DNA of 39,739 nucleotides from an uncultured Alphaproteobacteria bacterium (GTDB lineage Bacteria > Pseudomonadota > Alphaproteobacteria > RF32 > CAG-239), in assembly GCA_944393235.1 (NCBI GenBank), contig CALXZJ010000011.1, positions 1-39,739 on the forward strand, in the 5' to 3' direction. Of this stretch, positions 1-39,739 are shown piece by piece. The notes beneath the pieces were generated by a model, which was not told the origin of the DNA, ran no database searches, and was given only the letters and a program-made list of their open reading frames with translations. A program made the translations under genes and the position numbers. Every line of letters begins with the position of its first letter. Position 1 is the first letter of the stretch.

Positions 1-2
1 TC

Positions 3-782
3 GTCATTGACGGCAAGGACGAAGAGAGTGAACGAATGTTTTCTGCCGGGGTTTTTCCCTTGAACCCGGGCGGCAAAATTGCCTTTGAGGGCGATACTTA
101 CATTGAGATGAAAAACATTAAAGGTCGGCAAATAGCCACAGGTGTTTATGATATTATATCTATGGCTTCCCCTGAAACAGTTGCTACCGTCACTGCCGAC
201 AATATTGACATCCTCCAGGAAAATATCAGTGGTGAAAATGGAAGCTCCGTGGGTTTGGCAGCAGGAAATCTTGATGTTACCGGCAACATCGAAATAACAC
301 AGAATAATAATAGTGGTAGTATTACAGGCGTCTCCGTATGCAACACTGTAACAATCGGTGGTGATGTCACCATAACGCAAACAAATAATGAATATATAGC
401 AACTACTAGACAAACAAGCATAGTCGGCTTTGCTAACATAAATAAAACATTTTTTAGCGGAAATCTGAACATTCTTCAACGAAACAACGTTTTAGAAAGT
501 CCGAATGATGCCGATCTAACTGCTCTTGTTGTATCGGTTGACCTGAGTGTTTTGGGAAAGAAATACATCAACATCGTTCAGGAAAATAACCAAGCCTCCT
601 TTTTAATAGCTGTTTTTGGTAATCCCGGTACCATCTTAATCGCCGAATATCCTGACATGCCGGTTACTATCACCCAAACCGGAAATAATATAAGCTATAA
701 AATAAAGGATTTTGAGCAAATAACTACTAACTTCACCAACATCACCGTCGTGCAGGAGAATAACACGGATGTCACGCCTTGA
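3..782 (+). CDS. Curlin-like repeat surface protein, 5' end outside the window
   Basis: The reading frame is open from the left edge (codon phase starts at base 3), so the ATG at 36 is probably internal and the true start lies outside the window. At least 248 residues are visible from that ATG. They contain seven short strand motifs of the type (hydrophobic)-x-(hydrophobic)-x-Q-x-N-N, for example DILQEN, EITQNNN, NILQRNN and TITQTGNN, with the glutamines at about residues 61, 89, 115, 148, 182, 214 and 240. Gln/Asn-rich strand-turn repeats like this are typical of curlins and other beta-solenoid surface proteins; the 26-34 residue spacing is longer and less regular than in CsgA, so this is an analogy. 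No csg export genes are visible. The last codons (Val-Thr-Pro-stop) are supplied by REP-like hairpin 1, so the C-terminus may have been reset by that element. Confidence 0.6.
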   Translation, partial: VIDGKDEESERMFSAGVFPLNPGGKIAFEGDTYIEMKNIKGRQIATGVYDIISMASPETVATVTADNIDILQENISGENGSSVGLAAGNLDVTGNIEITQNNNSGSITGVSVCNTVTIGGDVTITQTNNEYIATTRQTSIVGFANINKTFFSGNLNILQRNNVLESPNDADLTALVVSVDLSVLGKKYINIVQENNQASFLIAVFGNPGTILIAEYPDMPVTITQTGNNISYKIKDFEQITTNFTNITVVQENNTDVTP

Positions 783-811
783 GAGTGCTTTCGCACTCGA
801 GGTTAGGCGTC
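771..811 (+). repeat. REP-like hairpin 1
   Basis: A 41-bp bulged palindrome beginning GTCACGCC and ending TTAGGCGTC, with inner arms GAGTGC and GCACTC around a TTTC loop. The outer arms CGCC/GGCG pair, and TTAG-type bases bulge on one side. It overlaps the end of the curlin-like gene and supplies its stop codon. It is nearly identical to hairpins 2 and 8. Confidence 0.85.
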
Positions 812-830
812 TGTTGCACTTCCCCGTCCC

Positions 831-870
831 GTCACGCCTTGAGAGTGCGCAGCACTCGAGGTTAGGCGTC
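831..870 (+). repeat. REP-like hairpin 2
   Basis: A 40-bp near copy of hairpin 1 in the same orientation, 19 bp downstream of it. Arms GAGTGC/GCACTC are kept and only the loop differs (GCA instead of TTTC), as expected if structure rather than loop sequence is maintained. Confidence 0.85.
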
Positions 871-878
871 CTTTGGGA

Positions 879-918
879 GACCCCTAAACTCGCCGACGTT
901 GTCGGCTCGTGGGATGAC
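879..918 (-). repeat. REP-like hairpin 3, opposite orientation
   Basis: Begins GACCCCTAAACTCG and ends GTGGGATGAC, with a perfect inner stem GCCGAC-GTT-GTCGGC. The ends match the reverse complement of hairpins 1 and 2 in layout (GAC..CC at one end, GG..TGAC at the other), but the stem sequence is different. A fragment of the same inner stem recurs at about 929-942. Confidence 0.7.
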
Positions 919-952
919 GTGGTGTAGGGACGTTGTCGGCTCATTCTTCCCT

Positions 953-993
953 GTCACGCCACCGACGCGCGATAGTGCGGCGGTTGAGGCGTC
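953..993 (+). repeat. REP-like hairpin 4
   Basis: Begins GTCACGCCACCGACGC and ends GCGGCGGTTGAGGCGTC. It has the same terminal sequences and length (41 bp) as hairpin 1 but an unrelated GC-rich stem. A broken left half of the same variant occurs at 30811-30832. Confidence 0.75.
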
Positions 994-1021
994 TATCCGT
1001 CTGTTGCATGTTTGGAGAAGA

Positions 1022-1063
1022 GATGCCTTATCCTCGGTGTTTTCAACACCTCGGAGGCATGAC
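1022..1063 (-). repeat. REP-like hairpin 5, opposite orientation
   Basis: Begins GATGCCTTATCCTCGG and ends CTCGGAGGCATGAC, with inner arms GGTGTT/AACACC around a TTTC loop. Its 42 bases are identical to hairpin 9, about 29.9 kb away. Aligned against the reverse complement of hairpin 1 it shares the ends and the bulge position while both inner arms have changed together. Confidence 0.85.
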
Positions 1064-1073
1064 AGAGAATAAG

Positions 1074-1097
1074 GACAATGCTCGGCAGTGGCATGAC
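1074..1097 (-). repeat. Truncated REP-like hairpin 6
   Basis: The segment ending GCAGTGGCATGAC keeps the right end and the AATGC-TCG-GCA loop region seen in hairpin 10 but lacks a full left arm. I read it as a decayed member of the family. Confidence 0.5.
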
Positions 1098-1119
1098 GTC
1101 AATGTATGCATACCTACCG

Positions 1120-1219
1120 GTAGAAACTTATCCCCACCAGACTCTTTAAAATTGCAAAAAAAAAAAATGATTTAGAATGACGGGCAAATACATTTACTTT
1201 GCAATTTTAGGAGAAAGTT
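1120..1219 (+). promoter_or_regulatory. Conserved pilin leader, copy 1
   Basis: The block from GTAGAAACTTATCCCCACC to the start codon is repeated at 31012-31112 and, truncated, at 39663-39739. Invariant parts include AACTTATCCCCACC, GACTCTTTAAAATTGC, an exact run of 12 A (1156-1167), TTTAGAAT and AAATACATTTA. A promoter-like pair TTGCAA (1152-1157) and TAGAAT (1173-1178) is separated by 15 bp, most of it the A tract. An inverted repeat pairs 1147-1158 with 1198-1209, with two further U-G pairs reaching into the Shine-Dalgarno AGGAG (1209-1213). Whether the left arm is transcribed depends on where transcription starts, which I cannot tell. Confidence 0.8.
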
Positions 1220-1834
1220 ATGCGTGAAAATGGTCGTTCCATGGTTGAAATGCTCGGGGTACTCGCAATTATCGGCGTATTATCGGTTGGGGCGATTGCC
1301 GGTTATTCCAAAGCGATGATGAAGTATAAATTAAACAAATATAGTGAGCAAATATCGCAGTTATTAGGTGTGCTTTCTTCATCTATTTCTGACAAATATT
1401 ATTCCGTTAAACCAGAAGGAACAGATGTCGCAAAATTATTAAACGACCTAAAAATGCTGCCAGACGGTATGTGGTACAAAAATTCAAATGTTCTGCAATC
1501 GTCTTTATACCCTGTATCAATTTATATCCGTGGAAATGAAAATGTTCTTTATCTTCATATCATGTTCGATAAAGACAAAACTTCTATTGAAGCTTGTGTC
1601 AAAGCATTTGAAATCATAAAAAATTATACTAACGAATCCTCACTTTCCCAAGTGTGGCTTGAACGTCCGTATAACTATTATTACGCATACAGCAATGGAA
1701 AAACCTGTGGGTTTCATGATATTTGTTTAACGGAAATGAACACTACCGATTTTTATGTTGCCTGCAAAAAAAATTATGATGAATATATCAACGGAAGTGC
1801 TGCTTTCCAGTTTTGGATACAATACCGCTTATAA
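1220..1834 (+). CDS. Type IV pilin-like (pseudopilin-like) protein, copy 1
   Basis: This 204-residue protein begins with a five-residue charged leader, MRENG, followed by RSMVEMLG and a hydrophobic helix to about residue 30. The Gly before the cleavage site and Glu at mature position 5 are the hallmarks of class III signal peptides cut by a PilD-type prepilin peptidase, although Phe or Met at +1 is replaced by Arg. The first 40 residues are identical to the gene at 31113. Beyond that only scattered positions agree, such as SEQ-SQLL, a LPDGM motif and a Cys-containing helix. The C-terminal half has several Cys residues that could form a disulphide loop. AGGAG sits 6 bp before the ATG. No pilus assembly genes are in the window, so assembly into a filament is inference. 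It ends 10 bp from the convergent XRE gene. Confidence 0.8.
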   Translation: MRENGRSMVEMLGVLAIIGVLSVGAIAGYSKAMMKYKLNKYSEQISQLLGVLSSSISDKYYSVKPEGTDVAKLLNDLKMLPDGMWYKNSNVLQSSLYPVSIYIRGNENVLYLHIMFDKDKTSIEACVKAFEIIKNYTNESSLSQVWLERPYNYYYAYSNGKTCGFHDICLTEMNTTDFYVACKKNYDEYINGSAAFQFWIQYRL

Positions 1835-1844
1835 TTTTAGTGTT

Positions 1845-2066
1845 TTACTCAAGACCTTGAAAATAGTAATCAATATCGGCTTTAAAAACGCGTCTGAACT
1901 TTTCAAAATCTTGCGGGTATATTTCTTTATTGCCTGCTTCATATGCAAGCAAATCCTTTTCTTCAATATCTAATATTTTTGCTGCCTGTGATAGAGTTAG
2001 CCCATATTCTTCACGTTTTTGATGAATTTTTTCTCCAACATGGCGGTATAAACTTGAATTACGCAT
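1845..2066 (-). CDS. Small XRE-family transcriptional regulator
   Basis: A compact Cro/CI-type helix-turn-helix protein of 73 residues. Its core has the pattern KREEYGLTLSQAAKIL-x-IEEKDLLAYEAG, followed by a C-terminal DIDYYF segment common in short XRE regulators. I chose the ATG at 2066 because AAGGA lies just upstream of it. An in-frame ATG at 2111 has no ribosome site and falls at the predicted transcription start. The gene is convergent with pilin-like gene 1, 10 bp apart. Its own promoter contains a palindrome, which suggests autoregulation. Target genes are unknown; control of the neighbouring pilin gene is possible but not shown. Confidence 0.8.
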   Translation of the reverse strand: MRNSSLYRHVGEKIHQKREEYGLTLSQAAKILDIEEKDLLAYEAGNKEIYPQDFEKFRRVFKADIDYYFQGLE

Positions 2067-2111
2067 GGTCTTTTCCTTATGAATATAACAAAATGACTCG
2101 CTATAATTCAT

Positions 2112-2141
2112 GTTTATATAACAATTGTTTTATATAATCAA
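2112..2141 (-). promoter_or_regulatory. XRE gene promoter with embedded palindromic operator
   Basis: On the minus strand TTGATT (2141-2136) and TATAAA (2118-2113) are exactly 17 bp apart, a good sigma-70-type promoter. The spacer holds the palindrome AACAATTGTT (2120-2129), flanked symmetrically by TATA sequences so that 2115-2136 is a near-perfect inverted repeat. A repressor bound there would block polymerase. The arrangement fits autorepression by the XRE protein. Confidence 0.6.
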
Positions 2142-2183
2142 GTTGTTTTTAAACCATCGGTTGTTTTTGTTAATAAAAACCCC

Positions 2184-2672
2184 TTATGGTCTACTGAGAA
2201 TTCTGGACTTTTCCCGCTGCCAATCGCGCTCTTTAATACTTTCGCGTTTATCATAGACTTTTTTACCGCAACCAAGACCGATTTCAAGTTTAGCTCGACC
2301 TCGTTCATTGAAAAACAATTTTATGGCAACTAAAGTATAACCTTTGCGCGACAAGGCATTAATTATTTTAATAATTTCCTTCTTTTTAAGCAACAACTTG
2401 CGCGGGCGCTTTTCAGCGTGGCTTTCATAACCTTTGTTGGCATATTCGGCAATGAACATGTTCGACATGTATACTTCACCGTCTTTTTCAATGCCATAGG
2501 CATCATTAATGTTGGCATGCCCCAAACGCAAAGATTTGACTTCCGTACCGGTTAACTCAAGTCCGGCAATAAAAACATCTTCAATCAAATAATCAAAGCG
2601 GGCACGACGGTTTTGAGCAACCAGGCCAGTACCGATAAAATCTGATTTTTTGATTTTTTTTGATGTTGCCAT
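2184..2672 (-). CDS. smpB: SsrA-binding protein SmpB
   Basis: SmpB binds tmRNA (SsrA) and brings it to stalled ribosomes for trans-translation. The 162-residue protein is of normal length. It has the expected early NRRARFDYLIED segment, the LTGTEVKSLR motif, and the basic C-terminal tail YDKRESIKERDWQREK that enters the mRNA channel of the ribosome. It lies 2 bp downstream of the bactofilin gene on the same strand, so the two are probably cotranscribed. No ssrA gene is visible in the window. Confidence 0.95.
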   Translation of the reverse strand: MATSKKIKKSDFIGTGLVAQNRRARFDYLIEDVFIAGLELTGTEVKSLRLGHANINDAYGIEKDGEVYMSNMFIAEYANKGYESHAEKRPRKLLLKKKEIIKIINALSRKGYTLVAIKLFFNERGRAKLEIGLGCGKKVYDKRESIKERDWQREKSRILSRP

Positions 2673-2674
2673 TT

Positions 2675-3175
2675 TTATTTATTACCGTTAGAGGCTGATT
2701 TAAATAAAGTCGGGTTATTTGCCGGCGTGTGCGCTTTTTCAACAGTCGGGGCTTTTTTTACAACCGGCTCTTTATCGTTTTTTTCTACCGGTGGTGTTTT
2801 TCTTTGCAGACGGACGCAGCGCCCTTCAATATATGCTCCCGGCTCAATCGCTATTGAGTTGTGCAAAGCATCGCCCATCAAGCGCGCCGAGCCGGCAATA
2901 AATAAATTTTCGGCTTCCGCCGTACCTTGCAAGGTCCCATATAAGCTTAGCGTTTTGGCTTTAACTTGGCCGACAACCATTCCCTTAATGCCTATAACCA
3001 ATTCTTCGCAACAAATATTGCCTTCCAGACGACCGTCAATATGTATAACCTCACCGCCCAATATATCGCCTTTAATACGCGTGCCGCAACCGATAATGCT
3101 TGGAACCGGCATGTTATTGTATTTCTTATTAAATTTTGCAAGTTTCATATACAATATTTTACGAAAATTTTTCAT
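2675..3175 (-). CDS. Bactofilin
   Basis: Bactofilins polymerise without nucleotide into a beta-helical cytoskeletal scaffold that often positions cell-wall enzymes. The protein has the DUF583 core: SIIGCGTRIKGDILGGEVIHIDG, then repeated six-residue-spaced hydrophobic positions, followed by a Pro/Lys-rich disordered tail of about 45 residues. I take the ATG at 3175, preceded by GAGG and 10 bp after the stop of the peptidase gene; a longer frame to 3247 would overlap that gene without a ribosome site. The pairing with an upstream M23 peptidase gene is the classic bactofilin-LytM arrangement, which suggests a role in local wall remodelling or cell shape. Confidence 0.9.
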   Translation of the reverse strand: MKNFRKILYMKLAKFNKKYNNMPVPSIIGCGTRIKGDILGGEVIHIDGRLEGNICCEELVIGIKGMVVGQVKAKTLSLYGTLQGTAEAENLFIAGSARLMGDALHNSIAIEPGAYIEGRCVRLQRKTPPVEKNDKEPVVKKAPTVEKAHTPANNPTLFKSASNGNK

Positions 3176-3185
3176 CTTTTTTTCC

Positions 3186-4415
3186 TCATAATTGTGCTTT
3201 AATGAAAGCCATCGGATCAACCGGTGTGCCGTTATAGAGTATCTCATAATGGAGATGCGGTCCCGTCGAACGCCCGGTTGAGCCGACCTCCCCTATGGTG
3301 TCGCCGGGGTTGACATATGCGCCCTTTTTAACATATGCTTTGTTTAAATGGGCGTATTTGGTTTTAAAACCATTGCCATGGTCAATTTCGACCATATTTC
3401 CATAGCCGCCGTTCCAGCTTGAACGGGTTACTTTGCCTTTAGCCATGGTTTTGACTTTGTTGCCTTTGTTGCTGGCTAAATCAACGCCTTTATGGGTTGC
3501 TGATTTTTTATTGAACGGATCGGAGCGATGACCAAATGATGAACTCAGCCAATAACTCCAAACCGGCTTGCCAATCGGAACGGATTTCATGACTTCGCGA
3601 TAATAGCTGACATCATCAATCTGAGCAAAAACTTCTTGCAGTTTTTGATTTAATCTTGCGTTGTTTACAACCGGGACATCCGGCACGTAGGCGCCTCCCG
3701 CGCTGTCTTTTTTACTGTTTGCCAACGGATTGAAATATTTATTTTGTTTTTTTATGGATTTGTTGATGGTTGAAACGGCTTCTTTAATTTTGGTCATTTC
3801 TTTTTCAGACAGCTTGCCGACGCGGTTTAAAATTTCCATTTCCGTTTCTTCCAAGCTCTTGATGTTTTCTTCCAGAATTTCAATCTTTGCCAGAAGTTCA
3901 TTGCGTTCCGACACGGCTCGGTCGCGTTGTAAAAGCGCATCCCGCAGCGTGGTTTTTTCTTCCAGTTCTTCAGGTTTGAGCCATTCTTGCTCATCGGCAA
4001 TTTTGCGGATTTTTTCTTCCACCACCTGTGCTTGTTGCTTGTAACGGCTGATGTTGAGTTCATCTTGCATTTGACCTTCGTCAATTAAGGTAAACATAGA
4101 ACTGATGTTGCGATGAATTGCCACAAAATCTGTCATCAAATCAACATAAGCATCGCGGGTTTCATCTAATTCGCGATCCTTAAAAGAAATGATTTGGTCG
4201 GATTTATTATACATATAATATGAATATGCACTCCAGCTGCCGACAATAATCAACAAAACCACCAAAAACATTTGCAGCCTGGACGAGATATTAAAAACCT
4301 TGGCTCGACCACCACTGCGAAAGATAATCTCTTTGTTGGAAAACAAAGGTTTCCTTGCTCCGTAATGAACCATTGATGGTTTTTTTATTTTGATTTTGCG
4401 TACGCTTTTCTTCAT
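3186..4415 (-). CDS. Membrane-anchored M23 (LytM-type) peptidase
   Basis: A bitopic inner-membrane protein. It has a short basic N-terminus, one membrane helix near residues 50-68 of the longest frame, a long charged coiled coil (about 80-230) and a C-terminal M23 domain. The metal ligands are present: HKGVD (His near 311, Asp near 315) and the HLH motif near 390, in the contexts GHRSDP and GPHLHYE. It is therefore likely an active zinc endopeptidase acting on peptidoglycan crosslinks, or at least retains all ligands. The start is uncertain: ATG at 4424 or at 4415, neither with a strong ribosome site. It is directly upstream of the bactofilin, which probably localises it. Confidence 0.88.
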   Translation of the reverse strand: MKKSVRKIKIKKPSMVHYGARKPLFSNKEIIFRSGGRAKVFNISSRLQMFLVVLLIIVGSWSAYSYYMYNKSDQIISFKDRELDETRDAYVDLMTDFVAIHRNISSMFTLIDEGQMQDELNISRYKQQAQVVEEKIRKIADEQEWLKPEELEEKTTLRDALLQRDRAVSERNELLAKIEILEENIKSLEETEMEILNRVGKLSEKEMTKIKEAVSTINKSIKKQNKYFNPLANSKKDSAGGAYVPDVPVVNNARLNQKLQEVFAQIDDVSYYREVMKSVPIGKPVWSYWLSSSFGHRSDPFNKKSATHKGVDLASNKGNKVKTMAKGKVTRSSWNGGYGNMVEIDHGNGFKTKYAHLNKAYVKKGAYVNPGDTIGEVGSTGRSTGPHLHYEILYNGTPVDPMAFIKAQL

Positions 4416-4502
4416 AAAAAACATCTTGTTTCAATAAGTTAAACACAAACAAAGGCAAAATTCGCATCAATATAGCAAAAATTTTCCCAAAAATAAAGTC
4501 TT

Positions 4503-4832
4503 TTATTTTTCCTCATTATCTTCATCTAAAATTATAAATTCATCCATACCGACCATATTCAACACAATCCGCGCCCGTTCTTCAAGCAAATCCAGATCCA
4601 GGCTTTCTGATGACAACAGGCGGACTTTTTCTTCCCAGTTTTGTCGTTCTTTGGCATATTTTTGAGCAATGTTACGAGCATTTCCGACTTCTTCGGTTAA
4701 ATAAACATAACGCATCAACCCGCGTTCACCTTTGACAGCATAAAAACTGAAATAAATAAAAGTCAGAATCGTAATAAATAAAAAGCCTGAAGACCCTTTT
4801 ATCTTTACCCATAAATCAGACAACCAACTCAT
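4503..4832 (-). CDS. FtsB/DivIC-family septum formation protein
   Basis: A 109-residue single-pass membrane protein with a hydrophobic helix near residues 15-33, then the GERGLMRYVYLTEE segment and a heptad-like stretch to about 75. It ends with DLDLLEERARIVLNMVG, which matches the conserved region after the coiled coil in FtsB/DivIC proteins. FtsB acts with FtsL and FtsQ to activate septal wall synthesis. A clear AAGGTG site precedes the ATG. The usual alphaproteobacterial neighbours (eno, pdhA) are not here. It lies between the MsbA-like gene and the M23/bactofilin genes, all on the same strand. Confidence 0.75.
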   Translation of the reverse strand: MSWLSDLWVKIKGSSGFLFITILTFIYFSFYAVKGERGLMRYVYLTEEVGNARNIAQKYAKERQNWEEKVRLLSSESLDLDLLEERARIVLNMVGMDEFIILDEDNEEK

Positions 4833-4925
4833 TGTATCACCTTTTTATGCACCTTGTTGTCGAGAATCGATTTTATAGTATGCATTTAAGAATATTATGG
4901 TTAACATTTGGTTTAGGACGTTGAT

Positions 4926-6689
4926 TTATTTAAGCTGGGCATGGTAAAGAGAGGCATAGACACCGTTTTCTTTAGCCAAAAGTTCTTCATGAGTGCCTTC
5001 TTCAACAATTTTGCCATAGTTGACGACAACTATTTTATCGGCATGACGAACGGTGGAAAGCCGGTGTGCAATCACGAATACCGTTCGGTCTGTCATCAGG
5101 TTGTCTATTGCTTGTTGAACAATTGCTTCTGATTTGTTATCTAATGCCGAGGTCGCTTCATCCAAAATGACAATCGGTGCGTTTTTCAGAAAAGCGCGGG
5201 CAATGGCAATGCGTTGCTTTTGCCCGCCGGAAAGCAAAATGCCGCGCTCGCCGATCTCGGTATCAAGACCTTTATCAAGCGTGGCGATAAATTCATCCAA
5301 ACAGGCACATTTGACCGCGTTTGCTATCTCTTCAGGCGGTGCGCCTTCATTTCCTAACAAAATATTCTCGCGAATGGTTCCGGCAAATAAAAAATTGTCT
5401 TGAAAAACCACCGATATTTTATCACGCAGCGATTGGACGGTAAAGTCGCGGATATCCGTCCCGTCTATTAAAATTTGGCCGGATGTCACATCATAAAAAC
5501 GCGGCAGCAGGTTAACCAACGTTGTCTTGCCGCCGCCGGAATTGCCGACCAAGGCAATTTTTTCTCCGGTTTTGACTTTCAGATTTATGTTTTTTAACAC
5601 GGGTTTATTTTTAATATATTCAAAGCATACATCTTTATATTCAATACTTTGGCGGATTTCTTTTAATTCGCGGGCGTTTTCCCGGTCTTGAACCGCAGGG
5701 TGCCCCCCCATTAAGGAAAAAACCCTTTCCATTGCCATTAATGACATTTGTACATTGTTAAAATTGTTACCGATGCTTTTAATCGGGTTATATAACATGA
5801 TTAATGCCGCTATAAACGAAACAAAGTTTCCCGATGTTATCTGTTGGGTAACAATTAAATGACTGCCTGTCCATATTACCGCCGCAATGCCTAAAGAAAC
5901 AATAAAGTGCATCAACGGCGACATCATGCCGGTACGTTGTATCATCTTCATTCCCAACTTAAATACAGAATTGAGCGTGTCTTTGAAACGCGCATTTTGG
6001 TACTCGTAAAGATTGTATGAAGAAATTATCCGGTTACCACTAAAGGTTTCATTATAATGGGTTACCACCGCCGCACCCGAAAACACGCTTTTATCCATTA
6101 CTGATTTAATACGCCGGCGGACGGTCGTTAACGGATATAAGGCGCCTAAAAGAATAATTACGGCGATAATAGCCAACTGCCACGAATTATAAAACAACAC
6201 GCCGATTAACGAGATAGATGAAAACAACCTTGTGGTAAACAGTTTCATGTTGCTTAACAAGCCATTGCAAGCAGCATCGACATCATTGTTGAAGCGAAAA
6301 ACAATGTTGCCTGATGTGTTTTTATCAAAAAATGCCGCATCGTAGTGCATCAGCTTATCAAACAAATCTATTTTAACATCGTTGGCTATCTTGCGACCAA
6401 CCCAAGTATTTAAGTATGTTGCCATATAGCTGAAGGAACTTTGTAAAAAGCTAAATATAATTATTAAAAAAGGAATAAACCATGTAGATGAAGCGTTCTT
6501 TTCCACCATGACGACATCCATGTATGGCTTTAACGACCATGCTATGACAGCATCCATACCGCCAATCGGAATCGTTATTAATACGGCAAATAATGCTCTT
6601 ACCCAATAAGGACGGATATACGGCAGCATTTTGCCGTAATTTTGCATAAATGTCGTTGATTTTATCCGCGTTCTTAATTTATTAAACAT
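4926..6689 (-). CDS. MsbA-like ABC exporter (lipid/lipid A flippase type)
   Basis: A half-transporter of about 587 residues: an N-terminal six-helix exporter domain (about 25-320) fused to an ATPase domain. Walker A is GNSGGGKTT, the signature is LSGGQKQR, Walker B is IVILDEAT and the H-loop lies in VIAHRLST. Length and order match MsbA and related homodimeric exporters that flip lipid A-core across the inner membrane. Given the LPS-export genes elsewhere in the window that substrate is likely, but drug exporters share this architecture. I start at the ATG at 6689, with GAGG just upstream, rather than the GTG at 6692. Confidence 0.85.
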   Translation of the reverse strand: MFNKLRTRIKSTTFMQNYGKMLPYIRPYWVRALFAVLITIPIGGMDAVIAWSLKPYMDVVMVEKNASSTWFIPFLIIIFSFLQSSFSYMATYLNTWVGRKIANDVKIDLFDKLMHYDAAFFDKNTSGNIVFRFNNDVDAACNGLLSNMKLFTTRLFSSISLIGVLFYNSWQLAIIAVIILLGALYPLTTVRRRIKSVMDKSVFSGAAVVTHYNETFSGNRIISSYNLYEYQNARFKDTLNSVFKLGMKMIQRTGMMSPLMHFIVSLGIAAVIWTGSHLIVTQQITSGNFVSFIAALIMLYNPIKSIGNNFNNVQMSLMAMERVFSLMGGHPAVQDRENARELKEIRQSIEYKDVCFEYIKNKPVLKNINLKVKTGEKIALVGNSGGGKTTLVNLLPRFYDVTSGQILIDGTDIRDFTVQSLRDKISVVFQDNFLFAGTIRENILLGNEGAPPEEIANAVKCACLDEFIATLDKGLDTEIGERGILLSGGQKQRIAIARAFLKNAPIVILDEATSALDNKSEAIVQQAIDNLMTDRTVFVIAHRLSTVRHADKIVVVNYGKIVEEGTHEELLAKENGVYASLYHAQLK

Positions 6690-6749
6690 CACGCCTCATA
6701 ATTATTGTTGCAACATTTGCTCTTTAGCAGAAATTATTTGGTTTGTAAA

Positions 6750-6799
6750 CAAAAACTAAAAAACAATGCCCCAATTTGGCACCGGGACATTGTTTTTTT
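6750..6799 (-). terminator. Intrinsic terminator of the beta-barrel gene
   Basis: AACAATG (6762-6768) pairs with CATTGTT (6788-6794), with inner CCC/GGG pairs. On the minus strand the stem is followed by TTTTTTAGTTTTT. It lies between the outer-membrane protein gene and the MsbA-like gene. A T run also follows on the plus strand, so it may act both ways. Confidence 0.75.
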
Positions 6800-6815
6800 A
6801 TAACGAATCCGATAC

Positions 6816-7379
6816 TTAAAATGTGTATCTTAAGCCGGCTGTGACTTCTTTTAAATTATCCAGACGCTCCATGCCGAGGTATGTGTAACGTCCGACAACA
6901 CGCGCCGCCAAATGTTCGGTAAAGTTCCACTGCAAACCGACGCCGGCACGATAGCCAATGCGGTTTTGATGTTTGGATTTAACATCCGGATAGCTGAATT
7001 TGACACGATAATTTGCCAAGCCTAACGACCCCACCAAATTGAAATCGCTGCACATTATCGGCATATAGCCGTACATATCAAGACCATAAGCTAAAAACTC
7101 GGATTTATATTTACCGTTATCTTTGTGAGTCGTGCGTTCGCCGGATTGTTGGTAAAATGCTTCTAATCCGAGGTAATCGTACATTCTGATACCAAGATTG
7201 ACAGCACCTGAATTATAACTGTCTTTCATATGACGCGCTTCGCCGCCGAATTTGGCGTAGGAATATACATAATCCGCGCCGATATATGGCTCATATTCAT
7301 CCATCCAGTTATAATTTGCGGCATTTGCATTAAATGCAAAAACGCTGGCAACACCTGCCAACAATAATGTTTTTTTCAT
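6816..7379 (-). CDS. Outer-membrane beta-barrel protein (Omp25/OmpA-barrel-like)
   Basis: A 187-residue precursor with a clear Sec signal peptide, MKKTLLLAGVASVFAFNANA, cut after the Ala-x-Ala. The mature part starts ANYNWMDEYEPYIGADYVYSY. It has alternating hydrophobic and aromatic residues throughout and a C-terminal GLRYTF ending in Phe, the BAM recognition signature. Size and pattern fit an eight-stranded barrel of the alphaproteobacterial surface-antigen/porin-like family. AGGAG precedes the ATG and a terminator follows the gene, so it is probably a single-gene unit. The specific function cannot be read from the sequence. Confidence 0.85.
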   Translation of the reverse strand: MKKTLLLAGVASVFAFNANAANYNWMDEYEPYIGADYVYSYAKFGGEARHMKDSYNSGAVNLGIRMYDYLGLEAFYQQSGERTTHKDNGKYKSEFLAYGLDMYGYMPIMCSDFNLVGSLGLANYRVKFSYPDVKSKHQNRIGYRAGVGLQWNFTEHLAARVVGRYTYLGMERLDNLKEVTAGLRYTF

Positions 7380-7563
7380 ATCTTAACTCCTATTTATAAA
7401 TAGTTTTTCTATTGATATTAATTAACATAAAGTTCAAAAAGCATCATACAACTTTGGTATAACACTTCTTGAGTGTATATATTCTGCAAAAAATCATTTT
7501 AAATGGTGCGTGAATATTTTTTTTATGCTAAAGATGTAAAAGTTTATAAAAATGAGGTGTCGT

Positions 7564-8211
7564 ATGTCTGTTTGTCTGCCTGAAAAAGACTGTTCGCTAT
7601 GCCCAAGGCTGGTACAGTTTCGAAAAGAAAATCAAAAAAAATTTCCGACCTATCATAATGCACCGGTTGAGCCGTTTGGTTCTTTAGATGCTCGAATCTT
7701 GATTGTCGGTATGGCGCCGGGATTAAACGGTGCCAACCAAACCAACCGACCTTTTACCAATGATTATGCCGGAGATGTTTTGTATCCTATCTTAAAAAAA
7801 TTCGGTTTTGCCAAAGGCAATTACGACCGACGAAAAGACGATGGCTTTGAACTGATTGACGTTAGAGTTACGAATGCCGTACGTTGTGTGCCGCCGCAAA
7901 ACAAGGTTATCGGCGATGAAGCCAAAACCTGCGGCAGATTTTTGGCGGAAGAAATCGCCGCCATGGATAATCTTAAAATTATCTTATCTTTAGGAACAGT
8001 TTCGCATAATGCCGTTTTACGGGTTTTGGGCTACCGCCAGTCTGATTATAAATTTGCTCACGGCGTTGTCCACCGCCTGCCTCAGCATGGCATTGTGCTG
8101 CTTGACTCATACCATACGTCGCGTTACAACATCAACACGGGGGTTTTAACTTATGAAATGTTTAATGCCGTCATAGAAAAATTATGTCGTTTGTTAAATG
8201 GTGCAGACTAA
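7564..8211 (+). CDS. Family 5 (UDGb-type) uracil-DNA glycosylase
   Basis: This enzyme would remove uracil (and in this family often other deaminated bases) from DNA to start base excision repair. It carries iron-sulfur cluster cysteines: CSLC near the N-terminus and a C-x14-C pair (CVPP...KTC). Motif A is GMAPGLNGANQTNRPF, and motif B has the HTSRYN form characteristic of family 5, not HPSP. About 215 residues is normal. GAGGTG lies just before the ATG at 7564, so I prefer it to the ATG at 7552, which overlaps that site. The gene is immediately followed by the sulfatase-fold transferase. Confidence 0.88.
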   Translation: MSVCLPEKDCSLCPRLVQFRKENQKKFPTYHNAPVEPFGSLDARILIVGMAPGLNGANQTNRPFTNDYAGDVLYPILKKFGFAKGNYDRRKDDGFELIDVRVTNAVRCVPPQNKVIGDEAKTCGRFLAEEIAAMDNLKIILSLGTVSHNAVLRVLGYRQSDYKFAHGVVHRLPQHGIVLLDSYHTSRYNINTGVLTYEMFNAVIEKLCRLLNGAD

Positions 8212-8212
8212 A

Positions 8213-10003
8213 ATGAAAAAGATATTATCAGATGTTTTTTCCTTGATGCTTTTGTTTTTATCTTTCACAATTTTATTTGCCTTAATAAAGACAAATTTGT
8301 TATGGGGAGATGTTTACTTTGAACAAATTTTGTTAAACTTAAGCCACGGGCTTATCAATATCGGGAAAAATATTGTGTGGGATTATCTGCTTTGGACGGT
8401 GCTCCCGGCTGCGATATTGTGTATTGTTTGCGCGTTGCTGATTAATAAAAATCGTTGGCTGATCGTTATTTCATTTTTATGCCTGATTTATCCGGTTTAT
8501 AAAGTTCAGCTCATACCTTTTTTGATATATCAAAATACCCCGACCTCTTTATATGAAGATGAATATGCTAATCCGGCTGAAATTGATTTTCAATTTCCCG
8601 AAAACAAAAGAAACCTTATCGTGCTTTATATGGAATCAATGGAAAAAGATTATGCCAACCCAAAACTTGCCGGCGAAAATCTTTTACCGAATTTAAGCAG
8701 GCTTGCGGCTGAAAACATTTCTTTTGACGGATACCATCAGCTGCAAAATCAGGATTATACAATTGCCGGAATGCTTACCAGTTTGTGCAGTGTTCCGTTC
8801 CGCTTAATCAAAAATAAAAATTATACCACCTATAATAACTTTATGCCGGGGTTGGTTTGCTATCCGGAAATCTTAAAAAAGAACGGCTACAAAACTTATT
8901 TTATGAAAGGCGCAACGCTTGATTTTACGCGTACCGGTATGTTTTTTAACAACCATGGTTTTGATGATGTTAAAGGTCATGATGAATTAAAAAAGCGTTA
9001 TGGCTTGGAACATCAAAAATATCAGGGCACTTCATGGGGATTAAACGACCGTACATTATATGAGCTTGCCAAACAGCGCTTAAAGAAAATTTCCCGTCAG
9101 CCCGAACCTTTCTTGTTTTCCATGCTTACTTTGGATACACACGGACCGGATATTTATCTTGATAAGCAATGTGCAAAACTCTACAATGACAGCCGCGATG
9201 TTATCATGTGTGCCGATAAAATGATGGGTGCGTTTGTTGAATGGATTAAACAACAAGATTTTTATGAAAATACGACCATTGTTATTTTAGGCGATCATAT
9301 AAAAACCGGAAAAAACGACTTATATCCTCAGCATAAGAATCGAGAAATTGTCAACATTATTCTTAATCCGGTAATTTCCAAACCTAAAGAGATTAAAAGA
9401 AGTTGGACTTTGTTTGACATGGCTCCGACAATTTTGCAGGCTATCGGCATTGATTTTCCAAACGGCAAATTCGGACTCGGCCAATCTTTGTTTTTACCAG
9501 AAGCAACGTTGCAAGAAAAGTTGAAAAGGAATCTTGATATTGAATTGATGAAAAGTTCAAAAGTGTATGATGCTTTTAACACGATTGAAACAACTTTTGA
9601 ACCTTTATATAATCCATACCCTCAATGGGGCGTATTGATAAACAATGCCGAACAAATTCGCTCTTATGCTTCTTTTTCTGATAACATTTTTAATTTGGTT
9701 TGGGTGGACACTTTTTCGTTTACTCTGCCGAAGCTTGAAAAAGATGACTTTACCTTTGATGTTTGGTTCAAGATTTTATTTATGAAAAACAAACAACGCA
9801 CTATTGAAATTTTTGCCAACAATCATTTAATTGACACCTGGAATTTGACTGACCAGGTTAAACAACCGATACATAAAAAACTTACAATCCCCAGTAAAAT
9901 TATTGGAGATGAGCGCAAATTGCTGCTTGAATTTCGGCTTCAGGATGCCGGATATACCGCAATCGGAATTGGTTTGGGCATACAAAAATTTGTGCTTCAA
10001 TAA
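8213..10003 (+). CDS. Sulfatase-fold phosphoglycerol transferase, OpgB/LtaS-like
   Basis: A membrane protein of about 596 residues with three N-terminal membrane helices (to about residue 110) and a large periplasmic alkaline-phosphatase-superfamily domain. Key positions are visible: Glu in YMESMEKDY, a likely nucleophile Thr in QDYTIAGMLTSLCSVP (close to OpgB/LtaS), His in LDTHGPD and the DH pair in ILGDH. A C-terminal beta-rich extension of about 100 residues is present. Relatives transfer phosphoglycerol from phosphatidylglycerol to periplasmic glucans or other glycans. The acceptor here is unknown. The start codon is 1 bp after the glycosylase stop, without a strong ribosome site, consistent with translational coupling. 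Confidence 0.75.
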   Translation: MKKILSDVFSLMLLFLSFTILFALIKTNLLWGDVYFEQILLNLSHGLINIGKNIVWDYLLWTVLPAAILCIVCALLINKNRWLIVISFLCLIYPVYKVQLIPFLIYQNTPTSLYEDEYANPAEIDFQFPENKRNLIVLYMESMEKDYANPKLAGENLLPNLSRLAAENISFDGYHQLQNQDYTIAGMLTSLCSVPFRLIKNKNYTTYNNFMPGLVCYPEILKKNGYKTYFMKGATLDFTRTGMFFNNHGFDDVKGHDELKKRYGLEHQKYQGTSWGLNDRTLYELAKQRLKKISRQPEPFLFSMLTLDTHGPDIYLDKQCAKLYNDSRDVIMCADKMMGAFVEWIKQQDFYENTTIVILGDHIKTGKNDLYPQHKNREIVNIILNPVISKPKEIKRSWTLFDMAPTILQAIGIDFPNGKFGLGQSLFLPEATLQEKLKRNLDIELMKSSKVYDAFNTIETTFEPLYNPYPQWGVLINNAEQIRSYASFSDNIFNLVWVDTFSFTLPKLEKDDFTFDVWFKILFMKNKQRTIEIFANNHLIDTWNLTDQVKQPIHKKLTIPSKIIGDERKLLLEFRLQDAGYTAIGIGLGIQKFVLQ

Positions 10004-10085
10004 AATTTAAAAAAACATTCTGATTGTTAGCATTTTTTAAAAAATTATTATATCTTTTGAATTATGTTGATGTAAGGAGGGTTAC

Positions 10086-10748
10086 ATGTTGTATAAATCT
10101 TTTTTCAAAAAAACCAAAAAATTTTTTACTTGTTCGGCTTTAAATAAATTTGATAAAAATACGGAACATATGGTTGCCTTTTTGGAAAAACATTCCATCA
10201 GCGCCAATACCATTACTTTTATCGGTATGCTTTTTGCAATTTTAGGCGTTAATTTTTTAGCTTTAGAAGCTTATTTCAGTGCTTTTATTTGTCTTTTGCT
10301 TAACCGTTGGTGCGATATTTTAGACGGTGTTAGCGCACGACGGCAAGGCGGCTCATCATTTGGTATGTTTTTTGATCTTGTCGCCGACTATTTTTCACTT
10401 TCTTTATTTGTTTTCGGCTTTGCTTTGGCGGTTCCTGATAAAAATGCCGTTGCGGCTGCTTTTTTATTGTTAACCATGATTATATCTACGGCTTCTTTGC
10501 TCAATTTGCGCATTGTTTCCAAGCAAAACGACAAAAAAACAAATCCATCAAAATTTAGAGTTTGTATGCGGGGCGCTGCGGAAAATTTTGATGTTACTTT
10601 GGCTTTGTTTTTGATGTGTCTTATTCCCGGTTGGTTTATGCCGCTTGCTTTGTTCTTCGGCATCATTTCACTTGGTAAATCGCTTTTATTTATCAGCGGG
10701 GCTTATTATAATTTGGTTATCGCCGTCAGGAGAAAGTTGCGCAAATGA
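10086..10748 (+). CDS. CDP-alcohol phosphatidyltransferase family protein
   Basis: A 220-residue inner-membrane enzyme with the CDP-alcohol motif: DILDGVSAR followed by G-x3-D-x3-D in GMFFDLVAD. The gap between AR and G is seven residues rather than the common eight, a small deviation. About six membrane helices are expected. The family joins a CDP-linked lipid or alcohol to an alcohol acceptor, as in phosphatidylglycerophosphate or phosphatidylcholine synthesis. The substrate cannot be assigned and this is not a clear PgsA or PssA. A very strong site (TAAGGAGGG) precedes the ATG, and the stop overlaps the next start as ATGA. Confidence 0.85.
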   Translation: MLYKSFFKKTKKFFTCSALNKFDKNTEHMVAFLEKHSISANTITFIGMLFAILGVNFLALEAYFSAFICLLLNRWCDILDGVSARRQGGSSFGMFFDLVADYFSLSLFVFGFALAVPDKNAVAAAFLLLTMIISTASLLNLRIVSKQNDKKTNPSKFRVCMRGAAENFDVTLALFLMCLIPGWFMPLALFFGIISLGKSLLFISGAYYNLVIAVRRKLRK

Positions 10749-12607
10749 AAATATTGAAATTTTTGCCGGTTTTACTTGCCGTTTTGTTGTTTTCTAAGCC
10801 GATAATGGCAGACAATCCTGACTGGCAAAGTGATAAATTGCATATTAATGTTTATTCACAACAAAGCGAACAAACACTTCAGGTGTTGGTTAAATTTCGT
10901 ATGAAAGACGGATGGCATATATCTTGGGATAACCCCGGAGATGCCGGTAAACCGACAAAATTTTTCTGGCATATCCCTAATGATTGGTTCGTTACACAGC
11001 TTCAGGAAAGTACACCGCAAAAATTTATATACAACAATATTGTCAGTCAATATGGTTATGGTGAAACCGCTTATTACTTATTTGAAATATCAAACCCTGA
11101 AAATAAGATAAAAACAATCAATCAAGCCTCTCTTGACATACAATGGACAGCCTGCCGCGATGTTTGCGAACCTGGAAATGCCCATTTTGAGCTTAAAAAA
11201 ACCAATAAATCCGTTTGGGAAAAAGAACTTCAACTTGCTAAAGCAACTTTTCCCGTTAAAATTTCACAACCCATACAGGCAGAAAATACTAATTATGTCA
11301 TGAAATTGCTTTTTCCTTCCAGCGTTTTTGAACTGCATACAGAGCCTTTTTATTTTATTCCTTATGAACGATGGCTCGTATCGGCTGAGGCGACGCAAAA
11401 AAAGACATTGACCAACAACAATAAACTTGAGATTCAAGTTGAAACCAATATTGAAGATTTTATTCCCTCCAAAGGCGTTTTGATTTACGGAACAAAAGCT
11501 TATGTTTACGATGTTGTTCCGTTCGGCCATGCAAAGCCGGTACAAGAAGAATATCCTTATTGGATGTGGCTGTTGGCAGCCTTTTTGGGCGGAATTATTT
11601 TAAATTGCATGCCTTGCGTATTTCCGATTTTGAGTATTAAAGCATTTGCATTGGCAAAAAGTTCTCTACAAAAAGACCACATCCACCGCGCTTGTTCATA
11701 TTTTTTTGGCGTGATATCCTGCTTTCTTTTTATAGCGCTTATACTTTATCTGTTGCGATACGGCGGTGCAGAAGCCGGCTGGGGATTTCAGCTACAATCA
11801 TCATGGTTTGTCGGTATTATGCTATGTCTGTTTGTTTTTTTATTTTTGTTGGTTGCCGATATTATAAAAATCAAAGGAAATTTTCTTGATTTCTTTAATC
11901 AATATGCCGGCTTAAATTCTTTTATGACCGGGTTTTTGGCTGTTTTAATTGCCAGTCCGTGTACAGGTCCGTTTATGGGGGCTGCAGTCGGTTATGCCCT
12001 GTTTCAGCCGCCGCATGTTTATTTCCCGATTTTTTTAAGCCTAGGTGCCGGATATGCCCTTCCCTTTACGCTGGCAGAAATATACCCGACGGCAATTCGC
12101 AAAATATTGCCTAAGCCGGGAAGATGGATGATTATCTTAAAAAAAATATTATCTATCCCGATTTTATTGACCTGTGTATGGCTTGGCTGGGTTTTATACC
12201 ACCAATTATGCCAACCCGTTCAACAAAATGAAAAGTCTATTTGGCTGACATATGATAAAAATCAAGTTGCTCGTAAACGCGCAAGCGGACATGCCGTCTT
12301 TATTGATTTTACCGCCAGATGGTGCATCACTTGTCTGGCTAATGAAAAGTTGGTTCTCAATACTGATGCGTTTGTAAATTTAGCAAGCGAAAATGACATT
12401 GTTTTATTTAAGGCCGACTGGACAACAAATGATGCGGAAATTACCAAAGCATTAAAACAATTTAACCGTACCGGTGTGCCTTTATATGTTTATTATCCGT
12501 CGCAAAAGCAAAAAAAGCAGAATAATGATGCCATTATTCTGCCGCAGCTTTTAACCATAGATGTTATTCAAAAATATTTAAACATTCAAAATAAGGACGA
12601 TGATTGA
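10745..12607 (+). CDS. DsbD/ScsB-type transmembrane thiol:disulfide reductase
   Basis: A 620-residue protein that carries reducing power from cytoplasmic thioredoxin to the periplasm. A signal peptide (about 1-22) precedes an N-terminal sensor domain with a Cys pair in TACRDVC (about 137 and 141). The membrane domain has redox Cys at NCMPCVFP (288/291) and SPCTGP (406), and the C-terminal thioredoxin-like domain has the active site ARWCITC (527/530). All three thiol modules are intact. The layout resembles ScsB, which is linked to copper tolerance and disulfide isomerase reduction, more than classical DsbD. It starts in an ATGA overlap with the phosphatidyltransferase gene. Its 3' end overlaps the convergent transporter gene by 30 bp. 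Confidence 0.88.
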   Translation: MKILKFLPVLLAVLLFSKPIMADNPDWQSDKLHINVYSQQSEQTLQVLVKFRMKDGWHISWDNPGDAGKPTKFFWHIPNDWFVTQLQESTPQKFIYNNIVSQYGYGETAYYLFEISNPENKIKTINQASLDIQWTACRDVCEPGNAHFELKKTNKSVWEKELQLAKATFPVKISQPIQAENTNYVMKLLFPSSVFELHTEPFYFIPYERWLVSAEATQKKTLTNNNKLEIQVETNIEDFIPSKGVLIYGTKAYVYDVVPFGHAKPVQEEYPYWMWLLAAFLGGIILNCMPCVFPILSIKAFALAKSSLQKDHIHRACSYFFGVISCFLFIALILYLLRYGGAEAGWGFQLQSSWFVGIMLCLFVFLFLLVADIIKIKGNFLDFFNQYAGLNSFMTGFLAVLIASPCTGPFMGAAVGYALFQPPHVYFPIFLSLGAGYALPFTLAEIYPTAIRKILPKPGRWMIILKKILSIPILLTCVWLGWVLYHQLCQPVQQNEKSIWLTYDKNQVARKRASGHAVFIDFTARWCITCLANEKLVLNTDAFVNLASENDIVLFKADWTTNDAEITKALKQFNRTGVPLYVYYPSQKQKKQNNDAIILPQLLTIDVIQKYLNIQNKDDD

Positions 12608-13471
12608 AACCATCATGGTAAGCAACACCCAACGGCTGGGACGTGCATACAGCTTGCGTTTGAAGTAGCGCGAATAAACGTTGTTGGCAAATAAAATCCA
12701 AATCGGGTAGGAATAAATAATTGCCATAACATAAGCCGGATTACTGCTTAAATACAAACTATAGTTTTTAAATGTGTACATTGCTAAAATTAAGACAATA
12801 ACCGGAATGCCGGCAAAAAGCAAATTCCTTAAATGAAACACTTCCGAAATGCTGTTCCCTTCTCTGAAAAATGCAATTGCATTAATCCCTCCGGCAATCA
12901 CAGAAGTGATGATGGAATAATAAAAAATTGCACCCAACACATTATCCTGACCAATATCCATCAATTTTTTTCCAAGTAAATCCAGTACAGTTACCGTCAA
13001 CAAAGCCGGCAGAAGGTAAAAAAAGGCTTTACGACTCATCCGGTTTTTTTTAAGCATCAATACCGAACTGACAATACCTATCATGGAAGCCGTGATAAAA
13101 AACAACCGCCACGGATTTTGGCACAAATCCCAAAATTGCTGAGGCACCAATATAAACCAAATAACAAAGCCGAACATAACACTAACCGGCTGAATAACAC
13201 TGGTTATTTCAGCACCAAAGCGATTGGCGGCATTAAATAAGCGATTGTCAAGATAAGCAATCAGCACACCCTGAACCAGACACAAATAGTAAAAGTTTGG
13301 ATTGGCAACCCCTTGAATCAGCGGCACAAACGGCAGCAGGAATATTGCCGCACCGATACCTCTGTATATCATCACCAACGAACCTTTCAGTTTGAAAATC
13401 TGGTTAGCAAAAATATACATGGCAAAAATAAAACTGGCAAAAATGGAAACCAACCACCAATATTGTTGCAT
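12578..13471 (-). CDS. EamA/DMT-superfamily transporter
   Basis: A 297-residue, almost entirely hydrophobic protein with about ten predicted membrane helices in two repeats of five, the standard drug/metabolite transporter fold. The N-terminal helix is WWLVSIFASFIFAMYIF. A strong AAGGAGGTC site precedes the ATG. Substrate is not predictable from the sequence. The last nine or so codons overlap the convergent dsbD-like gene by 30 bp. Confidence 0.75.
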   Translation of the reverse strand: MQQYWWLVSIFASFIFAMYIFANQIFKLKGSLVMIYRGIGAAIFLLPFVPLIQGVANPNFYYLCLVQGVLIAYLDNRLFNAANRFGAEITSVIQPVSVMFGFVIWFILVPQQFWDLCQNPWRLFFITASMIGIVSSVLMLKKNRMSRKAFFYLLPALLTVTVLDLLGKKLMDIGQDNVLGAIFYYSIITSVIAGGINAIAFFREGNSISEVFHLRNLLFAGIPVIVLILAMYTFKNYSLYLSSNPAYVMAIIYSYPIWILFANNVYSRYFKRKLYARPSRWVLLTMMVSIIVLILNV

Positions 13472-13601
13472 CTTGACCTCCTTGAAAAAAATATTTACTT
13501 ATTTCTTTCTTAGCACACTGTTAGATTTTATCAAGATTAAATTTCTATGTATGGCAAGCTTATATACATTCACAATTACAAAGAAAAATCAAAAAAAATA
13601 T

Positions 13602-13631
13602 TTGACTTCAAAGGTAAAAATTTATTATTTC
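13602..13631 (+). promoter_or_regulatory. Possible promoter of the kinase-like gene
   Basis: TTGACT (13602-13607) resembles a -35 box, and TATTTC (13626-13631) lies 18 bp downstream, with TATTAT overlapping at a shorter spacing. It is in the divergent region between the EamA-like gene and the kinase-like gene. The -10 match is weak. Confidence 0.35.
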
Positions 13632-13646
13632 TTATTTGAGGACTAA

Positions 13647-14606
13647 ATGCACAATCAAGAATTTATACATAACCTTAAAGCGTATTTACGACAACAAATC
13701 TTTAAATCAGAAATTGTTAAGTTCGGTGCTATCGGTAAAGGCGGCTCATCAGATAATTTTTTATGCCAGACAAATGAGTTGTCCTGTATTGTCAAGCTCC
13801 TGCCGAAAAATTCCGAAGCACGCGCACAACGGCTTTGCCGCATATTAAAGACATTAAAACAAAATCCAGACTTTTTAACAGCACCGCTGATTGCCATAAA
13901 TGAACAAGATTGTTTTATGTTTGAAGAAAGAACTGGACTTTGTTTAGCTTATGCTGCCGGTCAAAAAATCAGAGATGCCTGGTTGTCCCCCAAACGTTTA
14001 GAAACCATCATTGCCAACTATCGCCAGTTTCAAAAAATAAATTTTGATACTGAGTTGGTACAGCCTTTTATATCGCCGGCGGAACAGCATGTGAAAAATG
14101 CGGAACATCTGGTAAAATTGGCGGAAAGCCATAAGAATTTTATAAAAATAAAAACCCTCAACCAGATAAAATTCTACAATGATCTAATCTCGGAAAATCT
14201 CCAAGATATACCTGAGGAGGGTATGTTAAGAACAATCCACGGCGACTTTAGCCTGAACAACATTATTTTAAACAATGACGATAAGGCCGTCGTGCTTGAT
14301 TTTGAAGCACTACGCTACGGATATGCGGTTGAAGATATGATGTTTTTGGTTTTATCAACCGTTTTACCGCATTCGGTATTTTCTCTGCCCGAAAAGCAAT
14401 TAACAACTTTATTGCTGCATTTAAAAAATAAAGAAGGATTTACCGGACAGGAACTTTTGTACGGCGCCGGAAGATATTTTCAGACTTTGTTGTCGCGGCG
14501 GATTTTTTATTCAAAATTTCTGCAATCCTGGCGTAAAGACTGGTTGTTTATTCAACATTTGCGCAAGTATCCGAAACTGATACAACTGATTAAAAATCTA
14601 GATTAA
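13647..14606 (+). CDS. Aminoglycoside phosphotransferase/choline-kinase-like protein
   Basis: A 319-residue kinase-fold protein. The catalytic loop TIHGDFSLNNIIL gives the Brenner-type H-x-D-x4-N motif, and AVVLDFEAL gives the metal-binding Asp. The N-lobe has a Gly-rich GAIGKGGSSDNF loop and a Lys in CIVKLLP. Such proteins phosphorylate small alcohols or sugars (choline, ethanolamine, homoserine, aminoglycosides). With a CDP-alcohol enzyme 3 kb upstream a lipid head-group role is conceivable, but the two are in separate transcription units. GAGGAC precedes the ATG. The gene ends 7 bp before the convergent MATE gene, with a weak AT-only hairpin and T run at the junction. Confidence 0.75.
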   Translation: MHNQEFIHNLKAYLRQQIFKSEIVKFGAIGKGGSSDNFLCQTNELSCIVKLLPKNSEARAQRLCRILKTLKQNPDFLTAPLIAINEQDCFMFEERTGLCLAYAAGQKIRDAWLSPKRLETIIANYRQFQKINFDTELVQPFISPAEQHVKNAEHLVKLAESHKNFIKIKTLNQIKFYNDLISENLQDIPEEGMLRTIHGDFSLNNIILNNDDKAVVLDFEALRYGYAVEDMMFLVLSTVLPHSVFSLPEKQLTTLLLHLKNKEGFTGQELLYGAGRYFQTLLSRRIFYSKFLQSWRKDWLFIQHLRKYPKLIQLIKNLD

Positions 14607-14613
14607 CGCATCA

Positions 14614-15939
14614 TCAGATTTTTTTATGCTGCCATTTGTTTGAATGCATATACCGATATGCCATAATAAGAATCGATACATTATATACCCAATCTGCCGT
14701 CCAGCATATGGCTAACGGCAATTTAAAGTATAGAATGACCACAAATATATGGAAAACATAAACAAACATAGAATAAAACTCTATTTTCATGGCGTAGCGC
14801 GTGTTGCCGGTACCGGATACGGCATTAAATAAAATCCAAGCCGGGGTTAACGGGATGAACGCCGAAAGCATGACCAGATAAGCCGGTATTGAGGCTTGTA
14901 TCAGAGCTTGATTGTCTGTATAAATACGCAGCAGGGGATATGCTGCCAATGCCATTAAAATTAAAAGCGGAAAGATAATAATGCCGCAAAGCTGCGTTGC
15001 ACGAGAGATGGCCGGCAAAACTTCAGCAGAGCATCCTTTGCCTATCAAATTGCCGGTTATGGAGCTGACTGCCGCTGCCAATGCGCTGATGATAACATAA
15101 GGAAAAGAAGACAAGCTTCGCACAACATTGGAAACAGCCAACTCTCTTTCGCCCAAATGTTCAATGGCAATAAAAAATAAAAACCAAGTTGAAACCGATA
15201 TAAATTGTTGCAGCATCGTCCAAACTGAAATGTTTAAAATTCTTTTTAATAATTTCAAATTTATGAATGTCAGTTTATTTAATCCATATTTCACAATATC
15301 AACACGCTTAAACAAATATATGCTCAAAAATGAAACGGCAATTATTTCTGATAAATTTGAAGCTAAAGCCGCACCGGCTATACCCATCGCCGGAAAACCG
15401 AATTTGCCGAATATCATAACATAGTTTAAAACAATGTTTGCAACAACCATAATTATTGATACTGCCGTTAAAATATAAGTTTTGGTGATTGCCACAAAAA
15501 AACCACGCCCCATTACCAGTACCGAAGCCCCTGCCAAGCCCCATATACGCCAATTTATATATTCTAAGGTTGATTGACAAACAGCTTCATTTTCGATTAA
15601 AGCACTCAATAGCAGCGGCGAAACATACCATGATATCACAACCATTAATGCCCAAAAGATGAGTAAGAAATTGCAGCCTTGATAAAAAATTTCGCCGATA
15701 CGCTTATATTTTCCGGAACCATTGCGACGTGCCATCATAATCTGTGCACCAATGCTAAACCCGAACGCTACCATAAAAATCGTGAAAAAATATGTTGAAC
15801 CCAGCGCTGATGCGCCCAACTCTATCTCGCCCAAGCGTCCGAGATAGATAACATCGGTTATTCCGACCAGCTGCTGCATCAGCATGCTTACAAGAATCGG
15901 ATAACTCATTTTCCATATATGGCGATAATCAAACAGCAT
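14614..15939 (-). CDS. MATE-family multidrug/organic-cation exporter
   Basis: A 441-residue protein with about twelve membrane helices in two related halves. The start has the MATE pattern: YPILVSMLMQQLVGITDVIY, then GEIELGASALGSTYF and the IGAQIMMARRNG loop. MATE proteins export cationic compounds using a sodium or proton gradient. Substrate is not predictable. Ribosome site is weak (GAAAG). The gene is on the same strand as the PhoR-type kinase upstream, separated by about 43 bp. Confidence 0.88.
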   Translation of the reverse strand: MLFDYRHIWKMSYPILVSMLMQQLVGITDVIYLGRLGEIELGASALGSTYFFTIFMVAFGFSIGAQIMMARRNGSGKYKRIGEIFYQGCNFLLIFWALMVVISWYVSPLLLSALIENEAVCQSTLEYINWRIWGLAGASVLVMGRGFFVAITKTYILTAVSIIMVVANIVLNYVMIFGKFGFPAMGIAGAALASNLSEIIAVSFLSIYLFKRVDIVKYGLNKLTFINLKLLKRILNISVWTMLQQFISVSTWFLFFIAIEHLGERELAVSNVVRSLSSFPYVIISALAAAVSSITGNLIGKGCSAEVLPAISRATQLCGIIIFPLLILMALAAYPLLRIYTDNQALIQASIPAYLVMLSAFIPLTPAWILFNAVSGTGNTRYAMKIEFYSMFVYVFHIFVVILYFKLPLAICWTADWVYNVSILIMAYRYMHSNKWQHKKI

Positions 15940-15982
15940 AAATATCTTTCGTTTATTAAAATACGTTTTCTGTTTTTTGTTT

Positions 15983-17410
15983 TCAAGATTTTATTTCAAT
16001 CGGCAAATAAACCGTAAAGGTTGTGCCGTTATAATTTGTGGAATTAACCGTCAGGTTTCCGTGATGGCGAAGAATGATTTGTTTGGCAATGGATAAGCCT
16101 AATCCCGTACCTTTGATGTTTAAGTCTTTATGTTCCTGCATCCGATAAAAACGTTCGGTCAAACGCATCAGATCTTCACGACTGATTTTTGTTCCTTTGT
16201 TGTTAACGGATACCGACAGGGCTTTACCGTCTGAGACTTGAAAACTTTTTGAAGGCGGAATTTTCTCAACTTCCTTTATGGAGATGGTGATATCGCTCGG
16301 CGATAAGCCATATTTAATAGCATTATCCACCAAATTTTGTATCAATTGTCTTATTTGCTGGTGGTCGGCATTAATCAGCGGCAGTTCTTCAGGAACATCG
16401 CTTATTATTTGCATGTTTTTATTTTCGGCTTTTAAGGACATTGCTTGAACAACCTCATCTACCACATCTGAAAGATTTATCATTTCTGTCGGCTTTTCAT
16501 CCTGGGATAATTCTATCCGAGATAACGACAGTAGGTTTTCAATCAATTCTGACATAAATTCAGCCTGATCAGCCATGATTTTTAAAAAATATTCCCGAGC
16601 TTGCTCATCATCTTTGGCTGAAGTCTGTAAAGTTTCAATAAAACCGGATATAACCGACAAAGGTGTCCGCAGCTCATGGCTGGCATTGGCAACAAAATCT
16701 GATTGCATTTTTTCGATTTTAACCGCTTTGCTTAAATCATATAGTGAGATAACGGCTACCGTGCGTCCTTTGGAAAACCACGGCAACTGTTTGATATGGG
16801 CGTATACTTTTTGCTTGGGATCAATTGATGAATAAAATATCAGATTTTCAGCTTCGCTTTCTTTTTTAAGCACTCGATTGACAGCATTTATGAAATTGTT
16901 GGCGCTAAACACATTTTCAATATTTTTATTTGTAATGTCATTGCCCAAAAATTGACGTGCCGATAAATTTGCACCCAATATGTTGCCGGAACGATCAATC
17001 ATTAAAATCGGATCCGGCAGGGTATCCAACACAGCCGTATCAGACATAACCTGCGACTCTAACGCATCTGTCCGATTAATCCAGAATTTATGCACAGAAT
17101 TGACAGCCTCGGCAATCTCTTTTGCTTCTTGTTCTGATAATTCAACATTAAAATCTTCGTTAATTTCACCTTTTGCCAGTTCGTTAATATATTTTTTTAA
17201 TTGTTGTAATTCCGTACTTATCGGAAGCAAAAAAAACATATTTGCGATAAGAACCATTATATAAGACATAATAATCCAATAAGGCGTCAATAAATTTAGC
17301 GCTCCCAACAAAGCAAACACCAACGCTGCCGGCAGTGATAAAACCAGAACTCGGGCAATGAAATTTGAATTGTTATCAAATTCAAACCGTCCGATTTTTT
17401 TAAATAACAT
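15983..17410 (-). CDS. PhoR-type sensor histidine kinase, no partner regulator nearby
   Basis: A 475-residue inner-membrane kinase. Two membrane helices lie near residues 25-63, with no real periplasmic domain between them, followed by a linker, a PAS-like domain (about 125-230) and the kinase core. The H box is NASHELRTPLSVISG with the phosphorylated His near 245; the N box is LVDNAIKYG and the G box GTGLGLSIAKQI. The short-loop, PAS-containing layout is that of PhoR, which senses phosphate status through PstSCAB-PhoU. No response regulator, pst or phoU gene is in the window, and the divergent neighbour is mutS, so the kinase is an orphan here. GAGG precedes the ATG. Confidence 0.85.
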   Translation of the reverse strand: MLFKKIGRFEFDNNSNFIARVLVLSLPAALVFALLGALNLLTPYWIIMSYIMVLIANMFFLLPISTELQQLKKYINELAKGEINEDFNVELSEQEAKEIAEAVNSVHKFWINRTDALESQVMSDTAVLDTLPDPILMIDRSGNILGANLSARQFLGNDITNKNIENVFSANNFINAVNRVLKKESEAENLIFYSSIDPKQKVYAHIKQLPWFSKGRTVAVISLYDLSKAVKIEKMQSDFVANASHELRTPLSVISGFIETLQTSAKDDEQAREYFLKIMADQAEFMSELIENLLSLSRIELSQDEKPTEMINLSDVVDEVVQAMSLKAENKNMQIISDVPEELPLINADHQQIRQLIQNLVDNAIKYGLSPSDITISIKEVEKIPPSKSFQVSDGKALSVSVNNKGTKISREDLMRLTERFYRMQEHKDLNIKGTGLGLSIAKQIILRHHGNLTVNSTNYNGTTFTVYLPIEIKS

Positions 17411-17516
17411 AAGAAACCTCGTCTATATTTATAAAAAAATTATGGACTCGTTATGAAAATATATTATTATGTAAGGAGTTTAAATTTATTTAATATAGCC
17501 TTTTAATAAAGATATC

Positions 17517-20216
17517 ATGAGCGAAGAATCTATTAATCTGACGCCAGCCATGGCCGAATATATGAAAGTTAAAAATGCCCATAAAGATTATCTTATCTTT
17601 TATCGAATGGGAGATTTTTATGAGCTTTTTTTTGATGATGCTTTGGTTGCTTCCAAAGCATTAGATATTGCTTTAACCAAACGCGGTAAGTCTGAAGGAA
17701 AAAACATACCGATGTGCGGCGTTCCGTTTCATGCTTATGAAAATTATCTGGCAAGGCTTATTCATCAAGGTTATAAAGTTGCCATCTGCGAACAAATGGA
17801 AACGCCGGAAGAAGCAAAAAAACGCGGCCGCAGTGCAATTGTCCGACGTGAAGTGATACGCTTGGTCACACCCGGGACTTTAACCGAAGACAATCTTTTG
17901 GACGCCAGACGCAACAATTATCTTTTATGCTGTGCCAGACATAACGACAACTTCGGTCTTTCTTGGCTGGATTTATCAACCGGAGATTTCTTTACGCAAT
18001 ATATTCCTTCTTCGCTTGATACGATGGGGGGTGATATTCAAAATGTTTTATCAAAATTACAGCCTGTGGAAATTATTGTGGCTGACAATATGCTGCAAAT
18101 CCCCGATTTATTTGATATTTTTAATTTGCTCCGCGACAAGCTTACTGTTTTGCCGGAAGCGCGTTTTAACAGTTTAAGCGCCAAACAATATTTAGAAAAA
18201 CTTTTTCATGTTAAAACTCTTGAAGCTTTTGGTAATTTTACCAAAGCCGAGATCGCCGCGGCAGGCGTTATCCTTGATTATGTTGAAAATACGCAAAAAG
18301 GTAAAATGCCGCGGATTAAACACCCGATTAAAATCAATGACGCCAAATATATGGAAATTGACAACGCCACGCGCGCTAATCTGGAAATCTCGGATTCCGC
18401 ACACGGCGATAAAAGTGTTACGCTCTTAGGCACTATGGACCGTACCATAACCGGTGCCGGCGCGCGGCTATTGCGCGCCAGGTTGGCTAGTCCTTCTATG
18501 GATATTGAAGAAATTAACAAACGTTTGGACGCCATTGAGTTTTTTATCAGCGTGCCGGAAATAAGACACGAATTGCGGGAATATTTTAAAAGTTTTTCAG
18601 ACTTGGAAAGATCTATTTCACGTTTGAGTCTTGGGCGCGGCGGTCCGAAAGATTTGTCTGCCATCGGGTTAACTCTGTCTTTTGTACCGAAAATTAAAAA
18701 TTTGCTAAACTCTTACGGCAAATATAATAAAATTTTGGAAAAGCTCCCCGATGCCATTGAGAATATCTTAAAAAAGCCAAGCGATTTCAGCACCATCGTC
18801 AGTAATTTGGAAAGAGCCCTCATAGATGAGGAAAATTTACCGGTACTGGCTCGCGACGGCGGCTTTATTCGTGAAGGATATTATCCGGCATTAGATGAAC
18901 TGCGCAGTTTGCACAATAACAGTCGGGAGCTTATTACAAAACTTGAACAAAAATATATTGAAGAAACAAATATTATTAATTTAAGAATACGTTATAATAA
19001 TGTTTTGGGGTACTTTATTGAAATTCCTGCCAAGCATGCAACCGCCATGTTGCAGAATCCGCAATTTATTCATCGGCAATCGGTTTTGAATGCCGCGCGT
19101 TTTGTTACGGTTGAATTAACAGATTTAGAAAAAGAAATCCGCAGCGCTAAAGAAAAAGCCGTGGCTATGGAGCTTGAAATCTATGAACGGTTGATTGATG
19201 ATATTTTATGTGTTTCCGATGATATATCCGTTACAGCCAGTGCCATGGCTGAACTTGACGTGGCAGCGGCGTTGGCTGATTTGGCCGTAGAACGGAAATA
19301 TTGCCGGCCGATTTTGGAAGATTCTACGGTTTTTGATATTAAAGAAGGTCGGCATCCGGTGGTTGAAGCCTCTATTGAAAAAACACATGACGGAGTTTTT
19401 GTCAGCAACGACTGTTCGCTTAACGGCGAAACAAATCGCATCTGGCTTTTGACCGGACCAAACATGGCCGGTAAATCTACTTTTTTACGGCAAAACGCTT
19501 TGATTGCTATTATGGCGCAAACCGGTTCTTATGTGCCATGCGCTTCGGCCAGAATCGGTCTTGTGGATAAAGTTTTTTCCCGTGTCGGCGCTTCAGATGA
19601 TTTGTCGCGCGGGCGTTCTACCTTTATGGTAGAAATGGTCGAAACCGCTGCCATCTTAAACCAATCAACACCGCATTCATTTGTGATTTTGGATGAAATC
19701 GGACGCGGCACGGCAACTTATGACGGCTTATCTATTGCTTGGGCCGTGGTTGAACATTTGCATGAAATTAATTGTTGTCGGGCACTGTTTGCCACACATT
19801 ACCACGAGCTCACGGTTTTGGCTTCCAAACTCAATGCCTTAACATTGCATTGCATGAAAATTAAAGAATTTAAAGATGAGGTTATTTTTATGCATGAAGT
19901 GATTAACGGTACGGCTGACCGTTCATACGGTATCCATGTCGCCAAGCTTGCCGGACTTCCCAAATTGGTTTTAAAACGTGCCGAACAGGTTTTGCATTCT
20001 TTGGAGAACAACCCGAATAATCAGACAATTTCTTCCATTGAAAATGATTTGCCGTTGTTTGCCGCATTTAAAAAACAAGAAGCGGAAAAAGAAAAAGTTT
20101 CGCCGTTGGAGCAGGCGCTAAAAGAGCTTAATCCTGACAACCTTACCCCAAAAGCTGCCTTGGACAAGCTTTATGAATTAAAAAATCTGGCGCAAATTGC
20201 CGCTCATGATAAATAA
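17517..20216 (+). CDS. mutS: DNA mismatch repair protein MutS
   Basis: MutS recognises mismatches and small loops and recruits MutL. The 899-residue protein is full length. The mismatch-reading motif is FYE in RMGDFYELF (Phe near 34). The ATPase has Walker A GPNMAGKST, a Walker B ending VILDEIGRGT and the ATHYHEL switch. The C-terminal region is intact to a helical tail. The ATG at 17517 has no clear ribosome site; a strong TAAGGAG lies about 40 bp upstream with no usable in-frame start, because the mutS frame has a stop at 17496. The gene is divergent from the PhoR-like gene and its stop is 2 bp from the convergent uup stop. Confidence 0.97.
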   Translation: MSEESINLTPAMAEYMKVKNAHKDYLIFYRMGDFYELFFDDALVASKALDIALTKRGKSEGKNIPMCGVPFHAYENYLARLIHQGYKVAICEQMETPEEAKKRGRSAIVRREVIRLVTPGTLTEDNLLDARRNNYLLCCARHNDNFGLSWLDLSTGDFFTQYIPSSLDTMGGDIQNVLSKLQPVEIIVADNMLQIPDLFDIFNLLRDKLTVLPEARFNSLSAKQYLEKLFHVKTLEAFGNFTKAEIAAAGVILDYVENTQKGKMPRIKHPIKINDAKYMEIDNATRANLEISDSAHGDKSVTLLGTMDRTITGAGARLLRARLASPSMDIEEINKRLDAIEFFISVPEIRHELREYFKSFSDLERSISRLSLGRGGPKDLSAIGLTLSFVPKIKNLLNSYGKYNKILEKLPDAIENILKKPSDFSTIVSNLERALIDEENLPVLARDGGFIREGYYPALDELRSLHNNSRELITKLEQKYIEETNIINLRIRYNNVLGYFIEIPAKHATAMLQNPQFIHRQSVLNAARFVTVELTDLEKEIRSAKEKAVAMELEIYERLIDDILCVSDDISVTASAMAELDVAAALADLAVERKYCRPILEDSTVFDIKEGRHPVVEASIEKTHDGVFVSNDCSLNGETNRIWLLTGPNMAGKSTFLRQNALIAIMAQTGSYVPCASARIGLVDKVFSRVGASDDLSRGRSTFMVEMVETAAILNQSTPHSFVILDEIGRGTATYDGLSIAWAVVEHLHEINCCRALFATHYHELTVLASKLNALTLHCMKIKEFKDEVIFMHEVINGTADRSYGIHVAKLAGLPKLVLKRAEQVLHSLENNPNNQTISSIENDLPLFAAFKKQEAEKEKVSPLEQALKELNPDNLTPKAALDKLYELKNLAQIAAHDK

Positions 20217-20218
20217 TA

Positions 20219-22033
20219 TCATTTTTGCAAAGCTTCCGCTTTGAGGCTGATTTCCAGCCATGTATTTTCTTTTTCCTCCTTTTGGAGGCGGCAGGATTGT
20301 AATTCTTCCGTTAAAGCATCAAACTCTTCCGGCGCGGTAGAATATAAATCGGTTTGTGTATAAAGACGTTGTTCAATTTCAGCAATGCGTTTTTCCAATA
20401 CGCTGATTTCATCGGGCAAGATTTGCAATAAGCGTTGGTCTTTGTAAGAGAGTTTTGTTGTCCCCGTCGGTTTGGCAGCAGATATTGAAGGCGTTGATGC
20501 CGGCAATTGCCCGCCGGATTGTTTTTTGACCGGTGTGGCTTTAATTTTTTCCAACAATTCGGAATAGCTGCCGACATGTTCGGTAATCGTGCCGTCGCCT
20601 TTCATATATAAAAGCGAAGTAGCCACTTTGTCCATAAAATCGCGGTCGTGGCTGACAATCAGGATTGTCCCCGGATATTCATCCAAAACTTCTTGCAGCA
20701 AATCCAAGGTGTCCATATCCAGATCATTGGTCGGCTCGTCCAATACCAAAAAATTGGAAGGTTTGGCCAAAGCCACCGCCAGCATCAAGCGGTTTTTCTC
20801 GCCGCCGGAAAGTGATGAAACCGGGCATTGCGCCTGATCTGGTTTAAATAGAAAATCTTTCAGATATGCCACGACATGGCGATAATGTCCGCGCACCCAA
20901 ATATGATCGCCTTCATTGCAAAGCGTCTTCCATAAAGTCTTTTTAGGATCCAGTGTCATACGATTCTGGTCAAAATAAGCCTCCTCCAGATTTTTGCCGA
21001 TACGCACGAAACCCGAATCCGGATCCAATTTTTTGGTCAATAATTTTATCAAGGTGGTTTTGCCGGCGCCGTTTGGCCCGACAATACCCAAGCGATTGCC
21101 TTTAATGACGCGGATGGAGAAATCTTTGACCAATTCACGACCGCCATAGGCTTTATAGATGTGCTTTGCCTCAATCACCAAGCGTGAACGCAGCTCGCCG
21201 GAATCTATCTCCAGATTAACCGAACCGACTTGTTTGATTTGCTCGCGCCGTTCCTGACGCAGCTGCTGCAAACGCCGCAATCTTCCTTGATTGCGCTTGC
21301 GGCGGGCGGTAACGCCTTTATGCAGCCATTCGGTTTCTTCCTCAATTTTTTTATTTAAATATTTTTGGGCAATAATTTCTTGCTCCAAAATTTGCTCCTG
21401 CCATTCGTCAAAATGCGCAAAACCTTTATTGCTGTAATGCAAAATGCCGCGATCCAGCCATAAACTCCGACGAGACACATGATTTAAAAACATTCGGTCA
21501 TGACTGATAACCACCACCGCCCCTTTGAATTTTTCAATTATTTCTTCCAGCTTTTCAATCGTGGCAATGTCTAAATGGTTGGTCGGCTCATCTAACAGCA
21601 AAATATCCGGCTCACCAATAAGCGCCCTTGCCAAAGCGGCTTTTTTCAACTCGCCGCCGGAAGCTGCTGTCGGCGCCTGTTTATCCAAAATCCCCAACCG
21701 TTCAATTAAGATATCCGCTTTATATTCCTGCTCGCCGTCGTTTTTTTCCAAGCCGTTCAAAATATACTGACGCAAGGTATCATAACCGGTGAAATCCGGT
21801 TCTTGCGGCATGTACGAAATTTTGGTACCGGGTTGGATAAAAATTTCTGCCGAATCCGCTTCCAGTAATCCGCTGATAACTTTTAACAAAGTGGATTTTC
21901 CCGAGCCGTTGCGTCCGACCAAACAGATTTTATCGCCGCGACTGATATTTAAATCAACACCCGTAAACAAGGGCGTCAATCCAAAACTCAAGCGAACATT
22001 TTTCATTGTATAAATCGGCGTTTCGACCGGCAT
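20219..22033 (-). CDS. uup: ABC-F ATPase, Uup-like
   Basis: A soluble 604-residue protein with two ABC ATPase domains and no membrane segment. Walker A motifs are GRNGSGKST and GPNGAGKTT, and the signatures are SGGELKK and LSGGEKNR. The domains are separated by a charged linker (about 240-310) and followed by a C-terminal coiled coil (about 520-604), which distinguishes Uup from EttA. ABC-F proteins act on the ribosome; Uup is linked to ribosome function and to transposon excision phenotypes. AAAGGA precedes the ATG. Confidence 0.88.
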
Positions 22034-22162
22034 ATTCTTATCCTTTCCTTTTTCCTTTGCCTAACATACAATTTTTTTATTTTTTTACAACAATATTTGC
22101 CTTGAAAGTGCATTTTTTTTAGCTTAGTATGTCTTGAAAGTTATGTATGAGGGATTTTTAGA

Positions 22163-23296
22163 ATGTATAAATTTATTATATCAGTATGTTCGGGAATGTT
22201 ATTGGCACAAACCTCTTTTGCCCAAAGTTTTGATTTGGCGTCTGAAATCGGCTCCGATGCGCCTGCAGAAGAAATTGAAGTGCAAAAAAATGAAAAAGCA
22301 GTTGCTGATGACCGGGGGATTTTTTCATTCTTAAATTTCTCATTTATAAAAAAACCGGCGAAAGAAGAAATTGAAATTAAAGAAGGTACACAACAGCCTG
22401 CCGAAACAAAAGTTAACGAAACGCCTTTACAAAAACTCTTACGGCTTGCCGATGAAGGCAACGCCAACGCCCAACTTTCTTTGGGTTATATGTATTTATA
22501 CGGCACAGATGGTGTGAATGTTGACCATGCCCAAGCATTTAAATATTATGAAATGGCTGCCGCACAGGACAATAAAATTGCCTTAAACAACTTGGGAAGC
22601 CTTTATTTTAATGGTATCGGCACACAAACGAACTATCTTAAAGCCGCTCAACTGTTTGCCCGCGCCGCAGAACTCGGGAGCGATGATGCCGCGGTTAATT
22701 TGGCTTTTATTTATTTAAGCGGTTCTAATCAAAATAAAAATCTTGATGATGCCGTAAAACTATTGCAACAGGCGGCAGATGCCGGCAACAATACGGCAAA
22801 ATTTATGCTTGGCTATGCTTACTACCGTGGGTTTCGTGTTCCGCAAGATTATTATAAAGCGGTTAGCTTAATCAGAGATGCCGCTGCCGTTAATTTTGAC
22901 GAAGCCCAATATATGTTAGCCTTGATGTATATTAACGGTCAAGGAATTGCTCAAAACTACGGAAATGCCATTAAGTACTTACGCGCAGCCGTGTCTCAAG
23001 GCAATGTCGATGCCATTACGACGCTTGCCGACATTCTTACACAAGGAACCATGTATCCCCGTAATTTAATTCAGGCACATATTCTTTATAATATTGCTTC
23101 GGTGTATGGTGCTCAAGGCGCCGCCGAGCAAAGAGACGCTCTTGCAGGAAAATTAAAAATTGAAGAATTATTGCCTGCACAAGCTCAGGCCGAAGCTTTT
23201 AAAGCAAAACCTTCCGAGCTGACAGCTTATATCCGACAAACGTTTGGAAACAATATACGGCGTTATATTGATGAAAATTTAAAACAAAAGAACTAA
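22163..23296 (+). CDS. Secreted Sel1-repeat (TPR-like) protein
   Basis: A 377-residue protein with an N-terminal signal peptide (about 1-20, ending SFAQS). A charged, low-complexity stretch follows to about residue 90, then about six Sel1-type repeats of roughly 36 residues with the pattern A-x2-LG-x-(M/L)Y-x2-G...A-x2-(Y/L)...A-A-x2-G. Such solenoids serve as periplasmic or secreted protein-interaction scaffolds. The specific partner is unknown. A GAGGGA site lies upstream of the ATG. It is followed 34 bp later by the UPF0104-type gene on the same strand, suggesting an operon. Confidence 0.82.
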   Translation: MYKFIISVCSGMLLAQTSFAQSFDLASEIGSDAPAEEIEVQKNEKAVADDRGIFSFLNFSFIKKPAKEEIEIKEGTQQPAETKVNETPLQKLLRLADEGNANAQLSLGYMYLYGTDGVNVDHAQAFKYYEMAAAQDNKIALNNLGSLYFNGIGTQTNYLKAAQLFARAAELGSDDAAVNLAFIYLSGSNQNKNLDDAVKLLQQAADAGNNTAKFMLGYAYYRGFRVPQDYYKAVSLIRDAAAVNFDEAQYMLALMYINGQGIAQNYGNAIKYLRAAVSQGNVDAITTLADILTQGTMYPRNLIQAHILYNIASVYGAQGAAEQRDALAGKLKIEELLPAQAQAEAFKAKPSELTAYIRQTFGNNIRRYIDENLKQKN

Positions 23297-23330
23297 ATTA
23301 ATATGCGTTGGAAACTGGTGGGGATTATAC

Positions 23331-24443
23331 GTGAAATTCAAAAAAAATAAATCCAAAGTAATAAAAAATTCCGGCATGGCTTATAAAACAAAACGCCTGA
23401 TTAAAAGAGCCATTTCGTGGGCCGGTTTGTTTTTCTTTGCTTTGGCAGCATTAATGATTTATAAGCAACTCGCAAAATATGACTGGAGTGATTTGCAGGC
23501 AGCTATTTTAAGCATTCCGCACAAAAATCTGGCTTATGCCTGCATCGCCTCATTTTTTGGTTATATTGCCCTCTCCTCATATGACTTTTTGGCGTTAAAA
23601 TACATTAAACACAAATTGCCTTTCTGGCGGTGGATGTTTGCCGGTTTTATCGGATTTTCGGTTAGTAACAATGCCGGTCATGCCATTGTTTCCGGCGGTG
23701 CTATTCGTTATCGGTTGTATACAAGATGGCGTCTGCATGCCAATGAAATCGTAAGAATTATTACTTTTTCGGGATTTACTTATTTGATCGCCTGTTTCTT
23801 TTTGATTATCATCGGTTATATTATTACGCCAAATCACGCTTTCGGTGAGGGATCTTTGTCTCATTTAACAACGGCTATTATTGCTTTTGTATCATTCATC
23901 GGCTTGGGAATTTATCTTAGCGCCAGTTTGTTTTACAAAAAGAAAATCGACATCAAAGGCATTGCTTTCAATATGCCGTCATTTAAAATGGCTTGGGCGC
24001 AAATTATTATCGGCAGCATTGATATTTTGATGGCGTCGCTTGTGCTTTATTGTACACTTATTTACTTTATTGACATTCCGTTTGATGTGTTTATCGGCGC
24101 TTTTATTATTGCCCAAATCTTAGGCGTGTACAGCCAGGTTCCCGGCGGCTTAGGGGTGTTTGAACTCGTGTTCTCAAATATTATTCCGGGGGCGGAAAAT
24201 CAAGCCATGCTTTTTGGCGCACTGATTACATACCGTATTATTTATTATCTGTTGCCGCTTATTGTATCCGGCATTGTGTTGTTTACTTATGAATGGTATT
24301 TGGGCTATCGGCAAAAGGAAATTAAACAACAACGACGGTTGGAGCGTATTAAAGAATATTTAGCTAAAAAAACCAAAAATATTTCACAAAAAGCACATAA
24401 CATAAAAGAAAAAGCGCAAGATGCCTTGCGGCACAATTCATAA
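23331..24443 (+). CDS. UPF0104/YbhN-type membrane protein (LPG synthase flippase-domain family)
   Basis: A 370-residue multi-pass protein with about eight membrane helices. It has the family features SNNAGHAIVSGGAIRYRLY near the middle and QVPGGLGVFE in the C-terminal half. The fold matches the lipid-flipping half of MprF without the synthetase domain. A basic, possibly helical tail of about 60 residues follows the last helix. Role and lipid substrate are not known. The frame begins with GTG at 23331, preceded by GGTGGGG; an ATG at 23376 is the alternative start. Confidence 0.78.
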   Translation: MKFKKNKSKVIKNSGMAYKTKRLIKRAISWAGLFFFALAALMIYKQLAKYDWSDLQAAILSIPHKNLAYACIASFFGYIALSSYDFLALKYIKHKLPFWRWMFAGFIGFSVSNNAGHAIVSGGAIRYRLYTRWRLHANEIVRIITFSGFTYLIACFFLIIIGYIITPNHAFGEGSLSHLTTAIIAFVSFIGLGIYLSASLFYKKKIDIKGIAFNMPSFKMAWAQIIIGSIDILMASLVLYCTLIYFIDIPFDVFIGAFIIAQILGVYSQVPGGLGVFELVFSNIIPGAENQAMLFGALITYRIIYYLLPLIVSGIVLFTYEWYLGYRQKEIKQQRRLERIKEYLAKKTKNISQKAHNIKEKAQDALRHNS

Positions 24444-24469
24444 CATTTTACATTGCTCCTGCAAAATCT

Positions 24470-24497
24470 AAAAGGCAGACATTAATGTCTGCCTTTT
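24470..24497. terminator. Bidirectional intrinsic terminator
   Basis: A perfect 14-bp inverted repeat, AAAAGGCAGACATT paired with AATGTCTGCCTTTT, with A and T runs at its two ends. It lies between the convergent UPF0104-type and mscL genes and can end transcription from both sides. Confidence 0.9.
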
Positions 24498-24519
24498 TAA
24501 TGATTGTTCTTGATATGTC

Positions 24520-25020
24520 TTATTTTTTGCGCGTTTTTTTAACCGCCGCAAGTTCTGAAGTGCAATGCGGACAACGCGTTGCCGCCAATGGAATTTCCGT
24601 GCAACAAAACGGGCAAGTTTTGGTTGCCGGCGCAGCGGCTGCCTCAGCTTTCTTTTCTTTGGCTAACATTTTTTCTTGTAAAGTGTTTATTGCTTTAATC
24701 AAAATAAACACGGCAAAAGCAACAATCACAAAACTTATCAGCGCGTTTAAAAACATGCCGACATTCATGGTTACCGCGCCGGCTTCCTGCGCCGCTTCCA
24801 ACGAAACATACGGCCCGGGAACGGCGCCGTCGTGCAAGACAAAATATAAATTGGCAAAATCAACTTTTCCCATCAACAGGCCTATCGGCGGCATAATGAT
24901 GTCTTTGACCAGCGAATCGACAATTTTACCGAAAGCGGCACCGATAATGATACCGACGGCCATGTCTATCACATTGCCACGCATGGCAAATTTTTTGAAT
25001 TCATTAATAAAGTTTTTCAT
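24520..25020 (-). CDS. mscL: MscL large-conductance channel with C-terminal zinc ribbon
   Basis: MscL opens under high membrane tension to release solutes after hypo-osmotic shock. The 166-residue protein has the N-terminal amphipathic segment and pore helix ([20 protein letters not shown]), the KDIIMPPIG loop and a second helix near 90-112. An Ala-rich linker is followed by two Cys pairs, CPFC (136/139) and CPHC (150/153), a zinc-ribbon-like module absent from E. coli MscL. The gene follows rbfA by 12 bp on the same strand and may be the last gene of that operon, ended by the terminator at 24470-24497. Confidence 0.93.
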
Positions 25021-25032
25021 AGATGTTTCGCC

Positions 25033-25431
25033 TTAATCATCTTCTGTGGTACTTGGCTTTTGCAAATCTTGCGCTACTTTCGGATCACGCAACAGTTTTT
25101 CAATTTTATCAACTTCAACAAATGTGTCATCTGCCCTGAAGGTTAATTCCGGCGTGTAACGCAGTTGCAATTTGGCGGCAATCTGTTTTTTGAAAACCCA
25201 GGCATCTTCATTGAGTTTTTCCAGAATCTGCCCAAGGTTTTTGCCGTTTAAGGTCATGACATAAGCCGTGGCATATTTCAAATCCGGTGAAACACGCACT
25301 TCGGTTACCGTGATAAAAGCGTTTAACAGCTCAGCGCTATGCACTTCGCCACGTTCCAACGCCGAAGTCAGAACTTTTTTAATCTCCTGTCCGACACGCA
25401 GCTGACGCTGTGATACTTCCTTTTGTGCCAT
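25033..25431 (-). CDS. rbfA: Ribosome-binding factor A
   Basis: RbfA binds the immature 30S subunit and helps mature the 5' end of 16S rRNA, especially in the cold. The 132-residue protein shows the KH-like fold signature: RVGQEIKKVLTSAL, then ITVTEVRVSPDLKYATAYV and LQLRYTPELTFRADDT. AAGGA precedes the ATG, 42 bp after the infB stop. Its place after infB is canonical. Confidence 0.95.
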   Translation of the reverse strand: MAQKEVSQRQLRVGQEIKKVLTSALERGEVHSAELLNAFITVTEVRVSPDLKYATAYVMTLNGKNLGQILEKLNEDAWVFKKQIAAKLQLRYTPELTFRADDTFVEVDKIEKLLRDPKVAQDLQKPSTTEDD

Positions 25432-25473
25432 TATTTTGTTTCCTTTTTGTTATTATGACAAGACGTCGGCGGT

Positions 25474-27963
25474 TTAGGCCAATTTTGCCGCAATGGTTTC
25501 AAGCTCATAACATTCAATAAAGTCGCCAACCTGAATGTCATTATAATTTTCAAAACTCATGCCGCATTCATAACCTTCACGCACTTCTTTAACATCTTCC
25601 TTGAAACGTTTGAGCTGTGCCAGATTGCCATCGTGAATCACCACATTGTCGCGCAGCAGGCGGACTTTGGCGCCGCGTTTGACAATGCCTTCGGTCACCA
25701 TACAGCCGCCGACTTTACCAACGCCGGTGATGTTAAAGACATTACGGATTTCGGCATAGCCCAAAAGTTTTTCTCTGATTTCGGGTGAAAGCAAGCCTTC
25801 CAAACCTTTTTTAACATCATCTGCCACATCATAAATGATGGAATAATAACGGATATCAACCCCGTCGCGGCGCGCCATATCGCGTGCCTGCGGAATTGCT
25901 CGGACGTTAAAACCGATGATGAAAGCGTTGGAAGCTTTGGCAAGCGAAATATCGGATTCCGAAATCGGACCGACCGCCGAATGCAGCACATGTACCGACA
26001 CTTCGTCGGTAGAAAGTTTTTTAATTGTACCTTCAATCGCCTCAATCGAGCCTTGAACATCGGCCTTGATAATGACGGAAAGATATTTTGACTCGCCTGA
26101 TTTGATTTTATCCAACATTTGTTCCATCGCCGACTTGGCGCTTTTGACCAATTTAGCCTCGCGTTCTTTGCGAATCCGGTAATTGGTCACCTCTTTGGCT
26201 TGGGTTTCATCTTTGACGACAATAAAGTTGTCACCGGCAGACGGGGTGCCCTGCAAGCCCAAAACCTCAACCGGTGTTGCCGGTTCGGCTTCGTGCACTT
26301 TTTTGCCCAATTCGTTAAACATGGCGCGGACATGCCCCCATTCTTTACCGGCAATAAACACATCGCCAATGCGCAATGTTCCGTTTTGCACCAAAACGGT
26401 TGCCACACTACCGCGGCCTTTTTCCATTTTGGCTTCAATTACCGTGCCTTCCGCTTTGCGGTTCGGGTTGGCTTTTAAGTCTAAAATTTCGGCTTGCAGC
26501 AAAATTGCTTCCACCAATTTATCAATGTTAATGCGTTTTTTGGCAGATACTTCAGCGCATAAGCACTCACCACCCATTTCTTCTACGGCAATGCCGTGTT
26601 GCAGAAGTTCGGTTTTAACCCGCATCGGATCAGCTCCGGGCAAGTCAATTTTATTGATTGCCACCACAATCGGCACCTCGGCGGCTTGAGCATGGCGAAT
26701 CGCCTCCACCGTTTGCGGCATGATGCCGTCGTTGGCAGCCACCACTAATACCACAATATCGGTTACCTTGGCACCGCGGGCGCGCATTTCTGAAAAAGCC
26801 TCATGTCCCGGAGTATCAATAAATGTGATTTTCTGACCGCCGGCAACTTCAATCTGATACGCACCGATGTGTTGGGTAATGCCGCCGGCTTCTTTGGCTG
26901 CCACGTTGGTTTCGCGCAAGGCGTCCAAAAGCGAGGTCTTGCCGTGGTCAACGTGTCCCATCACCGTCACAACCGGTGGACGCGGCAACAAATCTTCCGC
27001 ATTGTCTGCCGGACCGGTCAATCCTTCCTCAACATCGCTATCAGCCACGCGTTTGCATTTATGTCCCATTTCTTCAACCACAATTTGCGCCGTATCGGCA
27101 TCAATCGGTTGATTGATGGTTGCCATCACACCCAATGACATCAATTTCTTAATGACTTCCGCGCTTTTTTCTGCCATACGATTGGCCAACTCTTGCACAG
27201 TAATCACCTCGGGAACGACAACTTCTTTGATGATCTTTTCAGCCGGTGCCACAGGTTGGGCGGCCGGCTTGGGCTGTTTTTTCTTAAAGCGGCGGCGCGG
27301 TGCGCCAAAGCCGTAATCATCATCGTCATCGCCGTTCATAAAACTGTTGACGTTAATTTTGTTATTACGGCGCGGCGATTCAAAACTGCGTTTTTGGATT
27401 TTTTTGCGTTCCTGCTCAAAAGTTTCTTCTTTGCTTAAATGATGGGCGCCAGATGATGACTTTTTATCTTTGCGGTAATCCTCTTCGTCTTCATCATCAA
27501 AATCTTTTGATTTGCGACCTTTGGAATAATATTTTTCTTCAGCTTCAGCAGATTTTTCAGCTTTAGACTGATTTTGTGCCTTTTTCTCTTCTTCCTGGCG
27601 GGCTTTTTCTTCCTCCTGACGGCGGCGCTCTTGCTCTTCTTTAGCTTTTTCTTCCGCCGCCAAACGCGCTGCTTGTTCATCGCGTTGTTTTTGGCGCAAA
27701 ACTTCCTTTGCCTCTTCTTCCTGACGACGTTTGGCTTCATGTTCCTTTGCTTCGGCAATCAAACGCAGCTTTTGCGCCGTTGCCTCGTCAATTTCAACTT
27801 TTGCTGCCGGTGTCGACGTCGTTGAAGGAACAACCCGTTTTTTGCGGACTTCAACCTGAACCATTTTTCTTCCGTCAGAAGATGATGATTTCCCGACATT
27901 TTTTAATGTCAAAGTTGATTTTCCGGATAATGTCAATTTACCTTTTGCACTCTCGTCAGCCAT
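25474..27963 (-). CDS. infB: Translation initiation factor IF-2
   Basis: IF-2 is the GTPase that brings initiator tRNA to the 30S subunit and promotes subunit joining. The 829-residue protein has a long, highly charged Glu/Arg/Lys N-terminal region (about 60-170) and then the IF-2 N domain. The G domain has GHVDHGKTS (about 335), DTPGHEAF and NKID, followed by domains II-IV ending in [14 protein letters not shown] lies upstream of the ATG. The strong charge periodicity of the N-terminal region produces long open frames in other registers, which are not genes. Confidence 0.97.
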
Positions 27964-27983
27964 ATATTTTGTTCTCCATCATT

Positions 27984-28553
27984 TTACGCATCTAAAAAAG
28001 TTTGATATCTTTTCAGATTTGTATAAACCATTCCGGCTATGTTGCTTTTTAGAACAGCAATATAAACCGTATTTACTTTATCTAAAGCATTGTCCAATTC
28101 ATCAGTGGTGTATATTTTTAAGATTTCCAAACCCTTTGACAATGCCTGCATTTTTTCGTCCCCGTCTTGACCGGCATCCGCCGCTTCAATCACGAAAGCA
28201 ACTTTATTTTTTAATATGTTATCTTTTACTTTTTCAAAACCGGCAACGGCAGCCCCTGCTTTCCGCGCCAAATTTATTGTTTCCAGCCCTTTCTTATGCA
28301 ACAGATTTTCCACCATTTCTAAAAAATTTTCTTCAATTTTCAAATGGCAATGAATTGATTTTATAAACAAGTTTTTATCCAACGCGGTTTTTAGCATTTT
28401 ACGCGAGTTGGTCACATACAGCCCTCGGCCCGGAAGTTTTTTATTAAAATCCGGAACCAAGCGGCTGTCTTCGGTCTTGACAAAGCGAAGAAGTTCATCG
28501 GCGGGTTTGACCTTTCCGCTTACAATACATCTTCTCTCTGTTTCTTTTTCCAT
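27984..28553 (-). CDS. YlxR (DUF448) RNA-binding protein with L7Ae-like C-terminal domain
   Basis: A 189-residue protein. The N-terminal YlxR domain has RRCIVSGKVKPADELLRFV and PGRGLYV, a nucleic-acid-binding fold always found near nusA and infB. The C-terminal part (about 95-180, GLETINLARKAGAAVAGFEK) resembles an L7Ae/L30e ribosomal-type domain. This two-domain form is common in Alphaproteobacteria. It lies between nusA and infB, 24 and 20 bp from them, with AGGGG before the ATG. The exact molecular role is unresolved. Confidence 0.88.
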   Translation of the reverse strand: MEKETERRCIVSGKVKPADELLRFVKTEDSRLVPDFNKKLPGRGLYVTNSRKMLKTALDKNLFIKSIHCHLKIEENFLEMVENLLHKKGLETINLARKAGAAVAGFEKVKDNILKNKVAFVIEAADAGQDGDEKMQALSKGLEILKIYTTDELDNALDKVNTVYIAVLKSNIAGMVYTNLKRYQTFLDA

Positions 28554-28577
28554 TGTTTTCCCCTATATCAGAAAACC

Positions 28578-30098
28578 TTATTTTTCATCAGCAAACCAGT
28601 GCTCACGGGCTGCCATAATGATACGGTTGGCTTCTACCTCTGTCAAGGTATCTTCACCCAAAATTTCAATCAATTCATCAGCGGCAAGATCTGCCAGATC
28701 ATCTAGCGTCTTAACATTGTTTTCAGCCAGTTTGATAATCATATCCTGATCCAAGCCCTCAATGGTTTTGAGTTGTTCGTCAATGCCTAAATCTTTACTC
28801 TTTTTGGCAAAGTCTTTATTGCGCTTTTCCACAAACTCTTTGGCGCGGCGCTGTAATTCGGTTGCAACATCCTCATCAAAGCCTTCAATTTCGGAGAGCT
28901 CTTTTAAGTCGACAAAAGCAACTTCATCAATCGTGGAAAAGCCTTCGGCAATTAAAAGATGAGCAATCATCTCATCAACATCCAAGGCTTCCATAAAGCG
29001 CTGTGAACGAACCTTGTTTTCATTGGCGCGGCGTTCCTGCTCCTGCTCTTCGGTCAAAACGTCAATATCGGCGCCCAAAAGTTGGGAAGCCAGTTTGACA
29101 TTCTGGCCGCGGCGACCGATGGCAATGGAAAATTGTTCTTGCGGAACAACCGCTTCCATGCGGCCGTTTTCTTCATCAATCACCACTTTGGTCACTTCAG
29201 CCGGTGCTAATGCCGCCACCAGATATTGCGCCTTGTCTTCCGAATACGGCACAATATCAATTTTTTCGCCCTGGAGTTCGGTCACCACCGCTTGCACGCG
29301 AATACCGCGTAAACCAACGCAGGCGCCAACCGGATCTATCGTCATGTCGTTGGCTTTGACCGCAATTTTAGCTTTGGAGCCCGGATCACGCGCCACACCC
29401 ATGATTTGGACAATGCCGTCATAAATTTCCGGGACTTCGGAAGTAAACAATTTAGCCATAAATTCAGGGCAAGTACGTGATAAGAAAATCTGCGGACCGC
29501 GGTTTTCGCGACGGACGTCTAACACATATGCACGGACGCGGTCGCCGTTTTTGAATTTTTCTCTCGGAATAATTTCATCACGGCGTAAAATGGCTTCGGT
29601 TTTGCCGATATCTAAAACAACATTACCAAACTCAATCCGTTTGACCGTGCCGTTGACAATCGTGCCGATTTTTTCTTTGTATTCTTCATATTGGCGGTTG
29701 CGCTCGGCATCGCGAACTTTTTGCACAATAACCTGCTTGGCGGTTTGCGCAGCAATACGCCCAAAATCAATCGGCGGCAGAGGGTCAATAATGAACTCGC
29801 CGATTTTAATGTCTTTGTTATAAGCTTTGGCATCACGTAAACGAATTTGTGCCGCCTCGTTTTCCACTTCGGCATCATCTGCCACTACTTCGCGATAACG
29901 CGCCAAAGAAATCGCGCCGGTTTTACGGTCAATTTTAGCGCGGATGTCATGTTCAAAACCATAACGCGAACGTCCGGCTTTTTGAATGGCAACTTCCATC
30001 GCGGTAAAAACATCTTCTTTATCAATGTTTTTTTCACGGGCGACCGTATCGGCGACTAAAACGATTTCCGGTCTGGGCATATTTTCTGTGTTTTCCAT
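28578..30098 (-). CDS. nusA: Transcription termination/antitermination factor NusA
   Basis: NusA binds RNA polymerase and nascent RNA, modulating pausing, termination and antitermination. The 506-residue protein has the N-terminal polymerase-binding domain (VADTVAREKNIDKEDVFTAME), an S1 domain (near 135-200, GTIVNGTVKRIEFGNVVLD), two KH domains (DPVGACVGLRGIRVQ; AIGRRGQNVKLASQL) and two C-terminal helix-hairpin-helix repeats as usual in Proteobacteria. AGAGGA precedes the ATG. NusA commonly controls its own operon, which is relevant to the hairpin upstream of rimP. Confidence 0.97.
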   Translation of the reverse strand: MENTENMPRPEIVLVADTVAREKNIDKEDVFTAMEVAIQKAGRSRYGFEHDIRAKIDRKTGAISLARYREVVADDAEVENEAAQIRLRDAKAYNKDIKIGEFIIDPLPPIDFGRIAAQTAKQVIVQKVRDAERNRQYEEYKEKIGTIVNGTVKRIEFGNVVLDIGKTEAILRRDEIIPREKFKNGDRVRAYVLDVRRENRGPQIFLSRTCPEFMAKLFTSEVPEIYDGIVQIMGVARDPGSKAKIAVKANDMTIDPVGACVGLRGIRVQAVVTELQGEKIDIVPYSEDKAQYLVAALAPAEVTKVVIDEENGRMEAVVPQEQFSIAIGRRGQNVKLASQLLGADIDVLTEEQEQERRANENKVRSQRFMEALDVDEMIAHLLIAEGFSTIDEVAFVDLKELSEIEGFDEDVATELQRRAKEFVEKRNKDFAKKSKDLGIDEQLKTIEGLDQDMIIKLAENNVKTLDDLADLAADELIEILGEDTLTEVEANRIIMAAREHWFADEK

Positions 30099-30121
30099 TG
30101 TGTTCCTCTTAAATCTTAAAG

Positions 30122-30625
30122 TTAAAGATTAATATTTTCCTGCTCTGCCTCATACTTTGCCCAAAGCTCGTCGGTGATGACGATTTTGGCTTTGGCAATA
30201 TTATCAAAGGCAATAACATATTCTTTATCGTCCATATTCATATGAACATTGTTTTTTTCATCAATATCCGTAATGATACCTTTAATGCGTTTGCGGCCTT
30301 CAACTTCAGCCTCGGTTTCAACTTTTGCCGTATAACCGGCAAAACGCTTAAAATGTTCCGGTTTGGTCAGCGGGCGGTCAAGGCCGGGTGAGCTGACTTC
30401 TAACGAATATTTATCTTTAATCGGGTCTTTTTCATCCAAAACCGCCGACAATGCGCGGCTAACCTTGGCACAATCATCCACATTAATTTCGCGGCTGCCG
30501 TCTGCTATGTCTATCATGACCTGCAAGGTCGGGTTAACCTGCCCGATGGTCAGAATCCGGATGGTTTCATACCCAAGCTTTGCGATAACCGGTTCCAACA
30601 TATCTTGTAATGGGTGTTTTTTCAT
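30122..30625 (-). CDS. rimP: Ribosome maturation factor RimP
   Basis: RimP acts early in 30S subunit assembly. The protein from the ATG at 30625 is about 167 residues, the family norm. It carries LQDMLEPVIAKLGYETIRI, VNVDDCAKVSRALSAVLDE-type helix and YSLEVSSPGLDRPL, the RimP signature. A longer frame to 30721 would run through the attenuator-like hairpin and has no ribosome site, while GTGAAG precedes 30625. It is the first gene of rimP-nusA-ylxR-infB-rbfA. Confidence 0.95.
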   Translation of the reverse strand: MKKHPLQDMLEPVIAKLGYETIRILTIGQVNPTLQVMIDIADGSREINVDDCAKVSRALSAVLDEKDPIKDKYSLEVSSPGLDRPLTKPEHFKRFAGYTAKVETEAEVEGRKRIKGIITDIDEKNNVHMNMDDKEYVIAFDNIAKAKIVITDELWAKYEAEQENINL

Positions 30626-30640
30626 TTTCTTCACTTTTCT

Positions 30641-30674
30641 TAAAAAAATGAAGCGGGGCTTTTGACCCCACTTC
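30641..30674 (-). terminator. Attenuator-like intrinsic terminator in the rimP leader
   Basis: On the minus strand GAAGTGGGG (30674-30666), a 7-base loop and CCCCGCTTC (30658-30650) are followed directly by ATTTTTTTA. In that RNA all nine pairs form, one as U-G; in the plus-strand RNA the same position is a C-A mismatch, so the element is oriented for minus-strand transcripts. It lies 16-50 bp upstream of rimP with no minus-strand gene above it, so it looks like a leader attenuator rather than an end-of-gene terminator. Confidence 0.7.
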
Positions 30675-30742
30675 CAAAAATATTTATGAAAGATGTCAAT
30701 ACGTTTACCACAAAAAAACAATAAATCAAGTGTTTTTTTATG

Positions 30743-30774
30743 ATATATACAATTCTAGAAACATATTTTGACAA
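30743..30774 (-). promoter_or_regulatory. Possible promoter of the rimP-nusA-infB operon
   Basis: On the minus strand TTGTCA (30774-30769) resembles a -35 box and a TGTATATATC region 17-19 bp downstream resembles a -10 box. It lies upstream of the attenuator-like hairpin, which would give a leader of about 110 bases. The -10 match is only fair. Confidence 0.4.
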
Positions 30775-30810
30775 TATTAATTTAAGGCGTCTGTCGTACT
30801 TTCCTTCTCT

Positions 30811-30832
30811 GTCACACCACCGACGCGCGATT
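30811..30832 (+). repeat. Truncated REP-like hairpin 7
   Basis: GTCACACCACCGACGCGCGAT matches the left half of hairpin 4 with one change, then the sequence diverges. A stray right end, AAGGCGTC, lies just upstream at 30784-30791. I read both as remnants. Confidence 0.55.
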
Positions 30833-30841
30833 CCCCTCTTT

Positions 30842-30882
30842 GTCACGCCCTGAGAGTGCTTTAGCACTCGAGGTTAGGCGTC
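30842..30882 (+). repeat. REP-like hairpin 8
   Basis: A 41-bp near copy of hairpin 1 about 30 kb away: ends GTCACGCC and TTAGGCGTC, arms GAGTGC/GCACTC. It is followed by TGTTGCATGTATGG, a linker also present after hairpin 4. Confidence 0.85.
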
Positions 30883-30901
30883 TGTTGCATGTATGGGAAG
30901 A

Positions 30902-30943
30902 GATGCCTTATCCTCGGTGTTTTCAACACCTCGGAGGCATGAC
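30902..30943 (-). repeat. REP-like hairpin 9, opposite orientation
   Basis: All 42 bases are identical to hairpin 5. With hairpin 8 it forms a head-to-head pair separated by a 19-bp linker, a BIME-like arrangement. Confidence 0.85.
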
Positions 30944-30959
30944 AGAAAAAAAAGGAAGA

Positions 30960-30999
30960 GATGCCTGAACTGCCGCGCATTGCTCGGCAATGGTATGAC
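30960..30999 (-). repeat. REP-like hairpin 10, opposite orientation
   Basis: Begins GATGCCTGAACTGCC and ends AATGGTATGAC, with inner stem CATTGC-TCG-GCAATG. Same ends and length as hairpin 9 but a different stem. Hairpin 6 looks like a decayed relative. Confidence 0.75.
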
Positions 31000-31011
31000 A
31001 GTAAATAATAA

Positions 31012-31112
31012 GTAGAAACTTATCCCCACCGGACTCTTTAAAATTGCAAAAAAAAAAAACGGTTTAGAATACCGCGTAAATACATTTATTTTGCAGTTTT
31101 GGGGAGAAAATT
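31012..31112 (+). promoter_or_regulatory. Conserved pilin leader, copy 2
   Basis: Same block as 1120-1219 with roughly ten base differences. It has the 12-A tract at 31048-31059, TTGCAA at 31044-31049 and TAGAAT at 31065-31070, again 15 bp apart. The segments 31034-31050 and 31090-31106 can form a continuous 17-bp RNA helix (13 Watson-Crick and 4 G-U pairs) that includes the whole GGGGAG ribosome site at 31101-31106. Relative to copy 1 an A changed to G at 31096, which still pairs with U in RNA. Confidence 0.8.
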
Positions 31113-31712
31113 ATGCGTGAAAACGGTAGAAGTATGGTGGAGATGTTGGGCGTTTTAGCCATTATCGGGGTTTTATCGGTCGGGGCGATTGCCGGGTACT
31201 CCAAAGCAATGATGAAGTATAAACTCAACAAACAGGCCGAACAGCTTTCACAACTTCTTAATGTTATGTATATTTATAAAGAGCAATGGCGGTTTACACA
31301 ATGGGTTAATTTGCTGCCTTACTATATTAAAATGAAAGAAATTCCCGATGGTATGAAAACCGACGGCAGGGTCTTGTATGATAGTTTTAATAATGAAATT
31401 TTATTAAGCAACAACGGTGCTCCTGGTTTTGGACTTGTACATATTGTTATTTCAATTAAAAACAACGACTATGCCATTTGTCAAAACATCATGAATGCGG
31501 TTAAAGAACACCACGCTCAACTTCATCGTGTTTTTACCGGGGTGGTCACCGAAGATGATGACATTGTTTATGACAATCAACTTTATGGTGATGCTTCCTG
31601 CAACAATAATAATTGTATCAGAAACATCTCGCAAGAGGCAATTTATAACATGTGCCAAGCTTGTGTCGATACAAAAAAATGTACCTTTGATATTGAATGG
31701 CGGATTTACTAA
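31113..31712 (+). CDS. Type IV pilin-like (pseudopilin-like) protein, copy 2
   Basis: A 199-residue protein with the same MRENG leader peptide, RSMVE processing site (Glu at mature +5) and hydrophobic helix as the gene at 1220. Residues 1-40 are identical, but 17 of those codons differ synonymously. After residue 40 the proteins diverge. Shared traces are AEQLSQLL, a PDGM motif and a Cys followed by a helix (CQNIMNAV). The C-terminus has five Cys in two clusters (DASCNNNNC and MCQACVDTKKC), suggesting disulphide-bonded or metal-binding loops. GGGGAG lies 6 bp before the ATG. It ends 5 bp from the convergent lptB gene. No prepilin peptidase or assembly ATPase is in the window. Confidence 0.8.
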   Translation: MRENGRSMVEMLGVLAIIGVLSVGAIAGYSKAMMKYKLNKQAEQLSQLLNVMYIYKEQWRFTQWVNLLPYYIKMKEIPDGMKTDGRVLYDSFNNEILLSNNGAPGFGLVHIVISIKNNDYAICQNIMNAVKEHHAQLHRVFTGVVTEDDDIVYDNQLYGDASCNNNNCIRNISQEAIYNMCQACVDTKKCTFDIEWRIY

Positions 31713-31717
31713 ATGTT

Positions 31718-32458
31718 TTACATGGAAAAATTATCGCCCAAATAGACTTTGCGGACTTCTTTGCTGGCAACAATTTCTTTAGGGGTTCCTTCCATTAAAA
31801 CCGATCCACCGTGCAAAATATAAGCGCGGTCGATAATATCCAGCGTTTCACGGACATTGTGGTCGGTAATCAGCACGCCCAAACCGCGGTTTTTAAGCTG
31901 CGACACCAGAGAACGAATCTCGCCCACCGCAATCGGGTCAATACCGGCTAACGGTTCATCAAGCAAAATAAAATCCGGATTGCTGGCCAGCGCACGGGCA
32001 ATTTCCAAACGACGCCGCTCGCCGCCGGACAAGGCAATCGCCGGGGATTTTCGTAGATGGGCTATGGAAAATTCGTTCAACAACTCTTCCAACGTGTTTT
32101 CACGTTTGCTTTCATCTTCTTCCACAATCTCTAAAATCGCCTTGATGTTATCTTCAACGCTTAAACTTCTGAAAATGGACGCCTCCTGCGGCAAATAACC
32201 AATCCCCATACGGGCGCGTCGGTACATCGGCATATTGGTAATATCTTCACCATTAATATGCACATCGCCGTAATCGGGTGTTATCAGTCCGGTCACACAA
32301 TAAAAACAAGTGGTTTTACCGGCGCCATTGGGGCCAAGCAAGCCGACCGCTTCACCGCGGCGGACATGTAAAGATACGTTTTTTAATACCGCACGGTTTT
32401 TATATTTTTTACCGATGTTAAAAATCTCTAAAATTGACTCTTGATTATTTTTTATCAT
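31718..32458 (-). CDS. lptB: LPS export ABC ATPase LptB
   Basis: LptB powers extraction of LPS from the inner membrane with LptF and LptG and drives it along the LptC-A-D bridge. The protein of about 246 residues has Walker [10 protein letters not shown], a Q-loop in GYLPQEASIFRSLSVEDNI (a distinctive LptB segment), signature LSGGERRR, Walker B FILLDEPLAGIDP and the H-loop TDHNVRETL. AAAGGTG precedes the ATG at 32458, which lies inside the end of the lptC/A gene (14-bp overlap), so the two are probably translationally coupled. Confidence 0.95.
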   Translation of the reverse strand: MIKNNQESILEIFNIGKKYKNRAVLKNVSLHVRRGEAVGLLGPNGAGKTTCFYCVTGLITPDYGDVHINGEDITNMPMYRRARMGIGYLPQEASIFRSLSVEDNIKAILEIVEEDESKRENTLEELLNEFSIAHLRKSPAIALSGGERRRLEIARALASNPDFILLDEPLAGIDPIAVGEIRSLVSQLKNRGLGVLITDHNVRETLDIIDRAYILHGGSVLMEGTPKEIVASKEVRKVYLGDNFSM

Positions 32459-33737
32459 GTTTTTCACCTTTGACCGTTGCACCGGTAATGACGCCTGAAA
32501 CCCGGTTTTTATTCGTTTTATCTGCTAACACACGGCTTACCGACGTGGTTAAATTGGTAACCGCTTTGTCGCCCTTAATAACGTTACCGTCTTGTACAAT
32601 CACAACATTATGGCGCAGCTCAACCTCATCTCTTTCCGGCAGATACAAACCATAATCGCCATTAGCCGTACCATCAGGCGTTTCGACCTTTACATTATCA
32701 AAAGCTTCAATTTTTTCAAGCTTTTGTTTGCTGTCTGAACTTAAAAAAGCATACATTTTATCTGCGTACAAGGTATTGGAACGCGTGTTTTGTTTGTCTT
32801 TAACCTTGACATGGCCGTATGCCTCTATTTTTTCAATAGCATTCTTCTGCCCAGGATGCATAAAAGCAATCATCTTATCGGCATATATGGTGTTGGCATC
32901 ATCTATAACACGAACATGACCATATGCTTCGATTTTCTCAATTTCTTTTTGTGATCCGGGGGCAAAAAACGTTTTCATCAAATCGGCATACATAATATGT
33001 TGCGGATTAACGGCTTTGACGTTTTTTTCAGCTTCCAGACGGTTTTCCGACCGATAGTAGCGAATCTCTTTATCCGCCCAGAGTGTATTTTCTTCATTTA
33101 CCACTTTTGATTCCCCGATCAAGACAAGCAATTCTTTTTCTTGGTAATATTTAAAACCTTCCGCCCATAGTTTCCCCCAATCGCCATAAGCGTAAACTTT
33201 TTGATCGCCGTTGCCGTAGTTGGTCTTAAAATCATACCGGGCATATTCGGTTTCTGCCGTTGTCCCTTCATCGTAAACCGCAACAACATTTTGTTTTAAC
33301 TCTATAATTTGTGCGGCTTGATTGTAGTAACCAATATCGGAATCGACATTAACAAATTTGTTTTCTCCGGCGGGAATAATCCCTTGCGGATTAATGATTT
33401 TTAGTAATTTTGAACCGGCTTTCGTTTCATCAACCAAATCGGCAAAAAAGGTGCTGATTTTGTTGTCTTTATCAGTGATGGAAAACTCTGTCTTTTCCAT
33501 GTGCAGCTTTTCAAGCTCGCCCTTTTTAGGAAGAGTCACATCTAAGCTTTCAACCACACTATTGTCTTTTAATGAAGGAAAAAGCAACAGCAGCGCAATT
33601 AACACCGCTGCTGTTGACGGCATAAGCAACTTGGCCCAGCGTAATGCCTGAGCCCGCCGACTCAGCTTTGAAACTTTTTTGTTTTCAAAAGCTGCTTGTC
33701 CATTAAAAAAAGCATCAATTTTGCGGTAATCTACCAA
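32445..33737 (-). CDS. LptC-LptA fusion with repeated OstA-type modules
   Basis: About 430 residues in one chain where most genomes have two genes. A membrane helix (near residues 46-64 of the longest frame) and the following region to about 180 match LptC (SLDVTLPKKGELEKL, DNKISTFFADLVDE). Residues from about 190 on are OstA/LptA-like beta-jellyroll modules. Two modules are nearly identical, each with EKIEAYGHV followed by TIYADKM or TLYADKM, and a third partial copy reads EKIEAFDNV. No separate lptA or signal peptide lies between this gene and lptB. I place the start at the TTG at 33737 because AGGAG (33748-33752) lies 10 bp upstream, which also removes the overlap with kdsD. The protein would anchor at the inner membrane and form much of the periplasmic LPS bridge. 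Confidence 0.8.
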   Translation of the reverse strand: MVDYRKIDAFFNGQAAFENKKVSKLSRRAQALRWAKLLMPSTAAVLIALLLLFPSLKDNSVVESLDVTLPKKGELEKLHMEKTEFSITDKDNKISTFFADLVDETKAGSKLLKIINPQGIIPAGENKFVNVDSDIGYYNQAAQIIELKQNVVAVYDEGTTAETEYARYDFKTNYGNGDQKVYAYGDWGKLWAEGFKYYQEKELLVLIGESKVVNEENTLWADKEIRYYRSENRLEAEKNVKAVNPQHIMYADLMKTFFAPGSQKEIEKIEAYGHVRVIDDANTIYADKMIAFMHPGQKNAIEKIEAYGHVKVKDKQNTRSNTLYADKMYAFLSSDSKQKLEKIEAFDNVKVETPDGTANGDYGLYLPERDEVELRHNVVIVQDGNVIKGDKAVTNLTTSVSRVLADKTNKNRVSGVITGATVKGEKHDKK

Positions 33738-33739
33738 AT

Positions 33740-34705
33740 TTAAGCAACTCCTGCCCGCAAACAATCATGAATATGAATGAGCCCGACCGGTTTTTTGCCT
33801 TCCACAACAAACAAGTTGGTAATGCCTCGTCCGGTTATATTAATGAGTACTAAAGCTACAATTGCCAAAACATCCGGCTGTATGGTTTTAGGATTTTTGG
33901 TCATAACTTCAGAAATTTTTTCAGACATCAAACTTGGTGATAACCAACGGCGCAAGTCGCCGTCTGTGACAATCCCGGTTAATTCTCCGGCTTGGTTGAC
34001 AACACCAACACATCCCAACATTTTAGAAGTCATGACCAGTAAGGCTTCTTGCATTTTGGTGTCTTCATTAACCACCGGCATTTCATCGCCACTATGCATC
34101 AAATCCGAGACTTTACGCAAAATCGCCCCTAGTTTTCCGCCCGGATGACGCTGTTTATAATCGGTTTCTGAAAAACCTTTGCGCTCCATTAAATCAATTG
34201 CTAAAATATCACCCATTACAATTGTTGCCGTGGTCGATGAGGTCGGCGCCAAACCTAAAGGACAAGCTTCGCCATCATCGGGGAGCACTAAAAGTAAATC
34301 ACTGTTTTTGCCTAAAGAGCTTTGTGGATTTTTGGTCATGGCTATCAATGGTATACCAAAACGTTTGCAGTATAATAAAATATCTGAAAGTTCTTTGGTT
34401 TCGCCGCTGTTTGAAATGGCAATCACGACATCATCTTGCGATAACATGCCTAAATCGCCATGGCTGGCTTCACTCGGATGCACAAAAAACGACGGCGTGC
34501 CGGTTGATGCCAAAGTTGCCGAAATTTTGCGCCCGACATGACCTGATTTACCCATACCGGTTACAATAACGCGCCCTTTGCAATTTTGCATTAAATCCAA
34601 GGCTTTGCTCAAATTTTCATCTAATGAATTTTCCATTATACGCAAAGCTTCTATTTCTTTATCAATAGCTCGTTTGGCATTGATAATATCTTTGTTTTCA
34701 GACAT
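33740..34705 (-). CDS. kdsD: D-arabinose 5-phosphate isomerase (KdsD/KpsF type)
   Basis: Converts ribulose 5-phosphate to arabinose 5-phosphate, the first step of Kdo synthesis for LPS. The 321-residue protein has an N-terminal SIS domain (GRVIVTGMGKSGHVGRKISATLASTG split across the site, SEASHGDLGM, SNSGETKEL) and two C-terminal CBS domains (near 205-320). AAGGAG precedes the ATG at 34705; a TTG one codon upstream is less likely. It is the first gene of a kdsD-lptC/A-lptB unit, matching the common order in Proteobacteria. Confidence 0.93.
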   Translation of the reverse strand: MSENKDIINAKRAIDKEIEALRIMENSLDENLSKALDLMQNCKGRVIVTGMGKSGHVGRKISATLASTGTPSFFVHPSEASHGDLGMLSQDDVVIAISNSGETKELSDILLYCKRFGIPLIAMTKNPQSSLGKNSDLLLVLPDDGEACPLGLAPTSSTTATIVMGDILAIDLMERKGFSETDYKQRHPGGKLGAILRKVSDLMHSGDEMPVVNEDTKMQEALLVMTSKMLGCVGVVNQAGELTGIVTDGDLRRWLSPSLMSEKISEVMTKNPKTIQPDVLAIVALVLINITGRGITNLFVVEGKKPVGLIHIHDCLRAGVA

Positions 34706-34803
34706 CAATATTCTCCTTGGTTTTTTTTTTAATTATAAGCTAACCTATAATGTTATTCGGATTTTCGCAAGATTTTTTTATCTGTTGTCAACCTGCATCC
34801 GTG

Positions 34804-35253
34804 CTATTTTTCCGTCCAACGCCCGTTTGCATCCTGCTGCCAATAATGCAGCTCACCGCCGAGAGTTTTAAATTTGCGCCATAATGTCCGCGCATTCTCA
34901 ACCGCTTCGGTATTATTGCCATCAAAAATATTAAAAATACGTTCAAAATTTTCTATTGTTTCAGGGGGCTGCGCACCATCTGTTAAAAAAAGCAGCTGCG
35001 CATCGTTTAAATTATCATCATCGGTGGATAACCATATCGGCTGCATTTCAGCATTGCCGTCTTTTTTGCTGCCGTGCGGTAAAAAACTTTCGTCATTATA
35101 CGTCCAGAGCAATGCATTTAAAAACTCAACGCGGAGCTCATTGCCGATTTTTACCTTAATTTTTTTGCCGGATGCATAAGCTTTTTCCAAAAGTTTGGGC
35201 AAAACCTCCTCTAAATTTTGTTTTTGCAAATGGTAAAAATCTATCCGGCTCAT
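34804..35253 (-). CDS. holC: DNA polymerase III chi subunit
   Basis: Chi links the clamp loader to single-strand binding protein. The 149-residue protein shows the family pattern: a start of RIDFYHLQ, the LLEKAYASGKKIKV helix, LLWTYNDESFLPHG and QPIWLSTDD, then a YHLL-like domain closing in the WRKFKTLGGELHYWQQD segment. The 10-bp gap after the degP-like gene on the same strand suggests cotranscription. AGGG lies just before the ATG. Confidence 0.88.
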   Translation of the reverse strand: MSRIDFYHLQKQNLEEVLPKLLEKAYASGKKIKVKIGNELRVEFLNALLWTYNDESFLPHGSKKDGNAEMQPIWLSTDDDNLNDAQLLFLTDGAQPPETIENFERIFNIFDGNNTEAVENARTLWRKFKTLGGELHYWQQDANGRWTEK

Positions 35254-35262
35254 TTTGCGCCC

Positions 35263-36564
35263 TTATTCCTTAACATTAATCGAAATTTCCACAAAATAAG
35301 CATCATCGGAAGAACTCATTAAATCAAGCCGCAAAGGCTCGCCGCTTAAAGCGCCTTCTTCAATCTGACGGGTAAGTTCTTCGGTTAAGTATATCGACAT
35401 GCCGTTAACTTTTTGCAAAACGTCGCCGGCTTTAACGCCTTTTAGGGCGGCTTCGCTTTGTGCATCCACAGCGACAACTTTCAAACCGTCTAAAGTTAAG
35501 CCCAAAGAAGCATAATATTGACCTCCAGGCAATTGTTGTTCTTTTGCGGCGTTGGGTTGTGTTTCTTCTTCAGGCATTGACATCGTTTCTACACTGATAT
35601 CATGCTCAACGCCATTGCGCCAGATAACGAGGTTTACCGCTTTATCTGCCGGAAGCTTTGATATATACAAGGCAAAATCTTTGACCGAATCTGCTTTGTT
35701 GCCATCATAGGATAAAATGACATCGCCGGCTTGGAGTTTGTTTTCGGCAGCTAATGTTTTGTCTTTTACGGCACTGATGCTTAGACCTTTTCGTTCTGCC
35801 GTTAAATCTGCCGGCTTAATTTCTAAACCCAGCCAACGGCGCTCAACTTTGCCATCGGTTTTGAGCTTGTCAATTACCCATTTTGCCTGTTCAACCGGCA
35901 GCGCAAACCCGACCCCGCTGCTGTTGCCGTTTTGCGAAAAGATAACCGTATTGATGCCGACTAATTTTCCTTCCGTATCAAACATCGGACCGCCGGAATT
36001 GCCCTGATTGATGGACGCATCGGTTTGTAAATAATCATCATACGGACCATCGGCAATGTCTCGCGATTTGGCAGAAATAATCCCCGCCGTTACGCTGCTG
36101 CCCAATCCAAACGGATTGCCGATTGCCAAAATCCAATCCCCGACACGAATTTTATCGGAATTGCCAAACGCAACCGGCTGCAATTTTTTATCAGTCTCAA
36201 TTTTGATAACGGCAATATCTGTTTTATCATCCGTTCCGACCAATTCAGCCTCATACACGCTTCCGTCAACGGTGATAACCGAAATTTTATCAGCCTTGTC
36301 AATAACGTGTTTATTGGTGGCAATGTAACCATCTTCGCTGACAATAAAGCCGGAGCCTAAAGCAACTCTTCCGTCCGAAGATGAAAAAAGCAAATCATTC
36401 ATCACATCAGGCGAATCTGTTTCTTCCTGTAATTCGGTTGAAATGTTAACAACCGACGGTATTAAGCGTTCCACAAGAGGCGCAAACGAAACTTGTGCCT
36501 TTGCCGGGAAAACGATACTTAAAGCCACAAATCCGACGGCAGAAATTTTCTTTAATACAGACAT
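35263..36564 (-). CDS. DegP/DegQ-type periplasmic serine protease
   Basis: A 433-residue HtrA-family protease-chaperone with a signal peptide (about 1-23, ending AKAQ). The catalytic triad is complete: His in TNKHVID (86), Asp in TDIAVI (116) and Ser in QGNSGGPMF (190). Two PDZ domains follow (about 245-335 and 345-430). It degrades or refolds damaged envelope proteins. Its ATG overlaps the hflC stop by one base (TAATG), so it is translated with hflKC. Which of DegP, DegQ or MucD it corresponds to cannot be settled here. Confidence 0.92.
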   Translation of the reverse strand: MSVLKKISAVGFVALSIVFPAKAQVSFAPLVERLIPSVVNISTELQEETDSPDVMNDLLFSSSDGRVALGSGFIVSEDGYIATNKHVIDKADKISVITVDGSVYEAELVGTDDKTDIAVIKIETDKKLQPVAFGNSDKIRVGDWILAIGNPFGLGSSVTAGIISAKSRDIADGPYDDYLQTDASINQGNSGGPMFDTEGKLVGINTVIFSQNGNSSGVGFALPVEQAKWVIDKLKTDGKVERRWLGLEIKPADLTAERKGLSISAVKDKTLAAENKLQAGDVILSYDGNKADSVKDFALYISKLPADKAVNLVIWRNGVEHDISVETMSMPEEETQPNAAKEQQLPGGQYYASLGLTLDGLKVVAVDAQSEAALKGVKAGDVLQKVNGMSIYLTEELTRQIEEGALSGEPLRLDLMSSSDDAYFVEISINVKE

Positions 36565-37430
36565 TAACCTTTGGTCCCGTTAAAATATTTGAAAAACTCC
36601 GACTCGGGCGAAAGAATAAACGAATTGTTGTCTTTGCCCAATGATTTGCGGTACGCCTCCAAAGAACGATAAAATGCGTAAAACTGCGGATCGGTACCTG
36701 CCGCTTTGTTCCAGATTTCGGTTGCTTCTTTATCGCCTTGTCCGCGGATAATTTGGGCTTGCTTTTCCGCTTCGGCGACAATAATCGTGCTTTCTTTATC
36801 GGCCGTGGAGCGAATCTGCTGGGCGGCTTGGCGTCCTTCGGCACGCGCCTCACGAGCATCGCGTTCACGCTCGGCTTTCATGCGGTCGTTAATGGCTTGC
36901 AAAACTTCTACCGGCAGGTCGGCACGGCGAATCCGCACTTCGGCAACATTTACCCCGATTTGCGCCGCATCGTCTTTAACAAGCGAACTCATCTCCGCCA
37001 TGATTTCGGAACGTTTTTCAGATAACAACTCCGGCAAAGTCACACGACCCAAAACATTGCGCACCGATGAATTGACAATTTCTTCCAAACGGCTGCGGGC
37101 AATGGTTTCCGTGCGCACGGTTTGATAAAACTTCAACGGATCAACGATTTGGTAGCGGGTAAAACTATCAACGTCCAAGCGTTTTTTATCATTTAACACA
37201 ATTTCTTGTCCGGGGGGATCCAAATTCAGCAAACGCTTGTCGTAAAAGACAACATTTTGAATGAATGGGACTTTTACCTTCAACCCCGGTTCTTTGATTT
37301 CGCGCACGGGTTCGCCAAACTGTAAAACAATCGCCTGCTCGGTTTGGTCAACAATATATACGGCATTTGCCAAAACCAATAATGCCGCGGCACAAGCCAC
37401 TAAAACAGGATATTTAAAATTATTCTTCAT
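36564..37430 (-). CDS. hflC: HflC, FtsH protease modulator
   Basis: A 288-residue SPFH/band-7 protein with one N-terminal membrane helix (about 8-26) and a large periplasmic band-7 domain. The segment VDQTEQAIVLQFGEPVREIKEPGLKVKVPF is split by the usual family landmarks VDQTEQAIVLQFG and EPGLKVK. A charged coiled coil rich in Arg/Glu/Ala follows (ERDAREARAEG). With HflK it forms a cage around FtsH that controls membrane-protein degradation. AAGGAG precedes the ATG, 12 bp after the hflK stop. Confidence 0.95.
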   Translation of the reverse strand: MKNNFKYPVLVACAAALLVLANAVYIVDQTEQAIVLQFGEPVREIKEPGLKVKVPFIQNVVFYDKRLLNLDPPGQEIVLNDKKRLDVDSFTRYQIVDPLKFYQTVRTETIARSRLEEIVNSSVRNVLGRVTLPELLSEKRSEIMAEMSSLVKDDAAQIGVNVAEVRIRRADLPVEVLQAINDRMKAERERDAREARAEGRQAAQQIRSTADKESTIIVAEAEKQAQIIRGQGDKEATEIWNKAAGTDPQFYAFYRSLEAYRKSLGKDNNSFILSPESEFFKYFNGTKG

Positions 37431-37442
37431 TTATTTTCTCCT

Positions 37443-38510
37443 TTACTTTGTGACCGGCAATACCGGCAAAACGTTTGCGCCTTTAGCCGACGGGTCTATC
37501 ACCACGGTTTCGGACTTAGAAAGAATATCTTCCAAAGCTTCCAGATACATACGTTTGGAAGTTACGGTTTTGCCTTGTTTGTAGGCATTATAAATTGAGC
37601 TAAAACGTTCGGCATCACCGCGGGCTTTGTTGATAACCGCTTCTTTATATGCCTCGGCTTCCTGCAGGCGTTTGACTGCCTCGCCTTTGGCCTTGGGAAT
37701 CACCTCATTGCGATAAGCTTCCGCCTCGTTTTTAAACCTTTCCATATCGGCTTTGGCACGCTGCACTTCATTAAAGGCATCAACAACCTGCTTGGGCGGA
37801 TCGGCTTTTTGCAATTTGACACGGACGATGACAACACCGGCACCGAAATCATCCAAAACTTTTTGCAATTCGGTTTTGGTTTGATCTTCGACCAAACCAC
37901 GGTCGCCGGTGATAATCGGCTGCATCTCCGACTGACCGACAATCTCACGCAAAACAGACTGCGCCGCCACCCGAACCGTTACATCGGGGCTGCGGACATT
38001 AAACAGGTAATCTTTGGCGTCTTTAATACGCCAGACAACCGTCAAGTTAATGTCTACGATGTTTTCATCGCCGGTTAACATATGGCTTTCGGTAAACGAG
38101 TTGAGCGCCACGCTCGACTGGTTGTTGTTATAGTATTGCGCCGGCGCGTTTGAAGTTTCGGTTACGCCCAGATTGATACTGCGTTCTTTGGTGACATTGA
38201 CTTTAATCACCTTTTCAATCGGATAGGGCAAATGGTAATGCAAGCCGGCGTCCGTGGTGTTAACATATTTGCCGAAACGCAAAACCACGCCCTGGTCGCT
38301 CGGCTGAATCTGGTAAAAGCCGGAAGCCAGCCAAAGCAAGAGCAAGATGCCCAAAATCAGCTTAACCGGAAATTTAAAATCGTCTTTTATGCCGGAGAGT
38401 TTTGCAATGCGTATCGGCTCGGGTTTTATATTTCTGCGTACTGCCTCACCGCCGGCATCCGGCGTTTCGGGCGGAAGATCCGTTTCCCACGGGTTGTTTT
38501 TTTGTGCCAT
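37443..38510 (-). CDS. hflK: HflK, FtsH protease modulator
   Basis: A protein of about 355 residues. A Pro-rich cytoplasmic N-terminus (NPWETDLPPETPDAGGEA) is followed by a membrane helix near 60-75, the band-7 domain (IQPSDQGVVLRFGKYV) and a coiled coil. Partner of HflC in the FtsH-modulating complex. AAGGAC lies before the ATG at 38510; the longer frame to 38543 lacks a ribosome site. First gene of hflK-hflC-degP, the standard alphaproteobacterial order, divergent from mrp. Confidence 0.95.
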   Translation of the reverse strand: MAQKNNPWETDLPPETPDAGGEAVRRNIKPEPIRIAKLSGIKDDFKFPVKLILGILLLLWLASGFYQIQPSDQGVVLRFGKYVNTTDAGLHYHLPYPIEKVIKVNVTKERSINLGVTETSNAPAQYYNNNQSSVALNSFTESHMLTGDENIVDINLTVVWRIKDAKDYLFNVRSPDVTVRVAAQSVLREIVGQSEMQPIITGDRGLVEDQTKTELQKVLDDFGAGVVIVRVKLQKADPPKQVVDAFNEVQRAKADMERFKNEAEAYRNEVIPKAKGEAVKRLQEAEAYKEAVINKARGDAERFSSIYNAYKQGKTVTSKRMYLEALEDILSKSETVVIDPSAKGANVLPVLPVTK

Positions 38511-38625
38511 AATCTTGTCCTTAAAAAAATTAAACAAAAACATTTACATCTTGGGATAAAATAATATAAATGTATCTGAAAAACAATTATACAAACAAGA
38601 ATATCCACACCGGAAGGTTTTGAAC

Positions 38626-39615
38626 ATGACAGAAGAAGAAATCGTTAAAAAATATTTTGCGCCCGAACACATTGACAGTATTAAAAATTTCAACGGCAGG
38701 CTGATTGTCACCTTAAAAGACATTCCCGAACAAGCGGCGGCGGCCGAACAGTTAAAAGCGGAACTTTCCGTTTTGGACGGCATAAAAAAAGTTTCAATTG
38801 TGTTCAGTCAAACTTCGCAAGCTGGCGGCATGGCGCCGGAAATTGAAAAATGGCGCATCAACGGTGTGAAAAAAATTATCGGTGTGGCATCGGGCAAAGG
38901 CGGCGTCGGCAAATCTACCACCGCGGTCAATTTAGGCTTGGCACTGGCCAATCTCGGGCAAAGGGTTGCTTTGTTTGACGCTGATATTTACGGACCGTCG
39001 CTGCCGACGATGCTCGGGTTTGAAAATACACCGCCCATCTCATATGACGGCAAAATGTTTGAACCGTTCCAAAACTTTGGAATAAAAGCCATGTCTATCG
39101 GTTCGCTTATTGACCGCAACACGCCGCTGATTTGGCGCGGCGCCAAAGCCTCAGGCGCCATTGAACAGCTTTTGACCGAAACAAATTGGGGCGAGATTGA
39201 TGTGATGGTTATTGATATGCCGCCCGGCACCGGCGATATTCAAATCACGCTTTCTCAGCGTATTGATTTTGACGGCATCGTCATTGTTTCTACCCCGCAG
39301 GACATCGCTTTAATTGATGCCATTAAAGGGGTCAACATGTTTAAGAAAATCGGGGTCAAGATTTTGGGAATCGTGGAAAATATGAGTTATTACATTTGCG
39401 AAAAATGCGGTCACCGGGCAGATATTTTCGGTCATGAGGGTGCCAGACAAACGGCAGAAAAGTTGGGCGAAACGTTTTTGGGCGAAATCCCTTTGCATAT
39501 CAAAATCCGCGAAAACGCCGACAACGGTACGCCGATTGTGATGGCCGAGCCCGACAGCCCCCACACCAAAGCTTATGAAGAAATTGCTGCAAAAGTTATT
39601 AAGGAATTGAAGTAG
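38626..39615 (+). CDS. mrp: Mrp/ApbC iron-sulfur cluster carrier ATPase
   Basis: A P-loop ATPase that carries and transfers iron-sulfur clusters to target proteins. The 329-residue protein has an N-terminal MIP18-like domain (about 1-90). The deviant Walker A is GKGGVGKST, followed by the switch region DADIYGPSLPTML and DMPPGTGDIQ, and the cluster-binding pair CEKC near residue 262. GGAAGG lies 8 bp before the ATG at 38626; a TTG two codons upstream is disfavoured. Divergent from hflK. Confidence 0.95.
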   Translation: MTEEEIVKKYFAPEHIDSIKNFNGRLIVTLKDIPEQAAAAEQLKAELSVLDGIKKVSIVFSQTSQAGGMAPEIEKWRINGVKKIIGVASGKGGVGKSTTAVNLGLALANLGQRVALFDADIYGPSLPTMLGFENTPPISYDGKMFEPFQNFGIKAMSIGSLIDRNTPLIWRGAKASGAIEQLLTETNWGEIDVMVIDMPPGTGDIQITLSQRIDFDGIVIVSTPQDIALIDAIKGVNMFKKIGVKILGIVENMSYYICEKCGHRADIFGHEGARQTAEKLGETFLGEIPLHIKIRENADNGTPIVMAEPDSPHTKAYEEIAAKVIKELK

Positions 39616-39662
39616 TTGCATATATTGTTTGTGTCGTCACAACAGATTGTTTTATTGGCAAC

Positions 39663-39739
39663 AACTTATCCCCACCAGACTCTTTAAAATTGCAAAAAAA
39701 AAAAACGGTTTAGAATACCGCGTAAATACATTTATTTTG
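39663..39739 (+). promoter_or_regulatory. Conserved pilin leader, copy 3 (cut by the window end)
   Basis: From AACTTATCCCCACC to the last base it matches copy 2 with a single visible change (A for G at 39677), including the 12-A tract (39694-39705), TTGCAA (39690-39695) and TAGAAT (39711-39716). The spacing in copies 1 and 2 puts the expected ATG at about 39758-39759. No REP-like hairpins precede this copy; 39616-39662 holds only a weak TTGTG-TCGT-CACAA hairpin after mrp. Confidence 0.8.

Follow-up and report, generated by a model that had tools for sequence, protein, structure and literature searches.

The noncoding leader in front of a pilin-like gene near the beginning of the window (the whole stretch of 39,739 nucleotides analysed here, contig C11 of MAG G000) is probably, at a rough probability of 0.75 and judged from its sequence, a promoter cassette common to a large family of variable pilins, on which selection and recombination act together. 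Our best reading is a sigma70-like promoter, with TTGC as the predicted -35 element, a spacer built on A12, TANNAT as the predicted -10 element, and an upstream regulator block of the pattern TTATCCCCA-NN-RGACTC. The host, judged by its relatives, is an uncultured alphaproteobacterium with a genome of 1.43 Mb in 62 contigs (98% complete); those present in named collections belong to uncultured Alphaproteobacteria, and several come from gut, rumen or faecal samples. We compared three congeneric species, i.e. G000, its sister species G001, and G002. The genome-wide work used sequence stretches around the leader copies, and the assemblies are MAG consensus sequences, in which heterogeneity of the A-tract within a population is invisible.

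The leader copies in the window are all on the forward strand. Copy 1 (1125-1219) precedes pilin-like gene 1 at 1220-1834 and copy 2 (31017-31112) precedes pilin-like gene 2 at 31113-31712, while copy 3 (39663-39739) comes after a Mrp-like gene, named by eye, and is cut by the contig end. The first-pass annotation had counted roughly ten differences between copies 1 and 2, and our pairwise alignment agrees, with 11 substitutions in ~95 nt plus a single 1-nt indel. Its count for the first 120 coding bases was also accurate: 17 of the 40 codons differ, at 23 sites, with more than one base changed in five codons. In the G000 genome the 34-nt core has 59 matches at no more than 3 mismatches, versus 0 for a reversed control pattern. 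In total the genome contains ~60 copies of the leader, and 65 genes have a related pilin N-terminus. Leader or pilin copies lie at 47 of the 124 contig ends, and some leaders are cut because so many contigs end in them; the family probably fragments the assembly.

We tested the conservation on 27 pilins picked by protein alone, with no selection by motif. The mean pairwise difference among them is 3.8% from the A-tract to the -10 box, 12.1% in the upstream block (TTATCCCC..TTGC), 28.8% in the remaining 5' untranslated region and 48% in the 20 nt further upstream of the leader, and reaches 50.6% at the four-fold sites of codons 1-45. An earlier estimate of 4.0% for the 34-nt core versus 48% at four-fold sites came from 21 copies chosen through the motif, and its core figure is biased low for this reason. 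The small difference in the core relative to four-fold sites supports the proposal that the leader is a functional element, and the other copies, collected genome-wide, do not show the free divergence that would speak against it. The claim that the leader is more conserved than the adjacent coding DNA is confirmed and strengthened, with one refinement: the conservation does not extend over all of 1120-1219, and the conserved part is ~50 of the 95 bases, ~1128-1178 in copy 1. We rejected recent duplication as the source of this conservation, with synonymous sites near saturation and a core distance that does not follow them (correlation with coding synonymous distance -0.14, i.e. none).

The conserved part has the layout of a promoter. 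In copy 1 the upstream block carries TTATCCCCA at 1128-1136, which is near-invariant in the ~60 copies, resembles a DnaA box and contains TCCCCA. GACTC, a GANTC (CcrM-type) site, follows at 1140-1144, directly upstream of the -35 region. The putative -35 element TTGCAA is at 1152-1157, the A12 tract, which makes up most of the -35/-10 spacer and is pure A in nearly all copies, at 1156-1167, and the putative -10 element TAGAAT at 1173-1178. The same five parts are found in copy 2 at 31020-31028, 31032-31036, 31044-31049, 31048-31059 and 31065-31070, respectively. Transcription would start near 1185, giving a short 5' untranslated region in which GGAG occupies 1210-1213; the whole region 1179-1219 is not strongly conserved. 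Only four A/T runs of at least 9 occur in the window, and three of them are these leaders.

We parsed 144 copies in the three species. All 144 have TTGC or TTGA at the -35 position, where the TTG count is true by construction as the parser required TTG, and 142 have TANNAT at the -10 position, with a perfect TATAAT in 16 G001 copies. The spacer is 15 bp in 43/58, 36/52 and 27/34 copies, i.e. 106/144, with a range of 12-17. This mode is shorter than the 16-18 bp usual for a sigma70-type promoter, which counts against the promoter reading, and a consensus promoter scan did not call the leader site. The core consensus in the three congeners is TTTAAARTTGC-A12-CGGTTTANNAT, with 52, 59 and 28 exact matches and 0 in reversed controls; a single match was found among 123 other genomes of the family (L288 in G111), itself upstream of a pilin. 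The interval between TTATCCCC and CGGTT measures 40 bp in 39/52 and 30/41 copies, and it is kept in three copies with an A-run of 20-21 in which the TTGC has been absorbed into the run. The copies without TTGC are L061, L087 and L112; they count against the promoter reading, as does the scarcity of the U1 block and of GANTC in G002. Two other promoter types were considered and rejected. A sigma54-type promoter was dismissed by eye, as GG and GC are wrongly spaced and GG is absent from most copies, and TAAAGTTG resembles the -35 of a sigma28-type promoter, but the -10 does not fit.

Pilin-like gene 1 starts with MREN-G/RSMVEMLGV and has a variable head. Its prepilin-type N-terminus, G/RSMVEMLGVLAIIGVL (the slash marks the cleavage site), with E at +5 and a hydrophobic helix, fits by eye, and PF07963 (N_methyl) scores 15.5 bits, below the cut-off of 21.2. 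The upstream flank of pilin-like gene 2 is syntenic with G001 L342 (90% over 1.3 kb), and the head there is 27% identical. Each of the 27 protein-chosen MREN-type pilins, for which the upstream sequence was long enough, has the A-tract and the -10. We found no account of the family in the open-licence papers searched. The leader also precedes two TrbC/VirB2-like genes (L064 and L083; the one tested matches PF04956, E 2.7e-7), and in G001 genes for Cys-rich secreted proteins (L337 and L347) stand behind the core with a different upstream block, AAAGAAAAGATTGGTCGGAGAATC. Unrelated genes behind one block at promoter spacing point to a promoter and a regulator site. The first-pass annotation had proposed a functional nucleotide-level element, with a promoter, an RNA structure, a regulator site and a recombination site as options. 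Our results support a functional element, and a promoter with a regulator site is the best fit among these options, given the TTG/TANNAT pair, the near-fixed spacing, the occurrence in three species and the unrelated gene families behind it.

Several other features were seen around these genes. In-frame inserts of variable length lie between the start and GRSMVEML, with recurring segments such as AQPCLSDVYKNSTRAKRRQAD (L066, L072, L094, L096, L099, L117, L142 and others); they would be expected to be removed by prepilin peptidase. A second pilin class of the MKHINEN/MKYINEN type does not have this leader (L062, L084 and L124, on G000 contigs C1, C12 and C38). Its long 5' region, ~250 nt upstream of these pilins, has a fold of -65.8 kcal/mol, 19 covarying pairs over three sequences and a terminator-like hairpin at its end. 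Similar DNA is present in G001 (100%) and G002 (85%), and the G002 copy matches the Rfam family sRNA-Xcc1 at 38.5 bits (E 0.00077), below the cut-off of 53. Short dispersed palindromic repeats, REP-like, lie upstream of leaders in the window at 770-818, 1017-1072, 30841-30889 and 30897-30952, and many leaders come after repeat ends of the GGCATGAC type. In an open frame at 36-782, ITQ/ILQEN-like motifs recur, and Pfam gave no confident match.

The leaders and the heads appear to have different histories. Syntenic flanks of G000 and G001 are mostly 84-96% identical, and many pilin heads there are just 18-33% identical. The linker is ACC in 48/50 G000 copies versus AAA in 32/39 G001 copies. When syntenic loci of the two were compared on the same side, the linkers were different in 12 of 13 cases. 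Four gametes were observed at all ten tested pairs of leader sites, with tight linkage for neighbouring sites only, so the leaders recombine between copies. At a locus beside rpoC, named by eye (L087:862-1570 and L361), G000 and G002 have heads that are ~99% identical at the DNA level; their leaders and their first 60 coding bases differ, and identity in the rpoC flank is ~78%. Going by these identities, this is a recent exchange of the head alone, with the crossover inside the conserved N-terminal coding segment and not at the leader. The pattern shows heads recombining apart from leaders, and suggests that leaders are homogenised within a species.

We propose that the sigma70-like core (TTGC, A12 spacer and TANNAT) would be read jointly with the upstream regulator block and its GANTC site. 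Purifying selection would fix the core as well as its spacing, the upstream block and the linker would stay uniform in each species through ectopic recombination among the copies, and the pilin heads behind the leader are exchanged separately. The sequences show the conservation, the geometry, the uniformity within each species, the four-gamete patterns and the head exchange; from them we infer the promoter activity, the start site, the sigma factor, the regulator and the conversion mechanism. A conversion held to ~50 bp, while four-fold sites 60-100 bp off stay ~50% diverged, is unusual and counts against this explanation; selection on the core probably helps to confine the homogenised stretch to ~50 bp. 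Purifying selection alone, with a regulator preference shifted between the species, would also give uniform leaders without any conversion. The strong constraint on the A-tract and the -10 across species agrees with this, as does the lack of correlation between core and synonymous distances. We nevertheless consider it unlikely, since it needs one change of 2-3 bases at ~40 loci whose flanks are mostly so similar, and the four gametes seen at every site pair indicate recombination. The step from conservation alone to selection is incomplete, since concerted evolution also contributes.

The other readings start from single features of the leader. The arms TTTAAAATTGCAAA and TTTGCAATTTTAGG are complementary, with 14 of 14 pairs in both window copies, and could suggest a structured RNA in the 5' untranslated region, i.e. 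a leader hairpin or an attenuator. However the consensus fold is -0.59 kcal/mol with 0 compensatory pairs, the 3' arm is down to 8-13 of 14 pairs in many copies and was not seen in the G002 leaders, and the predicted start site is downstream of the 5' arm. An Rfam search of the window gave no match, and we find the RNA option of the first-pass annotation unsupported and extremely improbable. A site-specific recombination site, or the end of a mobile element inserting pilin cassettes, would account for the dispersed copies, the lone cores without a pilin at L070 and L108, and the heads changing at syntenic loci. But an unsystematic look noticed no terminal repeats or recombinase beside the copies, the observed crossover is away from the leader, and the core has a promoter layout before unrelated genes. 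What remains of that option is that leaders recombine between copies; nothing marks a site-specific site, and we regard one as very unlikely. Slippage in the A-tract could alter the -35/-10 spacing and switch each pilin independently, as in Mycoplasma hyorhinis, where A-tract indels in all vlp promoters underlie Vlp switching (PMC10502178). Nearly all copies have a long, uninterrupted A-tract exactly within the spacer, there are few comparable tracts elsewhere in the window, and the spacer lengths vary between copies from 12 to 17 bp in the three species. Such phase variation is possible, though we would not expect it, as ~74% of the copies share one spacer length across the three species, and the total spacing held even at an A-run of 20-21 suggests a fixed geometry.

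The upstream block raises the question of cell-cycle control. The promoter may be gated by the cell cycle or by replication, where DnaA at TTATCCCCA and/or GcrA with a CcrM-methylated GANTC would time pilin expression; we treat this as a tentative possibility. GANTC is at a fixed place in 62/65 G000 and 51/56 G001 copies (over 90% in each), and two distinct upstream blocks preserve it, as GACTC or GAATC. It is depleted in the window, with 58 sites versus ~105 expected, yet kept in the leaders. GcrA is encoded in all three genomes (PF07750; match to 7ye1, E 9e-27), and so are methyltransferases of the N6/N4 type, including a G000 enzyme that is CcrM-like along almost all of its length (6pbd, E 2e-151). 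TCCCCA within TTATCCCCA is the DnaA W-box of Caulobacter (PMC4285127). On the other hand, only 8 of 34 G002 copies have a GANTC, and the U1 block is mostly missing there too. The leader site does not match the extended GcrA motif YGAKTCK (PMC7987155), its reverse strand being AGAGTCT with a first base that is not Y, and it lies upstream of the -35. We looked for an oriC-like cluster of TTATCCACA and saw no obvious one. The GANTC beside the -35 and the encoded GcrA and CcrM-like enzymes are leads that hint at cell-cycle control. We speculate, with considerable doubt, that the DnaA-like box, the CcrM site and the A12-spacer core might form a replication- or cell-cycle-gated cassette that coordinates ~60 surface pilins and, in each species, evolves as a single unit, with heads traded between addresses and between species.

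The leader copies differ naturally in spacer length and upstream block, which makes them ready material for studying promoter geometry and a possible GANTC control. In sequence they resemble the GcrA/CcrM-regulated promoters of Caulobacter and Brevundimonas in having a predicted sigma70-type promoter with a GANTC nearby in genomes encoding GcrA and CcrM, and they differ in that the GANTC is upstream of the -35, the extended motif is not fully matched, and the GANTC is missing in most copies of the congener G002. Like Vlp of Mycoplasma hyorhinis, the family consists of variable surface proteins, each gene having its own promoter region with a homopolymeric A-tract (PMC10502178). Unlike Vlp, the leader family is dispersed over the genome and serves type IV pilin-like proteins; one spacer length is common to about three quarters of its copies, and switching in the leaders is hypothetical. 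Neisseria pilE/pilS pilins have a conserved N-terminus and a variable remainder altered by homologous recombination, and the pilins here likewise have a conserved N-terminus with a variable remainder that recombines. Gene conversion takes part in the Neisseria variation (PMC12871193). In Neisseria one expressed locus is fed by silent promoterless copies, whereas here each gene has a predicted promoter and a start of its own at a conserved address, with no silent promoterless donor among the 27 MREN-type pilins whose upstream sequence was long enough. Surface-protein families with many copies commonly vary through silent cassettes moved into one locus or through switching of single promoters. 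Here ~60 pilin loci, many of which occupy the same addresses in different species, share one predicted promoter; between close species it changes in concert while the heads are replaced, so that promoter homogenisation and head diversification proceed together in the small genome of a gut bacterium.
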